A stretch of DNA of 64,000 nucleotides from a virus. Position 1 is the stretch's first letter, and each line of letters begins with the position of its first letter. Positions 1-64,000 of this stretch are shown here, piece after piece. Position numbers and translations under genes: made by a program. Below the pieces are notes generated by a model. That model was given only the letters and a program-made list of their open reading frames with translations, was not told where the DNA came from and ran no database searches. The stretch spans positions 1 through 64,000 of IMG/VR virus record IMGVR_UViG_3300045119_000457. One strand, 5' to 3'.

Positions 1-26
1 TCATGTTGCTTCACCGCCCGGTTCAC
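1..26 (-). CDS. Possible 5' end of a small gene, cut by the window edge
   Basis: A GTG at 26-24 overlaps the TGA of the upstream membrane peptide as GTGA, the same coupling used by neighbouring genes. Eight codons (VNRAVKQH) are open up to the edge. Nothing more can be seen, and it could be chance. Confidence 0.25.
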
Positions 27-157
27 TTGTGATGATGGCGATGCTTGAAGTCATGGCGTTCGGCTTCGTCCATCACGTCGACCCAGGCGGCGTAGAACAC
101 CAGGCCGACGAACACGGCGAGCGCGCCGCCGGCCATCCACAGAACTGCTTCGATCAT
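23..157 (-). CDS. Small single-pass membrane protein (44 aa)
   Basis: The ATG at 157 follows a strong ribosome site (GAGGAG) at good spacing. The product begins MIEAVLWMAGGALAVFVGLV, one hydrophobic helix (about residues 4-24), and ends in a His-rich tail (HDFKHRHHHK). It is the last complete gene of the leftward small-gene operon in the window. The single helix and basic tail suggest an inner-membrane peptide. Function unknown; a small holin-like or superinfection role would be guesswork. Confidence 0.55.
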   Translation of the reverse strand: MIEAVLWMAGGALAVFVGLVFYAAWVDVMDEAERHDFKHRHHHK

Positions 158-189
158 TTTTCTTCTCCTCTATTTGATCAGGTCGGAAT

Positions 190-486
190 TCAGCCGCCGA
201 GCAGGCGCCACGGGTCGATCTTGACGCGCGCCGTGTCGGCCTCGCTGAGCGGCTCCACGTCGAGGATCTTGGGAAACGCCTTGGTGACGTGGCCAACCGC
301 CTGTTTCTGCGAGACGTCATTGCCGGCGCGCAGCTTCAGGATGGAGAAGCTTTCGTTGGGATGGCCGTCGAAGAACGAGAGCTCGACGGTGTTGCTGTGG
401 GCGTCGAAGCTCTCGATCATGCCGTGGCGGTCGCTCGGCGTGCGCACCAGGGCGCCCCGCGTCATCAGGGACTGGAAAACCTTCAC
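190..486 (-). CDS. Hypothetical protein (98 aa)
   Basis: I chose the GTG at 486 because AGGAGG lies just upstream and because GTGA overlaps the stop of the preceding Lar-like gene. The protein (MKVFQSLMTRGALVRTPSDR...) is soluble, mixed charge, with no recognised domain. The segment GALVRTPSDRHGMIESFD looks like a small beta-barrel turn, but this is only an impression. It belongs to the leftward early operon. Confidence 0.7.
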   Translation of the reverse strand: MKVFQSLMTRGALVRTPSDRHGMIESFDAHSNTVELSFFDGHPNESFSILKLRAGNDVSQKQAVGHVTKAFPKILDVEPLSEADTARVKIDPWRLLGG

Positions 487-695
487 GGGCGTCCTCCTGG
501 TCGGCGGTTCCACGCCAGCACCACGTCATCTTGGCTCTTGATGGAGATCACCTGGGCGCCGCAGTCGTTGCAGGTGATCATCCAGGTGCGCTTGTTGGCG
601 AGGTTCAGGAAGCTCTGGGCCAGGTCGTCGCTGTCACAGAACGGACAGGCTGCCGGACCACGCGGCAGGGTGATCGGGATCTTGCCCCACTTCAT
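483..695 (-). CDS. Lar-like restriction-alleviation zinc-ribbon protein (70 aa)
   Basis: The protein has two CxxC knuckles (C17/C20 and C42/C45) followed by DVVLAWNRR. That is the layout of the Lar family: CPFCGS..., a second CxxCG, then a xAWNRR C-terminus. Known Lar proteins modulate type I restriction-modification in the host's favour or the phage's; the role here is inferred from family only. The ATG at 695 overlaps the upstream stop (ATGA), and the end overlaps the next GTG. Generic phage zinc ribbons can look similar. Confidence 0.65.
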   Translation of the reverse strand: MKWGKIPITLPRGPAACPFCDSDDLAQSFLNLANKRTWMITCNDCGAQVISIKSQDDVVLAWNRRPGGRP

Positions 696-952
696 GGCCT
701 GGTCTTTCCGAGCTTGACCCATACGCGCTGCATGCCGAGCGCCCGCCCGGCTGCCTCGAGCGTCGCGTTCTGCGGCCGGAGTGTCTTGCCGTGAAACCAC
801 GCATGCAACGTCCCGGCGGTCGGCCCGCCATCGTCGGCGATCTGTTCGAGCACCTCCGCGCTGGTCGTCTTGTGACGCTCTTGTATTAGAGTTCTGATAC
901 GATCGATTTCGGGATCTTTGTTGCGAAAAAGATACGACCTTAACAACCTCAT
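692..952 (-). CDS. Small helix-turn-helix DNA-binding protein (86 aa)
   Basis: Residues about 33-75 (AEVLEQIADDGGPTAGTLHAW, then LEAAGRALGMQRVWVKLG) read as an XRE/homeodomain-like HTH: a helix, a turn containing PTAGTLHAWF as recognition helix, and a closing helix. An AAGGGGG ribosome site precedes the ATG. It sits between a winged-helix candidate and the Lar-like gene, so it is a likely regulator of early genes. No operator could be assigned. Confidence 0.6.
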   Translation of the reverse strand: MRLLRSYLFRNKDPEIDRIRTLIQERHKTTSAEVLEQIADDGGPTAGTLHAWFHGKTLRPQNATLEAAGRALGMQRVWVKLGKTRP

Positions 953-998
953 ACTGTACCCCCTTGTGCTAGTGTCATTAGTGCCTTGGCCACGAGGT

Positions 999-1361
999 TC
1001 ATTCCTTCTTAAAGCTGTATGTCATGGTCTGGTTGGTGCCGCCCTGGCGCTTCATCAGGCCCTGCTTGAGTGCCCGCTTCAGGAAATAGCTGTAGGAGGT
1101 CGGCGCGTAGCCCAGGGCTTTCATCGCTTCGCGGGCGTCGGGCGCCCTCACATGGTCCTTGCCGATCTTGCGCAGCTCTTTGACGAACAGCTCGAGGCTC
1201 TCCGTGGCGGTGAGATTGGCCTGACCATTGGCCTGGATGTCGCTCGTCTTTTCGAGGTTGGCGACATGGTTGTAGCTGACGTTCTTGGCCAGGCCAGTGA
1301 GACGCTTGAAAGCCTCGCCGAGCTGTTTGTCGTCGATGAAGAATTCTACTTTGAAGGTCAT
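999..1361 (-). CDS. Hypothetical protein with probable winged-helix C-terminus (120 aa)
   Basis: The start at 1361 has an AGGAGA ribosome site and overlaps the upstream stop (ATGA). The N-terminal half (MTFKVEFFIDDKQLGEAFKR) looks like a beta-alpha domain. Residues 75-118 (REAMKALGYAPTSYSYFLKR, ALKQGLMKRQGG..TYSF) resemble a winged helix with a recognition helix and a beta hairpin. A DNA- or RNA-binding role is inferred. Confidence 0.65.
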   Translation of the reverse strand: MTFKVEFFIDDKQLGEAFKRLTGLAKNVSYNHVANLEKTSDIQANGQANLTATESLELFVKELRKIGKDHVRAPDAREAMKALGYAPTSYSYFLKRALKQGLMKRQGGTNQTMTYSFKKE

Positions 1362-1654
1362 GGGCAGTCTCCTGTTTGTCGGCGTGCCAGTCTCTCGTAA
1401 TTCTGTCTGATGAGATCGAGGTTGATGGTTTGCAATTCATCACGCACTTCGTTGAGCTTGATCAGCCGTCCACGATGCTCGGCGAGCGCTTCGTCGATCG
1501 CGGCGTCGCTGATGACGTAGTAGTCGCGACCATGCACGGTGATGTTCAGCACCGCCAGGATGGCGCGGTCAACGGCAGCTAGGGCTTCGGCGTAGCCGCT
1601 CAACAGGGTCGTGGCATGAGTACCGTTGAGATGAATGCGCGGTAGCGTGGCCAT
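1358..1654 (-). CDS. Hypothetical helical protein (98 aa)
   Basis: The ATG at 1654 overlaps the upstream stop as TAATG and the stop overlaps the next ATG, so the gene is translationally coupled on both sides. Residues 20-95 (SGYAEALAAVDRAILAVLNI, then EVRDELQTINLDLIRQNYER) are strongly helical with heptad-like spacing, possibly a coiled coil. No known domain. Confidence 0.7.
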   Translation of the reverse strand: MATLPRIHLNGTHATTLLSGYAEALAAVDRAILAVLNITVHGRDYYVISDAAIDEALAEHRGRLIKLNEVRDELQTINLDLIRQNYERLARRQTGDCP

Positions 1655-2010
1655 TACGCCTCCTCCTGCCAAAAGTAGCCGAGACCGTTGCGGGCGCGCA
1701 AGGCGTCGAAGCCAGGGTCGATCTTGCGAAACTTGTGGCGGATGCGCTTGACCATCGAGCGCACATTGTTCTGCCAGCCGTTGTTGCCGGCGCCGGCCGT
1801 GAAGCCCGGCGTCTTGATGACGTCGTAGAGCGCGCGCGTCGAACAGCAGGCGCCGCGTGTCTCGATCAGCTTCTGCATGAGACGGAGCTCGCCAAGTGTG
1901 AGATGAAGGTCGTGTCCGCGCCACCATACGACGGCGTGCTCGAAGTCGAAGATGAGCGGGCTCTGCCGGTCAATTTGCGCGCCGCAGCGCGAGCACAACA
2001 AGCGGTTCAT
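1654..2010 (-). CDS. OmpR-type winged-helix protein with N-terminal CxxC (118 aa)
   Basis: After a CSRC knuckle (C6/C9), residues 27-115 follow the OmpR/PhoB effector pattern: LHLTLGELRLMQKLIETRG (helices 1-2), a central helix, then NNVRSMVKRIRHKF (recognition helix) and ARNGLGYFW, equivalent to the GxGY wing. There is no receiver domain, so it is a stand-alone DNA-binding protein. It is coupled to its neighbours by ATGA and TAATG. Probably a phage transcription regulator. Confidence 0.7.
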   Translation of the reverse strand: MNRLLCSRCGAQIDRQSPLIFDFEHAVVWWRGHDLHLTLGELRLMQKLIETRGACCSTRALYDVIKTPGFTAGAGNNGWQNNVRSMVKRIRHKFRKIDPGFDALRARNGLGYFWQEEA

Positions 2011-2267
2011 TCGTATTCCTTGTCGACTTCGATCTGTTTTAAGGCGCGGGCGTGGCCGTAGCGGTCGAACCATTCGTGCGCCAGGTTCTGCAGCCGCTCG
2101 TACTGCAGCTCGGCCGAGGCGCCGCTGAACGGCTGCGGCGGGTCGGCGGCGACGAAGATCAGCTCGCCGCTGTCGGCGTCGTAGGTGAAGCAGATGTCGA
2201 CCTCGAGCTCGGGCCCGTAGGGCAGGTCAATCGTCATCATGTGCAGGCTGCGCTTGATGTTAGGCAT
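2007..2267 (-). CDS. Hypothetical acidic protein (86 aa)
   Basis: Begins MPNIKRSLHMMTIDLPYG. The start at 2267 has a GGGGGCG ribosome site and lies within 8 bases of the upstream stop. A beta-rich half (ELEVDICFTYDADSGELIFV) is followed by a helix (LQYERLQNLAHEWFDRYGHA). An internal ATG at 2240 is an alternative start. No recognised family. Confidence 0.65.
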   Translation of the reverse strand: MPNIKRSLHMMTIDLPYGPELEVDICFTYDADSGELIFVAADPPQPFSGASAELQYERLQNLAHEWFDRYGHARALKQIEVDKEYE

Positions 2268-2460
2268 AAGAATCGCCCCCGCTTTTGAGAACACTGGGCG
2301 CGAGGCTGCGCAGCTCAACCACTTCAAAATCGGCGCCGTAGTGTTTCAAGTCAGTTTCGGCTTTCTCCCTGGTCGAGAAGAACGGTGCGTCAGGGCTGAA
2401 ATCGCCCGAGCCGTGGAGATGGCCGCCTGTTTTATGGTGCAGTGTCCAGATGCGAATCAT
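2260..2460 (-). CDS. Hypothetical protein (66 aa)
   Basis: MIRIWTLHHKTGGHLHGSGD... The ATG at 2460 overlaps the upstream TGA. The protein is small and His/Gly-rich at the N-terminus with one amphipathic helix (STREKAETDLKHYG). Nothing diagnostic of function. Confidence 0.6.
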   Translation of the reverse strand: MIRIWTLHHKTGGHLHGSGDFSPDAPFFSTREKAETDLKHYGADFEVVELRSLAPSVLKSGGDSYA

Positions 2461-2642
2461 AATACGACGAGCCTCTGCACGAGGTCGTTGATTATCGTCC
2501 ACTTGATGGTCTGGGCGTCGATCACTTCGCCGACGACCTCGTCGGGGTGGCGCAGAATGAGCTCGGTCATGTCGAGTTCGTGCTGCAGCGCCTGGGTGAC
2601 GTAGTCGGCTTCGAGCTCGGTGAGCTCCAGGGTGACGCTCAT
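2457..2642 (-). CDS. Hypothetical helical protein (61 aa)
   Basis: MSVTLELTELEADYVTQALQ... is almost entirely helical with acidic and Leu-rich faces, probably a small helical bundle or dimer. It is coupled by ATGA at both ends. Confidence 0.65.
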   Translation of the reverse strand: MSVTLELTELEADYVTQALQHELDMTELILRHPDEVVGEVIDAQTIKWTIINDLVQRLVVL

Positions 2643-2878
2643 AGCAGCGTCCCAGGGCCGATCTTCACGTCGCAGGCCGCGCATTTGACTGCGTCATTGC
2701 CGCGTTCGTCGCTATAGACGACGAAGCCTTCGGGCGGCCAATGTATCCAGCGGAATTGTTTGCCGTCTCGCCCCGCACTCACGAAAGACCAGCCGTCGAG
2801 CTCTTCGACGTTGACGATGCCAGTCGCTGCGCAGCTCGGGCAGCGCGCGGTGTATTTCCAACAGTCCATGGCGGTCAT
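2639..2878 (-). CDS. Zinc-ribbon protein (79 aa)
   Basis: Two CxxC pairs (CPSC near residue 13 and CAAC near residue 67) flank a Trp-rich middle (GWSFVSAGRDGKQFRWIHWP), consistent with a zinc ribbon with a long insertion. It is coupled to its neighbours by ATGA overlaps. Role unknown; an accessory DNA/RNA or host-protein binding role is a guess. Confidence 0.65.
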   Translation of the reverse strand: MTAMDCWKYTARCPSCAATGIVNVEELDGWSFVSAGRDGKQFRWIHWPPEGFVVYSDERGNDAVKCAACDVKIGPGTLL

Positions 2879-3042
2879 GTCGGCTCCTCTTCGACTTCGA
2901 CGACGCGGATTTCGCGTACCAGGGTCCAGCGCATCATCAGGTCGAAGGCATAGACCTTGGCCTCGGCCTCGGTCTCGAAGGTGAGCTGGTTGCTACACCA
3001 CTTGCCGCTGTTATCAGCGATAACCTCGACTCGGTACTTCAT
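2875..3042 (-). CDS. Hypothetical small protein (55 aa)
   Basis: MKYRVEVIADNSGKWCSNQL... has an alternating beta pattern, a helix (TEAEAKVYAFDLMMRW) and a beta strand ending in an acidic tail. It resembles short phage beta-alpha-beta proteins of unknown function. ATGA overlap with the upstream RHH-like gene. Confidence 0.65.
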   Translation of the reverse strand: MKYRVEVIADNSGKWCSNQLTFETEAEAKVYAFDLMMRWTLVREIRVVEVEEEPT

Positions 3043-3242
3043 CGGTCTGCTTTCCTGTGCTTGGTCTGGTAGAGGGCGATCAGGTGCTTGATCACCTGCA
3101 TGCGGGTCAACGGCACGCCGACGACCTTCTCGAGGTCCTCGGCGATCTTCTCGAGGGCGACCATGGTGTCGCGCGACAGCGACATGCTGTACTTGCCGTT
3201 GGCGTTGAGCTTCAGATCGCGGGCAGGTTTGTAGCCAGGCAT
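3039..3242 (-). CDS. Possible ribbon-helix-helix-like protein (67 aa)
   Basis: MPGYKPARDLKLNANGKYSM then SLSRDTMVALEKIAEDLEKV. A short basic strand (NGKYSMSLS) followed by two helices separated by GVPLTRM fits an Arc/MetJ-type dimer. A longer start at 3281 is possible but would overlap the tiny upstream gene. Confidence 0.6.
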   Translation of the reverse strand: MPGYKPARDLKLNANGKYSMSLSRDTMVALEKIAEDLEKVVGVPLTRMQVIKHLIALYQTKHRKADR

Positions 3243-3244
3243 GA

Positions 3245-3313
3245 TTATTGACCCGTTTTGTGGAGGTAGTACGCGAGCCATACAATGAAGATGGCGGCAA
3301 CGATAAAATGCAT
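3245..3313 (-). CDS. Tiny membrane peptide (22 aa)
   Basis: MHFIVAAIFIVWLAYYLHKT plus GQ: a single hydrophobic helix with a basic end. Its ATG overlaps the stop of the upstream membrane peptide as TGATG. The overlap and the composition argue for translation, but such a short reading frame could be chance. Confidence 0.4.
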   Translation of the reverse strand: MHFIVAAIFIVWLAYYLHKTGQ

Positions 3314-3420
3314 CACCACACTCCTAGGTTTCTGAATACGGCAATACCGATAAAGGTGATTGCGAGACTACCGGCCACGACGAGTATCAGGCCGAGGGAT
3401 TCCGCGATGAAGGTGCGCAT
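3313..3420 (-). CDS. Tiny membrane protein (35 aa)
   Basis: MRTFIAESLGLILVVAGSLA continues ITFIGIAVFRNLGVW, one transmembrane helix. The ATG overlaps the upstream stop (TGATG), and the stop overlaps the next tiny gene the same way. Function unknown. Confidence 0.5.
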   Translation of the reverse strand: MRTFIAESLGLILVVAGSLAITFIGIAVFRNLGVW

Positions 3421-3725
3421 CACCAGACCCCCAGGCGCTCGAGCGCGGCGCGGTCCTTGTCGAGGCCGCGCAGCTCGGGGCGCGCGTCGAAGAACGCCAT
3501 GACCTCCTGGTGCAGCACGCGCTCGTCGTGCGACATGAACAGGTAGGCGCCGACGCTGGCCTTGAACGGGTTGATGCTGAGCATCGCGCCGTGCCAGGCC
3601 GCGTGGGCGTTAGGGTTCTTGTCCTGTGACGGTGCGCGCGACAGGAAGCGGCCTTTATTGGGGCCGCGTGTCGCGAAGCAGTCCTTGAGCGCCGCCAGGG
3701 CAGCCGGGGAGAGGGTGTCGGTCAC
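3420..3725 (-). CDS. Hypothetical protein (101 aa)
   Basis: MTDTLSPAALAALKDCFATR... is a soluble alpha-helical protein with a conserved-looking centre (NPNAHAAWHGAMLSINPFKA). It is coupled on both sides by overlapping start/stop codons. No family recognised. Confidence 0.7.
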   Translation of the reverse strand: MTDTLSPAALAALKDCFATRGPNKGRFLSRAPSQDKNPNAHAAWHGAMLSINPFKASVGAYLFMSHDERVLHQEVMAFFDARPELRGLDKDRAALERLGVW

Positions 3726-3955
3726 GCTACATTCTCCTTTTCGTCAGGGACCGCGCCCTGCTGTTTGAATCGCTTGAGTGCTGCCTCCATGTCGTAGCCG
3801 GCGGCTTCCAGGGCGACACGCAGGCGCTCGAGATCGGCATAGCGGACGTAGCGGCGCGAGCTCCACTTGGTTTTCTTACCGGCGCTCTCCAGCCAGATGC
3901 CGCCAGCGATGACGGCGACCTGGCGCAGAGCTTCGTAGGGATGACGCTTGGTCAT
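3722..3955 (-). CDS. Hypothetical basic protein (77 aa)
   Basis: MTKRHPYEALRQVAVIAGGI... is Lys/Arg-rich, with KKTKWSSRRYVRYADLERLR in the centre followed by helices. The basic core may bind nucleic acid. ATGA coupling at both ends. Confidence 0.65.
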   Translation of the reverse strand: MTKRHPYEALRQVAVIAGGIWLESAGKKTKWSSRRYVRYADLERLRVALEAAGYDMEAALKRFKQQGAVPDEKENVA

Positions 3956-4143
3956 GGCTGGTCATCTTCCCCGATGCCTGCCGCCTCGGCTTGGGCAATG
4001 GCGGCGTAAACGCGCTCCCACCAGTCGGCGTTCTCTGTGCTGTGACGTGGCCGCTCGACGGCCTCTTTCAGCGCGGCCAGCATGGCGCGAGCCGCCTCCC
4101 ATTGTTCAAAGCGAATAACTATCTTTTCTTTAGGGTTAGTCAT
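3952..4143 (-). CDS. Hypothetical protein (63 aa), paralogue of the adjacent upstream gene
   Basis: The pattern EAARAMLAALK ... AAIAQAEAAGI is shared with the gene at 4140-4397, and the nucleotide sequence is also nearly identical over the corresponding stretches. The two probably arose by tandem duplication followed by loss of the N-terminal helix in this copy. Helical; function unknown. Confidence 0.65.
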   Translation of the reverse strand: MTNPKEKIVIRFEQWEAARAMLAALKEAVERPRHSTENADWWERVYAAIAQAEAAGIGEDDQP

Positions 4144-4397
4144 TCGTCTTCTCCTGTGGTGATCCCTGCCGCCTCGGCTTGGGCGATGGCGGCGCGGGCT
4201 GCATCAAATTCATCGGTTTTGCGGTCCGCGACCCGCACAACTCCCTTCAACGCGGCCAGCATGGCGCGAGCCGCCTCGGCGAGCGCGAGCGCCTCGGCCA
4301 GGTCGACTTCGAGGCGAACGATCTCGACAGCATCGCGTGCGGCCTGATCGAGCCAGCCTCTCCGCAGCCGCTCGATTTCTTCATCATCGTGAATCAT
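4140..4397 (-). CDS. Hypothetical helical protein (85 aa), longer tandem paralogue
   Basis: MIHDDEEIERLRRGWLDQAA starts a long predicted coiled coil (to about residue 50), followed by the EAARAMLAALK/AAIAQAEAAGI module also present in the next gene. Coupled by ATGA overlaps. Confidence 0.65.
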   Translation of the reverse strand: MIHDDEEIERLRRGWLDQAARDAVEIVRLEVDLAEALALAEAARAMLAALKGVVRVADRKTDEFDAARAAIAQAEAAGITTGEDE

Positions 4398-4648
4398 GAC
4401 GTCACCTCTGTCTTGATGCTCATGACCTTGACCTTGATCAGTCCGCTCAGGCCGCGCGCGCTCCGTGACTTGTTCAGCATGGCCTTCTGGCCGAGCTGAC
4501 GGATGATCTCGCCAACATCGATCTCGACGTTGACCGTCCCGGTCTCCCGTCTGTCGATGACCGACGTCCAGCCGCGGCCATCGGCCGTCGGCACGCGCCT
4601 GCTGCGGTCGAGGGTGACGTTTCCCGAGAAGCAGTGAACGCGGCTCAT
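4394..4648 (-). CDS. Hypothetical protein (84 aa)
   Basis: MSRVHCFSGNVTLDRSRRVP... is beta-rich with basic patches (KAMLNKSRSARGLSGLIKVK). No known domain recognised. Coupled to both neighbours by ATGA overlaps. Confidence 0.65.
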   Translation of the reverse strand: MSRVHCFSGNVTLDRSRRVPTADGRGWTSVIDRRETGTVNVEIDVGEIIRQLGQKAMLNKSRSARGLSGLIKVKVMSIKTEVTS

Positions 4649-4935
4649 GCTGCCACCTTCAGGACGCGCGCCGTCACCTTGAGCACGGTGACCTCGGCCG
4701 TCGTGGTGTTGGCGGCGATGAACTGACGGCTGAGCTTGGCGCGCACCGCCTTCATGTCGAGCGTGTCGCGATCGTGGACCGAGACCGTGGCCTCGTAGTC
4801 GTCGCCGCAGTAGCGGCCGGCGCCGTGCTCCTTGAGCGAGGCCTCCAGCATCTTGAGCTGGGCCAGCTCGGGAGCGAGGCGGGCCTTGAGGGCGCCGATC
4901 ATGTCGACCAGCGCGTCGGGATTGAAGTTGTTCAT
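4645..4935 (-). CDS. Hypothetical phage protein (96 aa)
   Basis: The ATG at 4935 is preceded by a leader (CCAACCACGGAGA) that recurs at identical spacing before two other genes. The protein has a helical N-terminus (ALKARLAPELAQLKMLEASL), then a beta segment (DYEATVSVHDRDTLDMKAVR) and a short C-terminal strand. This resembles a common class of small phage proteins of unknown function. Confidence 0.7.
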   Translation of the reverse strand: MNNFNPDALVDMIGALKARLAPELAQLKMLEASLKEHGAGRYCGDDYEATVSVHDRDTLDMKAVRAKLSRQFIAANTTTAEVTVLKVTARVLKVAA

Positions 4936-4969
4936 GTCACTCTCCGTGGTTGGATCTTGCACCGCCGAA

Positions 4970-4996
4970 GGCCCGCATCGGTTTCCCGAGCGGGCC
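4970..4996 (-). terminator. Hairpin between two leftward genes (attenuator or terminator candidate)
   Basis: GGCCCGC (4970-4976) pairs with GCGGGCC (4990-4996) around a 13-nt loop, directly downstream of the 44-aa gene and upstream of the conserved leader. There is no T-tract, so strong intrinsic termination is doubtful. Confidence 0.35.
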
Positions 4997-5014
4997 TGGA
5001 GGCGGGCGGCGCGA

Positions 5015-5149
5015 CTAGAAGGCGCCGGTCAGCTCGATGTTCCAGGTGCCGGGCACCCGGCCGGGGACGCAGTCGAAGCCCAGGCCCTGCGCGACCAGGC
5101 CGGCGATGATGGTGGCCAGCTCGGCGGTCTCGATGTTCTTGATGGTCAT
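5015..5149 (-). CDS. Small hypothetical protein (44 aa)
   Basis: MTIKNIETAELATIIAGLVA continues to LTGAF. The ATG at 5149 has the same 13-base leader with GGAGA as two other genes, six bases before the start. It lies directly downstream of a putative palindrome-containing promoter (5173-5204). A helix is followed by a beta hairpin; function unknown. Confidence 0.65.
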   Translation of the reverse strand: MTIKNIETAELATIIAGLVAQGLGFDCVPGRVPGTWNIELTGAF

Positions 5150-5172
5150 TGCTGTCTCCGTGGTTGGTGAGG

Positions 5173-5204
5173 AGGATAATGGGGTCAGTACGACCCCATG
5201 TCAA
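5173..5204 (-). promoter_or_regulatory. Putative leftward promoter with palindromic operator in its spacer
   Basis: On the minus strand TTGACA (5204-5199) is followed by ATGGGGTC-5 nt-GACCCCAT (5199-5179). Then comes either CATTAT (17-nt spacer) or TATCCT (20-nt spacer) as the -10 element. The perfect 8-bp dyad between the elements suggests an operator. Confidence 0.5.
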
Positions 5205-5395
5205 CCCTCTCCTGTAGATAACTTCATCCAGACACGGCTGGCTTCCGGGCAGCGGCCGTCGCCTGTCGCCAGGGAGAGATGCTGCAGGCAGATAGCGGCG
5301 CACTGGGAGGTACCAAGACGACGGCACAGGGCACTGGCCTCTTCGGGTGTCGTGGCCCTGGTGGTCTCCCACCAGGGCTTGTCGTTGATGAACAT
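5201..5395 (-). CDS. Hypothetical protein (64 aa)
   Basis: MFINDKPWWETTRATTPEEA... The ATG at 5395 overlaps the upstream stop as TGATG. It is helical with several Cys residues (CRRLG, CAAICLQ) that are not spaced as a classical zinc site. The end of the gene overlaps the -35 element of the next putative promoter. Confidence 0.6.
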   Translation of the reverse strand: MFINDKPWWETTRATTPEEASALCRRLGTSQCAAICLQHLSLATGDGRCPEASRVWMKLSTGEG

Positions 5396-6354
5396 CAGAA
5401 GGCCACCTCGACGAACTTGAGACCAGGGCGGTTCAAGCGGCCCGCACATACGGGGCCGATCCCGGCGTCGACGCTGTCCTGGTTCTCCAGGTGGCGGCCG
5501 CACACGCTGCAGCTCGAGGTCAGCTGGGCGTAGGCGATGCCGGCGGCCAGGGGGTCAGCGGCGATCGCGGCGATGCGGGCGATCACCTCGGCGGTGGCGT
5601 CACGGCCGGGGCGGAAATTGCCGCCGACGATGCGGCCGTACTTGGCCGTGCCGTAGCCGCCCTCGGAGATCCAGATCAGGGCCAGGTCGTGCTTGTCGAC
5701 CTGGAAGTGGGCGCCGGTGAAGCGCAACGTGAAGCGCTTCAGGCCGGCCTCCTGGGCCCGCTGGAAGGCATCGACGATCTTGGACACATCCATCGCCGGG
5801 GCGGTGCGGACCGTCTGGGCGGCCGCCGCAGCCGTCTGGGGCGCCTGGACACGCTTGGCGGCGTACTCCGCGTCGCGCAGCTGGCCCTTGGCGATCACCG
5901 CCATCTGCTTGTCGCTGAGCGCCTGGCCGTTCTGCAGGCGGGCCAGGAAGTCGCCCAGCATGGTGGCGTAGCCCTCGGGCAGGCCCTGCTGGCCGAGCTT
6001 CTTCTGGAGCCAGGCGATCTGCGGAGCGGCCTCGGTGCGGATGGCGTCCTTCTGCTCCAGGCGACGCTCCTTGGCGCGCTCCAGGGTGGCCGGGGCGGTC
6101 TTGCGGCTGAGCTTGCCGGTGCCCTTGCAGGCGTAGCACGGGAAGCTGCGCCAGGTGCCGCGCCAGGTGCCCGAGCCGCCGCACTTCTGGCAGCTCACCT
6201 GGAAGGCCTTGGCGGCCGGCACCAGGCCGATGCCCTGGTCGCGGATGCGGACGAGCTGTTCGTCCTGCGGCAGGGTCTTGGGGGCGGGGGTATTGTCGCC
6301 GCCCAGGAAGTCCCCGAGGTCGTCACCGTTGTCGAAGGAAAAAGGCTTGTTCAT
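5395..6354 (-). CDS. Zinc-binding protein with DnaJ-type and DUF6011-like cysteine clusters (319 aa)
   Basis: I chose the ATG at 6354 because of the conserved CCAACCACGGAGA leader six bases upstream. Near residues 55-80, CQKCGGSG...CYACKGTGK forms a DnaJ-type CxxCxGxG pair. A helical middle follows (QIAWLQKKLGQQGLPEGYAT). The C-terminus has CSVCGRHLENQDSVDAGIGP-VC, the signature of DUF6011-like phage zinc modules. A nucleic-acid or protein scaffold role is inferred. It is the first and longest gene after a putative promoter, so it is probably well expressed. Confidence 0.65.
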   Translation of the reverse strand: MNKPFSFDNGDDLGDFLGGDNTPAPKTLPQDEQLVRIRDQGIGLVPAAKAFQVSCQKCGGSGTWRGTWRSFPCYACKGTGKLSRKTAPATLERAKERRLEQKDAIRTEAAPQIAWLQKKLGQQGLPEGYATMLGDFLARLQNGQALSDKQMAVIAKGQLRDAEYAAKRVQAPQTAAAAAQTVRTAPAMDVSKIVDAFQRAQEAGLKRFTLRFTGAHFQVDKHDLALIWISEGGYGTAKYGRIVGGNFRPGRDATAEVIARIAAIAADPLAAGIAYAQLTSSCSVCGRHLENQDSVDAGIGPVCAGRLNRPGLKFVEVAF

Positions 6355-6376
6355 CGATGTCTCCGTGGTTGGTCTG

Positions 6377-6408
6377 ATCATAGTGGGCCCACTATCACGC
6401 ATCGTCAA
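6377..6408 (-). promoter_or_regulatory. Putative leftward promoter with 16-bp perfect palindrome in its spacer
   Basis: On the minus strand TTGACG (6408-6403) and TATGAT (6382-6377) are separated by 20 nt. The spacer and the edge of the -10 carry the perfect palindrome ATAGTGGGCCCACTAT (6380-6395). A long spacer with a centred dyad recalls MerR-type promoters, although no MerR-family regulator was recognised in the window. Confidence 0.5.
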
Positions 6409-6501
6409 CAGCTATTTTCAGGGGCTTGCCGGGTCGCTGGGGATGGGCCTAGCCTGGGCCTCGTTCCGGCCCTGACACCTCCCCCGTCCGGGGTCCGGGG
6501 T

Positions 6502-6547
6502 GCAGCGGGGCCACGCCCGCACTCCCAGGGGCTGAAGGCCCCGCTGC
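6502..6547 (-). terminator. GC-rich stem-loop downstream of a leftward gene
   Basis: GCAGCGGGGCC (6502-6512) is perfectly complementary to GGCCCCGCTGC (6537-6547), with a 24-nt loop. It lies just after the stop of the 116-aa gene, in a 150-bp gap. There is no U-run, so it may act as a rho-dependent or processing signal. Confidence 0.4.
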
Positions 6548-6552
6548 TCTCC

Positions 6553-6903
6553 TCAGCGCGCCGCCTTGGCCGGCGGGTCGTAATAGCGCGCATCGAGCAT
6601 GCTCAGCAGGCGGCAGCGCTCGATCGGGTCGGCGCCATCGAGGAGCCTGATCAGGTCGTACAAGACGCCGAGCTCGTCCTGCAGCGTATCGCGCGGCGGG
6701 GTGCGCTCGAAGTTGACCGATTCCAGATTGGCGATCGGTTTGGTTTGCCGGATTTGATGAACCAACGCATCTCGTTCGCTTTCGGCGACGACGCGGAGAC
6801 TCGATACCTGGTCGTAGTCATCTGTGAGCATCTTGAGAGAGGCTTTGAGCTTGCGGATCTCGGCCTTGGCAGCGGGCAGTCCTGGCGCGGCTTTACGTGG
6901 CAT
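6553..6903 (-). CDS. Hypothetical coiled-coil protein (116 aa)
   Basis: Starts MPRKAAPGLPAAKAEIRKLK. I chose the ATG at 6903 because AAGGGG lies upstream; an ATG at 6924 lacks a ribosome site. Residues 12-60 form a basic then mixed-charge coiled coil (KASLKMLTDDYDQVSSLRVV). The acidic C-terminal half contains LGVLYDLIRLLDGADPIERC. It is divergent from the 202-aa gene at 7026. Confidence 0.65.
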   Translation of the reverse strand: MPRKAAPGLPAAKAEIRKLKASLKMLTDDYDQVSSLRVVAESERDALVHQIRQTKPIANLESVNFERTPPRDTLQDELGVLYDLIRLLDGADPIERCRLLSMLDARYYDPPAKAAR

Positions 6904-7025
6904 CGTTCGTATCCCCTTCAACATTTAATACTATTAGTTGCACGCATCGTTATAGCCGCATAGCTTGACAGAGGCTTCGTGGGACCACAAGCTTTGTTCC
7001 GCGGATCAATATCACGGAGGATTTC
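6904..7025. promoter_or_regulatory. Divergent intergenic region
   Basis: It separates divergent genes. A TTGACA lies at 6965-6970 on the plus strand, without a clear -10 partner. A near-perfect dyad (GCTTcGTGG ga CCACaAGC) lies around 6974-6992. A TATAAC-like hexamer lies on the minus strand. Promoters must be here, but exact elements are uncertain. Confidence 0.35.
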
Positions 7026-7634
7026 ATGGCCCGTCAAAAGAAGCTCACGCGTGCCCGGCCCATGCACAAGTTTGAATACGAGGTCGACTACCTGGACGGC
7101 CGCGGTGTGCAGACGGTCGAATCGTTTGCCAAGGTCACCCTGGCGAGAAAGCCGGTGACCCTGTTTCTGTCGATCGCCGATATCGACGAATCGATCGCCC
7201 TCGACGGCATGGGCAACTCGACGCGCTGCGCCGTATCGCAAGCCTGCAAGCGGCAAAAGAGCCACTTTCCGCATCCCTTTGTCGGCATGATGGACTGGTT
7301 CTATAAGACGACGTTCATCGCCACCAAGATGAAGAACGGCCTGCCAATCGAATGCATGAAGTACGAGCACCGCGACACCATCGCCCGCGATTTCGATACT
7401 GAGGTCGGTATCCGCCGGCTGCGTGAGCGGGCCGAGGCGCATGATGGCAAGATCACCATCAAGCTTCTGCCGTCGCGCAACCGCGTCGGCGAGACTGCCA
7501 AGGGCGGCAATGTCCCGGCCAGCGGCAAGCGCGTGAAGGTGAGCCCGTTCGGCGGTGGCCTGAAAAAGCACGAGCGGCGCCACGCCGAGATGGTCGCCGG
7601 GCGGGCGCTGTCTTTGAAGGCCAAAGCCGCTTAG
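7026..7634 (+). CDS. Hypothetical protein (202 aa)
   Basis: The start has a CGGAGG ribosome site. The protein (MARQKKLTRARPMHKFEYEV...) has basic ends and a mixed core. The segment AVSQACKRQKSHFPHPFVGM is followed by MMDWFYKTTFIATKMKNGLP, giving the look of a compact globular domain. The C-terminus is Lys/Arg/Gly-rich, suggesting nucleic-acid binding. It is an isolated plus-strand gene beside a candidate replication locus. No family recognised. Confidence 0.75.
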   Translation: MARQKKLTRARPMHKFEYEVDYLDGRGVQTVESFAKVTLARKPVTLFLSIADIDESIALDGMGNSTRCAVSQACKRQKSHFPHPFVGMMDWFYKTTFIATKMKNGLPIECMKYEHRDTIARDFDTEVGIRRLRERAEAHDGKITIKLLPSRNRVGETAKGGNVPASGKRVKVSPFGGGLKKHERRHAEMVAGRALSLKAKAA

Positions 7635-7926
7635 AAGTTCAGGATACGTTCGCGCTCCCGGAACCGTGCAAATATCCGGGGAGGTTCTGGGGATATGTGG
7701 ATAAGGCGGTGGATAATCCGGATACCGCCTTACCCCGTTTCAAACGGGTGAGAAGCCCGCAGCCTGGCGAGGATTGACCAGTAGACGCCGTGTTATGACA
7801 TGGGGGCGGCGTTTTCAGGCAGGTGCGGCTTGTTGTGCGGAGCGGTCCGGGGCAGCTCCTAAGAAGCCAGGCTCCCCAATTCCTCCTTTGTTCTAGACGT
7901 GGCAGTTTAATGTCCGCCACGGCTTT
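7635..7926. other. Gene-free region with DnaA boxes and hairpins; candidate replication origin
   Basis: TGTGGATAA at 7696-7704 is an exact DnaA box in reverse orientation. A second copy with one mismatch (GGTGGATAA, 7708-7716) follows 12 bp on. An inverted repeat TAAGGCGGT / ACCGCCTTA spans 7702-7732 and CCCGTTT-C-AAACGGG spans 7734-7748. The rest is GC-rich with no credible gene. It borders the replication module, so origin function is plausible but inferred. Confidence 0.45.
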
Positions 7927-7937
7927 TTATAGCCGTG
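7898..7937. terminator. Two overlapping hairpins at the end of a leftward gene
   Basis: CGTGGC (7898-7903) pairs with GCCACG (7916-7921), and CACGGC (7918-7923) pairs with GCCGTG (7932-7937) around a TTTTTATA loop. The arms overlap, so the two stems are mutually exclusive. The TAA of the next gene lies inside the second loop. A bidirectional terminator or attenuator is possible. Confidence 0.45.
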
Positions 7938-8241
7938 TCGGCGGCCAATCCTGCGAGGCAAGATCGAAGCCGGTCGCCGGTTCGAATCGTTTTACGCCTG
8001 TGTCGCCGGCGGTGACGATGTAGCCATAGGGCGTGCTTTCGCGCCAATTGTCGAACAGGCTTTTCTGATCAGGGACGAAGACGAAGTCGTCGACGGCGAT
8101 GCCCCATTGACGTTTGGTCATCGCCTCGCCGTGTCCGTTCAGGTCGTGGATGTGATGGCGGTTGAAGTCGTAGATGTAGGCCTGGATGCGGCTCATCGTT
8201 AGGCCGCACACCGCGCCCCAGGGTGGTAGTTCTTTGCTCAT
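7927..8241 (-). CDS. Hypothetical protein (104 aa)
   Basis: MSKELPPWGAVCGLTMSRIQ... follows the helicase gene with an ATGA overlap, so it is probably co-translated with it. Aromatic- and His-rich (AYIYDFNRHHIHDLNGHG), no known domain. An accessory replication role is inferred only from position. Confidence 0.65.
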   Translation of the reverse strand: MSKELPPWGAVCGLTMSRIQAYIYDFNRHHIHDLNGHGEAMTKRQWGIAVDDFVFVPDQKSLFDNWRESTPYGYIVTAGDTGVKRFEPATGFDLASQDWPPTRL

Positions 8242-9560
8242 CGCCGTAGTGCTCCCCAAAGATTGTCCTGGGTCCGTGCCTTGGCCACGGCCATCTCGGC
8301 CACCGCCTGGTCGATCGTGTCGCGCGCCGCCAGTTCATAGCTGAACACATGGTCGTCGACCTGGCCGCGGCGCCGCAGGCGCGCCACGGTCTGATCGTAA
8401 AGCTCAAGATCATCGGGGAGCTGCCACCAGACGATCGAGTTACCGCCGGACTGCAGGTTGAGGCCATGTCCGGCCGATGCAGGATGCAACGCAAGCTTGT
8501 CGAGCTGGCCGGCGTTCCAGGCGTTGATGGTGAGCTCGTCGTGCTTGCTGCCGCCACCGATCCAGCGCAGCTCGGGCCAGCGCCGCAGCATCGCCGCGAG
8601 CTGCTCGCGGAATTCATACGCGATCAAGATCGGCCGACCGTTCTGCTCGATGATGACGTCTTCCAAAGCATCGAGGCGGTAGGGGTCGAGGGCGATCGGG
8701 GCGCCGGCGTTGTCGTAGATGAAGCCGCTCGCCATCTGCCTCAATTTGCCACGCAGGACACCGGAATTGGCCGCCAGGATTTCGTGATCACTCAGCGTGA
8801 AAGTCTTGCGGAATTCATCATAGGCGGCGCGCAGGGGCTCCGGCATCTCGAGTTCGATCGAGGGTCGCACGATCGGCGGCAGCTCGACGGCGTTGTCTTC
8901 CAGGACGAAGGTCCACGGCTTGATGATCTCCGCGAGCTGGTTGGGCGTCTCGCGAAAGGCCGCCCATTTACGCTGCTCGAAGTCGGTCGGGTAGAAGTAC
9001 TGCCGGAGCCAGCGTTCGTAATTCCTCCCGAACATGTCCAGGCCGACCGTCGCCGCCATGCCGTAGAGGCTCGTGAGGCCGTTCGGCGCCGGCGTGCCGG
9101 TCCCGCCCGATTTGATCTTGAAGCCTTTCTTCGTGAGCTGGCGCATCTGTTTCTGGCGCTTGCCGGTGCCGTTGCGCCAACGGCTGAGCTCATCGAACAC
9201 GATAGCGTCGCAGCCATGGCTGCCGTCTGCGATAAGCTTGCACGCCATTTCGACGTTCACCAGGAGGACCTGGCTGCCGCCTTCGACCGCGGCGCGGTTC
9301 TGGTTGCCGGTGCGCTCGCCGGTGACCCGCTCCATGGTGAGCGGGATCGCCCACTTGTCGCGCTCCTGGCGCCAGACGTTCTCGACGACCCGCAGCGGGG
9401 CCACGACCAGGATTCGCTTGGCGGCGCCGGTCTCCAGCCAATCCTGCATCGCCATAAGGTAGCTCAGCGTCTTGCCGGTGCCCATGCGGGCCAGCATCAT
9501 CGAATGGTCGCGCTCGAAAACAAATTGAGACGCTTCGATTTGGAACGGCGCTGGTTTCAT
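8238..9560 (-). CDS. SNF2/superfamily 2 DNA helicase (440 aa)
   Basis: The ATG at 9560 overlaps the upstream stop. Near residue 22 the Walker A loop is MLARMGTGKT. Motif II is AIVFDELSRW (DELS). Motif III is SGTPAPNGLTSLYG. The C-terminal half has motif V (ASAGHGLNLQSGG) and motif VI (QTVARLRRRGQ), as in SNF2-like phage helicases. It probably remodels or unwinds DNA during phage replication. The compact length and the adjacent VRR-NUC nuclease match replication modules known from many phages. Confidence 0.9.
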   Translation of the reverse strand: MKPAPFQIEASQFVFERDHSMMLARMGTGKTLSYLMAMQDWLETGAAKRILVVAPLRVVENVWRQERDKWAIPLTMERVTGERTGNQNRAAVEGGSQVLLVNVEMACKLIADGSHGCDAIVFDELSRWRNGTGKRQKQMRQLTKKGFKIKSGGTGTPAPNGLTSLYGMAATVGLDMFGRNYERWLRQYFYPTDFEQRKWAAFRETPNQLAEIIKPWTFVLEDNAVELPPIVRPSIELEMPEPLRAAYDEFRKTFTLSDHEILAANSGVLRGKLRQMASGFIYDNAGAPIALDPYRLDALEDVIIEQNGRPILIAYEFREQLAAMLRRWPELRWIGGGSKHDELTINAWNAGQLDKLALHPASAGHGLNLQSGGNSIVWWQLPDDLELYDQTVARLRRRGQVDDHVFSYELAARDTIDQAVAEMAVAKARTQDNLWGALRR

Positions 9561-9850
9561 TTTCTGAAGGTGCTCAACTTGATGACCTCGGCCCGCTTGC
9601 CGTAGCGCACGCTGAACTTCTCGCGGGCGGTGGCGTGGCGCTGCACGATGTCGTTGCGAATCCATTTCTCCATATCCGCGGCGAGCTTGCGCGCCCGCTC
9701 GACGTCACCAAGGTCGGCGCTGAGCGCGCGGCCCTTGGCGATCTCGAGCTCCTGGCGGCGCGCCCATTGTCGGATCAGGGAGGGCGCCAGCGGGTCGCTG
9801 GCGCGCAGGACGAACGTCGGTTCGACGAGCTCGAGCTTGTCAGTGGTCAT
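9557..9850 (-). CDS. Hypothetical protein between helicase and nuclease (97 aa)
   Basis: MTTDKLELVEPTFVLRASDP... is a helical, highly charged protein (ARRQELEIAKGRALSADLGD, then ARKLAADMEKWIRNDIVQRH) ending with basic residues. ATGA overlaps on both sides place it in the VRR-NUC/helicase operon. Possibly a DNA-binding accessory factor; no family recognised. Confidence 0.7.
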   Translation of the reverse strand: MTTDKLELVEPTFVLRASDPLAPSLIRQWARRQELEIAKGRALSADLGDVERARKLAADMEKWIRNDIVQRHATAREKFSVRYGKRAEVIKLSTFRK

Positions 9851-10140
9851 TGGCGGAGCCCTCTCTTGTGGCAAAGGGTGCAGAAATCGGCGTAAGCACT
9901 GATCTCGAAAGCCGGTATGGCGAGGGCCTCCAGGCGGTGCTGCCATAGCGTCTGTGGCGCGCTCTTGCGCCCCCTACCGCCTGGATGCTTGAATTCGATG
10001 AAGGCGACATAACCGGGTGGTAACAGCAGCAAACGATCGTGGAAGCCGCGCGTTCCAGGGATACGTATTTTGAGCAGATAACCACCCAGGCTCTGGGCGT
10101 GCAGTCGGCACTGGCGCTCGAGGTCGCTCTCTGTTGCCAT
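9847..10140 (-). CDS. VRR-NUC domain nuclease (97 aa)
   Basis: MATESDLERQCRLHAQSLGG has the early E and the helix of the fold. GTRGFHDRLLLLPPGYVAFI-EFKHPGGRGRK carries the D...ExK catalytic core (D in FHDRL, E and K in IEFKH). The tail contains Q...R and the VRR-like end. Stand-alone VRR-NUC proteins resolve or nick branched DNA. It is first in the operon with the SNF2 helicase. Confidence 0.88.
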   Translation of the reverse strand: MATESDLERQCRLHAQSLGGYLLKIRIPGTRGFHDRLLLLPPGYVAFIEFKHPGGRGRKSAPQTLWQHRLEALAIPAFEISAYADFCTLCHKRGLRQ

Positions 10141-10163
10141 GTCCGAAGCTCTAGTCGAAGCAC

Positions 10164-10208
10164 CATAGCGGGGATTTATTGACACCGCTATGACTTGTCA
10201 AGTATAGC
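10164..10208. promoter_or_regulatory. Divergent promoter/operator region
   Basis: Plus strand: TTGACA (10179-10184), 18 nt, TATAGC (10203-10208). Minus strand: TTGACA (complement of 10196-10201), 17 nt, TAAATC. The two -35 boxes form a dyad, and CATAGCG (10164-10170) pairs with CGCTATG (10186-10192). Binding here could control both the nuclease/helicase and the polymerase operons. The RHH protein encoded next door is an obvious candidate. Confidence 0.55.
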
Positions 10209-10240
10209 CACCCCCGAACCCAATACCCGAGAGGATCAGT

Positions 10241-10435
10241 ATGGCTTCCAGGATGCCCAAACGCCCCAAAGGCGAGACGGTTCGCGCCCATGTCCAGATG
10301 CCCCCAGAATGGCGTCGGGCGATCGATCGCGCGGCCAAACGACTCCATGTCTCACGCTCGAGTTACATCGCCAATGCGGCGTTTCGCGTCGCCTCAGGTG
10401 AGCTGGTGCCGGCCACCGCCGACAGCAAGAGGTAA
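10241..10435 (+). CDS. Ribbon-helix-helix (Arc-like) DNA-binding protein (64 aa)
   Basis: MASRMPKRPKGETVRAHVQM leads a beta strand (VRAHVQMP), then helix 1 (EWRRAIDRAAKRLHV), a turn (SRSS) and helix 2 (YIANAAFRVA), the CopG/Arc plan. It is the first gene of the plus-strand replication operon, preceded by GAGAGGA. It probably represses the divergent promoter just upstream. Autoregulation is typical of such proteins but is not demonstrated by sequence. Confidence 0.75.
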   Translation: MASRMPKRPKGETVRAHVQMPPEWRRAIDRAAKRLHVSRSSYIANAAFRVASGELVPATADSKR

Positions 10436-10440
10436 CGCCC

Positions 10441-11550
10441 ATGCCCGTGACCAGACACAGCGTCTATGGCGGCTCTAACGCCAGCATGTGGCTCAATTGT
10501 CCGGGCGGTGTGGCGCTCCGCACCCAGGTGCCGCGCCACCCGGCCGGCCTGGCCGCTATCCACGGCAGCGCCCAGCACGAGGTCATGGAGCAGCTTCTGC
10601 TCGACCCCGACAAGATGCCGGAGGATTTCTTGGCCTCGACCGTGCTCGGGGTGAAGCTTGAAGGTCATCACATCATGGCGATCAAGCTGGCGCTCGAGGA
10701 GTACCAGAAAATCGAGGAGACTTTTCCCGTCCTCGCCTCGCTGTATTCCGAGCGCGAAGTCGGCATGACCGACGAGGCCTATGGCTCGCTGGATGCTGCC
10801 CTGGTCGGCGGCAAGCGCGCCGCCATCATCGATTTCAAATTTGGCGGCCAGGAGGTCACGGCCGATTCCGACCAGGGCATGGTCTACGCCTGCTATGCGC
10901 GCAAGAGTATTCCGGAATTCGCCAAGGTTGAGGAGATCGACCTCTATATCATCCAGCCGGCGATGGATCCGCCGACCGACAAGCGTACCGTGTCGGCCGC
11001 CGTGCTCGACGCTTTCGAAACGACGATCGGCACGGCCATCCGCGTTTCCAAGCAGCCCGGCGCGCCCTTCGTCGAGGGCGAATGGTGCCAGTACTGCGCC
11101 GCCAAGCTGGTTTGCCCGTCCAAGACACAGCGGCTCGACACCCTGGTGGCGCCCAACCACACCATGAACCTCGACGAGATCGCCGATCGCCTGCTCAAGA
11201 TCCGGGGGTGGAAGAAATGGGCCGAGGAGGCCGAGGAGCGTCTGCAGCACGAGATCGAGAACGGCGTGAAGGTCAAGGGTTGGAAATTGGTCGGCAAGCG
11301 CGCGATCCGGCAGTGGCGCGACGAGGCCGCGGCGATCGCGTTTTTCAAATCGCGCAAGGTCCCGGCGGCGCAGTACCTGGTAACCAAGCTGCTGTCGCCG
11401 GCGCAAGCCGAGAAGGTGATCCCCAAGACCGAGGTCAACAAGCTCGCCAACCCGGTGAGCTCGGGCAACACCATCGCGCCGGTCGCTGATCCGCGGCCCG
11501 AGGTGGTGTCGCCGCAGATGTTCGCGAATGTGTTGAAAAAAATCGCGTAG
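10441..11550 (+). CDS. DUF2800-type RecB-like nuclease, PD-(D/E)XK (369 aa)
   Basis: Near residues 115-140, SLDAALVGGKRAAIIDFKFG supplies the catalytic D...DxK (IIDFKFGG), with QGMVYACYA after it as in RecB/Cas4 nucleases. A single early Cys (WLNCPGG) and a C-terminal cluster EGEWCQYCAAKLVCPSK (CxxCx5C) fit an Fe-S clamp. DUF2800 proteins sit upstream of a DUF2815 protein and PolA in many phages, as here. Probable role: end processing or recombination during replication. Confidence 0.85.
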   Translation: MPVTRHSVYGGSNASMWLNCPGGVALRTQVPRHPAGLAAIHGSAQHEVMEQLLLDPDKMPEDFLASTVLGVKLEGHHIMAIKLALEEYQKIEETFPVLASLYSEREVGMTDEAYGSLDAALVGGKRAAIIDFKFGGQEVTADSDQGMVYACYARKSIPEFAKVEEIDLYIIQPAMDPPTDKRTVSAAVLDAFETTIGTAIRVSKQPGAPFVEGEWCQYCAAKLVCPSKTQRLDTLVAPNHTMNLDEIADRLLKIRGWKKWAEEAEERLQHEIENGVKVKGWKLVGKRAIRQWRDEAAAIAFFKSRKVPAAQYLVTKLLSPAQAEKVIPKTEVNKLANPVSSGNTIAPVADPRPEVVSPQMFANVLKKIA

Positions 11551-11566
11551 CGTGTAGCGTGCGTCG

Positions 11567-11582
11567 TGCTGCTTAGGCAGCA
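11567..11582 (+). terminator. Small hairpin between replication genes
   Basis: TGCTGC-TTAG-GCAGCA is a perfect 6-bp stem in the 68-bp gap after the nuclease gene. With no T-run it is more likely an RNA-stability or attenuation element. Confidence 0.3.
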
Positions 11583-11618
11583 TACAGGTGACAGGAAATG
11601 TAAATTAGGAGTCGAATT

Positions 11619-12431
11619 ATGAATAACGTGGTGAAATTCAAAGGAGCTCAACTGCCGACCCAAGGAATGACCAGTGCATTTCTGCGAGCCAAAGATGTTG
11701 TCGGCGTAACTGGAAACACTGCCTTTCTGCGTCTGACTAAAGGAACTGGCGAGTGGGTTTACGGACAGACCAATACTGAAGTTGAAGAAAACAGCCTGTG
11801 GGCCATTAATCCTGGCTCGTTTTCGACCGGCTATATCGCCTGGAAGGGCGGTAAGCCGGTCGGCAAGCGGATGAAGCCGATCAACGATCCGAACCCGGTA
11901 ACGCTCGATGAATTACCGGCGTGCGGGGCCGAATGGGATGTCAACGTCGCCTTTGAGCTGCAGTGCGTCTATGGCGAGGATGCCACGTTGCCGGTGGTCG
12001 TGGAGTACACGGCCAATAGCTTCGGCGGCAAGAAAGCCTTCTCTGCGCTCATGTCGTCGATGCATCGCCAGTCGATCGAAGACCCCGCGCATATCGTGCC
12101 CGTTGTGGAGCTTCTGAACGATTCCTATCAGCACCCCGAATGGGGTCAGATCTACAATCCCATTTTCCAGATTCGGAAGTGGGTGGCCTACGACAGCGGA
12201 CAAGCGGCACAGCCCGAGGCGTCGCCGCAAGAACCCGAACCCACAGCGCGCAAGGCGCCGCCGAGCCAGCCGCCGCGCGATGCGGCGGCCAGCGAAGCAG
12301 CGCCGACGCGTAGAAGGGCGGCCGCTCCGGTGACCGACGTAGAGGATGAACCAGTCGAAGCGGCCAAGGCTGCTCCAGAGCAGTCTGAGCCGGTCACGCG
12401 CCGTAGGCGCCGCGCCGCCGCTCCCGCTTAG
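11619..12431 (+). CDS. Putative ssDNA-binding protein (DUF2815 position), 270 aa
   Basis: It has a clear ribosome site (AGGAG) and starts MNNVVKFKGAQLPTQGMTSA. The folded part (to about residue 180) is beta-rich (TGEWVYGQTNTEVEENSLWA). Residues 190-270 are a disordered Ala/Pro/Glu tail ending RRRRRAAAPA. I do not recognise the sequence. The place between DUF2800 nuclease and PolA is where ssDNA-binding DUF2815 proteins normally lie, and a globular OB-like domain plus disordered tail fits. The tail is basic rather than acidic, unlike classical SSB. Confidence 0.6.
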   Translation: MNNVVKFKGAQLPTQGMTSAFLRAKDVVGVTGNTAFLRLTKGTGEWVYGQTNTEVEENSLWAINPGSFSTGYIAWKGGKPVGKRMKPINDPNPVTLDELPACGAEWDVNVAFELQCVYGEDATLPVVVEYTANSFGGKKAFSALMSSMHRQSIEDPAHIVPVVELLNDSYQHPEWGQIYNPIFQIRKWVAYDSGQAAQPEASPQEPEPTARKAPPSQPPRDAAASEAAPTRRRAAAPVTDVEDEPVEAAKAAPEQSEPVTRRRRRAAAPA

Positions 12432-12447
12432 GCCGGGGACGACTGAC

Positions 12448-12494
12448 CCGCCGGGGTTTCCCAAAAATATTTGGGAAACCTCGGCGGTTTCTTT
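12448..12494 (+). terminator. Strong rho-independent terminator
   Basis: An 18-bp stem pairs 12448-12465 with 12470-12487 around an AATA loop, with a single G-U pair, and is followed by TTTCTTT. It closes the RHH-nuclease-SSB segment. Downstream small genes and polymerase must use read-through, antitermination or another promoter. Confidence 0.85.
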
Positions 12495-12506
12495 GGGGGC
12501 ACTACC

Positions 12507-12602
12507 ATGAGCTATCTGCAACTGGCCTTCGTCATCATGGCCGTTGCCGTGCCGATAATGGCCTGGATCATCGTCGCCGTTGGCGACGACCGTCCGCGAT
12601 GA
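12507..12602 (+). CDS. Tiny membrane protein (31 aa)
   Basis: MSYLQLAFVIMAVAVPIMAW then IIVAVGDDRPR: one hydrophobic helix and a charged tail. Its stop overlaps the next ATG (ATGA). It lies just after a terminator. Two such peptides in a row followed by a coupled 66-aa gene make chance less likely. Function unknown. Confidence 0.5.
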   Translation: MSYLQLAFVIMAVAVPIMAWIIVAVGDDRPR

Positions 12603-12694
12603 GCCACGCTGAACTGATCATCATCGCCCTGCCGGTTGCCGGCCTGACAATCGTCGTCGTGATGGTCATCCTTGGGATTGTGATCGGCAAATGA
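12599..12694 (+). CDS. Tiny membrane protein (31 aa), second of a pair
   Basis: MSHAELIIIALPVAGLTIVV then VMVILGIVIGK: one long hydrophobic helix. It is linked by ATGA overlaps to the peptide before it and the 66-aa gene after it. Confidence 0.5.
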   Translation: MSHAELIIIALPVAGLTIVVVMVILGIVIGK

Positions 12695-12891
12695 ATATCG
12701 AGTCGGGAGATTTCGTATTGATCGGCGGCAGCGATCTCATGTGGCGGGACTGCCTGTTGCTGGTTGAGGAAGTCCGGTCCTGGGGCGTCATTGGTGTCGT
12801 CATCGCCCCGGAACAGACGCTTTACCCCAGGCGCGTGGCCTTGGATGAAATCCTGGCGGTGTACAAAAAGGTCAGCGATGAAGATCTGTAA
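12691..12891 (+). CDS. Small protein preceding DNA polymerase (66 aa)
   Basis: MNIESGDFVLIGGSDLMWRD... has a beta-rich start resembling an SH3-like barrel (SGDFVLIGG, WGVIGVVIAPE) and a helical end (LDEILAVYKKVSDEDL). The polymerase ATG lies 14 bases inside its 3' end, so the two are translationally coupled. Function unknown. Confidence 0.65.
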   Translation: MNIESGDFVLIGGSDLMWRDCLLLVEEVRSWGVIGVVIAPEQTLYPRRVALDEILAVYKKVSDEDL

Positions 12892-14938
12892 TTGGGATCT
12901 TGAAACTGGCTCCGAGGCCGACCTCACCCAGGTCGGTGTCTACGTTTACGCCGCGCATCCGTCGACGCGCGTCCATGTGTTGAAATACACTTTTAATCGC
13001 GCGCGAACGATGCAGACCTGGCACGTCGGCCGCGGCGATCCGATACCGGCCGACCTCGACGCCGCGCTCGACGATCCGGAGATTATGTTCGAGGGTTGGA
13101 ACGCCAATTTCGAACGCATCGTGTTTCGCGATGTGTTGCTGATCGACATTCCGATCCGGCGTTTCCGATGCACCATGGCGCGCGCCCGCGCCATGGCGCT
13201 GCCCGGCTCCCTCGGTCTCTGCGGCAAGGCACTCGACCTCGACTGGCAGAAGGGCGACGACGCCATGATGCGCAAGTGGATGCGGCCGATGTCGAACGGC
13301 CAATGGGCGAGCGACCTCGAAGAGTACGATATGCTGTGCCACTATTGCGGCCTCGACGTCATCGCCGAGGTCGAGATCAGCAAGGTGTTGTGCGACCTCA
13401 CCGCCGAGGAATGGGAGGACTACTACCTCACCGAAGAGATCAACGATCGCGGCATTCCGATCGACCTCGAGCTCGCCAAGGCGGCCCAGGCCTACGCCGA
13501 GGAGGAGCTGCACGACATCCGCGAGACGCTGAACGTGCTGACCCACAGCCAGGTGACGTCGCCCAAACAGTTCGGCCGCATCAAGAAATGGCTGAACGAG
13601 AACCTGCCGCCGCACTGCCGGCTGATGCCCGACGATAATGGTAAGGTGAGCTTCGATCGCGCGGTGCGCGAGACGCTTCTGGCCGCCGACAATGAAGACG
13701 AGATCACCGGAGACGTTCGTGAATTCATCCAGCTCATCCACGACGGCGGACGTGCTAGCACTGCTAAATTTAATGCGATGCAGAGTCGAGCGGGGCCCGA
13801 TGGGCGTGTCCGAGGTGCTTATGTATTTGCGGGCGCTGGACAGACGCATCGGTTCTCGTCGCACGGATTGCAAGTTCATAACTTCGTTCGAAAAAAGCTT
13901 CCGGACGTCGAGAGCGTGGTCGACGCCATCAAGGCCAACGTCCACCCCGACGCGCTGATCGACGTCGCCAGCCGCGACGCGCACGACCGTCTCTACATTG
14001 AGCCCGGCGAATCGGAGCGGCTGAAGAAGCCCTACGACATCATGACCATCCTCAGCCGCTGCCTGCGTCCGGCGATCGTCGCCGAAGAGGGCAAGCTGCT
14101 GGTGTGGGGCGACTGGGAGCAGATCGAGGCGCGCGTGCTGCCCTGGCTCAGCCTGCAGAACAGCGCCAGCGACCTTCTCGACAGCTTCGCCCGCGGCGAG
14201 GATGTCTACACGCGCCAGGCGGCGCTGACCTACAACATCCCGCCCGATCAGGTGACCAAGACGCAGCGCCAGAACGGCGGCAAGATCCCGGTGCTGGCCT
14301 TCGGGTTCGGCGGCGGGGCGGGCGCCGTGCTGTCGATGGCGCGGGCTTACGGTGTCAGCCTGACCACCGAGGAGGCTGAAGATCTCAAGACCAAGTGGCG
14401 CGTCTCCAACCCGTGGGCGCAGCGCTTCTGGCTGCAGCTCGAGATCGCCGCCTACAATGCCGTGAAAGATCCTGGCGTGGAGTACCCTGCCGGCCGCGTC
14501 ACTTACCTGTGCGATAAAGACCTGGTGCTGTGGTGCCGCCTGCCATCGGGCAAGCAGCTCGCCTATCCCTACCCGCGCGTCGAAGAGGTGCCGGGGCGCT
14601 TCGGACCGCAATCTCGCGTGACCTGCATGAAGGGCTCGTGGCGACCCAAGAAAGACGAGAAGGAGTGGCCGCGCATGACGCTGTGGGGCGGCCTGCAGTG
14701 TGAGAACATCACCCAGGCCGAGGCCGCCAGCCTGCTGCGCTACGGCGTGCGCGAGCTCCACCGCAATGGCTGGCCACTGATCGGCCACACCCATGACGAA
14801 CTGCTGCTCGAGGTGTTCGAGGACGAGGTCGACGAGGCCAAGGCCGCGCTGCACGACATCATGGTGCGTCCGCCGTCGTGCTTTGACGGTCTGCCGCTGG
14901 CGGCAGAGGTGCGTGCGTCCGATGTCTATGGGAAGTAG
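12878..14938 (+). CDS. polA: Family A DNA polymerase with 3'-5' exonuclease domain (686 aa)
   Basis: The ATG at 12878 gives MKICNWDLETGS, placing exonuclease motif I (DLE) at the N-terminus; an upstream in-frame start would add a nonsense extension. Exo II is GWNANFERI and Exo III is YCGLD. Polymerase motif A is GDWEQIEAR (about 410-420), motif B is RQNGGKIPVLAFGFGG (about 460-480), motif C is GHTHDELLLE (about 635-645). There is no 5'-3' exonuclease domain, as usual for phage PolA. It replicates the phage genome. It ends convergently with a small minus-strand gene. Confidence 0.95.
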   Translation: MKICNWDLETGSEADLTQVGVYVYAAHPSTRVHVLKYTFNRARTMQTWHVGRGDPIPADLDAALDDPEIMFEGWNANFERIVFRDVLLIDIPIRRFRCTMARARAMALPGSLGLCGKALDLDWQKGDDAMMRKWMRPMSNGQWASDLEEYDMLCHYCGLDVIAEVEISKVLCDLTAEEWEDYYLTEEINDRGIPIDLELAKAAQAYAEEELHDIRETLNVLTHSQVTSPKQFGRIKKWLNENLPPHCRLMPDDNGKVSFDRAVRETLLAADNEDEITGDVREFIQLIHDGGRASTAKFNAMQSRAGPDGRVRGAYVFAGAGQTHRFSSHGLQVHNFVRKKLPDVESVVDAIKANVHPDALIDVASRDAHDRLYIEPGESERLKKPYDIMTILSRCLRPAIVAEEGKLLVWGDWEQIEARVLPWLSLQNSASDLLDSFARGEDVYTRQAALTYNIPPDQVTKTQRQNGGKIPVLAFGFGGGAGAVLSMARAYGVSLTTEEAEDLKTKWRVSNPWAQRFWLQLEIAAYNAVKDPGVEYPAGRVTYLCDKDLVLWCRLPSGKQLAYPYPRVEEVPGRFGPQSRVTCMKGSWRPKKDEKEWPRMTLWGGLQCENITQAEAASLLRYGVRELHRNGWPLIGHTHDELLLEVFEDEVDEAKAALHDIMVRPPSCFDGLPLAAEVRASDVYGK

Positions 14939-15098
14939 CGCAATGTGCGCTGCAGAAGCCCAAGCTATCGAAGTAGTAGAGCGGCGCCAGCACCGACCAG
15001 GTCCGCAGCGGCTTGGACGGTGCGCCGACATAGTAGTCGTGGTGGTACATGGCGCAGCGCGCGCCGCAGCGCGTGCATATCGAGGGCAGCGCAATCAC
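14859..15098 (-). CDS. Small Cys/His-rich protein (79 aa)
   Basis: GTG at 15098 overlaps the stop of the fibre gene as GTGA. The product has CTRCGARC near its start and CSAHC further on, a possible zinc site, then a Pro/Ala tail that runs antisense to the last 80 bases of the polymerase gene. The coupling and Cys spacing favour a real gene. It could be a fibre-linked accessory protein. Confidence 0.45.
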   Translation of the reverse strand: MIALPSICTRCGARCAMYHHDYYVGAPSKPLRTWSVLAPLYYFDSLGFCSAHCATSHRHRTHAPLPPAADRQSTTADAP

Positions 15099-16516
15099 AG
15101 AGCGATCGCCACGTTGACGGCGATGGTCGGCTGGATGTTGTTGTGAGCACCGTCGCTGCCTCTGGCGTCGGTGGTCAGGAGATTAGATTGTATTCCGGTT
15201 GTATTGGCCGGCAGGTAGCCCAGCCAGTTTCCTGTTCCGGTGGTGGGGGTGACTAGATCAGAAACTATGACACCGGCATTAAAGAATGCGAACACGGAAG
15301 GAGGGGCGCCAGCTCCCACATGGACGTGGTCGCCCACGACATGACCATGAGACGCCGACTCCGCCAAGCTCAACTGGTGGGTCTGTTCACCACCTGTGAT
15401 GCCGGGGCCGGTGTAGCCGTTCAGAATGCCGCGCGCGGTGCCGCTGAGATTATCGCGCGCCGCCATGACGCGTCCGCTGTGATCGGGCAGGGCCAGGCGC
15501 TTGTTGGCAGGAGCTGCAAAGTCGAGCGCGGCGCTGGCACCGCGCGTCGTCAGCACGCCGGCCGACGTGTAGATGGCTAGGCCGGTGTAGTTCCACAGTA
15601 TGCTGTACAGGTTCAGGCAGTCAGTGTTGGCGCGCGCGCTCGCACCTGACGCTGCGCTGCCGATCGTCTTGCCGTCGAGCATGACATAGCCCGGAGGTGC
15701 CGTGTCCCAGTAGCCCTCGATGATCGTGCCGGCGGGCGCGCGCGGCGCCGCTGCTGTCGTCTGGTTGGTACCGTCGGGGAAATAATAGCCGCCGGCCGTG
15801 CTGGTGATCACGCCGCCGACCGTCAGCGCGGAAGAGCCGTAGGGCGCCACCGCGTTGATCATGACCTGGTTGTAGGGCGAGGCGCCCAGGCGCAGCTGGC
15901 TGGTGTTGACGTTGAGGCCGTTGGGCGCGCTGAGTGCCGTGCCGTTGATGGCGAGCGTGTCACCGGCGGCGGCGCCCAGGGCGGCGCTGCCGGTGACGTT
16001 GAGGCCGTTGGTGGTGAGTGTCGTGCCGTTCCAGGTAAGCGTGGCGGCGCCGCCCAGCACACCGGCATTGTTGAACTGCACCTGGCTGTCGGTGCCGGCC
16101 GCCACCGGCGAGGTGTTGATGGCCAGGAACATGCCGGCCGCTGTGCCGTCGCACGTCACCAGTGTGTTGGTGCCGACCGGCACGGTGATCACCGAACCGC
16201 CAGCGGCCGAGCTGATGGTGATGGCAAAGCCGCCGGTCGTGTTGTTGCGCACCACCCACAGGCCGCCGACGGTCGAGGGCACGACCAGGTTGGTGTTGGC
16301 GGTCGGCGCGCCCGAGGCGATGATTTTTAGCGGCTGATACTGCGTCGGCGTCAGGACCTGGTTGCCGCTGAGGCCTGTCAGGTTGACGCTGATCGCGCCA
16401 CCCAGCGCCAGGTCGAGGATACTCCAGTCGGCATTCACAGGAATGTTCCAGGAGTTCACATAGTCATTGAACGCCGGCAGCTCGATGCGCTTGTTAGGAC
16501 TGAACGTCGAAACCAT
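15095..16516 (-). CDS. Tail fibre with collar-type C-terminus (473 aa)
   Basis: Residues 1-40 (MVSTFSPNKRIELPAFNDYV...) would be the attachment end. The middle is a Gly/Thr/Asn-rich repetitive fibre (TLTWNGTTLTTNGLNVTGSA). The last third has a tail-collar pattern: PAGTIIEGYWDTAPPGYVML, LDGKTIG, LALPDHSGRVMAA, GGEQTHQLSLAE, then HNNIQPTIAVN. Such domains recur at fibre tips and help bind host receptors. It is the most promoter-distal large gene of the virion operon. Confidence 0.8.
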   Translation of the reverse strand: MVSTFSPNKRIELPAFNDYVNSWNIPVNADWSILDLALGGAISVNLTGLSGNQVLTPTQYQPLKIIASGAPTANTNLVVPSTVGGLWVVRNNTTGGFAITISSAAGGSVITVPVGTNTLVTCDGTAAGMFLAINTSPVAAGTDSQVQFNNAGVLGGAATLTWNGTTLTTNGLNVTGSAALGAAAGDTLAINGTALSAPNGLNVNTSQLRLGASPYNQVMINAVAPYGSSALTVGGVITSTAGGYYFPDGTNQTTAAAPRAPAGTIIEGYWDTAPPGYVMLDGKTIGSAASGASARANTDCLNLYSILWNYTGLAIYTSAGVLTTRGASAALDFAAPANKRLALPDHSGRVMAARDNLSGTARGILNGYTGPGITGGEQTHQLSLAESASHGHVVGDHVHVGAGAPPSVFAFFNAGVIVSDLVTPTTGTGNWLGYLPANTTGIQSNLLTTDARGSDGAHNNIQPTIAVNVAIAL

Positions 16517-19500
16517 CTAGAGCCCCCTGCCGGCGATCGCCAGCGCCTTGGCCACCGCGTCGTCGGGGGCATTGAGAAGGACCTTGGTGTGGCGCGCGTG
16601 GCGGCGGCGGATCTTATCGGCCTGGCTCACCAACCGGGCGGCGCAAGCGGCGTGATCGCACTTGGCCTTGACCGCGCCACCGGCCGCGTGACCTTTGCGC
16701 TTTCTTTCATCGAGTTGCTGCTGACCAGGCTGCACGACATAGGGCGAGGCGAGCACCATGGGCCCGACACGCTGCCACCAGCGCTGACTGCCAGGGCCTT
16801 CGGCGGCGTACTGCAGCATGCGCATGCCGAGCTTGGGGTCGACCATGCCGGCGCGATAGGCATCCTGAACGCCGTTGATGCCGTGCGCCTTGAGCTTGCT
16901 GCCCAGGTAACCCAGCGTTCCCAATGTGATCGCCGTCCCTGCAGCACTGATCATGGCGCCCGGATGCTGCAGTCCGGCCAACATTCCACCGCCATAGCCG
17001 GCCAGGCCTGCCAGGCCGCCGAATCCGCTGCTGAGGCCTATGCGCGCGCCCAGGGACGGCGGTGTGACGGGCTGCAGGCTCTCGCCGAGCTTGGTGTAGA
17101 ACTGCGTCGGGCTGCCGGGCGAGCTCTGGTTCGAGAAGCGTGCGTGCTGCTGCTGACTGGCGGCGTCCTTTATCAGGCTCTCCAGCACCGGCATGTGTTC
17201 GGCGCCGAATATCTTCGTGAGCGCCGGGCGATAGTCGTGGAGCTGACCGGCGAGCTTCTGGCCGAACCCCAGGGGATTGTTGCCGGCCGTCTCATACATG
17301 TGATCCAGGGCAAGTTTCTTGAGCCCCTCGATCACGGCAGGATCGTGTCCAGCGTCATTAAGCAGAGCATTGAGCTTTGACGGACCGTTGATCTTGTCGC
17401 GCAGCAGCTTGCCCATGACGGCCTGCGCCGTCTGGACATCCTCGGCGCCGAGGAAGCTGCGCGCCAGCTCGCTATGGGTGTTGGCGAGGTTATCGAACCG
17501 TTTGGAGAAGCCTGGCTCGACCTCGTCGATCGCCTTCAGCGCCGGGCCTTTTTTCTGCTTCCACTTATCGAGCGCCGCAGGGTCGAGATGGTTCTTGTCC
17601 ATCACCTCGCGCAGCGAGGAGATCACCGCTTCCTTGATCGCCGGCAGAACATCGGGGCCGCCGGCCTCGAGCACCGCCCTGGTGACGTTGCCGCCGTCGG
17701 GACCGTCGGGAAACGCCTTCTTCGGCACATAGGCGTCCTTGACGTTCCACGCCTGGCCCCATTTGTCCTGCTTCAGGAGATCGCCCACCACACCTTCGCG
17801 GAAGGTCGTGCCGAGCGCTTTCTGCGCAGCGTTGGCTTCCTTCAGGGCGGCGACACCGGCCAGGCTGAGCGGCACTTTCGGTCCCTGGGGCTCTGCCACG
17901 CCGTTCATGAATGCTTCGCGCATTTCGGTCAGCCGGGCTTCCATGGCCGCCTCGGCATTGGCTCCGCGTTCGCCCTCTTTGCCGAATTCCGATTCCAGGC
18001 GGTTCTTCACGGCGCCATGCAGGTCGTCCCATACGGCTGAGCGCAGCGCCTGGGCGCGTTGGACCTGCTCGCGCATGCCTTCCGTCGTGCTGCTGCGATT
18101 GTTGGCGATGAAGTTGTTGAGGCTCTTCAGATAGACGCGTAGCTGACTGAACTGCACCTCGTTCGGCATCTCGCGGGCGAGGTCGATGTGCTTGGTCGTC
18201 TGCGCTTCCGGCTCGAAGCCCTCGACGTGCTTCATCAGCGCTTCGGCCCGCTCCTTCAGGCCGGGGATCTTTAGCCACTGACTGCCGAACTCCCGCTCCA
18301 TGTTGTCATAGAGCTTGGTGCGCGCGGCCTCGGCTTTCGTCTGGGCCTCGGCCAGCGGGTTGCGGATGCCGCCGCCGATCTCATCAATGTCGCTGGTCTT
18401 CGGCAACGCCTTGTTGATGCGTTCGTCGAGCTCGGCGGCGCCCAGTCCCAACGTGTCCTTGACCTCCATGCCGGTAGCGTTGGGATCGGTCGTGCTGCGT
18501 CCTGCCTCCTGCTGCGCCGCCATACGCGCTGCCTGGCGTTCGCCGAGCTGCGCACCTGTTCCGGCTGGATCGGATTTCTCGGCGGCGCGCTCGCCCAGGG
18601 CCAAGCCACGCGACTGCGACAGCTCGCCGATCGTCGGTGTCGCCTCGTCGCGGTCCTTCAGCCAATCAGGCAAGTTGCCGAGCGCCTCACGCGCCCGGCT
18701 GAGGGCGTTGGGAACAGCGTTCGGTTCGTGCGGCTCGGCTTCCCTAATATTCTTGCCGTAACGCTCGGCGGCGGCGCGCGTACGGGCTTCATTGGTGATC
18801 GGTCCCGTGATCGCCCGCCGCGTCGCCAGGGCGCCCTCGATGCCAAGCGGCGTCACCAGACCCGGCACGGCGGTCCAGAAGGGATTGTCGGTGTGGCGTC
18901 CGACGAGCTCGCTGGCAACGCCGCCGGAGCCGGTGAGGGCGATCGGCTTGACGGCCTGTCCCAGCGTCACCGCGCGCTCGGCCAGGGTCGGCGCGCCCAG
19001 GGCGACGCGAGCGACACCTGTGCCGGCCTTGAACTTGCTAGCTACGCCAGGGCCGGCGGCCTGGATGAAGGCCGAGCCGGTCTTGCCCCAGTTGGTGACC
19101 GGCTTGTATTCACCCAGCGTCGGTTTGACGAACTTCTCGTAGAGATCCTGGGTGGTCGGTGCGTAGTGGCCCTCGGGCGCACCCGCTTTCATCTTGGCGT
19201 CCCAGTCCTCCTGGCTCATCCACCAAGGTTTCCCCTGGGCCTTCATTTTTTCGAAAGTGCCCTTGGCTTCTTTGTCGCTTTCGGCGGCCTGCTCGGCCTT
19301 GATTTGCTTGGTGGTCTTGTCGCTGAATACCGATTTGACGCCGGCTTTCATCGTGTCAATCAGGTCCAACGTGTCGCCGGCAAAACCCGGCGCGCCGAGC
19401 CCCATTTTGATGCCTGACGTGCCGACGTTCTTGATCTCGCCATAGGGATCGTCGGTGCCGACGTTACCCAGGACGCCGCCCTGGCCAGGTTCGCCGGTCC

Positions 19501-19573
19501 CTTCGACTTTGCCCCAGTCGCTGGCATCTGTAGATGCCGGCGGCCGTTTTACGGGTTCCCAATCACCGGCCAT
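16517..19573 (-). CDS. Large internal virion (ejection) protein candidate (1018 aa)
   Basis: It is coupled to the giant upstream gene by TGATG. Composition is helical and charged, without a catalytic motif I recognise. Near residues 835-885, SLGARIGLSSGFGGLAGLAG continues through a Gly-rich hydrophobic stretch to GTAITLGTLGYLGSKLK, a glycine-zipper-like hairpin that could insert into membranes. The C-terminus has KGHAAGGAVKAKCDHAACAA and basic helices. Position after the nozzle and transglycosylase genes matches T7 gp15/gp16-type internal proteins, so an ejection role is inferred. Confidence 0.6.
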   Translation of the reverse strand: MAGDWEPVKRPPASTDASDWGKVEGTGEPGQGGVLGNVGTDDPYGEIKNVGTSGIKMGLGAPGFAGDTLDLIDTMKAGVKSVFSDKTTKQIKAEQAAESDKEAKGTFEKMKAQGKPWWMSQEDWDAKMKAGAPEGHYAPTTQDLYEKFVKPTLGEYKPVTNWGKTGSAFIQAAGPGVASKFKAGTGVARVALGAPTLAERAVTLGQAVKPIALTGSGGVASELVGRHTDNPFWTAVPGLVTPLGIEGALATRRAITGPITNEARTRAAAERYGKNIREAEPHEPNAVPNALSRAREALGNLPDWLKDRDEATPTIGELSQSRGLALGERAAEKSDPAGTGAQLGERQAARMAAQQEAGRSTTDPNATGMEVKDTLGLGAAELDERINKALPKTSDIDEIGGGIRNPLAEAQTKAEAARTKLYDNMEREFGSQWLKIPGLKERAEALMKHVEGFEPEAQTTKHIDLAREMPNEVQFSQLRVYLKSLNNFIANNRSSTTEGMREQVQRAQALRSAVWDDLHGAVKNRLESEFGKEGERGANAEAAMEARLTEMREAFMNGVAEPQGPKVPLSLAGVAALKEANAAQKALGTTFREGVVGDLLKQDKWGQAWNVKDAYVPKKAFPDGPDGGNVTRAVLEAGGPDVLPAIKEAVISSLREVMDKNHLDPAALDKWKQKKGPALKAIDEVEPGFSKRFDNLANTHSELARSFLGAEDVQTAQAVMGKLLRDKINGPSKLNALLNDAGHDPAVIEGLKKLALDHMYETAGNNPLGFGQKLAGQLHDYRPALTKIFGAEHMPVLESLIKDAASQQQHARFSNQSSPGSPTQFYTKLGESLQPVTPPSLGARIGLSSGFGGLAGLAGYGGGMLAGLQHPGAMISAAGTAITLGTLGYLGSKLKAHGINGVQDAYRAGMVDPKLGMRMLQYAAEGPGSQRWWQRVGPMVLASPYVVQPGQQQLDERKRKGHAAGGAVKAKCDHAACAARLVSQADKIRRRHARHTKVLLNAPDDAVAKALAIAGRGL

Positions 19574-22500
19574 CAGGGCGCTCCCTTCGGCTTGCCTGTT
19601 TTGTCGTACTCCTTGCCCGTATCAGCATCCCTGAACTCGCCGGTCTTCTTGTTGCGCTCCAGGTTCTTGACGCCGCTCAGTGCCTCGGGGACGGTGCTGC
19701 CAGTCTCGGTCTGCTCGGTCTTGCCCTGATCGCCAACGCGGCCATAGGTCGGCGGATACATCTTGTTGTCGCGGTAGTACTGATTGCGCCGCGCCCAGTA
19801 GTCCTCGTTGAAGACGTCGCCCTTGTGCAGGTGATCATAGATGCCGGCGTCGAAGTTTGCCTTCGGTAGCAGAACGTGATCGATCATGAACGCCGCCGCG
19901 GCCGCCGACAATTGCGTGCCCGGCGTGTTCTTCAGCACCTGGTCGAAGATGCCCTGGGTTTCCTTGCTGCCGAATCCTGATGCGGCAATCGCCTGAGCCA
20001 GCGCGATCTTGCTCTTTTCGGCAACTTCACGATCAGAGCTGCTGATGCCCGTTATGTAGCGCGCCACGTCACCATTGCCGAGCAGTTGCTGGGACAGTTG
20101 GGCAAGCGGACCGAGCAGCTCGCCGAGCGGGCCCATCGTGGTTTTCGGATTACCGTTCTCGTCGAACAGCGTGCTCTTGTATTTCGCCAGCTCCTGCTTT
20201 TGAATCTCGGCCGCCAGGGACTGCCCCTGAGCCCACTCGAGCGTCTTCTGGTTCTGTTGGTGCTGCCATTTCTTCTGGTCGAGATCGAAGGCGCCTGGCG
20301 TGGGCTTCACGACTTCCTTGCCATCCTCGGTGACCATCTTGGTGCCGCCACGCGCCGCCTCGCGCAGGCGCTGCGCCTCGGCAGCGGCCGCCGCCGCTCC
20401 TGGTGCATCGCCTAACCCACCGAGCGCCGTCGAGCGGCGGTCCCAGTGTTCGGGATTGTTACGGTCGAACTGTTCTCCCGTGGGCTGTGGCGTTGCGCCA
20501 GCCGCGGGTGGCGGTGGCGCCGGTTTCGCGGTTGGCCCCGGCAGCTTGCTGCTGGGCGGCGGCAGAGGCGCCATTTGCGCCTGCTGAATGTTGTCGTCAT
20601 TGACGTCGGCATCGGTCGCCACGGCGGGCGTCGTCACGGCGTCGGGGTCGTCAGTGGCTGACAGGTCGGGAGACAAGCCACCAAAGCGGCGGCCGACACG
20701 ACCACCCGCGCGCATGCCGGCGGCACGGCGCTGCGCCTCGAGGCGTGCCTGCAAGTCGTCGTATTGCTTCCGTGCGTCGGGCGGCAGGCCGTTGCTATCG
20801 GGGACGTTGTAACGCTGCAGGATGCTCTTCTGCTCATCCATGATACGGCCCACCGCGGCCTGCGGCGTCTGCTGCGTGCCGGTGGTTTCGGCCGACGCCG
20901 ACTGTGTCTTGAACCGGAGCAGCGCCTCCGTGAGCTCGGGTGTGAGGCCCAGGGCCTTGCCATCCAATCCGACGGCCTGCCCGGCACGCGCCCGCTCGAG
21001 AGCCGCGTCGGCCTCACGCAAGCGAGCTGCGCGCTCGGTCGGGTCCTGGGTCGTCATGGCGTTCTGGTAGAGCGCGACGAAATTGTCGCGCGGTGCGACC
21101 TGACTGCTGAAAGTCTGAATCGCGGGTGCCTGGGTCTTGATGTAGTCGGCGTAGCTGCCGGGTGTCGTGTTGATGCTGATCCCGCCAGCTCCGACCAGTT
21201 GAAGGTTCTTGTTCCGCAACTGGTTGTAGATTTTGTCGTAGGCCGACACGTCGGCGTGCGGATTGGCCGCCAGGACACCAGAGCGCTCACGCGCGATGTT
21301 GGTCATGGCCTCGGTGATCTTGCCGGCCTGAGCGATGTTCTGCGTCTGCTTCTGGATGTCGATGCCCTGCTGGCGCTGGCCCAGCGTGCCGTACTGCGTG
21401 CCACCAGCCACCATGCCGGTGCCGAGCGAACCCAGGAAGGTGCGTGACGGGCTCGAGAACATGGCACCGAGGCCGGTCAGCAGCGGCACGCCCCAGCTCT
21501 CGTTGCGGTCGATCCAGTCCTTGGACTGGCCCCACAGGCTCTTGGACTCGGGGCTGGCGCCACCCAGGCCGCCAGCCGATGGCTGGACGTCGGCGGCTGT
21601 ATCGGCCGGCGCGCCGGGGGCCTTGGTCGAGGCGTTACCGACACCACCGCCACCTTTGCCCGGCGTGCCCATGCGCTGCCCGGACACGACCCACAGATGG
21701 TTTTTGGTTTCGTCCGGTACGTAGTCGGTCCAGCTACCGCCCTGCTTAGCCGCCTTGGCCGTGGCGTCCTTGACGCACTGCTCGCCGCAATTATAGGCCG
21801 CCGCAGCCTTGTAAGGATCGTCGGGGAAGACCTGCTCGAGGTGCGTGTACAGGGCGTTGCTGAGCTTCTTGTTGTATGCCTCATCGGTCCTGGCTTTTTC
21901 GGGGCTCCACACCTCACCCGCGAGTTCTGCTGCCTGCGGCCCGCCGCTTGCCAATTGTCCCCAGCCAACCGCGCCAGTCTTTGACGTGATCACATTGCCG
22001 TTCGCATCGAACTGGCGCTGGCCGCTCTCCTGAGTGAAGTGGCGACCCCTGATGTTGATCGGATCGTCGAAAGGCTTGTCCGGATCAGTAGCCGGCTGTT
22101 GCCTTTGCTGCCCTGGTCCGGGCGGCTTGGGTGGCGGCGGCGGGGTCGCCGGGGTCGTATCCGGTCGCCAGGTGCCGCCCTGCATGACCAGGGGCTTGTC
22201 GCCGAACAGGGTCTTCGTCCCCTCGGCAACGGGGTAGGTCGGCAAGGAAGCTTCGATACCGCCACCCAGCCCTGGCTGGGCCGGTTGCGGCGCCTCCACG
22301 GCCGGTGGCGGCGGTGGCGGTGGCGGGGGCGGGGGCGCAGCCTGTGCCTGCACGACGTTCGGATCGGCCGCAGGTGCTGCGGCCGGCGGCGCCGGCATGC
22401 CCGGCCCGGCGACCATCTGATCCGCTGCGCCAACGCCTGGTGCGGGCTGTGCTCGCGCCAGCTCACCGCCTTTCAGAATCTCCCGTGCCGCCGGTGTGGG

Positions 22501-25500
22501 CTCGACCGGCGCAGGCTCGGTCCTGGCCGCGCCCAGAGCCTCTGCCTCACGCTCGCGCAGTTTCCTAGCTACCAGCTCGCGCTCGGCCTCGTCGTCCTCA
22601 GCGGTGACCTCGCCGGCATCGGCAAAGGCCAGGCGGCCGCCATAGGCGCGTTTACGTGTCGGCGGGATCGGCTTGATGAAATGGTCGTAGGCTCCATAAG
22701 CATCGTCTCGCTTATCGCGAATCCGACGCGCCCGATATTTGTCGGTCGCTCGGCCGACCATCTTGTGACCCTGACTGCGCGAGAAGATGCCGTAGTGGAC
22801 GTTGTCGGCCGGCGCGATTGCCTCGGCGGCGGGGGCCAGGCCGGGCTCCGGCGGCTCGTTGTCGTTGACCTCGCCGCCTTCGGCGTAGGTCCGTCCGCCG
22901 CGCGCTGCAAGCATGCTGGCACCGGCGCCGCCGATCGTCGCGCCGAGGCCGGCGCCGACCAGGGTGCCGATGCCGGGCACGATCGAGCCAATCGCCGCAC
23001 CGGCGCCCATGCCGGCCAGGGTGCCGCCCGCCTTGGCGGCGCTGTTGTCCTTCTTGCCGCTGCCGCTGCCGCCCTTCTCATCGGGCTTGGGCGCCTCGGC
23101 CAGCTTGGATGGATCGTCAGCGTTGTAGATACCCTCGGGCAGGATGCTGGTGCCATAGAAAGGAACGGCGCTCGAATCCTTGTCGACGCCCGAGTAGCCG
23201 ACCCGCCCGCCCTTCCTGGCGAACATGGCGGCGTCCTCGAGCACTGGCGCCACGTCGGCCACCGCCGTGCCGCTCTCGGCCAGGTTGGCGGCGTCACCCA
23301 GGTTGCCGGCGTCGGCCAGCAGGTTGGCGCTGTCGGCCAGGCCGCTGAGGTCGGCCACGTTGGTGTCGGTGCTGAGGTCGCCCAGGGTCTTGGCACTGTC
23401 GGCGGTGTCAGCGACCTGGACAGGGGCTGCAGAGGCCACAGGAGCGGCTGGCAGGGTCGTGGCAGCCGGATTGGAAGATACACTGGTAGGTGGCGCCGTG
23501 GCCGCTGGACTGGGCGCCGGGGCCGTAGCAGGGGCTGTAGCGGGGGCTGTGGCAGGGTCGGTCTTAGGCGGCGCTTCCGCGCCCCATTTGCCGTGGTGGC
23601 CGAACCAGCCGCCGGTCGCCGGCTTGTAGTTATCCGAGGCCGGAACGGCCTTGACGTAGTTCGAATCGCCCGGCTTGCCGACCCCTGCTATGGCGGGCGT
23701 GCCCTTCTCCGGCTCTCCGACCAGGACATCCTTGCCCATGCCGTAGGCCTTCTCGAGGCTCTCGGCAGTCTTCACGGCGTCGTTGGCGGCGCCCAGGCCC
23801 TCCTGGGCGCCGGTCTTCGCCGGCGCTGCCGGAGCCTTGGGGAGGTCCGGCTTGATGAGCTGCGAGGCCTTGGCGGCCTGGAGCTGCGGGATGATCGAGC
23901 CGGTGCCGGCGGCGGCCTTCTGGGCCCACGGCGCGTTGCCGTACATCGAGGCCTGGGCCGCCATGATGTTATCGAGGTCGCCGAAGCCGCCGGCGTAGCC
24001 GTCGGCCTTGCTGCCGCCCTTGGCGTAGCCGGTGCGCCCGCCGCTGGCGTAGGTACCGCCGTCGTCGCCGCTGACACCCTGACCCGACGTACCAGCCGCG
24101 GCGCTGCCACCGCTGCCGTCGGTCGCCGAGCCGCCGACGCCGCCCGTGCCAGCTTCGCCGCTGCCGCCGGGAGAATTGACCAGGAGAGACTGTGCGGCGG
24201 GTCCTGCCTCGGCGGCCGCGGCGGCCGCCACAGGGGCTGTCGGATCTGCCGGCCTGGGCGGTGCGCCAGCGCCCGCCGGAGGCGCTGTGGGAGCCGATAT
24301 GCCGGCCTGTGAGGGCAGCCCCAGGGGCGCGCCCGGTCCCGAGCCGGGAGCGTTGGCGCCGAACATCGCCTTCTGCCGGGCGACGATGTCGCCCAGGCCG
24401 CCCGTCGGAGCGCCGCCGGGTAGGGTGGGCGCGATGCCTAAAACGCCGACACCGGGCGCCAGGGTGTTGGGCGGGATGTAGCCGAAGGGGTCACCGCCCA
24501 ACGCTCCGCCACCGGCCTTGCCCGGCCGATCGGCAGCGTCGGCGGTGGCGGCGGCGTAGTCGACCGCCTTCACGCCGCCGTGTTCACTGACGGCTTCGGG
24601 GTGCCTCTTCTCGACCTCCTGCGCCGACAGGCCGATCTGGGTGCCGGGCTGGCCGCGATAATTGAATCGATAGATCGCCTGGCCGTCGTGCGTGCGGCCG
24701 ATCTGCTCCATGTTCTCTTTGACGCGATCGTCACTGAAAAACGGTTGCGGGGTGAAGGCACCGCTGTAAGAGCTTGATCCAGAAAGAGGACCCGTCCCCA
24801 TGACGGCGTTGGTGTAGAATTGCGACGCCTGGTACGGGTAGCCTTGCTCCTGCAGCCACTGGTTATACATCGCCGAATCTTGGGCCTGCTGGGTCTGCTG
24901 CTGCATGGTGCCGAAGCCCATCTGGCCCTGCGCCGTCTGCAGGTTCTGCCCGAACGCCTGGCCGGCCAGCGCGGCCTGCTTGGCCGCCACGTCGCCATAC
25001 ATGCCGTAATTGGCCGCCCCCAGGCCCTGTTGGGCCTGTCCGGCGCCGACGCCCTGGCCGTACATCTGCTGGCCCATCTGGCCGGTGTACTGGGCCTGGC
25101 CCATGCCCTGCGTGTACTGCTGCGCCCCCAGGCCCTGCTGGGCCGTGCCCGCGCCCTGCAGCGCCTGGCCGTAGCCCAGGCCCTGCTGGTAACCCTGCTG
25201 GCCGATGCCCAGGAGCTGGCCGGCGCCCTGCTGGATGGCCTGGCGGTTGGCCTGGGCGGCGCCGAGGCCGACGCCCTGCTGCTGCTGGGCAGCGCTTAGG
25301 GCCTGGCCATAGTTGGCGGTGTTGAGTTGGCCCAGCACCTGGGCTGAGGCCAGGTTCTGCTGGTTCACCATGTTGGCGTTGGCGACGCCTGACCTGTCCC
25401 CGCCGAACGAGCCCTCCTTGATCATCTGGCCGCGCTGATCGTTGCGCTGCTGGGCCTGCTGCTGGCCGAGCTGGGCCATCGTCGCTTCAGTGACCTGTTG

Positions 25501-26049
25501 CTGGTACGGATTGTAGAACTGGTTGAGGTTGAGCTGTGAGGGATCGACCGCGCCCATGCCGGCCACCGCGGCGCCAGTTGCAGCGCCCTGGTAGGGCTGA
25601 GCGCCGGCATAGGCGCCACCATACTGTCCGATGGCCTGATTGAATGCCTGGCCGGCCTGCTGATTGTAGGGCTGCGCCTGGTTGTAGGCCTGGGCGGCCT
25701 GGCCGAGGCCGGCGGCGCCCAGGGCCTGGCCCTGGATCTGGCCGGTGTTGATGCTGCCGCCGGCCTGGTCGAGCAGCGGCGCCGCCGCGTTGACGCCCTG
25801 CGCCAGGCTCTGGTTGGGCATCTGCCAGCCGGCATTGGTGTAGTTCTGGCCGGCCATCATGGTGCCGTAGCCGGCTTGCTGGGTGTCGTTGACGGGAGCT
25901 ACGAATTCGCCGCCGTAGTTGCTCCACGGCGTCTGCGACACGTTCTCGGCGCGGTCGGTCGCCTTGTTGTAGCGTTGCAAGACTTCTTGCGGGATCTGCA
26001 CGCCGCTGTACTGCGTGGATGTCCCGCCGCCACCTTTGCCGCCGCCCAT
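19573..26049 (-). CDS. Giant internal virion mosaic protein with S74-like and lytic transglycosylase domains (2158 aa)
   Basis: Residues 1-435 are low-complexity Gln/Gly/Ala/Tyr repeats. Residues about 437-500 have FFSDDRVKENMEQIGRTHDG, then TQIGLSAQEVEKRHPEAVSE, the hallmark of S74 intramolecular-chaperone domains. A Pro/Ala linker follows, then a Gly-zipper (about 1006-1045: GAAIGSIVPGIGTLVGAGLG). At about 1326-1463 lies a lysozyme-like SLT fold: TQESGQRQF with E1341 as candidate acid, GAVGWGQL, and AAAYNCG. Several GGRxGY-type peptides are scattered throughout. It likely acts in cell-wall penetration during DNA ejection. S74 is usually at fibre C-termini, so its internal position is odd. 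Confidence 0.75.
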   Translation of the reverse strand: MGGGKGGGGTSTQYSGVQIPQEVLQRYNKATDRAENVSQTPWSNYGGEFVAPVNDTQQAGYGTMMAGQNYTNAGWQMPNQSLAQGVNAAAPLLDQAGGSINTGQIQGQALGAAGLGQAAQAYNQAQPYNQQAGQAFNQAIGQYGGAYAGAQPYQGAATGAAVAGMGAVDPSQLNLNQFYNPYQQQVTEATMAQLGQQQAQQRNDQRGQMIKEGSFGGDRSGVANANMVNQQNLASAQVLGQLNTANYGQALSAAQQQQGVGLGAAQANRQAIQQGAGQLLGIGQQGYQQGLGYGQALQGAGTAQQGLGAQQYTQGMGQAQYTGQMGQQMYGQGVGAGQAQQGLGAANYGMYGDVAAKQAALAGQAFGQNLQTAQGQMGFGTMQQQTQQAQDSAMYNQWLQEQGYPYQASQFYTNAVMGTGPLSGSSSYSGAFTPQPFFSDDRVKENMEQIGRTHDGQAIYRFNYRGQPGTQIGLSAQEVEKRHPEAVSEHGGVKAVDYAAATADAADRPGKAGGGALGGDPFGYIPPNTLAPGVGVLGIAPTLPGGAPTGGLGDIVARQKAMFGANAPGSGPGAPLGLPSQAGISAPTAPPAGAGAPPRPADPTAPVAAAAAAEAGPAAQSLLVNSPGGSGEAGTGGVGGSATDGSGGSAAAGTSGQGVSGDDGGTYASGGRTGYAKGGSKADGYAGGFGDLDNIMAAQASMYGNAPWAQKAAAGTGSIIPQLQAAKASQLIKPDLPKAPAAPAKTGAQEGLGAANDAVKTAESLEKAYGMGKDVLVGEPEKGTPAIAGVGKPGDSNYVKAVPASDNYKPATGGWFGHHGKWGAEAPPKTDPATAPATAPATAPAPSPAATAPPTSVSSNPAATTLPAAPVASAAPVQVADTADSAKTLGDLSTDTNVADLSGLADSANLLADAGNLGDAANLAESGTAVADVAPVLEDAAMFARKGGRVGYSGVDKDSSAVPFYGTSILPEGIYNADDPSKLAEAPKPDEKGGSGSGKKDNSAAKAGGTLAGMGAGAAIGSIVPGIGTLVGAGLGATIGGAGASMLAARGGRTYAEGGEVNDNEPPEPGLAPAAEAIAPADNVHYGIFSRSQGHKMVGRATDKYRARRIRDKRDDAYGAYDHFIKPIPPTRKRAYGGRLAFADAGEVTAEDDEAERELVARKLREREAEALGAARTEPAPVEPTPAAREILKGGELARAQPAPGVGAADQMVAGPGMPAPPAAAPAADPNVVQAQAAPPPPPPPPPPPAVEAPQPAQPGLGGGIEASLPTYPVAEGTKTLFGDKPLVMQGGTWRPDTTPATPPPPPKPPGPGQQRQQPATDPDKPFDDPINIRGRHFTQESGQRQFDANGNVITSKTGAVGWGQLASGGPQAAELAGEVWSPEKARTDEAYNKKLSNALYTHLEQVFPDDPYKAAAAYNCGEQCVKDATAKAAKQGGSWTDYVPDETKNHLWVVSGQRMGTPGKGGGGVGNASTKAPGAPADTAADVQPSAGGLGGASPESKSLWGQSKDWIDRNESWGVPLLTGLGAMFSSPSRTFLGSLGTGMVAGGTQYGTLGQRQQGIDIQKQTQNIAQAGKITEAMTNIARERSGVLAANPHADVSAYDKIYNQLRNKNLQLVGAGGISINTTPGSYADYIKTQAPAIQTFSSQVAPRDNFVALYQNAMTTQDPTERAARLREADAALERARAGQAVGLDGKALGLTPELTEALLRFKTQSASAETTGTQQTPQAAVGRIMDEQKSILQRYNVPDSNGLPPDARKQYDDLQARLEAQRRAAGMRAGGRVGRRFGGLSPDLSATDDPDAVTTPAVATDADVNDDNIQQAQMAPLPPPSSKLPGPTAKPAPPPPAAGATPQPTGEQFDRNNPEHWDRRSTALGGLGDAPGAAAAAAEAQRLREAARGGTKMVTEDGKEVVKPTPGAFDLDQKKWQHQQNQKTLEWAQGQSLAAEIQKQELAKYKSTLFDENGNPKTTMGPLGELLGPLAQLSQQLLGNGDVARYITGISSSDREVAEKSKIALAQAIAASGFGSKETQGIFDQVLKNTPGTQLSAAAAAFMIDHVLLPKANFDAGIYDHLHKGDVFNEDYWARRNQYYRDNKMYPPTYGRVGDQGKTEQTETGSTVPEALSGVKNLERNKKTGEFRDADTGKEYDKTGKPKGAP

Positions 26050-26055
26050 GCGTGC

Positions 26056-26583
26056 TTACTCCGCCGGAGTATCGCCCGCTGCTCCCCCAGTGTGCGCGTT
26101 GTAGAGAAAGTAGGCTCCGGCCGGTTGGCCGAAATGCCGTTTGTACAACCGGACTTTGGCCTCGGTCCGGTGATTGCTCAACACGCCGATCAACAGCGGC
26201 AGCCCCATGCGTTCAGCGACACGTTTGCTGAACTCGCACATCCTGCTCGCCCTGCCCCCCTTGGCCGAGCGGTGATCAGGATGAATGAAGATGCCGCGCT
26301 CTTCGACAACCTGCTGGTCTGAATACCACAGCGAGACCAGGCGTAACAGCACCGCGCCCTCGGGCTTGCCGCCGGGCGGACCGATGATGCCGACGATGCC
26401 GTGGTTGAGGTGCAGCGCCTGCCAGATGTCGTCGAGCTGCTTGGCTTCGCTCGGCTGAATGAAGCCGTTCTCCTCGCTAGCCAGCTTGGCGAGCTCCATC
26501 AGATCGTGGATGTCTTCCGGCGTGCCGGTGCGCACTTCTAAAACAGGTTCGCTGGGTTGTTCGGTGATGGTTTGATCGGGCAT
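26056..26583 (-). CDS. GNAT-family N-acetyltransferase (175 aa)
   Basis: It begins MPDQTITEQPSEPVLEVRTG. Motif A is GIFIHPDHRSAKGGRASRMC, with RSAKGGRA standing for the acetyl-CoA loop, followed by a long helix (FSKRVAERMG). GVLSNHRTEAKVRLYKRHFG fits motif B. Phages with podovirus virions often carry such a GNAT gene among virion genes; its substrate is unknown, perhaps a virion or host protein. Good ribosome site (AGGGAG). Confidence 0.85.
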   Translation of the reverse strand: MPDQTITEQPSEPVLEVRTGTPEDIHDLMELAKLASEENGFIQPSEAKQLDDIWQALHLNHGIVGIIGPPGGKPEGAVLLRLVSLWYSDQQVVEERGIFIHPDHRSAKGGRASRMCEFSKRVAERMGLPLLIGVLSNHRTEAKVRLYKRHFGQPAGAYFLYNAHTGGAAGDTPAE

Positions 26584-26593
26584 AGGCAGCTCC

Positions 26594-27403
26594 CTAATTT
26601 CTGGCTGGGCCAGGGAGGTCCTTCAGCGTCTTGATGTGCTTCTTGCGGATCTGTTTGATGAAGGCATCGATGATGGCGTGGCCATCGTCGCGATCGTCGC
26701 TGCCGTTGACGCGCGCCTGATGCGCGACCTCGTCGGGCGTTAAAACATGCTCGCCGCCGGCGGCGATGATCGGCACGCCCTTCTTCGGCTCGGCCGCCAG
26801 GTTGAACGGCGAATCGCCCTGCTGGCCGCCGGCGGCCGCCTTGCCGGGCGGCGGGCCGACACCGTAGGCGTAGCCCTTGAGATTGAGCGGTCGCTTGGCC
26901 TTGTAGGGCAGGCCGGCGCCGGTGCCATAGGGGCTGCCCTTGAGGTAACTCGGCACGGCGAAGAGATCCTTCACCACCTTGTAGCCGGCCACCGTGTTGC
27001 CCTCGCCGAGCGCCGACACGACGTCGGCCGGGATGACGTGGCTGCCCTCGGGCACCGTCATGTTGAGATGGTCGGTCCGTCCGGCGACGCCTGAGCTGAT
27101 CGGTCCGCTGTGCATCTTGACCTGGGCCTGCGGCGCCTCGGGCTCTGCCGGCGCCTCGGGTGGCTTCCAGGCGTCGACCTCGCCGGACTCGTGACTGAGC
27201 GGTGCCTCGTGCCGCGTGAAACTGTAGTCGGGGTGGCTGGGGTCGAGGTCGGCGGCACCGGCGGCGGCGCGCTTCTTGCGCCGCGCTTCGCGGGAGATGC
27301 GCATCGCCGCGGCAACCGCCTGGTCCTGCGGATGGCCGGCGTGAACCATCTCGCTAATGTTCTTGCTGACGACCTTCTCGCTCTTGCCTTTGGCTAATGG
27401 CAT
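26594..27403 (-). CDS. Virion-region protein with KGKSEKVVSKNISEM motif (269 aa)
   Basis: The start MPLAKGKSEKVVSKNISEMV and following HPQDQAVAAAMRISREARRK match a basic N-terminal motif common in phage virion-region proteins. The rest is Pro/Gly-rich, with a patch DSPFNLAAEPKKGVPIIAAG then GEHVLTPDEVAHQ. A structural or internal DNA-associated role is inferred from position between nozzle and ejection-protein genes. Confidence 0.65.
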   Translation of the reverse strand: MPLAKGKSEKVVSKNISEMVHAGHPQDQAVAAAMRISREARRKKRAAAGAADLDPSHPDYSFTRHEAPLSHESGEVDAWKPPEAPAEPEAPQAQVKMHSGPISSGVAGRTDHLNMTVPEGSHVIPADVVSALGEGNTVAGYKVVKDLFAVPSYLKGSPYGTGAGLPYKAKRPLNLKGYAYGVGPPPGKAAAGGQQGDSPFNLAAEPKKGVPIIAAGGEHVLTPDEVAHQARVNGSDDRDDGHAIIDAFIKQIRKKHIKTLKDLPGPARN

Positions 27404-27404
27404 G

Positions 27405-27596
27405 TCACTGGCCTTTTCGCCCGCGCTGATAAGCTTCCTCCAGCGCTTCTTCCATTTCGTCGTGATAGTGATGCCAAAGGCAATCCGGCGCGATCAATTT
27501 GCGTTCGGTGTAGTCGCTCGAGCAGGTACAGGGGCCCAGCACGCGATAGGTCACGACACCGTGGATTTCATCGCGAGCTTGTTCTGGCGTTTTCAT
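27405..27596 (-). CDS. Hypothetical protein (63 aa)
   Basis: MKTPEQARDEIHGVVTYRVL... The ATG at 27596 follows the upstream TGA by one base. CTCSSDYTERKLIAPDCLWH contains three Cys and two His, a possible metal site; the C-terminus is helical (EMEEALEEAYQRGRKGQ). No known family. Confidence 0.6.
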   Translation of the reverse strand: MKTPEQARDEIHGVVTYRVLGPCTCSSDYTERKLIAPDCLWHHYHDEMEEALEEAYQRGRKGQ

Positions 27597-27597
27597 A

Positions 27598-27954
27598 TCA
27601 GGTCCGCGCATAGAAGACGGCGACCACGCACGAGCCGGTGTTCTCCTTGAAGGCCAGGCCGTCGGTGAACACCATGTTGGTCGGATAGAAGCCGGGCGTG
27701 TTCGAGATGGTATAGACCGCATTGGTGGTCGAGGCACTCGATAGCGCCGCGGTGTCATGCAGGGTGCCCTGGCCGCCCGAGCCGGACACCACGCTGACGC
27801 CGAGCACCCGCACGTAACCCGGCTGGATCAGCTTGTCGGTCGTGAGCTGACCCGACGAGAGCTGCGGCACGAGATGGGTCAGCGCGTCGCGCATCTGCGC
27901 CAGCTCAGCGATACCGGACTGGATGCACGAGACGATGTCGGTCAGGCCGGCCAT
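27598..27954 (-). CDS. Hypothetical virion-region protein (118 aa)
   Basis: MAGLTDIVSCIQSGIAELAQ has a helical N-terminus. It then becomes beta-rich (YVRVLGVSVVSGSGGQGTLH, NTPGFYPTNMVFTDGLAFKE) ending SCVVAVFYART. The beta domain looks like a small structural or decoration protein. It directly follows the nozzle gene. Confidence 0.65.
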   Translation of the reverse strand: MAGLTDIVSCIQSGIAELAQMRDALTHLVPQLSSGQLTTDKLIQPGYVRVLGVSVVSGSGGQGTLHDTAALSSASTTNAVYTISNTPGFYPTNMVFTDGLAFKENTGSCVVAVFYART

Positions 27955-27955
27955 G

Positions 27956-30073
27956 TTACTTGACCTTGCCGTCGATCTGGGCGCGGTAACGCGTGCCGCC
28001 GACGCGCCAGGTCGTGCCAACGTCCGTGCTGTAGAATTCGAGCGAGACCAGCCGACCCCTGAACCGGGGGGTGACGTACTTCACCGCAGTGGTCAGCGTG
28101 AACGGACCATGCACCTCGTCGGGCTCATTGGGATAGTTGGTGACGAAGAACGTCATGAAAATGGTCGCGTTCGAATCGGGCGGCACGCCCCATTTGAAAT
28201 CGGGCCACACTTGATCGACGAACATCAGCACGTCGGCCTCGGTCAGCACGAAGTAGCCGGTGCGCAGCAGCGGCAGCATGGCCTGGCCGTCGGCGTCGTG
28301 CGATGTCTCGTGCTGGTAAAGCAGGCGGTTCGTCCCGTCGGCGCCGATCGGGTAGCCCAGGATCGACTGATCGATCCAGGCAGTGCGCGACAACGAGCCG
28401 TAATCCCAGCCGGCGCCTGGCGGCATCAGGATGTTATTCTTGACGTAGCTGTCGATCTCGCCGGTGCCGGTCTTGCTGGCGTAATACCAGCCGATCTCGT
28501 TGAACAGCGAGTTGGCAAAGAACCGTATCTTCCATTCGCTGCCGGGATAGAGGTTCCTGAACACCAAATCCCAAATCGGACAGGGCATCGGGCCGACGCC
28601 CTGGTCGCCCATCGAGAAAAACTGCGCCGCGCCCATCCAGTAGGCGGTGGTATTGAGCGTACCGAGCGCCTTGCGGCCGATGCAGCCGCAGCCGCGCGCC
28701 ACCTCCTGGATGGAGTAGACGCCCTGGCCATCGATGAACTGCATCGTCCAGGCGCCGACGTCGGTGATCAGCAGACCCTGCAAGCCGAGCTGGATGCCGC
28801 TGACAATGCGGCTGCCGCGCGACAGGCGGCGCGAACCGGCGCGGTTGGTCGGCGTGGCGATCCAGTCGTCGAAATTGTCGATGTCGCACCAACGCACCAG
28901 GAGATGGTCCTGGATCCCGGTGAAGCTCGAGCCCCAGGCGATGATCTGGCGCTGTGGCATGGCGATGAAGGCGCCGTCGTTGACCGGCGGGCCGTTCGAC
29001 ATGAGCTGCGGCGTCGCCGGCCGGTTCAAGGGCGACCACCAGAACAGCGGCCCGCCATGAACCGTCGTCATGCCCGATGAGCCAAAGTTGGTCTCGACCG
29101 GGCAGATGATCAAAAGGTCGCCCCAATTGTCGAGGGTCCAGTCGCGCGTCTGTAGCATGTTGCCGGTCGGCCCCACCGGCACGACACCCGAGCCGTAGCC
29201 GCCGGCGCCGTAGCCCGCCGTGCCGTAACCCGAGCCAGTCGGCATCGGGCCGCTGCCGAGATAGAACTCGTAGCGCGCCTGACCGCCATTGATCGACACT
29301 GTCGTGCCGCTGCTCGCCGGGTTGGCCGCCAGGATCGTGAAGTGATCGAGGTCGCCGACGCTCTGCACGATGTAGTCGCCGGCCAGGTAGACACCGCCCG
29401 CCGTGGTCGGAATCAGGATCGGGTAGGTGTCGCCAGGCTGGTAGTTGTGCTTGGCCAGCAGCACGGTGATGACATTGCTGTTGAGCAGGGTGGTGTAGGT
29501 GGCAACGGCGCCACCATTGGTCACCGTGGCCGTGGCCAGCGAGGGGTTGCCGAAGCGATCATTGACGGCGATGCGGAACACGCTCGAGCTCACCGCGATG
29601 CAACGGTAGAGACCAAAGACGATGAGGCCGCCGGCGGCGATGTGGGCGGGGACGTAGACGGTGTCGAAGGCGGTGGCGTTCGAGCCGGCGTCGTCGATGT
29701 CGACCAGGTTGCTGCCGATCGTAGTGTCGAGCGACACCGCGACATTGTCCTGGCGTACGACCGGCGTGATGTCCTGCAGCGCGCCATCCTTGATGATACG
29801 CAGCGGCGCGCCAACCGCCGGCAGCATGGTCTCGCAGCCGACCGCCAGCCACTTCTGGTCGTTGGTGTCGCTCCACGCCCACAGCGCCCGCACGATCGAC
29901 GGCATGGGCTGCGGGAAGAAGCGCAGCCAGCCGCCGAGCTTCTGCCATAGCCCGAGGCCGGAGCGGTCGAACATCTGGCGCATCAGCTGGGTGACACTGA
30001 CCGCCGCCTGGTTCAGCGTCGGGGTTTTATTCCGATCGACGCCGGGGGCGAACTTCATGGTTTCATGCGGCAT
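27956..30073 (-). CDS. Tail nozzle / packaged-DNA stabilisation protein, P22 gp10-like (705 aa)
   Basis: I chose MPHETMKFAPGVDRNKTPTL at 30073, eleven bases before the upstream stop; an ATG at 30058 is an alternative. Typical features are the N-terminal FAPGVDRNKTPTLNQ followed by Trp-rich beta-propeller segments (WLAVGCETMLPAVGAPLRII, RQIIAWGSSF, LVRWCDIDNFDDWIATPTNR, QGLLITDVGAWTMQFIDGQG). Gene order after two adaptors and fibres supports a tail tube tip or plug. Confidence 0.8.
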   Translation of the reverse strand: MPHETMKFAPGVDRNKTPTLNQAAVSVTQLMRQMFDRSGLGLWQKLGGWLRFFPQPMPSIVRALWAWSDTNDQKWLAVGCETMLPAVGAPLRIIKDGALQDITPVVRQDNVAVSLDTTIGSNLVDIDDAGSNATAFDTVYVPAHIAAGGLIVFGLYRCIAVSSSVFRIAVNDRFGNPSLATATVTNGGAVATYTTLLNSNVITVLLAKHNYQPGDTYPILIPTTAGGVYLAGDYIVQSVGDLDHFTILAANPASSGTTVSINGGQARYEFYLGSGPMPTGSGYGTAGYGAGGYGSGVVPVGPTGNMLQTRDWTLDNWGDLLIICPVETNFGSSGMTTVHGGPLFWWSPLNRPATPQLMSNGPPVNDGAFIAMPQRQIIAWGSSFTGIQDHLLVRWCDIDNFDDWIATPTNRAGSRRLSRGSRIVSGIQLGLQGLLITDVGAWTMQFIDGQGVYSIQEVARGCGCIGRKALGTLNTTAYWMGAAQFFSMGDQGVGPMPCPIWDLVFRNLYPGSEWKIRFFANSLFNEIGWYYASKTGTGEIDSYVKNNILMPPGAGWDYGSLSRTAWIDQSILGYPIGADGTNRLLYQHETSHDADGQAMLPLLRTGYFVLTEADVLMFVDQVWPDFKWGVPPDSNATIFMTFFVTNYPNEPDEVHGPFTLTTAVKYVTPRFRGRLVSLEFYSTDVGTTWRVGGTRYRAQIDGKVK

Positions 30074-30275
30074 CGGGTGCTCGCAGTTCCTCAATGCGTC
30101 GATAAATCTCGTTCTCGCCCAGGCACGTCCAGGCCGGATCATTATAGGCGTGCATGGCAAAGCTTGCCTTGGCATGGTCGATTGTCGGCGCGTACTCGCA
30201 ACAGATCGGCCATAGCAGTTTCAGATCGATCGAGCGCTGATGCGCGTGCCATTTATCGGACAGCCAGCTCAACAT
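30063..30275 (-). CDS. Small hypothetical protein in the tail operon (70 aa)
   Basis: MLSWLSDKWHAHQRSIDLKL... The ATG overlaps the preceding adaptor stop as TGATG and the stop lies inside the next gene start. It has several aromatic residues and two Cys (ICCEYAP). Function unknown. Confidence 0.6.
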   Translation of the reverse strand: MLSWLSDKWHAHQRSIDLKLLWPICCEYAPTIDHAKASFAMHAYNDPAWTCLGENEIYRRIEELRAPDAA

Positions 30276-31009
30276 CAGCCGGGGGCCTGCTGGGCGTTGC
30301 GTCCGGGCGAGGCGACGAGCGGCGGCGACAGCGAGCTCCAGGCGCTGGCCTGGAATTTCTTGCGCGCCTCTTCGACCATCGCGCCCTTGAGCATGGTCAT
30401 GTACTGCGATTCGTAACTGACCGACTGCTGCGGGTCGTCGGACTGCCGACCGAAGTTGCGCTGGTAACCACTGATCCACACCATGCTGGCCAGGATGAAG
30501 AGATCGGGCAGGTAGGTGGCGATGAAGGTGTTGCGGTTGGCATCGCTGATCGACGCCGGCCGTACCGTGCCGGTGATCACTGCGGCGTAGTTCTGGTCGG
30601 GCCACGGACCGAAGGCAACCAGGGTTTCGTTGATCACGGCGAAGACCCGCGGCAGGCTCGCGCCGGCTGAGCTGTTGTGAACGGTGTTGAGATACTCTTT
30701 GGAGGTCGGCACGAGCGGGTGACGCATGCCCGCATTGGGGTCACTGGTGCCGACCGGGGTGATGACGTTGATCTCCTGGATGGTGATAAAGGTGGCAATC
30801 GGCAGGGTGAGGGTCGGCCGATTGGCGATCAGCGAGAAGCCGTCGACCGGGGTCACGGTGCCGATCAGGTCGAGGTCACGCATGATGCGCAGCTCGGCGT
30901 AATTCACCATCTGCGGCGCCAGGGCGACGAAATTTTCATCGTCGACCGCGACCACCGCCAGGCGGGCGATCGTGTCGAGGTAGCTCGTCCAGGTGAGCGG
31001 CGTGACCAT
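30275..31009 (-). CDS. Neck adaptor / head-tail connector protein (244 aa)
   Basis: MVTPLTWTSYLDTIARLAVV plus FVALAPQMVNYAELRIMRDL is the N-terminal pattern of podovirus adaptor proteins (SU10-like). The middle NTFIATYLPDLFILASMVWI and the end helices (QYMTMLKGAMVEEARKKFQA) fit the same fold, which joins the portal to the nozzle. It sits immediately before the nozzle. Confidence 0.75.
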   Translation of the reverse strand: MVTPLTWTSYLDTIARLAVVAVDDENFVALAPQMVNYAELRIMRDLDLIGTVTPVDGFSLIANRPTLTLPIATFITIQEINVITPVGTSDPNAGMRHPLVPTSKEYLNTVHNSSAGASLPRVFAVINETLVAFGPWPDQNYAAVITGTVRPASISDANRNTFIATYLPDLFILASMVWISGYQRNFGRQSDDPQQSVSYESQYMTMLKGAMVEEARKKFQASAWSSLSPPLVASPGRNAQQAPG

Positions 31010-31019
31010 GGCTGGCTTT

Positions 31020-31208
31020 CTAGGGGAGGACGGGGCTCGCGCCGTTGGTCGCCGACTGACGCGCCGCTTCGACGGCAGCGTCACCCTGCTGCTTGAGCTC
31101 GTTGATCAGCTCAGCAACCTCGACGAACGGACACTGGCCGAGCTTGCTCAAGATCAGGTTGACCTGAAGCGCCGTGAGACGAACGGTGATGACAAAATCC
31201 TTGTCCAT
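31020..31208 (-). CDS. Small hypothetical protein (62 aa)
   Basis: MDKDFVITVRLTALQVNLIL has a beta strand and helix, then CPFVEVAELINELKQQGDAA, another helix. Probably a small helical dimer. It lies between the membrane peptides and the adaptor gene. No recognised family. Confidence 0.65.
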   Translation of the reverse strand: MDKDFVITVRLTALQVNLILSKLGQCPFVEVAELINELKQQGDAAVEAARQSATNGASPVLP

Positions 31209-31211
31209 GTC

Positions 31212-31391
31212 TTACCCCTGTATTGCGGCGCCAAACACGCGCCAGCCTAGAAGTGCAAACAGCAGGAACAGCATCAGGGTGTTGCCCCACACGCCGACCT
31301 GTTGATTAGGTCCGAACCAGCCGAACTGCAGGCCAAGGCCGAGCAGCAGCCATAGCAGCATAATAACCCAAAAGATCAGACCAAGCGGCAT
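31212..31391 (-). CDS. Membrane protein with two helices (59 aa)
   Basis: MPLGLIFWVIMLLWLLLGLG and NTLMLFLLFALLGWRVFGAA are two transmembrane helices separated by a polar loop with GPNQQ. The ATG overlaps the DUF3309 stop as TGATG, so the two peptides are made together. A holin/antiholin or envelope role is possible but not shown. Confidence 0.7.
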   Translation of the reverse strand: MPLGLIFWVIMLLWLLLGLGLQFGWFGPNQQVGVWGNTLMLFLLFALLGWRVFGAAIQG

Positions 31392-31546
31392 CACAACCTC
31401 CCGAGTAAGAGAAGAACGACAAGGATGATGAGGATGACGCCGACCACGCCGCTCGGGGCGTAGCCCCAGTTGGCAGCATGCGGCCATGTCGGCAGCCCGC
31501 CGATCATGATCACAATCAGGATGATGATGAGGATGGTGTAGAGCAT
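31391..31546 (-). CDS. DUF3309 small membrane protein (51 aa)
   Basis: MLYTILIIILIVIMIGGLPT and GYAPSGVVGVILIILVVLLL are two hydrophobic helices around the diagnostic GGLPTWPH...WGYAPSG loop of DUF3309. It has a perfect AGGAGG ribosome site. The family is widespread in alphaproteobacteria, which suggests a host-derived gene. Its presence among tail genes is unusual; function unknown. Confidence 0.8.
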   Translation of the reverse strand: MLYTILIIILIVIMIGGLPTWPHAANWGYAPSGVVGVILIILVVLLLLGRL

Positions 31547-31559
31547 TACAGTGACCTCC

Positions 31560-34500
31560 TCATGTCTTGATGATCTTGTTCATGATCATGGTCGGCTGGG
31601 TGTTCTGGTGCGCCGTGCCCGATCCCGCACCGCCGGTATTGACGGCGGCAGAGTTGCCAGTGTTGGGTGTTGTCTCCATGTCAGCCGTCAGTGTTGGACC
31701 ACCCGGTATGCCGGCTGTTGAATTATTAATTGCGTCAATGCCAATCCAATTGCCGTCCGAACCGCTGAGATAGCCGTAGAGTTGACCGGCATTGACTAAA
31801 CCAAACCAGCCACCAGTAGGACTATGAACATGGTCTGGTATGCGATGTTGATGCCCGCCCATCGCATGCGCATGAATGGCCTGGGCGTGCAAGTGATTGG
31901 CCAACTGAGCTTCCGCCAACGCATGCGTTTGCGTGCCGCCAGAGGCACCTACCGTCGCGCCATCAATCCCCGCACCCGCCGTCGTCAGCCGCGACGCCGT
32001 CAGCTCCTTGCCGGCCGTCACCCGGCCGCCAAGATCGGGCAGGTTGAAGTTGGCGCCGCCGCCGCCGTACTTGTACTGGATGGCGTTGAACAGGTTGGTG
32101 TAGGTCGCGACCGCCACCGACTGTCCCTGGCACAGCAGCCAACCGGCTGGGGCGTTGTCGCCGGCGAAGTCGACGACCGTGCCGGGCGGCACACCCCCCG
32201 CCACCGCCGCGGTCACGAAGGCCGTCGTGGCGACGCGCGTGCTGTTGGTGCCAGGCGGCTCGGTCTGGCTGCTCACCGGGCCCGTGAAGACGTGACCGCC
32301 GGTCAGCGCCGGGCCGGTGAAGTAGTTCATCGACGGCGTCGCGCCGTTGTGGACCTCGATCAGGCCGTAGCCACTAGCAACGCCGGCCAGATTGAACAGT
32401 AGGCGGACATCGGCATTGGCGCCGGCGCTGGCATTCGCCAGACTAAGGGCGGTGTGGATACCATCGATATTGCCGCTCAGAGACGCCAACTGGCCATTGA
32501 TCGGGCCACCACTGAAATTATGCGCTCCGACTTCGGCGGTGTAGCCGATATTGCCGTTGTCGTAGCCGATGTAACCGAGACGCGTATTGTCGGCCTTGAA
32601 GAAGCCAACGTAACCGGAATTGACCGGCCCGCCGGCGTTCAACGAGGCGTAGCCGCCACCAGCTCCGCCGCCCAGCGGCTTGGCGACGAAGTTGTCCGCC
32701 GTGATGCTGCTGTTGAACGTCGCCGACGTGCCGGTCATCGGCTGGCTGAGGTGAAGCGGCGTATAGAAAGTCCAGCCGCCGACGCCGTTGATGTCGAGGT
32801 CCCACAGGCCGACCACGCTGCCGCCTGTCTTGAGGTAGGAGAAGCCGCGCCAGAGGCTCTGGTACAGGTCGATGCTGAGATTGCGCGCGCCGCTGCTGGC
32901 GGTCTGCCAGAAGGTCTGCGCACCCTCGTCGGGGTTGCTCTCCGGGGTAAGCGTCAGCACCCCGACCCCGAGGTTCCCAGCCGTCACCGCGCCGGTGAAC
33001 GTCGCGTTCGTCCCCGTCAGGTTGCCGCCGATGTTGACCGCGCCGCCCTTGGTCAGGGTGAAGCCGGTCGCCAGCGTGTCGCCGAAATGCACCAGGTGGA
33101 ACATCGACGCGGTGGCGTTCTGCTCGTAGATGAGGTTGATATTTTCGTTGTTGGTGCCGAGCGTCTTGCCCATGCGAATGGTCATCGAGCTGCCATTCGT
33201 CAGACCGGGCGCCTGTATCGCCTGTATGAGGTCTGGGTTTGACCCGCCGACGTTGATGTAGAGCGGGAGCGTTCCTGGATCGATGCCGATGCCGACGCCA
33301 TGGGGCGCTATGAAGCCACCGTCCCGTTTCCATTCGAACTGGGTCTGCAGCGAGCTGTCGTCGGCCAGGGCCGACAGGTACATGTTGCCGTCGTCGTACT
33401 CCCAGAACGTCCAGAGCTTCAGGTTGGCGGCATTGGTCGTGTCGTTGAACATCAGGCGCGGCTGAGACGAAGTGAGCCTCACGCTAGCCGTGAACGTGGT
33501 CAGGCCGTTCACCGTGCCGCCGCTCGCCAACGACAGGTACTCGTCGGACAGCACGCCCGGCGCGATCGTCGGGTTGGGGTAGTTGCTGCCGGCGAGGTCA
33601 CCGCCCGCGACGCCCGACGGCGGCCCGCCGCCGCCGAAGGCGATCGCTGCCCAGACGAACGCCGTGGTCGCGACCTGGGTGTTGCTGAGCGAGGCCGGTG
33701 TCGGCGTCGGCGCGAAGGCCGGTAGGTTGAAGGTCCCCCCGGCGGAAGTTATCTCCAGCCAACCGACGGTGCCGCTGAAGTCCTGGAAAGCGTGCTTGTC
33801 GTTGCGATGGTAGTTCGTCTTGTCGCTGCCGCCGCCCAGGTAGAGACGGACGCCACCGTTAACGGGGTCCGCCAACGCCAGGAAACCCGTGGGCGAATGC
33901 GCCATGACGGTGACGCCGCCGAGCTGATAGAAATTGCCCGTAGCGTTGAAATAGTTTGCCGCAACGTAGCTGCTGAACCCCGCCGTCGTGCCGGCCAGGT
34001 TGCCGTTGACAGTCAGGTTGCCAGGTCCGGCCAGCGTGCCGCCGGTGATCGGCAGGTATTGGCCAACCACATCGCCGACCAGGGCCAGCGTGCCGGTCGA
34101 CGACGGCAACGTGATCGTAGTATCCCCTCCAGTCGCCGGCGCCTGCAGTCGCGCGCTGCCCGAGGTCGCGCCGTAGAAGATCACCTGCTTGTTGTCGATG
34201 GTGAGTTGCGCCACCGTCCCGGCACTGTTGGAGAAAATGTGGCTGTCGAAACAACTGCCCCGAATGGCAACGCCACCGAAACCCTGCTCAGTGAGTACCC
34301 CGAAGAAGACGCTAAGGGTTCGGTCGACATAGTACGAACCGACCTGCTGCCTGAAAGAAACCCCGCCGCCTGTATTCTGGTGGGTGATCATCGAGGCGGT
34401 AGTGTTGTCCAGTATGTGGAGCCGGCTGGCCGGCGCTGACGTGCCGACGCCCAGGCGCTTGTTGGTGTTGTCCCAGAACAGGTTGGCAGGATCCTGGGCG

Positions 34501-35024
34501 AGCGCCGCCGCCCCGGCGAAGACCACCGAGCCCTGCGTGAAGTTCGCCGCGCCGGTGCCGCCGTGGGCGGAGTTGAGGATGCCGCCCAGGGTCACGACGC
34601 CGGCCGTGTTGGTGGCCGGCGTGAGCCCGGTCGTGCCGGCACTGAAGCTGGTCACCAGGCCGGTGGCGGCCGCCTGCCAGGTCGGCGGCGCCCCCGTGTT
34701 GCCGACCAGGACCTGGCCCGTCTGTCCGGCGGTGACCGTGCCAACCGGCTCTGCGCCGTTGCCGTAGACCAGGCCGAACGATGCCAGGCTGGTGGCGCCC
34801 GTGCCGCCCGAGGCGATCGGCACCGTGGTGAGCGTCACCGTGGTACCGAAACGCTGCAGCGGCATGACGAACGTCAGGTCGCTGTCCAGCAACGTCTTGA
34901 AGTAGTCGTGGACCTGGTTGAGGTTGGCCCGCGCCGACACGCCGGCCTGCACCAGTTCGAACTGCTCGACACCGCTTAGCGCGACGACAGCGGGCAGGTT
35001 GGGGATCTGTTTCTCGACAGCCAT
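31560..35024 (-). CDS. Long tail fibre with collar-type tip (1154 aa)
   Basis: It starts MAVEKQIPNLPAVVALSGVE (anchor region), followed by a very long Gly/Thr/Asn-rich shaft with recurring units such as VATTAFV and GGDLAGSNYPNPTIAPG. The last 180 residues carry PPGTVVDFAGDNAPAGWLLC, FNLPDLGGRVTAG, GASGGTQTHALAEAQLANHL, and HQNTQPTMIMNKIIKT, a tail-collar domain. It is the largest of several fibres and the probable main receptor-binding fibre. Confidence 0.82.
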   Translation of the reverse strand: MAVEKQIPNLPAVVALSGVEQFELVQAGVSARANLNQVHDYFKTLLDSDLTFVMPLQRFGTTVTLTTVPIASGGTGATSLASFGLVYGNGAEPVGTVTAGQTGQVLVGNTGAPPTWQAAATGLVTSFSAGTTGLTPATNTAGVVTLGGILNSAHGGTGAANFTQGSVVFAGAAALAQDPANLFWDNTNKRLGVGTSAPASRLHILDNTTASMITHQNTGGGVSFRQQVGSYYVDRTLSVFFGVLTEQGFGGVAIRGSCFDSHIFSNSAGTVAQLTIDNKQVIFYGATSGSARLQAPATGGDTTITLPSSTGTLALVGDVVGQYLPITGGTLAGPGNLTVNGNLAGTTAGFSSYVAANYFNATGNFYQLGGVTVMAHSPTGFLALADPVNGGVRLYLGGGSDKTNYHRNDKHAFQDFSGTVGWLEITSAGGTFNLPAFAPTPTPASLSNTQVATTAFVWAAIAFGGGGPPSGVAGGDLAGSNYPNPTIAPGVLSDEYLSLASGGTVNGLTTFTASVRLTSSQPRLMFNDTTNAANLKLWTFWEYDDGNMYLSALADDSSLQTQFEWKRDGGFIAPHGVGIGIDPGTLPLYINVGGSNPDLIQAIQAPGLTNGSSMTIRMGKTLGTNNENINLIYEQNATASMFHLVHFGDTLATGFTLTKGGAVNIGGNLTGTNATFTGAVTAGNLGVGVLTLTPESNPDEGAQTFWQTASSGARNLSIDLYQSLWRGFSYLKTGGSVVGLWDLDINGVGGWTFYTPLHLSQPMTGTSATFNSSITADNFVAKPLGGGAGGGYASLNAGGPVNSGYVGFFKADNTRLGYIGYDNGNIGYTAEVGAHNFSGGPINGQLASLSGNIDGIHTALSLANASAGANADVRLLFNLAGVASGYGLIEVHNGATPSMNYFTGPALTGGHVFTGPVSSQTEPPGTNSTRVATTAFVTAAVAGGVPPGTVVDFAGDNAPAGWLLCQGQSVAVATYTNLFNAIQYKYGGGGANFNLPDLGGRVTAGKELTASRLTTAGAGIDGATVGASGGTQTHALAEAQLANHLHAQAIHAHAMGGHQHRIPDHVHSPTGGWFGLVNAGQLYGYLSGSDGNWIGIDAINNSTAGIPGGPTLTADMETTPNTGNSAAVNTGGAGSGTAHQNTQPTMIMNKIIKT

Positions 35025-35028
35025 TGTG

Positions 35029-36150
35029 TCACCAACCCAAATCGATGCCGCCAAATTGCGCGTCCGCAACGGTGGTGGCGAACGGCTCTGAAGCACCCCG
35101 ATACGCCGCCATAACAGACTGAGCAACGGATTGCGCGGTCATCGGACCCTGCCCGATGAACGCCTGACTTGCTACAGTGACCGGCTTGACGAGCACGTAG
35201 GTAACGCCGGGAACCAGCGTAATCGGCGTGATGGAGGTCCACGCAGACGAACCGGCATTCTTGCCGGTCATGTCAACCGATGCCGTGGCCAGCAATACCA
35301 GTGAAGCGCCATCGTAGAGATTGACGGTGTGCAGCCCGGTGTTGGCCGTCGTGACACGAGCCCCCATCCAACTGATCGACCTGCTGGCGTTTACCTGAAA
35401 TTGCCAACCGACTTCCCCGCCGAAATCGGTACGGTCGCCGCCACCCGTGAACGACGTGGTGAGGCGCGTTGACGGTGCCGGTGGCGCTGGACCGTAGAAC
35501 GCGATGCGGATGCGTCCAGTACCGCCCGACGGATTGGTGCCGGTTGACGTGTGCGAACCGCCGGCACCACCCGGCTGGGTGCCGCCTGCATTCGAGGCGC
35601 CGCCAGTACCGCCGCCCAAGAGTGACCCCGGCGACAGGCCGGTCGTGTCGGTGCCTGCCGTGAAGCTCGACCCTGCCGTGGTCGCACCACCGCTGCCGCC
35701 ACCGCGTGCGCTCGTACCGACTGCGCCGTTGCCGCCCGCATTGACCGTACCGACACAGCCTGCCGGATTGCCGACACCGGCCGTCGCCGAGGCAGCGTTA
35801 GTGCCGCCCTTGGCCAGGCAGCCAGTAGCTGACGATGTAGGCGCGACATTGAGCGTGTTCACCCAACTGTCGAAGCCCGCCAGCGAACCGACGTAGTAGT
35901 AGATCGTGTCGCCTGGTGTCGTCGCGATATTGACGTTGCTCCTGACGTATGGCGCGCCGCCGCCACCTGCTCGATTGCCCACCGTCGTGTTGCCAAAGCC
36001 GCTACCGCCGTTGCCAATTCCCTCGGCGGTGAAAAACCCCGCCCCGCTAGGCACGGTAATACTGTTCGCGCCCGGTACTGAATTGACCGTCACGCTGATC
36101 AGGCCGCTGCCGGTCGTTCGCGCAAGCATGAGGGATAGATTGCCGCTCAT
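35029..36150 (-). CDS. Glycine-rich tail-tip adhesin-like protein (373 aa)
   Basis: MSGNLSLMLARTTGSGLISV starts a beta domain. Residues about 40-220 are extremely Gly-rich (GRAGGGGAP, ARGGGSGGATTAGS, GGTGGASNAGGTQPGGAGGS), recalling the polyglycine sandwich tips of gp38-type adhesins. The C-terminal part (GWQFQVNASRSISWMGARVT ... HTVNLYDGASLVLLATASVD) resembles a DUF4082 carbohydrate-binding fold. ATGA coupling to the preceding fibre gene suggests joint assembly. Confidence 0.65.
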   Translation of the reverse strand: MSGNLSLMLARTTGSGLISVTVNSVPGANSITVPSGAGFFTAEGIGNGGSGFGNTTVGNRAGGGGAPYVRSNVNIATTPGDTIYYYVGSLAGFDSWVNTLNVAPTSSATGCLAKGGTNAASATAGVGNPAGCVGTVNAGGNGAVGTSARGGGSGGATTAGSSFTAGTDTTGLSPGSLLGGGTGGASNAGGTQPGGAGGSHTSTGTNPSGGTGRIRIAFYGPAPPAPSTRLTTSFTGGGDRTDFGGEVGWQFQVNASRSISWMGARVTTANTGLHTVNLYDGASLVLLATASVDMTGKNAGSSAWTSITPITLVPGVTYVLVKPVTVASQAFIGQGPMTAQSVAQSVMAAYRGASEPFATTVADAQFGGIDLGW

Positions 36151-38786
36151 GTCAGGCCCGTGCCCGATATGAGCCAGCGCGTTGCCGTCACCTTGAGTGC
36201 CGTGGCGATGCCGCCAATACCCAAGGTGCGAAAGCCTGTCGTCGTGCCGGGCGACCACACCAGCGTGTCGGTGGTGATGTTGATGGCGATGTTGTTGGCG
36301 CTGTCATTGACGAAGGTCAGCGTGGTGCCGATCGGGTAGGCCACCGTACTGTTGGCCGGGATCGTCCACGTCGCCCCCGCCGCGCCGCTGGCGTGGTAGA
36401 TGTGCTTGCCGCTGTCGGCCAGCACAGGCGCGTAGTTGCTGGCCTGGATGTTCTGCGGCACGGCGAGGTAGCCCGCCGTGAAGCCGTTGGTCGAGACCAC
36501 ACCAGAGAACGTCGCCGTCGTGCCACTCACCGGGACGGAGAACGTCGCCGCGGTGGTGGTTAGCGACGCAATGTTTGTGAGCGCCCGATCGCGGATTATA
36601 TGAACGTCGTTGGTGTAGTAGTTCGTCGGATTGACGTCGTCGCCAACGGTAATGCGATTGACCGCCGTGCCCGGTGCGCGGATCGAAGTGTAATCAGTTG
36701 ACTCAGCGACCAGCCGGGCAGAACCGGCGATGTAGTACCCGGACCCCGAAGTGTTGGGCGTCACATAGACGTTTGAGGGGGAGATGAACTCGCCAGCCCG
36801 CGACCACTCGAATTGGTTCTGCAACGCACCGACATCGTTGACGAACGACATATAGACAGCGCCATCATCAAATTCCCAGAGGCGCACAGTCTTCTGGTCG
36901 GCAGCGTTACTCGGGTGAGTAAAGAGAATGCCTGGCTGGTTCATGGAAATAGTCAGAGCGCCGTTGAGCGTCGCCGCCGCTCCCGTCAGCGTGCCGGTAA
37001 AGGCCGGATTGGCGATCGGCAGATAGGCACCCGATACGTTGGCCGGGGTCATGTAATCGGTGCCGGCAACGCCTGCACTGATCGCCGTGCCGTTGCCCTT
37101 GAGCATGCCGGTAATTGTGGTCGACAAGGTAATCGCGGGCGTCGTGGTGGCTGTCGCCACCGTGCCGGCCAGACCATTGGCGCTGACCACCGACGTGCTG
37201 GTAACAGTGCCACCGCCGCCGCCACCGCTCGGCGTCGCCCACGCCGAGACCCCGCCGACCGTCGTCAGCACCTGGCCGTTGGTGACGCTGGGCTTGATCG
37301 TCGGGTTGGGATAGGTGCCGCTCAAGTCACCGCCCGCCGCGCCGTTGGGCGGCAGGGTTGTCGGAATTTGCGTCGTCAGCGCCAGCGTACCCGTGGACGC
37401 CGGTAGCGTAATGGTTAGGTCCGGCGCGGAAGCCTGAGCCTGCACCTTCGACTGACCGGATGTTGTGCCGTAGAAGATGACTTGCTGGTTTTGAATGCCA
37501 AGTTGATTGAGCGTACCGGCCGAATTCCTGAAGGTATGACCATCAAAGTCATGGGTACGACCGAGCACGCCAGTACCAAACTCATGCAGTACCCCCACCC
37601 CGAAGGTATTAATGAGGCGTCTGCTGACGGAAAGGCTGGTCCCCAAGTTTTGCCGGATGACCTGCGCGCTGCCGACGACGCCGGTATCAAGATTGGCAAA
37701 GATGACCGTCACATCGCCAACAACAGTACCAGCAACGTCAAGGAGAGCCGTCGGCGTGCGGCCGATGCCGAGCGGGCCAGGTAGGACCGTGGCGCCGTTG
37801 ACACGATTGAACGTCCACGTCGCCGATGACGTTTCGAGATCGTCTGCGGTTGCCTCAAGCAGGAGTAGGTCGGGGTTCGTGCTGGAGGCCCAGAGATGCC
37901 ACCACCTGTGATCGACCGCAGCCGCCGGACTGAAGAACGAGACGATCGGGCTCTCTTGCAGCAAAGGGTCAGGGCTGAGGGTGTTGAGCGGCGGCATGAT
38001 CTGCAGCCAGCCGGGGATGGTCGTGTAGCCCGCACGATCGGCGCGCTGGAACGTCCAGGTAAGCTGAGGGGCGCCGGCGTCGTTCAGGGCCTGCAGAAGG
38101 AAATGACCGTTAGGTGCTACCGAGGTCTGGAACTTCTTCTTATCGACCGGATTTGCCGCTGCGTTGTAGATCAGCGGGCCAGGCAACGTCAGGCTGCCAG
38201 CACGACTGAACAACCAGGTCTGCAAGGCCGTGGCGTAGGCATCGTCATAGGCAACTATGTTGAACGACCCATCGATGCCGGCATTGATGTTCCAGACCTT
38301 CTGGTTGACCCCGGCGGTCCTCTGGGTGAAGTCCATGCCGGCCCAGCCGACCCTGCCGTTGATCGAGATCCAGCCTTCGTCGAATAGCTGAACACCGCTG
38401 GCGGTGGCAGGGGCGCCCACCAAGAGATCGTTGCTCAAAGTGCCGCCGGTCAGCGGAAGGTAGCCACTGCCGCCTGCCGTGACCGCCGACATCACGAACG
38501 ACGTGGTGGCAACGCTGGTCGAGTTATTGGGATAGGCCGGAGCGTTGCTGAACGTCGCCGTCGTGCCCTGGAGCGGGCCACTCAGTGTGCCTCCGGTCAG
38601 CGGCAGGAAAATATCCAGCGCCATCGTCGTGAAGGCTGTGGTTGCCAGCTGGACGACCTGGCCCAGTGAGGCCGACATGGTGGCGCCGCCGGTGCTGACC
38701 TCGATCAGGTCAGTGACGTGCGCCGCGCCGGCTCTGGGCAGGCCCGAGATCGTGACCGGCGGGAGCTTGGTGTAGCTGTCGCCCAT
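36147..38786 (-). CDS. Tail fibre protein (879 aa)
   Basis: MGDSYTKLPPVTISGLPRAG plus ASLGQVVQLATTAF is a short anchor resembling that of the long fibre. The shaft repeats FLPLTGGTLSGPLQGTTATF-type units and VATTSFVMSAVTAG, and contains GGDLSGTYPNPTIKPSV, paralogous to a unit in the 1154-aa fibre. The end lacks a collar domain and may dock with the Gly-rich adhesin encoded next. Confidence 0.8.
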   Translation of the reverse strand: MGDSYTKLPPVTISGLPRAGAAHVTDLIEVSTGGATMSASLGQVVQLATTAFTTMALDIFLPLTGGTLSGPLQGTTATFSNAPAYPNNSTSVATTSFVMSAVTAGGSGYLPLTGGTLSNDLLVGAPATASGVQLFDEGWISINGRVGWAGMDFTQRTAGVNQKVWNINAGIDGSFNIVAYDDAYATALQTWLFSRAGSLTLPGPLIYNAAANPVDKKKFQTSVAPNGHFLLQALNDAGAPQLTWTFQRADRAGYTTIPGWLQIMPPLNTLSPDPLLQESPIVSFFSPAAAVDHRWWHLWASSTNPDLLLLEATADDLETSSATWTFNRVNGATVLPGPLGIGRTPTALLDVAGTVVGDVTVIFANLDTGVVGSAQVIRQNLGTSLSVSRRLINTFGVGVLHEFGTGVLGRTHDFDGHTFRNSAGTLNQLGIQNQQVIFYGTTSGQSKVQAQASAPDLTITLPASTGTLALTTQIPTTLPPNGAAGGDLSGTYPNPTIKPSVTNGQVLTTVGGVSAWATPSGGGGGGTVTSTSVVSANGLAGTVATATTTPAITLSTTITGMLKGNGTAISAGVAGTDYMTPANVSGAYLPIANPAFTGTLTGAAATLNGALTISMNQPGILFTHPSNAADQKTVRLWEFDDGAVYMSFVNDVGALQNQFEWSRAGEFISPSNVYVTPNTSGSGYYIAGSARLVAESTDYTSIRAPGTAVNRITVGDDVNPTNYYTNDVHIIRDRALTNIASLTTTAATFSVPVSGTTATFSGVVSTNGFTAGYLAVPQNIQASNYAPVLADSGKHIYHASGAAGATWTIPANSTVAYPIGTTLTFVNDSANNIAINITTDTLVWSPGTTTGFRTLGIGGIATALKVTATRWLISGTGLT

Positions 38787-39278
38787 CTACGACCTCCTCC
38801 ATTCCCTGATGCGCGGGCGGCCGTCCTCGGTGACGCGCTCGCCGGAGGTGTCGGTGAGGCCGGTGACACGGCTTTCGCCGACAAAAGTGTCGCCGGTTGT
38901 CTGGGTCACGCGCGGCTCATCGTTCTGGGTGGTGCGCCTGGCGCCCTGCGGGATAGCGATGCCGTGACGATGCTTGTCGGTCGCGGCGCTATCCGTGAAG
39001 CGGTAGTCGGTATAGGCCTCGATCGGCTGCTCGGGGCGCGGGTTAAGGATTGGCATCGGGTCGGCCGGCAGGATGATGGCGCGCAGTTGCTCCTGCGGGC
39101 GGTCAACGCACGGACCACACACCAGGATGCGCTTGTTGACGAGGGACGTGCCGGCCCAATCAAATTGAAAGCGTAGCTTGTCGTGATTGAACCAGATGCC
39201 ACACCTGTCGCACACCGCGAAGGCGCGCGGCCTCGATGCGCTGACGCGAGCTCGTCCTGCTTTGGATGCGTAGGCCAT
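38787..39278 (-). CDS. Zinc-ribbon virion-region protein (163 aa)
   Basis: ATG at 39278 overlaps the upstream stop (TAATG). CDRCGIWFNHDKLRFQFDWA and VCGPCVDRPQEQLRAIILPA supply two CxxC pairs. The middle IEAYTDYRF and the Arg/Thr-rich tail are variable. Similar zinc ribbons sit beside neck proteins in many podovirus-like phages. A head-tail joining or tail-assembly role is possible. Confidence 0.7.
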   Translation of the reverse strand: MAYASKAGRARVSASRPRAFAVCDRCGIWFNHDKLRFQFDWAGTSLVNKRILVCGPCVDRPQEQLRAIILPADPMPILNPRPEQPIEAYTDYRFTDSAATDKHRHGIAIPQGARRTTQNDEPRVTQTTGDTFVGESRVTGLTDTSGERVTEDGRPRIREWRRS

Positions 39279-39970
39279 TAGTAGCGCCAATACCCGCCGA
39301 GCATCGGCGTGATGTAGAAGTGCGCGTGCTCGACATCATTGCCGGCCGCGGTCGCGTAACTCTTCTCAGCAAACGGCGCCAGGGCCGGGATCAGCGCCGG
39401 CGCCCAACTACGCGCGAGCTGCAGCGCCAGGCCATCGGCGAAAGCATTGAACCAGCGGTAGGGCAGGTCCATCGACGTCGCCCCCGGCAGGACGGCGTCC
39501 TGTATCTGAGTGACGCGGTAGTAGTGCAGCTCCTTTCCAGTCCACTCGGTTGGCACCGGCCACAGCGTGATCGTCGGACTGATCAGTCGATCGAACCAGA
39601 ACACCGTCGGGAAGCCCGGCTGGACCTTGTTGGGATAGCTGGCGTACTCCGAACGCGAGACCGGCAGGATAATGCGATCGGTGAGCGTGCCGGCGTCGTC
39701 GGTGTGGATGTAGGCGTCGAGCACCAGGATGGTCTTGGGATCGACGGCGTAAGTCGCCTCGCCCTCGACCAACGGCGCCACCACCAGGTCGACCTTCCAC
39801 AGGTTGACGCCCTGCTGGCTCCAGTCGGCCAGCAGCATGTTGGCCGCCATCCTAGCCGTCTCCATGTGCTCCTGGACGAGCGCCGGCGAGCGGATCTGGC
39901 ACAAGTTGAAAGCATAGAGGACAATCTCGCCCAGGCTGGGATTGAAGGCGTAGGTTCCTGAACTGGCCAT
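39278..39970 (-). CDS. Neck adaptor protein, P22 gp4-like position (230 aa)
   Basis: MASSGTYAFNPSLGEIVLYA followed by ARMAANMLLADWSQQGVNLW is a helix bundle typical of adaptor proteins that bind the portal. The C-terminal part (PYRWFNAFADGLALQLARSW ... PFAEKSYATAAG) fits the same fold. It precedes the zinc ribbon and the fibres. P22 gp4 also has a muramidase activity; no catalytic residues can be assigned here. Confidence 0.7.
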   Translation of the reverse strand: MASSGTYAFNPSLGEIVLYAFNLCQIRSPALVQEHMETARMAANMLLADWSQQGVNLWKVDLVVAPLVEGEATYAVDPKTILVLDAYIHTDDAGTLTDRIILPVSRSEYASYPNKVQPGFPTVFWFDRLISPTITLWPVPTEWTGKELHYYRVTQIQDAVLPGATSMDLPYRWFNAFADGLALQLARSWAPALIPALAPFAEKSYATAAGNDVEHAHFYITPMLGGYWRY

Positions 39971-39976
39971 GATCGC

Positions 39977-41008
39977 CTACGTGAACGTGATAGATTGCAG
40001 GGGCGACGGGTCGGTCGGCACGACGTAGCCCGCGGCGCCGACGACGGTGCCCGGCAAGTTGATCGTGCCCGACACACGCACGATGGCGACGTTATAGGTT
40101 CCCAGAGGCGGCGTCAGGGTAAGCACATCGGCGGCGCGGGTCAGCGCGGTGCCGGTGCTGATGATCGGGCTCATGTTGGTGAGGCTGCCCACCTGTATGA
40201 CCGGCGCGCCGATGTCGATCGTGAAGTCCATCGCGCCGGTGCCCTGATAGAAGATGATGGACGCATTCGGCATCGAGTAAGGCGCCGGGCCAATGGCCGG
40301 TACGGTTTGCGGATTGCCGAAGAAAGTAAGGGTCGATGTTGGTGCGAACCCAGCCTGGCTGTCGCTGTTGATGCCCCCCAGGTTGTCCAAGATTTGTCCC
40401 CAGTGATTGACAGTGAAACCGTTAGTGGTCGTGACATTCAGGGCAACATAGGCACCTTGCATATACTGCGTTCCGACAGTCATGCCGGTCACACCACCAG
40501 CCCACTCGTAACCGACCGAACTGACGCCACTTGAAGGCGTACCGAAGAAACGTGTCCGCAAAACCTGAATGCCGTTGACCGTGAACAGACCGACGATCGT
40601 CACCGTCACCCCGGAAGGAGAGGTCACCCAAGAAACCGGCGGCGTCCCCGGTGTTCCGGCCACCGCGCCGCTGGCCGACGAGTTGCGCACGTAGTTGGTC
40701 TGCGTCGGCTCGACCAGCAGGCCGCGCAGCTGGTTCGACACCAGGCCATAGTCGAAGCGCGCCACGTTGGCGGCGGCGCTGGTCAACGTATTGGCGCTGT
40801 TGAAATACCAGCCGACCGAGGCGCGTGTCAGGGTCGCCCCGAAGGGCAACGTGCCCGTCATGAAGTTGAAGCTCTTGCGCGCGCCACTGCCGCCGCCTGT
40901 GCCGCCACCCGTCGTCAGGCCGGTGCCGCTGCTGGTGCCGCGCGCGCTCAGGATCAGCGACGCGCCGGTCGCCGACAGCCCCGTAGCATTCGACAGGCCA
41001 GTCGGCAT
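39977..41008 (-). CDS. Virion spike/fibre-like protein (343 aa)
   Basis: N-terminus Gly/Ser-rich (TSSGTGLTTGGGTGGGSGAR). Then RASVGWYFNSANTLTSAAAN-VARFDYG and QLRGLLVEPTQTNYVRNSS, a motif (RGLLIE..TN) recurring in phage head-spike or tail proteins. The remainder is a beta-sandwich-like segment. Probably a surface or neck structural protein that contacts glycans; function inferred. Confidence 0.6.
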   Translation of the reverse strand: MPTGLSNATGLSATGASLILSARGTSSGTGLTTGGGTGGGSGARKSFNFMTGTLPFGATLTRASVGWYFNSANTLTSAAANVARFDYGLVSNQLRGLLVEPTQTNYVRNSSASGAVAGTPGTPPVSWVTSPSGVTVTIVGLFTVNGIQVLRTRFFGTPSSGVSSVGYEWAGGVTGMTVGTQYMQGAYVALNVTTTNGFTVNHWGQILDNLGGINSDSQAGFAPTSTLTFFGNPQTVPAIGPAPYSMPNASIIFYQGTGAMDFTIDIGAPVIQVGSLTNMSPIISTGTALTRAADVLTLTPPLGTYNVAIVRVSGTINLPGTVVGAAGYVVPTDPSPLQSITFT

Positions 41009-41009
41009 G

Positions 41010-41678
41010 TCATGATGCCCCGGACTGCGTGAAGGTTGCCGTCACCTGGCCGACGCCGCTGTTCAGCAACACCCGCGCGTAGGACGGCACGAACAGGAAG
41101 TTGCTCTGGGCGCTGACGACGGAGTTGACCACGGCAGCGTCGCTTGAGTTGACCCAGGTGACGCCGGCCACGTTGTTGTAGACCGGACTGTTGACGTCGT
41201 TCGGGTCGTCGAGCGTCGACTGCACTGTGTAATTGACCGCGGACGCGACGTTGACCTGGATGGCCACGTCACCAGGCGACCATGTATCGAAGGCGACCCA
41301 GGGGCTCGTGCCGGTGCTGGCCGTGCCGATGCTGACAGTGCCGGCAGAGGCCCTCAACGCAGTGACCGAGGGGACCTTTAAGTACTGGTTGACCGACATC
41401 ACCGTGCCGGCGGCGATCGGGCCGTAGATCGTCTCGCTGACCGGGTAACCCTTGGCGTTGGCACCGCTAATCTGAAGGAGCGGCAGCGCGGTGTTCTCGG
41501 CTGCGGCGAAGGTGAACAGGACGTTGCGTTCTGTGGCGAACGCCGCGACGCCGTTGACCACTCCGACGCCGTCCAGAACGAGCGTGCCGGGGCCCGTGAC
41601 CGGCAGGGCAGTACGGATCAGGGTCGGACTGACAGGCGTTATGATCAGGAAACCGACAGAAACAGTGATGGGGCGCAT
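41010..41678 (-). CDS. Structural protein, probable decoration/beta domain (222 aa)
   Basis: MRPITVSVGFLIITPVSPTL leads a beta-rich protein with GPGTLVLDGVGVVNGVAAFA, FTFAAAENTALPLLQISGAN and VTATFTQSGAS. Beta-sandwich decoration or tail proteins look like this. Not assignable to a family. Confidence 0.6.
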   Translation of the reverse strand: MRPITVSVGFLIITPVSPTLIRTALPVTGPGTLVLDGVGVVNGVAAFATERNVLFTFAAAENTALPLLQISGANAKGYPVSETIYGPIAAGTVMSVNQYLKVPSVTALRASAGTVSIGTASTGTSPWVAFDTWSPGDVAIQVNVASAVNYTVQSTLDDPNDVNSPVYNNVAGVTWVNSSDAAVVNSVVSAQSNFLFVPSYARVLLNSGVGQVTATFTQSGAS

Positions 41679-41732
41679 CGCATTCTCCTTGGCGCGCCCA
41701 CGGTCACGCTGTCAGCGGCACGCCCTCTATGG

Positions 41733-42035
41733 TTACTTGCTGCCGGGGGTCGAGTGGCCCTTGGCGTTCTTGGCCGACGACGCAGTGCCCGCCATCGGAC
41801 TACCCTTCCAGCCGCTCATGCTGCCGGCGTTGCTGATGTTCCGACCGCCCGAGGCGCGCGGCGAGCGACCCATCGTCTTGGGCGGGGCGCCGCCCTTGAT
41901 CTTGATACCACCGCCAAACTTCCTGGCGACCGGACCACCGGCTGCCTTGGCGGCGCCGCCGCTCTTCTTCGCCACCGGACCGCCTGCAGCCTTGGCTACA
42001 GAGCCGCCATCAGCTTTTCCCGCGCGACCCTTCAT
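41733..42035 (-). CDS. Low-complexity Gly/Ala/Lys-rich protein (100 aa)
   Basis: MKGRAGKADGGSVAKAAGGP consists of repeats of xADGGxV/AAGGPVA with Lys and Arg, a motif shared with at least four other proteins of this operon. Highly basic and probably disordered. Might bind DNA or act as an assembly tag; nothing catalytic. Confidence 0.65.
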   Translation of the reverse strand: MKGRAGKADGGSVAKAAGGPVAKKSGGAAKAAGGPVARKFGGGIKIKGGAPPKTMGRSPRASGGRNISNAGSMSGWKGSPMAGTASSAKNAKGHSTPGSK

Positions 42036-42045
42036 GTTTGATCTC

Positions 42046-43140
42046 CTAGGCCTGGGTGACGCCGTACAGGCCAGCCGTGTCGCCCAGGAACAGAGGTGAC
42101 GGCGACTGCCTGACGGTCAAGCGCTTGCTGCCGTCTGACGCCGACTGTACCGCGTAGGTGCCGCGGACGTCGCCTGTCGTCGTCGTGGCGACCGTGGCGA
42201 CGCCAGGCAGGTAGCCGGTGCTGGCCGTGACCAGGGCGGCACCCCAGGTGATCGAGACGTCCTGGAAGGTGCCAGTGAACAGCGGGAAGGCGAAGACGTC
42301 AGTCGTGCCGACCGTCACCGTGGCGCCGACCGTGCCGACCGGCGTGACGCTGGCCAGCCACTTGATGCCCTTCTTGCCGGGCACCGTAGTGGCACCAGCA
42401 GCCTGGAACGCCTCACTCACTGGCTGGCCGTAGACGTCATAGCCACGCACCGTGTAGACCGCACTGTCGCCCGCCGCCGTGGTGATGCTGAGCGCGCGGC
42501 TCGACATCGCCAGGGGATTGTAGAGCGACGTGCCCTGCTGGCTGACGTTGCTCGGGATCTTGGGCACGCCATTGAGGCCCGGCGCGCCGATCAGGGCGCC
42601 TGACGCGAAAGTCTGCGAGCTGTCCAGGAGGTACGTGCCAACGTCACCGCGGCCAGTGCCGTAGCCGACGATCGTCGTCGGCGCGATCGCGCCAGCGGCT
42701 GAATAGACCACCGTGCCCGGCGTGAGCGTGCCGCTGATTACCGTCACGCTGAGCACGTTGCCGGCGATCGACGCCGTGATCGACACACGCAGCGCATCGA
42801 TCAGTACGAGATTGGTCGCCGAGCCGATCCTGGCGCCGACCGTGGCAACGGTACTGTTAACCGTCGGCAGAACAAGCGGCGTGCCGTTGACCGGCGTCTG
42901 CGAGGCGATGACCGTGGCCGCGCCCAGCGCCGTCGGGATGAAGTCGATCGTCGTGATGGCGCTGGTGCCGTACCAGCCGGATGACATGCGAGACGACGAC
43001 TGGCCAGGATTGTAAGTGCGCGGATCGAGCGTGCCGACGCCGTTGGCGAACAGCGACGGACCATTGTCGGGATTGTGATCCAGGCCGGCAGCGCCCTCGT
43101 TGAAGACTACCAGCGGCCCGGAGAAAGCAGTGACTGCCAT
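42046..43140 (-). CDS. Capsid-proximal structural protein, decoration or spike candidate (364 aa)
   Basis: MAVTAFSGPLVVFNEGAAGL has an N-terminus common in phage virion proteins lying next to the capsid gene. The body is beta-rich with Thr/Val/Ala repeats (DVRGTYAVQSASDGSKRLTV). Placed directly after the major capsid gene, so a head-decoration or fibre-anchor role is inferred. Confidence 0.6.
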   Translation of the reverse strand: MAVTAFSGPLVVFNEGAAGLDHNPDNGPSLFANGVGTLDPRTYNPGQSSSRMSSGWYGTSAITTIDFIPTALGAATVIASQTPVNGTPLVLPTVNSTVATVGARIGSATNLVLIDALRVSITASIAGNVLSVTVISGTLTPGTVVYSAAGAIAPTTIVGYGTGRGDVGTYLLDSSQTFASGALIGAPGLNGVPKIPSNVSQQGTSLYNPLAMSSRALSITTAAGDSAVYTVRGYDVYGQPVSEAFQAAGATTVPGKKGIKWLASVTPVGTVGATVTVGTTDVFAFPLFTGTFQDVSITWGAALVTASTGYLPGVATVATTTTGDVRGTYAVQSASDGSKRLTVRQSPSPLFLGDTAGLYGVTQA

Positions 43141-43149
43141 TGGTTTCTC

Positions 43150-44064
43150 CTACGAGGTCGGGTAGCTTCCGAAAATCGCGCGCCAATTGTAGTAGGCGAA
43201 CGAGTAGCGCTCGTATCCCTTGACCAGCAAATTATCTGTAATGAAATCCACTTGCATATCTGTTTCGAAGGATATGCGGGTCATGTAGCTCAGACCATCG
43301 ATGTTGGTCAGCATGAACCAGGGATAGGGCGAGGTCAAGAAATCAAGGACGAGAAACCCTTCAGGTAGACCACCTGCGGTTGAGAGGATCGCATTGACAT
43401 CGTTGTCTGCTGTACCAGGCCGCAGCTCGGTCTTGGTCAAGCGAATCGCCGTGGGCTCGTTGGCTGGTGCAATCACAAGCTTGCGGGCGCGCGCCAGGAT
43501 CTTCAAACCGGCGATGTCGCGGAAGTTGGTGCGAATGGCGATCTGCGCGTTGAGCAGCGAGGCTTCGTTGAGGTCGATGTCGACCGCCGCCCGGTTCGAC
43601 AGCACCTGGCCGTCGATCGGATGGTTGGCATCGATCAGCGGCCGACCGTCGCCGCCGATGTTGTTGTTGTAGACGTTGCCGGTATTCAAGATGTCGGCGG
43701 CGTAGACTTCCTTGGTCTGGTGGAAGCTCTCCGTCAGGCCAAGGTTAGAGGGAGCGAACTGGGTCTTGTAGAGGTTGTCGTCGATCGCCTTCCTGGTCAT
43801 CGCGTAGCCCAGGCCGACCTCGATGTGTTCCTGATTGTAAACGTAGCGCTCGCCGGAGCCATTATCGAAGGCGGTCTGGCCACCTTCGGTCTTGAGCTGG
43901 GCGAGGCCGAGGTAACGCATCTCGGCAGTGCGCTCCAACGCCATCTTCGACTCATGCTTGGCGAAGACTTTGTCGTATTGGCTCGGGATCTGCTCGTACT
44001 TGCCTTCGACACCACGAAGACCGGGGAGCAACAGGTCCTTGATCTGGGAGAGATTGACGGCCAT
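43150..44064 (-). CDS. Major capsid protein (304 aa)
   Basis: MAVNLSQIKDLLLPGLRGVE begins the helix of the HK97-type N-arm region. The central EVGLGYAMTRKAIDDNLYKT, AADILNTGNVYNNNIGGDGR and PLIDANHPI occur in Mu-type/phage head proteins. The C-terminal motif VKGYERYSFAYYNWRAIFGS is the usual end. Size fits about 300-residue coats. Position after scaffold-like and decoration genes supports this. Confidence 0.85.
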   Translation of the reverse strand: MAVNLSQIKDLLLPGLRGVEGKYEQIPSQYDKVFAKHESKMALERTAEMRYLGLAQLKTEGGQTAFDNGSGERYVYNQEHIEVGLGYAMTRKAIDDNLYKTQFAPSNLGLTESFHQTKEVYAADILNTGNVYNNNIGGDGRPLIDANHPIDGQVLSNRAAVDIDLNEASLLNAQIAIRTNFRDIAGLKILARARKLVIAPANEPTAIRLTKTELRPGTADNDVNAILSTAGGLPEGFLVLDFLTSPYPWFMLTNIDGLSYMTRISFETDMQVDFITDNLLVKGYERYSFAYYNWRAIFGSYPTS

Positions 44065-44076
44065 GGCGCGGGCTCC

Positions 44077-44706
44077 TTACGCGATACCAGTCGGGCCGGC
44101 GCCGTTGGTGCGCTGCCACTGATTGTTGAAGCCGACGATCACCTGATTGTAGGCCGTGGTCGGATCAGCTCCGGGAGCACTCGACGGCCAGTCGCGCAGG
44201 CCGCGCACGATGAACGGGAAGGTGACCGTGGTGCCGACCGCATTGAGATAGGCACCCGAGCGGCCGGTAAAGGCATTGCCGGTGCCGATCGCAAACTGGG
44301 CATAGAGCCCGATCGGCGAGGTACCCCAGGCACTCAGCGTGCCGGAAATGTTGAAAGTCGTGCCGTTGCCCATGACGACAAACTGCGCATTGGGATCGTC
44401 GATGATCCGGCAATGGACGTCGCCGCTAGCGTCAGAGCCGGGCCAGTAGTTGCTCCAGGTCTTGCGCTTCTGGGCGATCGACATGTAGTCGCAACCGTCG
44501 AAGATGCCGTCGATGCGGGTGGTACCCGGCGCGGCCTGGGTGACGTAACCCGTCGCCGTCGCGATCACCGGCATGACCGGATCGCCGCTGTAAATCGGCG
44601 TGGTGTTGCTCGAGGCTACACGGCGAGTGGACAGGGCAAAGGTCGGGACACCGCCCGAACCGCCGTACCACTGATTGAATCCATTCGGCGCGTTGGTGTT
44701 CGCCAT
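44077..44706 (-). CDS. Head decoration/cement-like protein (209 aa)
   Basis: MANTNAPNGFNQWYGGSGGV is followed by beta-sandwich segments (TTRIDGIFDGCDYMSIAQKR, GTTVTFPFIVRGLRDWPSSA). Phage genes immediately upstream of the capsid often encode such cement proteins. Its ribosome site lies inside a hairpin (44707-44738), so expression may be tuned. Confidence 0.6.
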   Translation of the reverse strand: MANTNAPNGFNQWYGGSGGVPTFALSTRRVASSNTTPIYSGDPVMPVIATATGYVTQAAPGTTRIDGIFDGCDYMSIAQKRKTWSNYWPGSDASGDVHCRIIDDPNAQFVVMGNGTTFNISGTLSAWGTSPIGLYAQFAIGTGNAFTGRSGAYLNAVGTTVTFPFIVRGLRDWPSSAPGADPTTAYNQVIVGFNNQWQRTNGAGPTGIA

Positions 44707-44759
44707 GACGGACTGCTCCCTGTGAGGGAGGCTCCGTCATCACCGCCGAGGCAATTATA
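44707..44759 (-). promoter_or_regulatory. Leader with -10-like box and hairpin sequestering the ribosome site
   Basis: On the minus strand TATAAT (44759-44754) is followed by outer arms GACGGA/TCCGTC and inner arms CTCCCT/AGGGAG (positions 738-733/712-707 and 730-725/721-716 of the 44 kb block). The AGGGAG ribosome site is in the inner stem, immediately upstream of the cement-gene ATG. No clear -35. Confidence 0.45.
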
Positions 44760-44846
44760 GGGGCCGGGAAATCAGACGCGCTCACACCGGGGAGCGCACT
44801 AGTGGGCGCACGATGCGCAGAAACACCAGATCTTGTAAAGAGCCCC

Positions 44847-45461
44847 TTACTTGGGACGGTCGGTCGGGATGTTGAGCGGCTCGTAGCCGCGCCGGATATT
44901 GACCAGGCTGGCGCCCTTGTTGTCGCGCTCGAAGGTGCCGGCCGGCGCTGCGTTCATCTGCTGCTGCTTCAAGCGAATCTGTTCACGCGCCCGGTTGTAG
45001 GCCATGGCGTCGCGCCGCTCCTTCACCTGCAGCGGGATCTCCATCAGGATCATGCCTTCGCGCTCGATCGCCAAGTAGTTGCCCGCGCTCGGCATGAATT
45101 CGGGATGGCGCGCTGCCGGCACCGGACGCCAGCCGCTGGTCGCCATCTGGATGGCGTAGGCGCGATCTTCGAAGCCCAGCACCGATTTTTTCTTCCAGTT
45201 ATAGGCCCAGCCATCGGGCGGGCCGCCGCTCGGCATGGGGAACTTGTCGATGAAGTCGCCGGCCAGGTCGTCGCGCTCGAGCAACTCATTCGACAGCTTG
45301 TCGGCCTCCTCGCGCGAGGTGAGCTCGCGCGGCGCCTGGCGCGGCTCGGGGCGCTGCGCTTCATCGCGCGGGATCTCGCGGACCGGTGGCTCGAGCTGCG
45401 GCGCCAAGTCGGGACCTTCGATCGGCGCAATGCGCCGACGACGGCGTGGCATTTCATTCAT
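44847..45461 (-). CDS. Conserved phage protein of the capsid module (204 aa)
   Basis: An Arg-rich N-terminus (MNEMPRRRRRIAPIEGPDLA) and Pro/Glu-rich first 60 residues are followed by GGPPDGWAYNWKKKSVLGFE and GWRPVPAARHPEFMPS, a pattern seen in capsid-region proteins of other podovirus-like phages. The last part is helical and Gln-rich. Unknown role, perhaps head assembly. Confidence 0.65.
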   Translation of the reverse strand: MNEMPRRRRRIAPIEGPDLAPQLEPPVREIPRDEAQRPEPRQAPRELTSREEADKLSNELLERDDLAGDFIDKFPMPSGGPPDGWAYNWKKKSVLGFEDRAYAIQMATSGWRPVPAARHPEFMPSAGNYLAIEREGMILMEIPLQVKERRDAMAYNRAREQIRLKQQQMNAAPAGTFERDNKGASLVNIRRGYEPLNIPTDRPK

Positions 45462-45469
45462 GGCTGCTC

Positions 45470-46318
45470 CTAGTGCCGCGTGATGCGACCTTCCTTGACC
45501 AGGGCGTCCTGCGACGCGGCGTATTCTTCGTCGGTCTGGCCGGCGATGCGGGCGTATTCCTGTTCGGTCGAACTCAGCCGGCGGCTGTTCTTACTGGGGC
45601 CACTGCGCACCGGCGCGGCCGGTGGCGCCGTGTCGTCGCTGCGCGCGCGCACGGTCCGCGCCGCCGTCGAGCGAGCGTCGCCGTCGCGGTCGACGCCGTT
45701 GGTCGCACTCGGTTCGATCTCGAGGATGCGCTCAATGTCGGCGAAGTACTCGTCGCTGTCGGCGCGGTGCTTGGTCACCGAGGCGTTGTGGGCACCGACC
45801 AGGGCACTGACCTTCTCCTCGCTGTGCGCCCATTCGGGATGACGACGCACCCAGGCCGCCGATTTCTCGCTGAGGCCCTTGGCGATGCGCTCGACACGCT
45901 CGCTGAGGCTGAGGGAATTAAACGGCCGGACGTCGGCACCGGGCGGCAAGGGCGGATTGTCGATCTGCTGCTGCAGCGCGAACTTGCCCTGCTCGATACC
46001 GAGCAGGCGGGCACTGACGTCGCCCATCTCGGCGGTGGCCTCGGCCACCGTATCGTGATCGCCCTCGGCCGAAGCGGTGCGCAGGCGCGCCTTCAGGATA
46101 TCACGCGCCGTCTTGAACTGTTCAATGTCGCTGTCGAACATCGCCATGCGACTGCGCTGCACTTCGTTGCCGCTGGCGACACTGTCCTGCACCGCGCGCT
46201 GGGCGCGCCGCTCGGCGTTGTGGGCGCGCTGCTCGGCGTTGCGCCGGGCCTCCGCCTCCTCCTCGATGCGGGCTTTCAGGCTGTCGATGCTCTCGTCGAC
46301 TTTGAGATCGTCGGCCAT
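45470..46318 (-). CDS. Scaffolding protein candidate (282 aa)
   Basis: MADDLKVDESIDSLKARIEE begins a very long coiled coil with acidic and basic faces (RRNAEQRAHNAERRAQRAVQ, SDIEQFKTARDILKARLRTA). A less ordered region and another helix follow (AERYFAD-like: HRADSDEYFADIERILEIEP). Coiled-coil character, acidity and place one gene away from capsid genes fit a scaffold. No direct proof. Confidence 0.6.
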   Translation of the reverse strand: MADDLKVDESIDSLKARIEEEAEARRNAEQRAHNAERRAQRAVQDSVASGNEVQRSRMAMFDSDIEQFKTARDILKARLRTASAEGDHDTVAEATAEMGDVSARLLGIEQGKFALQQQIDNPPLPPGADVRPFNSLSLSERVERIAKGLSEKSAAWVRRHPEWAHSEEKVSALVGAHNASVTKHRADSDEYFADIERILEIEPSATNGVDRDGDARSTAARTVRARSDDTAPPAAPVRSGPSKNSRRLSSTEQEYARIAGQTDEEYAASQDALVKEGRITRH

Positions 46319-46327
46319 GGCGCGCTC

Positions 46328-46717
46328 CTACCAGCAAATATCCGGCGAGGGGATTTTCATGCGCACCGCGGTGTCGTTCATCATCCGACAGCGTGCCTTG
46401 TTGATGGAGAGCTGCCAGGTGTCGCCGGGGCGGGCGATGATCCAGTCACCGACCTTGGGTCCGCCATGGGTGAACCACTTGTCATCGGACTGGAAAGCGC
46501 TCGGGCCGGTCTTGAGGATCAGCATGGCCTTGCCCTGGTACTCGTCTTCCTTCTGCGCACCGGGACCGACATAGATGCCGCTCTTGGACTTCTCCGGCCG
46601 CATGTAGATCGCGACCAGGACCTGGTTGTTGAAAACCTCGACCTGGCTGAGATCGCCGACCTGTTTGAGCAACACTTCGGTCGGATCTTCGTCATGTGCC
46701 ATGGCGATTGCAGGCAT
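46328..46717 (-). CDS. GroES-like (chaperonin-10 fold) protein (129 aa)
   Basis: Residues about 25-125 parallel GroES: VEVFNNQVLVAIYMRPEKSK, SGIYVGPGAQKEDEYQGKAM (mobile-loop position), LILKTGPSAF, then VGDWIIARPGDTWQLSINKA and a final RMKI strand. This recalls the order KPLxDRVLVxxxxxExKTxGGI ... GxVxAVGxG ... VKVGDxVLF of chaperonin-10. Position before a capsid-module protein suggests a role in capsid folding, like T4 gp31. Inference from pattern only; sequence identity is low. An alternative start is ATG 46702. Confidence 0.5.
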   Translation of the reverse strand: MPAIAMAHDEDPTEVLLKQVGDLSQVEVFNNQVLVAIYMRPEKSKSGIYVGPGAQKEDEYQGKAMLILKTGPSAFQSDDKWFTHGGPKVGDWIIARPGDTWQLSINKARCRMMNDTAVRMKIPSPDICW

Positions 46718-46719
46718 AG

Positions 46720-46917
46720 TTAACCTCGCTGAATGTCGCTCAGCGCCTGCGCCAGGAATTCCTTGGACAGACGTAAGCCGGCAATGATGCCGCAGTGGAA
46801 TTTGTAGTCGCTGTGCGCCGTCAAATTGCCGGCCGACAGTGTTTGCAACGTATCTTCGATCGCCTTGTCGAGGCTGCGTTGCACCAGCCTCTCAATCCGT
46901 TCGTCGAACGACGCCAT
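46720..46917 (-). CDS. Small helical protein (65 aa)
   Basis: MASFDERIERLVQRSLDKAI and the following AEDTLQTLS-like helix give an amphipathic bundle. TAATG overlap with the upstream stop. Lies between the GG-rich protein and the GroES-like gene. Function unknown. Confidence 0.65.
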   Translation of the reverse strand: MASFDERIERLVQRSLDKAIEDTLQTLSAGNLTAHSDYKFHCGIIAGLRLSKEFLAQALSDIQRG

Positions 46918-48023
46918 TACCCCTTAAAGCCGGGGGTGTGCTGTCCTTCCTTGTGAACCTTGCGCAGCCGGCCAAGGCCCGAGCCGGCGCCAGCATCCTT
47001 GCTCATGTAGCCAGCTCGCCCACCGCGGGCGCGCGGCATGCCGGGAGGCATGCCTGGCGGCCCGCCAGGGGGCATTCCAGGCGGCGGGCCGGGCGGTGGA
47101 CCCGGCGGGGGCCCGCCCATGCCAGGCGGCGGCATGCCTGGCGGCGGGGCGTTCTGCGGCGGCGGTGGGGGCCGTACCGGGGCCTGGGGCGGCGGCATGT
47201 TGGGATGCTGACCGCCACCTGGCGCGCCGATGATGATGTTGATCTTGGTGGCGCCCTTGGCGCGGCCGCCCTTGGCACGCTCGACCCGACCACCGGCCGA
47301 ATCCTCGGCCTCGCCGCCCTTCTTGAGCTTGGTCAGGGGCTCGCCCTTGTGATCGTGCTTCTCGTGCTTGTGGACGGCTTCCTTGGCCTCTTTTTTGTAG
47401 GGCCCGATCTTGACCGGCGCGTCCTTCGGCAGCTCGGCTTTCTTCAGCATGCCGCTGACCGCCTTGGCGACCTTGGGCGCCTCTTTCTCGACCTCGCCGC
47501 CCTTCTTGAACTTCGGGTTGCCGCTCTCGTCGGTTTCCTTGACGTTGGGGAATGTCTTGCGGACGTTGGCCAGCTTACCGGCCGGGGTGTTCTCGACCTT
47601 GGCACCGCCGATGTTGACGTACTTACCCTTCAGCGTATCGGTATCGGGCTTGTCGACCTTGCCACCCTTGGCCATCGGCCCGCCGCCGCACTTCTCCGGC
47701 CGGCCGCCCTTGTTGTAGCCACCCTTGTGGAAGTTGCCGAGCTTGGACTTGTTCTCGTCGGCCGTGTCGTGGATCGACAGCGCGCCTCCGTCAGCCTTGC
47801 GCGGCTCTTTGCCAGCGTTCACAGGGCCGCGATCGCCCTGGATGCGGCCGCCGTGCTTGTAAGCCTTCGCCCTGATCGGCCGGGCGCCGGTCTTCTTGTC
47901 GGCGTTGAGTGCGTCGGACGGGCTCCACGAGCTTGCGTCGACCTTGCCAGGGGTTTTCTGGTTGGCCAGGCGGTTGGCTTTTGCGCGCATATCGGAGCGC
48001 GCTTTCTTGGATTGCTCAGACAT
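46917..48023 (-). CDS. GG-motif-rich basic protein with proline-rich tail (368 aa)
   Basis: MSEQSKKARSDMRAKANRLA (start at 48023; longer start 48044 has no ribosome site) leads a Lys/Gly-rich region with about ten xKGGx or ADGGx units (KHGGRIQGDRGP, RKADGGALSI, GGPMAKGGKVDKPDTD, LKKGGEAEDSAGGRVERAKG). Then a Pro/Gly/Met-rich stretch (QAPVRPPPPPQNAPPPGMPP) and ARGGRAGYMSKDAG. Disordered, basic. Related peptides occur in the 1450-, 2158-, 1018- and 100-aa proteins. Internal virion DNA-binding or assembly role inferred. Confidence 0.65.
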   Translation of the reverse strand: MSEQSKKARSDMRAKANRLANQKTPGKVDASSWSPSDALNADKKTGARPIRAKAYKHGGRIQGDRGPVNAGKEPRKADGGALSIHDTADENKSKLGNFHKGGYNKGGRPEKCGGGPMAKGGKVDKPDTDTLKGKYVNIGGAKVENTPAGKLANVRKTFPNVKETDESGNPKFKKGGEVEKEAPKVAKAVSGMLKKAELPKDAPVKIGPYKKEAKEAVHKHEKHDHKGEPLTKLKKGGEAEDSAGGRVERAKGGRAKGATKINIIIGAPGGGQHPNMPPPQAPVRPPPPPQNAPPPGMPPPGMGGPPPGPPPGPPPGMPPGGPPGMPPGMPRARGGRAGYMSKDAGAGSGLGRLRKVHKEGQHTPGFKG

Positions 48024-48082
48024 CGAGGTTGGCCTCGCATACAAGGTCTTGTGGGCGCTTTACCATGCAAGCCTCCATTTGC

Positions 48083-51000
48083 CTAGGGATAGCGGCCGCC
48101 GACGTCGATCGTCTTGCGCAGCTTCTGATAAATGTCGTCGTGCAGGCGCTCGGAGATGCGACCGCCTGAGGCGTAGCCCTTCTGGCCGGCCAGGATGCTG
48201 GTGCGCATCCGCGGCGTGATGGTGAGCGCGTGCAGCTTGTGCGGCGGATGAGCGGCCAGGTAGTCGCGCACCATCGCGCCCTTCTGGTCGCGCCGAAAAG
48301 CATTGTGGATGTGGCCCTCGTCGCCGATGTCGGCGTACTTGGGATTGTTCCTGACCCAGTTCTTGAACGCCTGGTAGTTGTCGTGCGTCGCCCGCAGGAG
48401 CTCTGCCTGGTTGTCGATGGTGTGCGCATGCGGTTGCACCCTGGCCTCAGGGTCGTGCTGCTTGGCCAGCTTCTCGAGCGCCTTGGGCAGGATGGTGTCG
48501 TAGAAGCCCTTCATGCCCTGGCCACCGATCTTGAGACCGTCGCCGCTCATCGTATGAACGCCGGAACTGGGCAGTCGATTATCAGGATGCATCAATCTCT
48601 CAGCAGCTTCCTTGCCAATGTGCGAGGCAAGGTTCTCCGGCGTTACGCCTTTGATCTGCTGCGGATCGGCCATGCGGGAATTTTCTTTAGGTGTCACTTC
48701 CAGAATCTTAAATTTGGGATCGTAACTTAGAGAGCTGACCTGCTGACTGAGATCGTAGCGCTTGGCCTGCTCCTCGCCCGGCGTCACCACCAGCCTGTCG
48801 TAGCCGCCCTTGGCGGCCTCGTGCAGCGCGCGCTTGAGGCCGAGGTCGGTCCACTTGGCGGTGCTGTCGACATAGGGCGCAGGTGGTAGTTTGTTTTCGG
48901 CTGTCTTATCGACAGTGTCGCGGAGCGCACGATATTTGTCCGCGGCAGCTTGCTCACCGACCTCGCCGAGCGAACGCACAACACCGCCATCGCCTAAATT
49001 ATCGACGTGGTCGTGGACATTCTCGAGGGACATGTGCGTTCCGGCCAGCAGCTTCTGCTTCAAGAGCTCGCGCATGTCGCCCTGGTGGATCGCCAATGCC
49101 TTGACCGCCGCCTTGTGTTTCTCGGGATCATGGAAACCACCAGCCTCGCGCACGTCCTGGCCGTAGTCGCTCTGCAGCTCCTCGAGGTGCAGGATCTTCT
49201 CGTGCTGCTTCATCGTTTTAAGTTCGAGATTGCCGTGCAGCTTTTCTGGCAGCGTTGTCAGATGACGCCGCGCCTCGTCTTCGCTGTCAAAAGCCCTGGT
49301 CGTGGCACCCGAAGTCTTGTTGCGCCAGACATACCTGGGCACCGGCGGTCCATCGCGGTCGCTCAGGCGCAGGTGAGCCAACACGTTGGGTTCGTCCCAG
49401 TGCGATGAACGATATTCCGGTGTCCTGAGTGGTTTATTTACGTTGTCGTATTCCTTCGACACTTCGGCGCGTTGTTCCGGTGATAGACTATTCCAGTCGC
49501 CATAGCCTTTTTCGCGCGCTACATCGTTCAGTGTTTTCTTGTGCGTCGGTGTGGACGGCAAGTGCAGCACGACCTCGCGGTAGTTCTTGCCACCAGGCAG
49601 TTGGTAGTCGTGATACTTCGTCCCACCGGACGGGCCCGTGTCATCGGCATAGTCGTAGTTCTTGTCGCCGTATTCCATTTCCTCGATCTTGGGCAGGTGC
49701 TTCGTGAAGTGGTCGCGGACCTCGCGCTTGGTGACGACGTTCTTACCAGCGAAGGCCTGGTCGTAGCCCGACCACTTGAACTCGTCAGGCTTGACGCCGC
49801 GCTTCAGCAGCATGGCCTTGAACTGCGCCGGCGAGCCCTTCATCTGCGGCTGCTTCCAGGTCTCCTCGGCGGCGTGAGAGTAGAGCCCGATCGGTGACAA
49901 CGTGCGCCGGCCCTCGTCGATCGGCTTGATGTAGGAGGGCGTGTCGAGCGCGCTGCCGATCTGCTGCGGCGGCGGTGGCGGTGGCGGTGGCGGTGTTTGA
50001 TCGTCACTCACCGGACCACCATCGGCGAAGCCGGCCTTGGTCGCCTCCTGACCCTGGCTGTTGATCTTGCCAGACGACGCCGCACCGGCAGCGAACACGC
50101 GGGCCGTCGGATCGGCGCTCGGATCATTGGCCACCTGCATGGCAAATTCATTGGCGTTGGCCGGGTTGCCTGGCGTGCCACTGCCCGAACCACCGCCACC
50201 GAGCAAGCTGGAAAGGCCGGCGGCCTTCTTGACGCCCTTGCCAGGCTCACCAGGCGGACCCTCGCCGGCGCTGTACGGCGTGCTGCCCATGTCGACCGTG
50301 CCGCCGTTAGCTTTTTTTCGTCGCAGCGCCTGTTCCGCTCGCCACACGGCATCATAAAAGTCCTTATCGCGTTTGACCGGCCCGCCGTCGGCCTTGGTGG
50401 GCCGACGGCCCAGGCCACGCAGCAGGTCTACGCCTTCTTGTGAGCCGGATGCGCGGATGGCTTTTTCGAGTCGTGTGTCGCGCTTGAGCCCGTGCTCTTG
50501 GGCGAAGGCTTTGTCGACGGCTTCGACTTTCGGTGCGAGAACATCTGATACGAACCGGAGAACATCGGATCGTCCGGCGGCACTAAGCCGTGCTTTATAA
50601 TCTTCGCCATTGGGGTTCGCTTTCCAGTCATTGCCGCGCAGCTCGCCATCGCTGGCGAACAGACGCTCGTGCGCCGTTATGCCACCACTATCGAACTTTT
50701 GCAAGGCCTCGTCGACCGCCTTATGGAAGACCTTGTGATCGGCCATTTTGCTGAAATTGACGATGCGCATCGTACCCGGACCGCTCGGGATCAGCGCCGT
50801 GTCGGGGATCTGATCGACCAAGGCGCCCAGATGACGGATCTGATCGCCCGACAGCGGCTTTTCGAACTGGTACTCGACCCCGTTCGCCTTGCTGACCTGC
50901 GGATTGTAGTAGGGCCGGTGGTAGCCAACCCCGTCCTGCTTCAGTAAGAGCCCGCGCGCATTGGCATAGTGGTCCAAAAGATCACGCGAGGCGGTATCGA

Positions 51001-52435
51001 TATCAGGTTGCTGACCAGCAGCCTTAATACGGGTCGCCGCGACCTGCAGATGCGAGGCGGGATTAACGTCGCCCTGCCAATAACCCGGTGCTTCTACGGT
51101 GCCGGGTGACAACATGCCAAGATGCTTGGCCAAAAGGTCGTTGCCGTCCGAATCCTGCAACGCTTCGCTGATGCGCTTGTGATAATCGGCGCGTTTCTCC
51201 GGTGACAGGTTCGAAAGACCCGCCATATGGTCGACCGAACGGCTCGGTGTCGCTTCCCACGACACATGCGCCAGGTTCTGATCGAGAAAATCGGAAAAAT
51301 CGCGGGCACTTTTCTTGATGTGATCAGCATCGAGCACTTTTTCGAGCGCGCGATCGCGCATCAGGCTCGAATAGGCGTCCTCCTGGCCCTGGTTGATCTG
51401 AAACTTAGGCTTGCCCTTGTCGCTCGGCACCATGGAGGCCATGCCCTTGTCGAGCGCCTCCTTCATGACGTCCTTCTTGACCGCCTCCTGGCGCGTTTTC
51501 ATCGCCGTCCAGATCGCTGCCTGCACCTGGTGCGGCTTCCAGCCGAGCTCCTTGCCCAACTTGTGCGTCAGCTTCTCCATAAAATCGTATTTCGTGGCGT
51601 TCGACACGGCGTCGTCATGGAAGCCGAAGGCGCGCGCCATCCAGAGGTCCTGGGTCGAGCCTTGATCGATCGTCGGATCGATGTGGACCATCAAGTTGCG
51701 ATAGAAATTGTTGGTCTTGCGACCTTCGAACGGGATCCCCTCGTTCATCAGCAGGTGAGCTTTGAGATCGCGGTCGGCGGTGGCGATATTCTCGTAGCCC
51801 GCCATGTTGTGACGGGCGAACAGGAAACGCTTGCCGCTGTCATCGAGCGGTACCTTGGTGATGGTCGAGCCGGCATTGCCACCGCCACCACCGGGATGCT
51901 GCTTGGCCAGTTCCTTGGCGTAATCAGACGCGCCCTTGATGGTGTCAAACGTCTTGTCGCGCTCGAGAATATCGCCGGCCCACATCGGTTGACCTGACTT
52001 GGCGCGGTTATAGGCCTTGATGGCGTTCTGGGTGTTGACGTCGACCGCGGTCTGCGGCGAGTAGATCGCGATCAGCTGAGCGATCTTGTGGGCTTCGCCG
52101 CGATCGCCCTGGACGTAATCAAGAATCCGCTTGCTCGACTTCTCGTACCACATGCGACCCGGCTCGCCCTCCTGCGCCAGGCCCTTGAGGTCGGCATGCA
52201 GACGCTTGACGGCGGTGCCCGGTGCCGGCTGCTGATAGCGATCGACCATGCGGCCGATCTGGGTCTGCCGGGCCTTGGCCAGCAGGCGGCCCAGAAAGGC
52301 GTGGCTGGCCGTCGGATCAGCATCAGGTGGCGGCGGGGCGGCCGGCGTCGCGGGCGGTGCTGCACTGGCAGCACCCAAACCAGGTGCCGGTGGCACTTCG
52401 TTTGGTTGCGGGTCGGGCAGCTCGTCAGGGGTCAT
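48083..52435 (-). CDS. Giant polyvalent-type phage protein (1450 aa)
   Basis: A Pro/Ala-rich start (1-45) leads to a domain with GRMVDRYQQPAPGTAVKRLH, DRGEAHKIAQLIAIYSPQTA and MWAGDILERDKTF. Residues 500-830 have KADGGPVKR and Pro/Gly linkers. The C-terminal 450 residues contain AGKNVVTKREVRDHF, PGGKNYREVVLHLPST, HLEELQSDYGQD (about 1080), GYDRLVVTPGEEQAKRYDLS, and GMKGFYDTILP (about 1305), a block seen in large phage and mobile-element polyvalent proteins. No enzyme activity assigned. It lies directly after the portal gene and overlaps it by ATGA, suggesting injection with DNA or takeover functions. ASGGRISERLHDDIY at the C-terminus repeats a GG motif. Confidence 0.75.
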   Translation of the reverse strand: MTPDELPDPQPNEVPPAPGLGAASAAPPATPAAPPPPDADPTASHAFLGRLLAKARQTQIGRMVDRYQQPAPGTAVKRLHADLKGLAQEGEPGRMWYEKSSKRILDYVQGDRGEAHKIAQLIAIYSPQTAVDVNTQNAIKAYNRAKSGQPMWAGDILERDKTFDTIKGASDYAKELAKQHPGGGGGNAGSTITKVPLDDSGKRFLFARHNMAGYENIATADRDLKAHLLMNEGIPFEGRKTNNFYRNLMVHIDPTIDQGSTQDLWMARAFGFHDDAVSNATKYDFMEKLTHKLGKELGWKPHQVQAAIWTAMKTRQEAVKKDVMKEALDKGMASMVPSDKGKPKFQINQGQEDAYSSLMRDRALEKVLDADHIKKSARDFSDFLDQNLAHVSWEATPSRSVDHMAGLSNLSPEKRADYHKRISEALQDSDGNDLLAKHLGMLSPGTVEAPGYWQGDVNPASHLQVAATRIKAAGQQPDIDTASRDLLDHYANARGLLLKQDGVGYHRPYYNPQVSKANGVEYQFEKPLSGDQIRHLGALVDQIPDTALIPSGPGTMRIVNFSKMADHKVFHKAVDEALQKFDSGGITAHERLFASDGELRGNDWKANPNGEDYKARLSAAGRSDVLRFVSDVLAPKVEAVDKAFAQEHGLKRDTRLEKAIRASGSQEGVDLLRGLGRRPTKADGGPVKRDKDFYDAVWRAEQALRRKKANGGTVDMGSTPYSAGEGPPGEPGKGVKKAAGLSSLLGGGGSGSGTPGNPANANEFAMQVANDPSADPTARVFAAGAASSGKINSQGQEATKAGFADGGPVSDDQTPPPPPPPPPQQIGSALDTPSYIKPIDEGRRTLSPIGLYSHAAEETWKQPQMKGSPAQFKAMLLKRGVKPDEFKWSGYDQAFAGKNVVTKREVRDHFTKHLPKIEEMEYGDKNYDYADDTGPSGGTKYHDYQLPGGKNYREVVLHLPSTPTHKKTLNDVAREKGYGDWNSLSPEQRAEVSKEYDNVNKPLRTPEYRSSHWDEPNVLAHLRLSDRDGPPVPRYVWRNKTSGATTRAFDSEDEARRHLTTLPEKLHGNLELKTMKQHEKILHLEELQSDYGQDVREAGGFHDPEKHKAAVKALAIHQGDMRELLKQKLLAGTHMSLENVHDHVDNLGDGGVVRSLGEVGEQAAADKYRALRDTVDKTAENKLPPAPYVDSTAKWTDLGLKRALHEAAKGGYDRLVVTPGEEQAKRYDLSQQVSSLSYDPKFKILEVTPKENSRMADPQQIKGVTPENLASHIGKEAAERLMHPDNRLPSSGVHTMSGDGLKIGGQGMKGFYDTILPKALEKLAKQHDPEARVQPHAHTIDNQAELLRATHDNYQAFKNWVRNNPKYADIGDEGHIHNAFRRDQKGAMVRDYLAAHPPHKLHALTITPRMRTSILAGQKGYASGGRISERLHDDIYQKLRKTIDVGGRYP

Positions 52436-54798
52436 GGCTGGCCCTTCATGTCGCCCCCGAGATCACCGAACGTCTTGCCGTGCTGCTTGACGTCCTGGTG
52501 CTGCTGACGCTCTTTGATGTCCTGGAAGGCCTCGCGGGCGATCGGCTCGACCAGGCCGGCGCTCTCGGGATGGACCGCCACGTTCTGCGCCAGGTCGATG
52601 AGCTGCAGGCGGGCACCCATCAGGCGATCCTGCTCCTTCGAATCGAGATCCTTCTGCTTGGTCTCCATGTCGACCCGCGCCTTGATGGCGCCGAGGCCCT
52701 GCTCGGTGGTCTGGCCCTGCTGCTTGAGCTGCAACTCGGCCTGGCCAAGGGCCTGCTTGCCCTGCGCCTCGCGCTCCTTGACCTGGACCTCCTGCTGCTT
52801 GACGCCGACGTTCTGACGCTTGATGTCGAGCTCGGCCTTGGCGTTCTCCATGTCCGGCGTCGGCTTGCCGAGGGCCTCGGGCGGCGCCAGCAGCTGATCT
52901 GGATTGAAGCCAATCGTCCTGACAACAATTCTTTCCACGGCAATCGGATCGTACATACCCGGCGGCGCCGCGGACTGGGCGCCTTTGAGCGCGACAACTT
53001 TAGCAATGCGCTGGGTCTGCGAGGCGGTGTTGGGATCGGCCACCGGCACCAGGTTGCACTGGCCGAGCGCACGCTCGAAAGTTTCCTGGTCCCACGGGTA
53101 GCTCGGCGCGTCGCGGCACTCCCAAAACGATTCGGGATGCTCCTTGAAACACTCGGCGATGCAGGCGAATTCGAGCGCTTGTGCCGCGTGCATGCGCTTG
53201 TGGACGGAGTTTATAATCTTCTGGGCCTGCTCGATTGTGGCGAGCGTGGTCCCGACCGGGGTGTTGCCTCGGGGCTCCTCTACCGGCTGTTCGGAAGTGC
53301 CGCCGAGGCGCATCCCGGTTTGCGCCATGTTGTCGACCAGGGTCATCAACGGCGCCATCTGCGTGGTGTTGTAGGGCAGCGGCATCACGGCCTGGCCGAT
53401 CGGCATGCCCTGGGTGTCGATCGGCGAGCCGCCGCCTGGGGGAACACGCTTGAGCAAGGTGTCCTGACGCCCTGCCTGCTTGGCATATAAAAAGCCCGGA
53501 AAATTGGCGAACATCCCGTTGTCCAACATCTCGCGCCAGGCTGCTGTGATGGCGTTGGTCGTGTTACCCAAGATGTGAAGCAAGCCGATGCCATAGAAGC
53601 CAAATCCGGGAACAAAGACGTAGGGCACAAAGGTACGCCGGCGCTCGGGCAGCGGCCCAACGGATTTCTTGTTGTAGTCGCGACAGACCGCGAGGATTTG
53701 GCGCGAGCTGACGTCGATGGTAACGCGATAGGGCACTTCGAGCCCGGAGGGTTTGCCGCGCCATTTGTGTTCATAGCCCTCGATGTCGAGCTCGCAGTAG
53801 CATTCGTAGATCTCGCGGTCGCGGTCTTCGGGCCGGCTCATGTTGCCCTGGGCGACGCCCTGCTGCTCCTTCTCGGCCTTGTCGATGGCGTTGAGGTCGG
53901 GCTGCCGGGCAGTGCCGACATCGACGTCACGGTAGACACCCAAGATCTGCATGCGCTTGAACGTCGACTTTTTCAGCCAGATGCGATGGGTAATGCGCGA
54001 GGCGTTCTGCAGTGACGTCGCCTCGTTGTTAACGATCAGGTCCTTGGCCTCGACGGTCTCGCTGACCGGCCTCTGGCGGATCGGGCAGTAGTAGATTTTC
54101 TTGAAACCCATGCCCTGGAAGCCGAGCTTCAGGAACATGCGATCGGTGTCAGGATAAAACTCGTGCGCCGTCGAGGTCAGGTAATGGTTGAAGTCTTTCT
54201 GGTACTGGTTGGCCAAATCGTCGAAGTCCGGGGTGGAGTTGTTGTCATCATCGCGGACCTTTACCGGCCCGTCGACGGGCAGGAACTCTCCGTTCGCGTT
54301 CGCCTGGAAGCGCAGGCAGGCTTCGAGCAGAAGTGGGTGGCGGACGCGCGACATGCCCTCGACCGCCGCACCATCGCCCGAGGTCCCGGACTGTGGATTT
54401 TCAAGCTTAAGACCGAGCAGGCTTACGCTATCGGCCACCATGTCCACCCACTCCTGGCGTGACTGGTCGTCGTCGGCGATGCCGCGCATCAGATCCTCGC
54501 AGATCCGCGTCAGCTCCATGTCGGAAATGTCGTCGGCCAGGTTCTTGAACCAGCCGGTGCGCTCGGCCCGCTCGGCGCTCTGCAGGGGCTTGCCGTTGAT
54601 CGATACCGTGACCGAGCCGTCAGCGTGCTCGATTTTTATGACGTTGCCCTCAGCGTCGAGAACCGGCGTGTCCTCGGGCTCTTTCGGGCGCGGCTCGACG
54701 GCCTCATCGTCGCCCTGCGTGATGGCGACCGGCTGCACGGCCTTCGCATCGGTTGGGCGATTGTCGACCAGCCTCAAATTAGGATTCAGTCCGGCCAC
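52432..54798 (-). CDS. Portal protein, P22-like (788 aa)
   Basis: I favour GTG at 54798 (MAGLNPNLRLV...) because GAGGGAG lies just upstream; a GTG at 54822 is possible. DLMRGIADDDQSRQEWVDMV, SRVRHPLLLEACLRFQANAN and GEFLPVDGPVKV are typical of podovirus portal wings. LDTNGMFANFPGFLYAK-like core (DNGMFANFPGFLYAKQAGRQ), PVGTTLATIEQAQKIINSVH, and a long Gln-rich C-terminal coiled coil complete the P22 plan. It forms the DNA gate at the head vertex. Confidence 0.85.
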   Translation of the reverse strand: MAGLNPNLRLVDNRPTDAKAVQPVAITQGDDEAVEPRPKEPEDTPVLDAEGNVIKIEHADGSVTVSINGKPLQSAERAERTGWFKNLADDISDMELTRICEDLMRGIADDDQSRQEWVDMVADSVSLLGLKLENPQSGTSGDGAAVEGMSRVRHPLLLEACLRFQANANGEFLPVDGPVKVRDDDNNSTPDFDDLANQYQKDFNHYLTSTAHEFYPDTDRMFLKLGFQGMGFKKIYYCPIRQRPVSETVEAKDLIVNNEATSLQNASRITHRIWLKKSTFKRMQILGVYRDVDVGTARQPDLNAIDKAEKEQQGVAQGNMSRPEDRDREIYECYCELDIEGYEHKWRGKPSGLEVPYRVTIDVSSRQILAVCRDYNKKSVGPLPERRRTFVPYVFVPGFGFYGIGLLHILGNTTNAITAAWREMLDNGMFANFPGFLYAKQAGRQDTLLKRVPPGGGSPIDTQGMPIGQAVMPLPYNTTQMAPLMTLVDNMAQTGMRLGGTSEQPVEEPRGNTPVGTTLATIEQAQKIINSVHKRMHAAQALEFACIAECFKEHPESFWECRDAPSYPWDQETFERALGQCNLVPVADPNTASQTQRIAKVVALKGAQSAAPPGMYDPIAVERIVVRTIGFNPDQLLAPPEALGKPTPDMENAKAELDIKRQNVGVKQQEVQVKEREAQGKQALGQAELQLKQQGQTTEQGLGAIKARVDMETKQKDLDSKEQDRLMGARLQLIDLAQNVAVHPESAGLVEPIAREAFQDIKERQQHQDVKQHGKTFGDLGGDMKGQP

Positions 54799-54890
54799 GG
54801 ATAAGTCTCCCTCGAGGGGCACTCCGTGGCGCCGCCGAGGCGCGTCCAGGGGCTTTTAAATCTCTAGCGACCCGCCGCCGGGGCAGGCCT

Positions 54891-55097
54891 TCAATGCAGG
54901 ACGGGCAGCCGCTCCGAGAATTCCTCCTCGAACAGTTTCAGGCCCTGCGCCGCCGCAGCATTATCATCGATTGCCTTCACGGTGTAGACCTTGCGCCGCG
55001 GATAGGGCCCGTCGCGCCAGTCGCGGCGCTCCTCGACATGGACGTGCCACCACGACAGCGCGCTCTCGTTCTCGACCGGGCGGCACCAGTCGACCAT
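54891..55097 (-). CDS. Small hypothetical protein between terminase and portal (68 aa)
   Basis: MVDWCRPVENESALSWWHVH... is Trp/Glu-rich with a helical tail (DDNAAAAQGLKLFEEEFSER). The start at 55097 follows the terminase stop; ATG 55169 would overlap the terminase by 56 bases. Unknown; perhaps a portal-assembly helper. Confidence 0.6.
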   Translation of the reverse strand: MVDWCRPVENESALSWWHVHVEERRDWRDGPYPRRKVYTVKAIDDNAAAAQGLKLFEEEFSERLPVLH

Positions 55098-55113
55098 GCA
55101 GTGGCAGGCCACC

Positions 55114-56793
55114 TTAACCAGGATAGAGCGGGACAACGCGTCGGTGGGAGAGGGCATCGAGACCTTCATCGAGCTCGGCCATGCGCTCGGCCGGCCGCGT
55201 CAACATGCCAAGATCGCGGAGATGTCGCAACGCCTGTGACGTGGAATCCACCAAATCGTCGTGCTCGGCGTTGGGGAAGGTACCGCACTGGGCGATGACC
55301 TCCTCGGCCCACGCTCGATCGGGGGCAAACACCATGCGCTCCTCGAAGATGTTCTGGCACGAATACAATCTTGCGACCTTGTCGACGCGGCCGGGATTGT
55401 TGAGCTGGATGCCAAAACCTTCGTGGGCGAACAGCCGGCGCAGCTCCTGGGCGACGCTGATGCCCGAAGCCTTCGATTCGATCAGAAGCTTGTCGACGCT
55501 GAGACCGGGGCGCTTGCGGACGCACATCTTGGCAACGTGCTGGACCAGCTCATGGAGCTCGAGGCGGCCGGCCCAGGCGTACATCAGCATGACCCGCTGC
55601 GCCGCCGCGCCGAACACGCGATGCGACTGGCCGAGAGCGCCGTACTTGATGTCGCGCGCCACCACGTCGCCGGTGAAGATGCCCCAAATCGTCAAAGCTG
55701 ACGGATCGTTCATGGTGTCTTCGGTGTAAGCCGAATCGAGCGAGGCCAGGATATAATCCATCGGCGGAAAGGCGGCCGGCTTGATCGGCTGGCCGAGTTC
55801 GTCGACCTCCTCGCCCTCGGGCGGCCAGAGCTGCCAATGAACGCGCTTGATGATGCCGCCGCCGGCTGGTTCTGGGCGCTGCTGCAGCTGGCCCGCGGCG
55901 CGCCAGCTCCCCAGGTTGCTCTTGAGGCTGGCCACTTCGCGGTGTCCGAAGCGCTCGGGCCAGAGTAGTTCTCCCTCGCTCTCCCTAGGATCTTTCCAGC
56001 CGATCGACGTCACGAAGCTGCGGCGGCTCTCATACTCCATCGGCAGGCAAAGATGTGTCCACTCCGGCCATTCGCTTTTGCGCATGATGTGGCCGCTCAG
56101 ATCCGATTCGCCGAGACGCTGCTGGATGACAATGTAGGCGCCGGTTTTCTGATCATTCAATCGGGTGCTCATCGTGCCGTCCCACCAATCTTCGTTGGTG
56201 GTTTCGACGATGGCATCGGACAGCACTTCCTTGGCATTATTGGGATCGTCGATGATGACGATGTTGCCGCCCTCGCCGGTCACACCTCCATCCACGCTGA
56301 TCACCAGGCGCTCGCCGCCGGCCTCGTTGCCGAAGCGGATCTTCATATCATTGTCAGAGCTGATCTTGACGCGCTCGCCCCACAGCTCCTGGTACCACGG
56401 CGATTTGATCAACCTTCGACACTTGATCGAATCACGGACGCTGAGCTTGAATGAATAGGAGCCGCAGACGATCGGCACGGCCGGGCCCGAGGTCGGTGAG
56501 CGATGCTCCTGGGCCCACACCCAGGCGGGAAAAGCGACGCTGCAAATGCTCGACTTCGAGCAGCGCGGCGGGATGTGAATCATTAATCGTTTCGCCTCGC
56601 CGTCGACCACCGCCTCGAGATGATCGGCCAGCGCGTCGATCACCCAGCCGTGGCGGAACTCGGCGGGGTCGATGTAGCGCCAGGCGCGGGCGAGAAACGC
56701 CGCCAGCGATTCCTCGCAGTCGAACTTCTCGAGCGCTGCGAGCTGCTTGGTGGCGTCGAGCTTCTGGCCGTTCCAGTTGATCAGGGTTGCCAT
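55114..56793 (-). CDS. terL: Terminase large subunit (559 aa)
   Basis: Walker A is MIHIPPRCSKSS (residues 71-82, PPRxSKS). Walker B is NIVIIDDPNN (D182/D183). A conserved C-motif region with VIQQRLGESDLSGHIMRKS follows. The RNase H-like nuclease appears around residue 350 (DYILASLDSAYTEDTMND) with later acidic residues (DDLVDSTSQAL). It cuts and pumps DNA into the prohead. It is followed by the portal gene. Confidence 0.95.
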   Translation of the reverse strand: MATLINWNGQKLDATKQLAALEKFDCEESLAAFLARAWRYIDPAEFRHGWVIDALADHLEAVVDGEAKRLMIHIPPRCSKSSICSVAFPAWVWAQEHRSPTSGPAVPIVCGSYSFKLSVRDSIKCRRLIKSPWYQELWGERVKISSDNDMKIRFGNEAGGERLVISVDGGVTGEGGNIVIIDDPNNAKEVLSDAIVETTNEDWWDGTMSTRLNDQKTGAYIVIQQRLGESDLSGHIMRKSEWPEWTHLCLPMEYESRRSFVTSIGWKDPRESEGELLWPERFGHREVASLKSNLGSWRAAGQLQQRPEPAGGGIIKRVHWQLWPPEGEEVDELGQPIKPAAFPPMDYILASLDSAYTEDTMNDPSALTIWGIFTGDVVARDIKYGALGQSHRVFGAAAQRVMLMYAWAGRLELHELVQHVAKMCVRKRPGLSVDKLLIESKASGISVAQELRRLFAHEGFGIQLNNPGRVDKVARLYSCQNIFEERMVFAPDRAWAEEVIAQCGTFPNAEHDDLVDSTSQALRHLRDLGMLTRPAERMAELDEGLDALSHRRVVPLYPG

Positions 56794-56795
56794 TG

Positions 56796-57095
56796 TCAGG
56801 CGGGCTCGGGATCCCTGTCAGGCGGCGGCGCTGTCTGGCGGAACATCTGCTGTTGCAGCTGATCCTGGGCTTGGTTTGATAGTTTGGCTTGCTGATTGAG
56901 CCGTTGATAGTCCGCGCCGCCAACCGAGATAGCGCCGAGGAGAGGCTTGGCGTGCTCAATCCACTCAATCAGGATCTCAATGTCGTCAGCAGGATCGGGC
57001 GGGGTGTCTTTGTCGAGCGGCGGTTCCTGTTTGAGCAGCGCGACATAGGCTTTCATGCGATAAAGGGCACTGTCGAGAGACGTCGGGTCTGCCAT
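56796..57095 (-). CDS. Small acidic protein upstream of TerL (99 aa)
   Basis: MADPTSLDSALYRMKAYVAL... has a strong AGGAGG ribosome site. Helical N-terminus, acidic centre (DKDTPPDPADDIEILIEWIE), Gln-rich end. It heads the virion operon. It might be an alternative TerS, but the clearer TerS is 5 kb away; a terminase helper or unrelated protein. Confidence 0.6.
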   Translation of the reverse strand: MADPTSLDSALYRMKAYVALLKQEPPLDKDTPPDPADDIEILIEWIEHAKPLLGAISVGGADYQRLNQQAKLSNQAQDQLQQQMFRQTAPPPDRDPEPA

Positions 57096-57155
57096 CGTGG
57101 TCCTCCTATGGTCCGCGCCGATCATAACCAAATGCGCCAGGAGCGCATATGCTTG

Positions 57156-57389
57156 ATGGCCGACCGCCCGCCGTTCGATCCGCAGAGAGCCGCCTTCTGG
57201 TTGATCGCCTTTGTCGTCGGCGTGTACGGCATCGTCATCATGACCTTTGCCGCCGCCTGTTTCATGCACCACCAGGAGATCATCACCAGCGACGCGGTGT
57301 CGTGCGACCCCAACAACCGGCTGATGGGCCTTCTCGCTGCTGCCCTGGCAGCTGCCTTAGCGTTCGCCGGCAGCCGCATCAACAAATAG
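57156..57389 (+). CDS. Holin candidate, two-helix membrane protein (77 aa)
   Basis: MADRPPFDPQRAAFWLIAFV begins a first helix (about 13-36) and LMGLLAAALAAALAFAG a second (about 57-73), with a polar loop between. It is first in the plus-strand lysis cassette, upstream of an M15 endolysin. AGGAG lies 12 bases upstream, further than usual; an in-frame ATG at 57132 could add eight residues. A two-helix small protein next to an endolysin is the usual holin pattern. Confidence 0.7.
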   Translation: MADRPPFDPQRAAFWLIAFVVGVYGIVIMTFAAACFMHHQEIITSDAVSCDPNNRLMGLLAAALAAALAFAGSRINK

Positions 57390-57399
57390 GGAGGACGCC

Positions 57400-57582
57400 A
57401 TGATCAGGCCCTACGCCATCGAGATGGACGAGCCGATCCCGTGCGAGGTGTGCGGCACGCTGAACGCCTGCCGGCCGTTCGGACCGAACGCCGAGCTGGT
57501 GTGCTACAGCTGTGCCATCAAAGACCGCGCCGCCTTCCTGCGCGGCTTCCGGCGCTGCTTCGAAAAAGAAGGAACCGCCTGA
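57400..57582 (+). CDS. Small zinc-ribbon protein in the lysis cassette (60 aa)
   Basis: MIRPYAIEMDEPIPCEVCGT has CEVCG, then VCYSCAIK: two CxxC pairs, a zinc ribbon. The stop overlaps the endolysin ATG as TGATG, so the two are translated together. Possible lysis regulator; unknown. Confidence 0.65.
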   Translation: MIRPYAIEMDEPIPCEVCGTLNACRPFGPNAELVCYSCAIKDRAAFLRGFRRCFEKEGTA

Positions 57583-58034
57583 TGACGACCATGCTCACCG
57601 AACATTTCAGCCTCGAGGAATTCCTCCACTCCGACACCGCCGAGCGCGAATCGATTCCAAACGTGCCGGATGAAAGCGCGCTCAAGAACCTGACGCGGCT
57701 GGCCAGCGTGATGGAAGAGGTCCGCGCGATCTGCGGCAACTATCCGGTGACGATCACGTCAGGCTACCGCGGGCCCGAGCTCAACGCGGCGATCGGCGGG
57801 GCTAGTAACTCAGCCCACCTCTACGGCCTGGCCTGCGACTTCACCATCGCCGGCGCCGGCCCGCCGATCGCGATCTGCACGACGCTCGAGATCTACCTCG
57901 AGCCGCTCGGCATCGACCAGCTCATCCTAGAATATGACGACTGGACCCACCTTGGCCTGGTCGACGAATCGATGGCGCCGCGCCACCAGGCGCTGACCAT
58001 CAATAACTCGGGCACGACAACCGGCTTTGCTTGA
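57582..58034 (+). CDS. Endolysin, M15 family peptidase (150 aa)
   Basis: TITSGYRGPELNAAIGG, then SAHLYGLACDFTI gives the SxHxxGxAxD zinc motif (H79, D86), and DDWTHLGL gives the third ligand (H123). These are M15A-type (VanY-like/L-alanoyl-D-glutamate peptidase) active-site elements, cleaving peptide cross-links of peptidoglycan. No signal peptide, so holin is required. TGATG coupling with the zinc ribbon. Confidence 0.9.
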   Translation: MTTMLTEHFSLEEFLHSDTAERESIPNVPDESALKNLTRLASVMEEVRAICGNYPVTITSGYRGPELNAAIGGASNSAHLYGLACDFTIAGAGPPIAICTTLEIYLEPLGIDQLILEYDDWTHLGLVDESMAPRHQALTINNSGTTTGFA

Positions 58035-58112
58035 GCGGCGGGGCGTATATGATGCGGCCGCTGCCTGACCACACGGGCAGCTCCACAACCACCTGCAGAA
58101 GGGATTCGCCAC

Positions 58113-58586
58113 ATGCCTATCGTGTCATTGCGTCCAATGGGAGAGAGCGGCCTCTACCACATGCACGTACTCGAGGGCGCCGTCGACCCGGGCTTCGGCT
58201 CGGGCCGGCCCGATCGCCCGAACCAAGGCCTGCCGGGCTACGGCCATCCTGACCAGGGCCTGCCAGGCTACGGCCACCCCGATCAAGGGTTGCCGGGCCA
58301 CGGCCACCCCGGCAATCGGCCGCCGGGGAGCTGGGGCGGACGCCCTGACAACAGCCTGCCGGGAGGCGGTGGCGGCCTGCCCGACACCAAGCCGCCGCAG
58401 CTCCTGCCGGGCTACACGCTGGTGCTGGTGCGCGGCCAGGACGGCAAGTGGCACTACGCCGCCATCATGCCGGGCAGCGCCCCGCCGAAGCCGCTGCCCG
58501 AGCCGCCGCACCCCGACCAGGGCCCGGTCGACCCCAACGCGCCGCCGGCGCCCGACCAGACACTGCCGCCGCTCGCCCCGGCCTGA
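58113..58586 (+). CDS. Pro/Gly-rich repeat protein (157 aa)
   Basis: It has a ribosome site (AGAAGGG). From about residue 36 it repeats DQGLPGYGHP three to four times, then GG-rich and Pro-rich linkers and YTLVLVRGQDGKWHYAAIMP, a small beta module. It ends in PHPDQGPVDPNAPPAPDQ. Probably extracellular or virion-associated, possibly flexible spacer; unknown. It follows the endolysin on the same strand and is closed by the hairpin. Confidence 0.7.
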   Translation: MPIVSLRPMGESGLYHMHVLEGAVDPGFGSGRPDRPNQGLPGYGHPDQGLPGYGHPDQGLPGHGHPGNRPPGSWGGRPDNSLPGGGGGLPDTKPPQLLPGYTLVLVRGQDGKWHYAAIMPGSAPPKPLPEPPHPDQGPVDPNAPPAPDQTLPPLAPA

Positions 58587-58603
58587 TCCTTCGGTAGACC
58601 AGC

Positions 58604-58634
58604 ACAACGCCGCCAGCTCACCTGGCGGCGTTGT
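58604..58634 (+). terminator. Stem-loop terminator after the lysis cassette
   Basis: ACAACGCCGCCAG (58604-58616) pairs perfectly with CTGGCGGCGTTGT (58622-58634), loop of 5 nt. It is 18 bases after the stop of the last gene. There is no long T-run; likely functional as a transcription boundary between convergent operons. Confidence 0.65.
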
Positions 58635-58710
58635 CGTGTCGGGAAGAAAATTCACGCCGGCGCGGCGCCGGCCGCGCCGACGTGTGCCACCACGAGGGAT
58701 GGCTAACTGA

Positions 58711-58737
58711 CGAGCGGACCAGCAAACAATCCGCTCG
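58711..58737 (-). terminator. Stem-loop at the end of the leftward right-arm operon
   Basis: CGAGCGGA (58711-58718) pairs with TCCGCTCG (58730-58737), loop of 11 nt, located 18 bases after the stop at 58755. Together with the neighbouring stem it separates the two operons. Confidence 0.5.
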
Positions 58738-58754
58738 CCCCCTCTCGTACCGTG

Positions 58755-59033
58755 TCAGGGCGCATTGTAGCGCCACAGAAACAACGGCGTGTTCTCACCG
58801 ACCCAGGCGCCCAACGTGTTGTAGCTAAAAAACTCCTCGGCCTCCGCCCAGCTCATGCCGTCGCGGTCGACCAGGATTTCGATGCAGCGCTTGGCATCGT
58901 AGACCGCCAGAGGCTGCTTCGAGCAACGCTCGGCGACGCCAATGAGAGCCTCCTCGAGGCCGTCGGCGAGCAGTGCATCCTCATTGTAAACGGCGACCCA
59001 TTCACGCAGCGCCTGGTGCTCCTGATCGGTCAT
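58755..59033 (-). CDS. Conserved phage hypothetical protein (92 aa)
   Basis: MTDQEHQALREWVAVYNEDA leads a helical protein; the end GMSWAEAEEFFSYNTLGAWV-GENTPLFL is a motif found in small phage proteins near lysis or early genes. Function unknown. It lies one gene beyond the Acb2-like protein. Confidence 0.65.
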   Translation of the reverse strand: MTDQEHQALREWVAVYNEDALLADGLEEALIGVAERCSKQPLAVYDAKRCIEILVDRDGMSWAEAEEFFSYNTLGAWVGENTPLFLWRYNAP

Positions 59034-59109
59034 GCGATCCCTCCCCGGATCGGCCGAAGCCGCGGCGGCTGGCGCCGCCGCTGCCCCTGGCCAGCTCTGT
59101 CAAAAGCCG

Positions 59110-59125
59110 AACGGCGCGAGCCGTT
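59110..59125 (-). terminator. Hairpin after the 27-aa membrane peptide
   Basis: AACGGC-GCGA-GCCGTT is a perfect 6-bp stem 19 bases beyond the stop of the tiny gene. A possible attenuator; no T-run. Confidence 0.3.
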
Positions 59126-59144
59126 GGCCGGTCTCTTAACGCAG

Positions 59145-59228
59145 CTAAGAACGCAATGCCAGGAACAGGATGATGGCAAGGCCGAGCACGATCAAGGCGT
59201 AGGGCAGGACATCGAAGAGCCCGGTCAC
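59145..59228 (-). CDS. Tiny membrane peptide (27 aa)
   Basis: Begins with GTG at 59228, overlapping the TGA of the Acb2-like gene (GTGA). It reads MTGLFDVLPYALIVLGLAII then LFLALRS, a single hydrophobic helix with a basic end. Coupling suggests it is made together with the Acb2-like protein. Confidence 0.45.
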   Translation of the reverse strand: MTGLFDVLPYALIVLGLAIILFLALRS

Positions 59229-59473
59229 TTGGTGAGGTGTTTGACCGCCCAGAATACCGCTTCCTCCATCTTGGTCTTGGCGAGTGAAATCTCGCGGCTC
59301 TGGCCGAAGCTGTCGACCATCTCGATGAACTCCAAGCCCAAGTCCTTGACGGTCTTCATCTTGAGTTTTTCATCGTCGCTGAGCACGCGGTACTCGTGGC
59401 GCATCACGTTGTTGGTGACGCGCTGGTCGGAAGTCGAGGGTACGAACTCGGGGTTGGTGTCGGGGACGCTCAT
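59225..59473 (-). CDS. Acb2-like (Acb2/Tad1 hairpin) cyclic-nucleotide sponge candidate, anti-CBASS (82 aa)
   Basis: The central segment reads HEYRVLSDDEKLKMKTVKDL, then FGQSREISLAKTKMEEAVFW and AVKHLTK. It matches the short helical-hairpin family of Acb2: an early YRxL..E segment, a Lys (K43) 15 residues after the Tyr (Y28), the same spacing as Y11/K26 of characterised Acb2, and a SRE..LAKTKxEEAxxWAVKHxT second helix. Known Acb2 proteins form hexamers that soak up cyclic di- and trinucleotides and block CBASS. Length fits. Binding and function are inferred. Confidence 0.72.
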   Translation of the reverse strand: MSVPDTNPEFVPSTSDQRVTNNVMRHEYRVLSDDEKLKMKTVKDLGLEFIEMVDSFGQSREISLAKTKMEEAVFWAVKHLTK

Positions 59474-59479
59474 GTGACC

Positions 59480-60676
59480 TCACTTAACCGGCGTCAAATT
59501 GACGGTGCCGGTGAAGGTGCCGTTCAGCGTGCCGCTGACCGTGCCGGTGTAGTTGGGCGGCGGTGTCGGGGTTCCGCCACCGCCGCCCCCGCCGCCACCG
59601 CCGCCCGGATCGGGCGGCGTCGTGCCGCCGCTCGACATCGCGCCGAACTGCGCCACCGTGGCAGCCGTCGGCTTGCAGTTGCCGACGACGTAGCAGACGC
59701 CGAAGAAGCGCTCGACGCCCGCCATATCGGGTTGATCCAACATTTCATATACAACCACCTCGGCAAAGACGTCGCTGTACTTGTTGACGACCTCGTTGAG
59801 GGCCTGGGTCAGCGCCGTGACGCAGGTCCCACCGCCATCGGTATTGCCATCATAAATTTCACCGCAATTGGTTTCGTTAAAAAATACCGGCACGCCGAAT
59901 TTCTTCGACGCGGCCTTGGCTTGGCCGAGGTACTTGTCCATCCAGTAGCCGGTGTCGTGGACTCGGGGATAATAGTGGAAGCTCACGTAGTTGAAATTCC
60001 AGCCCGACGCCTTGGCCATGTCGAGGAACCAGCCGTCGCCCGAGGGGTCGCCGGCACACTGAGACTCGGCGGCGTCATTGTTGCAACTCATGATGTTGAT
60101 GGTGGTTTTTAAGCCCGCGTGCAACTCGGCCTCGGCCTGCTCGACGCCACGCACGCTCGGCAGCATGGCGTTGATGCGATCCTGCGCGCCTTGCTTGGGC
60201 GCATCTTGTTCATTGCCAATTTCCCAAATCTTGATGTCGTTGGCGTAGCGTTTGGCGATCGTGTAGGTCTGGGCTTGCGAGGCGGGATAGAGCATCGGCC
60301 GCACCGTGATGCCGTATTTTTTCGCCAATGGCACAACCTTATCCAAGATGTCGAAGCTCGTTGCGCCGACATCGGTGCGCCACAGCGTGAGATGGTTTTG
60401 CTGCATCCACTGCATGCGCTGCTCGACCTCGGCCAGCGGATAGTAGGCGCGGCCATCATGACCGTTCAAACCGAATGTAATGGCCGTCGTCCCGGCCGCG
60501 GCCTGCGGCCGCACGATGCCGGTATGGCCGGCGATGCGCGGTATGCGCACCTCGGAAGGCGCTGACTTGGCGGGTTCGGGCGCGGCAGGCTTGGGCTGCG
60601 CCAGGACAGGATTGGGGCTGGCGAGAAGCAACGGCAGAACGGCGGCGAACTTCAACATGTTGAGAATTTTGGCCAT
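59480..60676 (-). CDS. Secreted glycoside hydrolase, clan GH-A-like (398 aa)
   Basis: I chose ATG 60676: GGAG at nine bases and a signal peptide follow (MAKILNMLKFAAVLPLLLAS-PNPVLAQ). Residues 61-330 read as a (beta/alpha)8 barrel: NHLTLWRTDVG, KIWEIGNEQD with likely acid/base E156, FNYVSFHYYPRVHDTGYW, and VPVFFNETNCGE with likely nucleophile E268, then VVVYEMLDQP. A Gly/Pro linker (GGGGGGGGGG) leads to a short beta tail YTGTVSGTLNGTFTG. It probably degrades an extracellular or capsular polysaccharide. An exported enzyme in a phage is uncommon. Substrate unknown. Confidence 0.75.
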   Translation of the reverse strand: MAKILNMLKFAAVLPLLLASPNPVLAQPKPAAPEPAKSAPSEVRIPRIAGHTGIVRPQAAAGTTAITFGLNGHDGRAYYPLAEVEQRMQWMQQNHLTLWRTDVGATSFDILDKVVPLAKKYGITVRPMLYPASQAQTYTIAKRYANDIKIWEIGNEQDAPKQGAQDRINAMLPSVRGVEQAEAELHAGLKTTINIMSCNNDAAESQCAGDPSGDGWFLDMAKASGWNFNYVSFHYYPRVHDTGYWMDKYLGQAKAASKKFGVPVFFNETNCGEIYDGNTDGGGTCVTALTQALNEVVNKYSDVFAEVVVYEMLDQPDMAGVERFFGVCYVVGNCKPTAATVAQFGAMSSGGTTPPDPGGGGGGGGGGGTPTPPPNYTGTVSGTLNGTFTGTVNLTPVK

Positions 60677-60698
60677 GCCTGCACTCCGGGTTGGGGCC

Positions 60699-60728
60699 CC
60701 TATAGCCCAGGGTCGACTGGGATGGCAA
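60699..60728 (-). promoter_or_regulatory. Putative promoter of the glycoside hydrolase gene with dyad in spacer
   Basis: On the minus strand TTGCCA (60728-60723), 18-nt spacer, TATAGG (60704-60699). The spacer holds the dyad CCCAG-6 nt-CTGGG (60706-60721), echoing the palindrome-in-spacer design of two other leftward promoters. Weak matches. Confidence 0.35.
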
Positions 60729-60749
60729 ATTGGGGCCTGAACGGGTCCC

Positions 60750-61145
60750 CTATTTTTTCCGCGATTTTTTGGGTCCCCTAGGGTCCCCTTTTTCAATTTT
60801 CAATTTTCCCGTAGCCCTCCGCCTAGGGTCCCCTTTTTCAATTTTCAATTTTCCCGAAGCCCTGTGTAGGCGCTCCGTAGGCGGCCACGGCGGGGCGCCG
60901 CGGCCCGGCTTTCGGTCGCTTCGACGACCACCATCTGGCCTGGCCCTGAGTGAGCGCTCACTAGGTAGTGAGGCCTCACTCATCTTCAACCGATGCCGAT
61001 CGTCGTCGGTCGCCACCAGGCCGCGCGCCATCTCGAGCTTCTCGGCGCATGAGCTGCACCAGGTCCAACCATCGAGGCGCTCGACGATCAGGCGTCGCCG
61101 GCCGCAGCAGCTGCAACGATCAAGTGAGTGAGGCCTCACACCCAT
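60750..61145 (-). CDS. Zinc-ribbon protein with repeated basic C-terminus (131 aa)
   Basis: ATG 61145 has AAGGAG at 11 bases. The N-terminus MGVRPHSLDRCSCCGRRRLI has CSCC and then TWCSSCAEKLEMARG (CSSC), a zinc ribbon. The C-terminal 35 residues contain GKLKIEKGDPR twice, encoded by the 41-bp DNA repeats. The basic repeat may bind nucleic acid. It is the first gene after a divergent-like operator (61187-61217). Confidence 0.6.
   Translation of the reverse strand: MGVRPHSLDRCSCCGRRRLIVERLDGWTWCSSCAEKLEMARGLVATDDDRHRLKMSEASLPSERSLRARPDGGRRSDRKPGRGAPPWPPTERLHRASGKLKIEKGDPRRRATGKLKIEKGDPRGPKKSRKK
60778..60863. repeat. Two 41-bp direct repeats inside the zinc-ribbon gene
   Basis: 60778-60818 and 60823-60863 are the same apart from one base, starting CTAGGGTCCCC and ending AGCCCT, with an AT-rich core containing CAATTTTCAATTTTC. 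Four bases separate them. In the minus frame they code for the GKLKIEKGDPR repeats. Confidence 0.8.
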
Positions 61146-61186
61146 GATAAGCCTAGCTCCTTAACAAGTTAAGTCTTAAGTATCGT

Positions 61187-61217
61187 ATAATGGCTATTAT
61201 GGAAAATGAGCCATTAT
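61187..61217. promoter_or_regulatory. Operator-like inverted repeat upstream of the zinc-ribbon gene
   Basis: ATAATGGCT (61187-61195) and AGCCATTAT (61209-61217) form a 9-bp inverted repeat with a 13-nt loop, in an AT-rich gap. Adjacent AT-rich hexamers (TATAAT on the plus strand at 61186) suggest a promoter/operator. The 61145 gene starts 40 bases away on the minus strand. Confidence 0.45.
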
Positions 61218-61240
61218 CGCCCCGTAATGGAGCGCGGCTA

Positions 61241-61333
61241 CTAACGTCCGCTCATGAGACGATAGAGCACGCTGCCGAGCAGCAGGCCGCCGATGAACCA
61301 CAGCACCAGCTCGAAGGCGAACGCCGCGCTCAC
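61241..61333 (-). CDS. Tiny membrane peptide (30 aa)
   Basis: GTG at 61333 overlaps the upstream stop as GTGA. It reads MSAAFAFELVLWFIGGLLLG then SVLYRLMSGR, one transmembrane helix with a basic tail. This is the same coupling as other tiny membrane peptides in the window. Confidence 0.45.
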   Translation of the reverse strand: MSAAFAFELVLWFIGGLLLGSVLYRLMSGR

Positions 61334-61596
61334 AAGGCGCCGCCGCTGCGCCAGCGCTCGAGGCTGCGGTGCAGCTCAGTCATCGCCTGGCGCGCGTCGC
61401 GCCTCAAGGGGTCATAGCGGGCCGCGTCGAAGCCGAGCACAGGCTGCGTGAAATCGGTCGCGGCGAAATCGGCGAGCTCGCTCACCACCGCGGCGAAGCG
61501 CGCGGCGACCGCGCTATCACTGCGCGCGTACGCGTCCGCGAGCACACTATCGGGCTGTTGGTTGAGCGGCTCACCGGGCCGGGAGATCACTGGCAT
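61330..61596 (-). CDS. Hypothetical helical protein following TerS (88 aa)
   Basis: ATG 61596 has AGAGGA five bases upstream and overlaps the TerS 3' end by 26 bases. MPVISRPGEPLNQQPDSVLA then VAARFAAVVSELADFAATDF. Helical, mixed charge. Function unknown; operonic with TerS. Confidence 0.6.
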   Translation of the reverse strand: MPVISRPGEPLNQQPDSVLADAYARSDSAVAARFAAVVSELADFAATDFTQPVLGFDAARYDPLRRDARQAMTELHRSLERWRSGGAL

Positions 61597-62236
61597 CGCT
61601 GTCCTCTGCATCGAGCTCTTGCTTGGCATCATCCTCCGGCCCGCGCTCGATCGATGTCAAGACGCGCCTGAGCTCGAGGCGCTGACGCGGTGAAAGATCC
61701 CGCGGATTCAAAACAACATGAGCGTGCTTGTGCTCGTGCGCGATCGTTCCCGTGTGCTCGACCTTGTCGGGCTGCAGCATGTTGATCAGCTTGGCCAGGT
61801 TCATCAAAGCGCTTTGTTTATCGGCCATTTTGATCTTAGTGCGCACGCCGGCAACGCTGCCGTCCTTGGCCCTGAACTCATCGGTCACGATCTCTGTCAA
61901 GCTCGCCATCTGATCACGCGTTACATTTTCGAAGCCGACCATCGCCTGGTTGTCCTGGCTGAACTTGACGAAGTCCTCGAGGTTACTGAACGCCATCAGC
62001 GCCATCTCCCGGATGATGCGTTCTGGCGCCACATAGTAGCGCTCGGTCTTGAGCGCGATACGCTTGTCGATCTCCTGTCTGATCTTGGGATTAGCGAACC
62101 ATTTAGATCCTTGAGCGCTGGCATTGGACGGTTTAACGCCTGCCTCGATGGCAGCATTGGTGATGTGTTGCGATCTGACATAATGAAGAATGAACAACTG
62201 CTGTTTTGCAGTGAATTGCTCGATCGGGAATTGCAT
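61571..62236 (-). CDS. terS: Terminase small subunit (221 aa)
   Basis: The N-terminal HTH reads FTAKQQLFILHYVRSQHITN-AAIEAGVKPSNASAQGSKWF-ANPKIRQEID, the usual Terminase_2-type arrangement (LTxKQxxFxxxY...ATxAAxxAGYS...A...LL..P.V...I). A central assembly region (YYVAPERIIREMALMAFSNL) and an acidic tail follow. It recognises the packaging site and regulates TerL. It lies about 4.8 kb upstream of TerL, with the lysis and accessory genes between. Confidence 0.85.
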   Translation of the reverse strand: MQFPIEQFTAKQQLFILHYVRSQHITNAAIEAGVKPSNASAQGSKWFANPKIRQEIDKRIALKTERYYVAPERIIREMALMAFSNLEDFVKFSQDNQAMVGFENVTRDQMASLTEIVTDEFRAKDGSVAGVRTKIKMADKQSALMNLAKLINMLQPDKVEHTGTIAHEHKHAHVVLNPRDLSPRQRLELRRVLTSIERGPEDDAKQELDAEDSDASDLPAR

Positions 62237-62242
62237 ATCGTC

Positions 62243-62587
62243 TCACACCCTGTGCTCATGCACCTGTTCAGGCGCTGGGATCTCCATCCAATGGCAGCCG
62301 GCCACGATATTCTGCCCCGCGTACTTCTCCTGCTCACTCTTGGCCCGGCCATAACACTGCTCGATGAATTCGAAAGGTGTTCCAGTCAGAATACCCCCGA
62401 CAATCACGCGCCAGCCCCATTGCGGCCAATCGCCTTGCACCTCGGGCTCGTCATGCCAACTCGTCTTGACCGGCTCAGGCTTCACTGGCGCTTGAGCTGG
62501 CGGCATCACCACCGTGATGTTGATCACAGGAGGCGGGGCTGAGCAACCCATCAGCAGCGCTGCCAGGCCGAAAGCCAGGCGCCTCAT
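62243..62587 (-). CDS. Putative lipoprotein (114 aa)
   Basis: MRRLAFGLAALLMGCSAPPP has a signal peptide with a lipobox (LMG-C15). Mature part Pro-rich then a compact Trp/Cys-containing domain (GWRVIVGGILTGTPFEFIEQ). Outer-membrane spanin subunits have this form, but it is longer and less Pro-rich than most and no inner-membrane partner is obvious. Overlaps the HTH gene by ATGA. Confidence 0.65.
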   Translation of the reverse strand: MRRLAFGLAALLMGCSAPPPVINITVVMPPAQAPVKPEPVKTSWHDEPEVQGDWPQWGWRVIVGGILTGTPFEFIEQCYGRAKSEQEKYAGQNIVAGCHWMEIPAPEQVHEHRV

Positions 62588-62820
62588 GACGGCTCCTCCA
62601 GACCGGGCTGGTAGCGCACGCCTGTGCTGGTCGTGAGGTCCTGCAGGTCACGCACCAGCTCGAGCAGCCGGATCACCGCGACCGGCACGGCGACCGTGCC
62701 GTGGACCCAGCGCGTGATGGTGCTGCGATCGACGCCGGCGAACCGGGCGATGTCGCCATTGGTCATGTCGAGGCGCTCAAGCAGCGCCACGAAATGCGTG
62801 TGCGAGATATCAACGCTCAT
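62584..62820 (-). CDS. Helix-turn-helix DNA-binding protein (78 aa)
   Basis: MSVDISHTHFVALLERLDMT then NGDIARFAGVDRSTITRWVH: a Cro/XRE HTH with recognition helix DRSTITRWVHG. The end LLELVRDLQDL is helical. It may bind near the AT-rich locus or act on promoters in this operon. Coupled to neighbours. Confidence 0.7.
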   Translation of the reverse strand: MSVDISHTHFVALLERLDMTNGDIARFAGVDRSTITRWVHGTVAVPVAVIRLLELVRDLQDLTTSTGVRYQPGLEEPS

Positions 62821-62995
62821 GACGTTCCGGCATCTTCGCGTAGATATCCTGCAGGAGCGCCTCGATCCCTTCGAGCGCATCAGCCATCCGCTTGGCACTG
62901 ATTGCCAGCGAGAGCTGCACGCCCGAATCGCTGGGGAACTCACCCGCCCTCACTTCAAGCGACAGAGCTCTCGTCTCATCCTTTGACAATGCCAT
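62810..62995 (-). CDS. Small hypothetical protein (61 aa)
   Basis: ATG 62995 has a strong AGGAGG ribosome site. MALSKDETRALSLEVRAGEF then LSLAISAKRMADALEGIEAL; acidic and helical at the end. Its stop lies 11 bases inside the HTH gene start. Function unknown. Confidence 0.65.
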   Translation of the reverse strand: MALSKDETRALSLEVRAGEFPSDSGVQLSLAISAKRMADALEGIEALLQDIYAKMPERHER

Positions 62996-63066
62996 TGATC
63001 CCTCCTGTGGCAGAGCGCGAAGCCTAGACGAGCCGTGTGCATAACACAACACTACGCCCTCATAGA

Positions 63067-63280
63067 CGCGCCCCCCGCTTAGGGGGGAAAGGGGGGAAGG
63101 GGGGGAGCATTTCCTATTGTTTGTTTTAAAATAGATTAGATAAATTCTAATCTAACTCCCATACGTGAGAGCTATATTTAATCCCCCCTTTCCCCCTAAA
63201 AAAATAAGTATTTGATATATATAGATTTTATTGAATTTTTGAGGGGGGATTACAGGGGGGGAAAGGGGGGAAAGGGGGGA
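63067..63280. other. AT-rich core flanked by G-tract arrays
   Basis: On the plus strand, G-tracts at 63082-63087, 63091-63096, 63099-63105 on the left and 63255-63261, 63265-63270, 63274-63279 on the right enclose about 150 bases that are very AT-rich. C-tracts stand at 63183-63188 and 63192-63196. TAGATTAG/CTAATCTA (63132-63154) is an inverted repeat. The arrays can form G-quadruplexes. No gene fits. Candidate origin or packaging site, inferred. Confidence 0.6.
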
Positions 63281-63289
63281 TCGCTGAGC

Positions 63290-64000
63290 TCAGTCGCCGT
63301 CTTTCTTGGACGTTCCCGGCTTAACTAGTTGCAGATTGTGGCTCTTCATAGTTGACGGCAGCGTCATCTTCTTCGCTGGCACCCACCAGCCATCCTTGCC
63401 TCTGATTTTTGCTTTTTGTGCCCAGCCGCTCCGCGCCAGGCGCGCATTGAGGTCGCGCCGGCTCGAACCGATACGGCTCGGCGTTGTACGATTGTCCAAG
63501 AGCTCCTTGGCTGACTTATGCACCCAGCTATCGTCACGTTCGCCACCCTCGCGGTAGAATTCGAGCTCGACCATCACGTCATTGACGTCGCTGTCGGCCT
63601 GGTGATCACGCGATATTTTGGCGTGCAGTTTCTCCTCGTCCTTGGTCAGCCAGTACTGCTCACCCTGCTCCATCAGGGCCATGGCCTGGGCCATGAGCTG
63701 CTGCTTGTCGATGTCGTGCTGCCAATGGCAGCGCTCCACCGCCAGCGTCCAGAAGCGACGCTCGCCGCTCGAATCGACCAGGTAGTCGTCGGGATTGATC
63801 GTCGGCAGAAAGACCGTGCAGCGCGCCCGCGGCTCGGGCACGCGGCCCCACATCGGCCGATAGAGGTCGACCGTCGTCGTCAGCACGTTCTTGAGCGCCG
63901 AGATGTCCGACTTCCTGAAGGTCGCTTCGAGCTCGGCCAGCTCGGTGATCGCCGTCATCGTTGCCCGCTGGATGGTGTCGCGCTCGTTGCCACTGTCGAG
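63290..64000 (-). CDS. VapE/D5-type primase-helicase, C-terminal part, cut by window edge (236 aa visible)
   Basis: The visible segment starts LDSGNERDTIQRATMTAITE and shows AITELAELEATFRKSDISAL (Walker B/sensor region of superfamily 3), then TVDLYRPMWGRVPEPRARCT-VFLPTINPDDYL (conserved arginine-containing helix and PTIN sensor 1), and SSGERRFWTLAVERC, as in VapE-type ATPases. A C-terminal winged-helix-like segment follows (RTTPSRIGSSRRDLNARLAR, GWVVPAKK-like). The Walker A lies beyond the edge. It should act as replication helicase. Confidence 0.8.
   Translation of the reverse strand, partial: LDSGNERDTIQRATMTAITELAELEATFRKSDISALKNVLTTTVDLYRPMWGRVPEPRARCTVFLPTINPDDYLVDSSGERRFWTLAVERCHWQHDIDKQQLMAQAMALMEQGEQYWLTKDEEKLHAKISRDHQADSDVNDVMVELEFYREGGERDDSWVHKSAKELLDNRTTPSRIGSSRRDLNARLARSGWAQKAKIRGKDGWWVPAKKMTLPSTMKSHNLQLVKPGTSKKDGD

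Follow-up and report, generated by a model that had tools for sequence, protein, structure and literature searches.

Gene organization at the acb2-like locus

The DNA analyzed here is a 64 kb stretch, referred to below as the window, of an IMG/VR virus record of 69,193 bases. Besides terminase subunits, an SU10-like portal protein and an M15 endolysin, which place the acb2-like gene in a phage genome, it encodes a VapE-type primase/helicase. Neither Rfam nor a tRNA scan returned a match in the window. The acb2-like open reading frame (ORF) translates into 82 residues, MSVPDTNPEFVPSTSDQRVTNNVMRHEYRVLSDDEKLKMKTVKDLGLEFIEMVDSFGQSREISLAKTKMEEAVFWAVKHLTK, and its previously proposed coordinates (Table 1) proved correct; the strand, which had not been given, is minus. 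Long antisense frames are common in the window.

Table 1. Features at and around the acb2-like locus (positions in the window).
Feature	Position	Strand	Description and basis
M15 peptidase endolysin and Pro/Gly-rich protein	57400-58586	plus	Strand opposite to the head genes
Membrane peptide	59145..59228	minus	27 aa, hydrophobic, single-pass; ORF list; GTG start, 4-nt overlap with the acb2 stop codon
acb2-like gene	59225..59473	minus	82 aa, ATG start; PF24729, AlphaFold2 model, Foldseek, PDB profile search
Codons of the clade motif R18-x-x-N21-N22-x-x-R25-H26-x-Y28-R29	59387..59422	minus	Invariant in 66/66 sequences; coordinates computed from the ORF frame
Glycosidase-like protein	59480-60676	minus	Secreted; signal peptide, Pro/Gly linker, Thr-rich tail
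Two direct copies, ~35 nt each	~60777-60856		agggtcccctttttcaattttcaattttcccg; spotted by eye

The glycosidase-like gene lies just upstream of the acb2-like gene and its product shows no match in Pfam or PHROGs. The two direct copies are located in the intergenic region upstream of this gene.

The small membrane peptide that an earlier note had described as coupled to the acb2-like gene is indeed encoded there; its start codon overlaps the acb2 stop codon, and it is probably translationally coupled. Coupled transmembrane peptides were also found after acb2 in six other loci (L002, L003, L011, L040, L078, and L089), three of which (L002, L003, and L011) contain the closest relatives and encode a hydrophobic peptide of 40-44 aa in the equivalent position. 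The C-terminal tails of these three peptides resemble each other, but not that of the window peptide. Coupled peptides follow 6 of 101 acb2 loci compared to 26 of 2480 control long ORFs (p = 0.001), a comparison that has spurious ORFs among its controls and a near-identical pair, L002 and L011, among its positives. In this pair of loci, acb2 also has the window's M15 endolysin and Pro/Gly-rich protein in its vicinity. A lysis-related or membrane-effector role is possible for the 27-aa peptide.

Family membership and predicted fold

A search of the 82-aa protein against Pfam-A yielded a single match, PF24729 (Acb2/Tad1 hairpin), which covers residues 28-81 with an E-value of 1.8e-17 and lies, at 63.7 bits, far over the gathering score of 27 bits. 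The same model matched all 66 aligned sequences. No match over the cut-off was obtained in 14 control genomes. Together with the ungapped alignment of Y28 and K43 described below, the E-value and the clean control genomes argue that the resemblance to Acb2 is not due to chance. The Tad2-like profile PF11195 did not match the protein. NCBIfam gave no match, and the PHROGs matches were limited to families of unknown function. When a profile built from the 82-aa protein and nine relatives was compared with the PDB, it recovered Acb2 homolog 43 (9ptq), Acb2 of p26 (8ixz, 8h2j), T4 Vs.4 (7uq2) and Tad1 chains; a deeper profile returned the same set of Acb2, Vs.4 and Tad1 matches.

AlphaFold2, supplied with the 66 aligned sequences, predicted a monomer with two helices (residues 33-54 and 60-80; pLDDT 94-98) behind a short N-terminal helix of low confidence (residues 16-20). 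The second helix that had been noticed in the sequence (SREISLAKTKMEEAVFWAVK) corresponds to the predicted helix 60-80. No strand was predicted in the protein and, consequently, no Tad1-type N-terminal beta-sheet domain. In a Foldseek search against the PDB, ranks 1-8 were all occupied by Acb2 or Vs.4 chains (probability 0.96-0.99), with Tad1 chains ranking lower; the E-values of these top matches are weak (0.23-0.87), which reflects the small size and helical hairpin nature of the protein. The suggestion of an Acb2-like protein is thus upheld by the PF24729 match and by the predicted two-helix hairpin, for which Acb2 and Vs.4 rank highest in the PDB. The product is very probably a small helical member of this known family, and we estimate a probability of roughly 0.88 that the gene encodes an Acb2-family cyclic-oligonucleotide sponge. 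Family membership was tested by profile and the hairpin fold by prediction; ligand, oligomer and biological effect are presumed by homology.

Predicted ligand residues and a clade-specific motif

The YRVLSDDE segment and the 15-residue spacing of Y28 and K43, on which the initial comparison with Acb2 had been based, are both present in the protein. In the profile alignment to the solved chain 8h2j, the positions of Y11, K26, and R67 of Acb2 are occupied by Y28, K43, and R60, respectively; the first two align without a gap, in agreement with their proposed equivalence to Y11 and K26. In Acb2, Y11 and K26 contact the ligand in the dinucleotide pocket. Y28, K43, and R60 are invariant in all 66 aligned sequences and are predicted to be ligand residues.

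In T4 Acb2, dinucleotide binding was reported to be disrupted by the Y8A mutation (PMC12657218, PMC12657230), which affects a residue that may correspond to Y28. T67 aligns with the threonine in the AKT motif of T4 Vs.4, probably T68 if the assumed numbering offset is correct, and T68M in Bas35 was reported to lower binding (PMC12657230). A point against a sponge is the apparent replacement of Phe82, which stacks on the ligand in T4 Acb2, by the invariant T81, a position extrapolated one residue beyond the alignment.

Invariant residues among the 66 sequences comprise R18, N21, N22, R25, H26, Y28, R29, L31, K36, K43, R60, A65, E70, and T81. Part of this conservation is expected, as the search patterns for relatives included R[TV]xNN[VA][MV]RH and row extraction demanded R..NN..RH.YR; the invariance of K43 and R60 was forced by neither. 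The N-terminal RxxNNxxRH element (R18-H26) lies upstream of the region aligning with solved Acb2 and outside the profile alignments. This upstream segment and the missing inter-helix insertion of ~24 residues indicate that the acb2-like protein belongs to a distinct, modestly novel clade of the Acb2 family.

Distribution and gene neighborhoods

Relatives are encoded in at least 287 viral stretches and 33 bacterial contigs and, where the source is named, derive nearly all from Alphaproteobacteria, as phages and prophages. The named phages comprise Sinorhizobium phage Aussie, Caudoviricetes ctCJ8213 and Dunaliella viridis virus SI2, in which the gene is annotated as hypothetical. A plasmid search for relatives gave no match. 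In one locus (L044:5989-6714), an acb2-like hairpin is in frame with a long C-terminal extension composed of a coiled-coil-like and an Ig-like stretch, possibly a natural fusion or a frame artefact.

The genomic contexts of the acb2-like genes vary and include head-tail joining, replication/recombination and lysis genes. Across 102 loci, no conserved neighbor was detected except for a Tad2-like gene (PF11195) in six of them (L004, L012, L030, L033, L066, and L088). The two largest neighbor clusters turned out to be antisense shadows of the acb2-like gene and not true neighbors. A Pfam-model search of 76 whole viral records (2.53 Mb) identified exactly six Tad2-like genes, all of them in these loci. 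They share the strand of the acb2-like gene, are situated 0-405 nt from it on either side and in four cases abut it (0-1 nt or overlapping); random placement would give such proximity with p ~5e-7. The window's own record contains no PF11195 match. Tad2 acts as a sponge on Thoeris signals as well as on certain cyclic dinucleotides (PMC12043709), and the pairing therefore provides independent support for an anti-signalling role of the acb2-like gene.

A first comparison for CBASS appeared positive, with 5 of 20 gene-carrying genomes against 8 of 289 class members. This class-level signal was discarded because the background is rich in small genomes and because the signal vanishes within one family: among Sphingomonadaceae, a SMODS synthase was found in 1/10 genomes with the gene and 48/388 without it, and hence no enrichment of CBASS synthases. 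The Sphingomonadaceae result is neither for nor against CBASS as the target.

Proposed mechanism and alternative explanations

By homology, the acb2-like protein would form a compact hexamer of hairpins in which pairs of protomers bind cyclic dinucleotides via Y28 and K43, and three-fold pockets, perhaps involving R60 as the equivalent of R67, could accommodate cyclic trinucleotides. During infection, such a sponge would capture second messengers produced by CBASS or related systems and leave them uncleaved; the effector would then stay inactive and the cell would not die before phage maturation. All of this, from the hexamer and its binding to the range of ligands and the inhibition of CBASS, is extrapolated from Acb2 proteins already studied.

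The protein may also be a sponge whose main target lies outside CBASS, e.g., the cyclic ADP-ribose of Thoeris, the cyclic oligoadenylate of type III CRISPR, or another nucleotide alarm, with the N-terminal RxxNNxxRH reshaping the pocket. The invariance of that motif outside the solved Acb2 alignment, the second-helix motif SRE...ALTHxEEAxxW common to Tad1, the pairing with the Thoeris sponge Tad2 and the absent CBASS enrichment are all in favor of this scenario. Nevertheless, it is considered rather unlikely, given the strict retention of the Acb2 dinucleotide-pocket residues Y28 and K43 and the lack of the N-terminal beta-sheet domain described for Tad1 (PMC12043709). An Acb2 descendant that has been co-opted for a different task, for instance as a structural protein or an assembly factor, could account for the position of the gene between head-tail adaptor and stopper in Sinorhizobium phage Aussie. 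This is improbable in view of the 102 loci, which lack a conserved neighbor and present replication, structural and lysis contexts alike, as expected of a cargo gene; the invariant ligand-pocket residues and the Tad2 pairing likewise speak against it. The frequency of long antisense frames in the window might finally suggest that the ORF is a product of chance on a GC-rich strand, a notion with a negligible probability that is refuted by the Pfam match at 1.8e-17 and by conservation at the protein level across the viral stretches and bacterial contigs counted above.

An Acb2-family sponge would soak up bacterial alarm nucleotides that otherwise trigger antiviral self-destruction. The proteins collected here form an additional, well-delimited clade of probable sponges for immune signals that is common in phages of Alphaproteobacteria, from which no experimentally tested sponge was found. 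As the entries for close homologues in deposited phages still read "hypothetical protein", immediate improvement of their annotation is possible. The location of acb2-like beside tad2-like genes is a genomic link which suggests that phages bundle sponges directed at different alarm molecules. A more tentative proposal, to which we assign a low probability, is that the RxxNNxxRH segment serves this clade as a clamp for one or more signals unlike those of known Acb2, and that some phages deploy it with Tad2 as a two-gene sponge cassette covering CBASS and Thoeris together.

Comparison with known systems

Close homologues in named phages, AUSSIE_37 of Sinorhizobium phage Aussie (WPJ67960.1) and DVVG_00015 of Dunaliella viridis virus SI2, share 58-62% identity with the window protein, but their gene neighborhoods differ from that of the window. 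Tad1 (Thoeris anti-defence 1) has the hairpin domain and the SRE...EEAxxW motif in common with the window protein, which is devoid of the N-terminal beta-sheet domain of Tad1. Acb2 homolog 43 (9ptq), a short form of 76 aa, is the best single-sequence match in the PDB (E = 0.008) and shares the motif gREkSvfkTKlEEAmfxA, with an alignment confined to residues 33-79.

Identity to solved Acb2 chains amounts to ~16-20%. T4 Vs.4, the Acb2 of phage T4 (7uq2), is the best Foldseek match and exhibits the same AKTK..EAxxWA second helix at 16-17% identity; in contrast to the window protein, it lacks an arginine where R60 lies in the profile alignment, and its Phe82 is seemingly a threonine in the window protein. 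Acb2 of Pseudomonas phages (p26; 8h2j, 8h2x, 8ixz) likewise forms a two-helix hairpin behind a short N-terminal helix and, at ~20% identity, shares the YRxLSxEE start of helix 1 as well as the residues Y11, K26, and R67, which have equivalents in the window protein. The latter differs from it in missing the ~24-residue insertion between the helices and in carrying a longer N-terminus with the conserved RxxNNxxRH.
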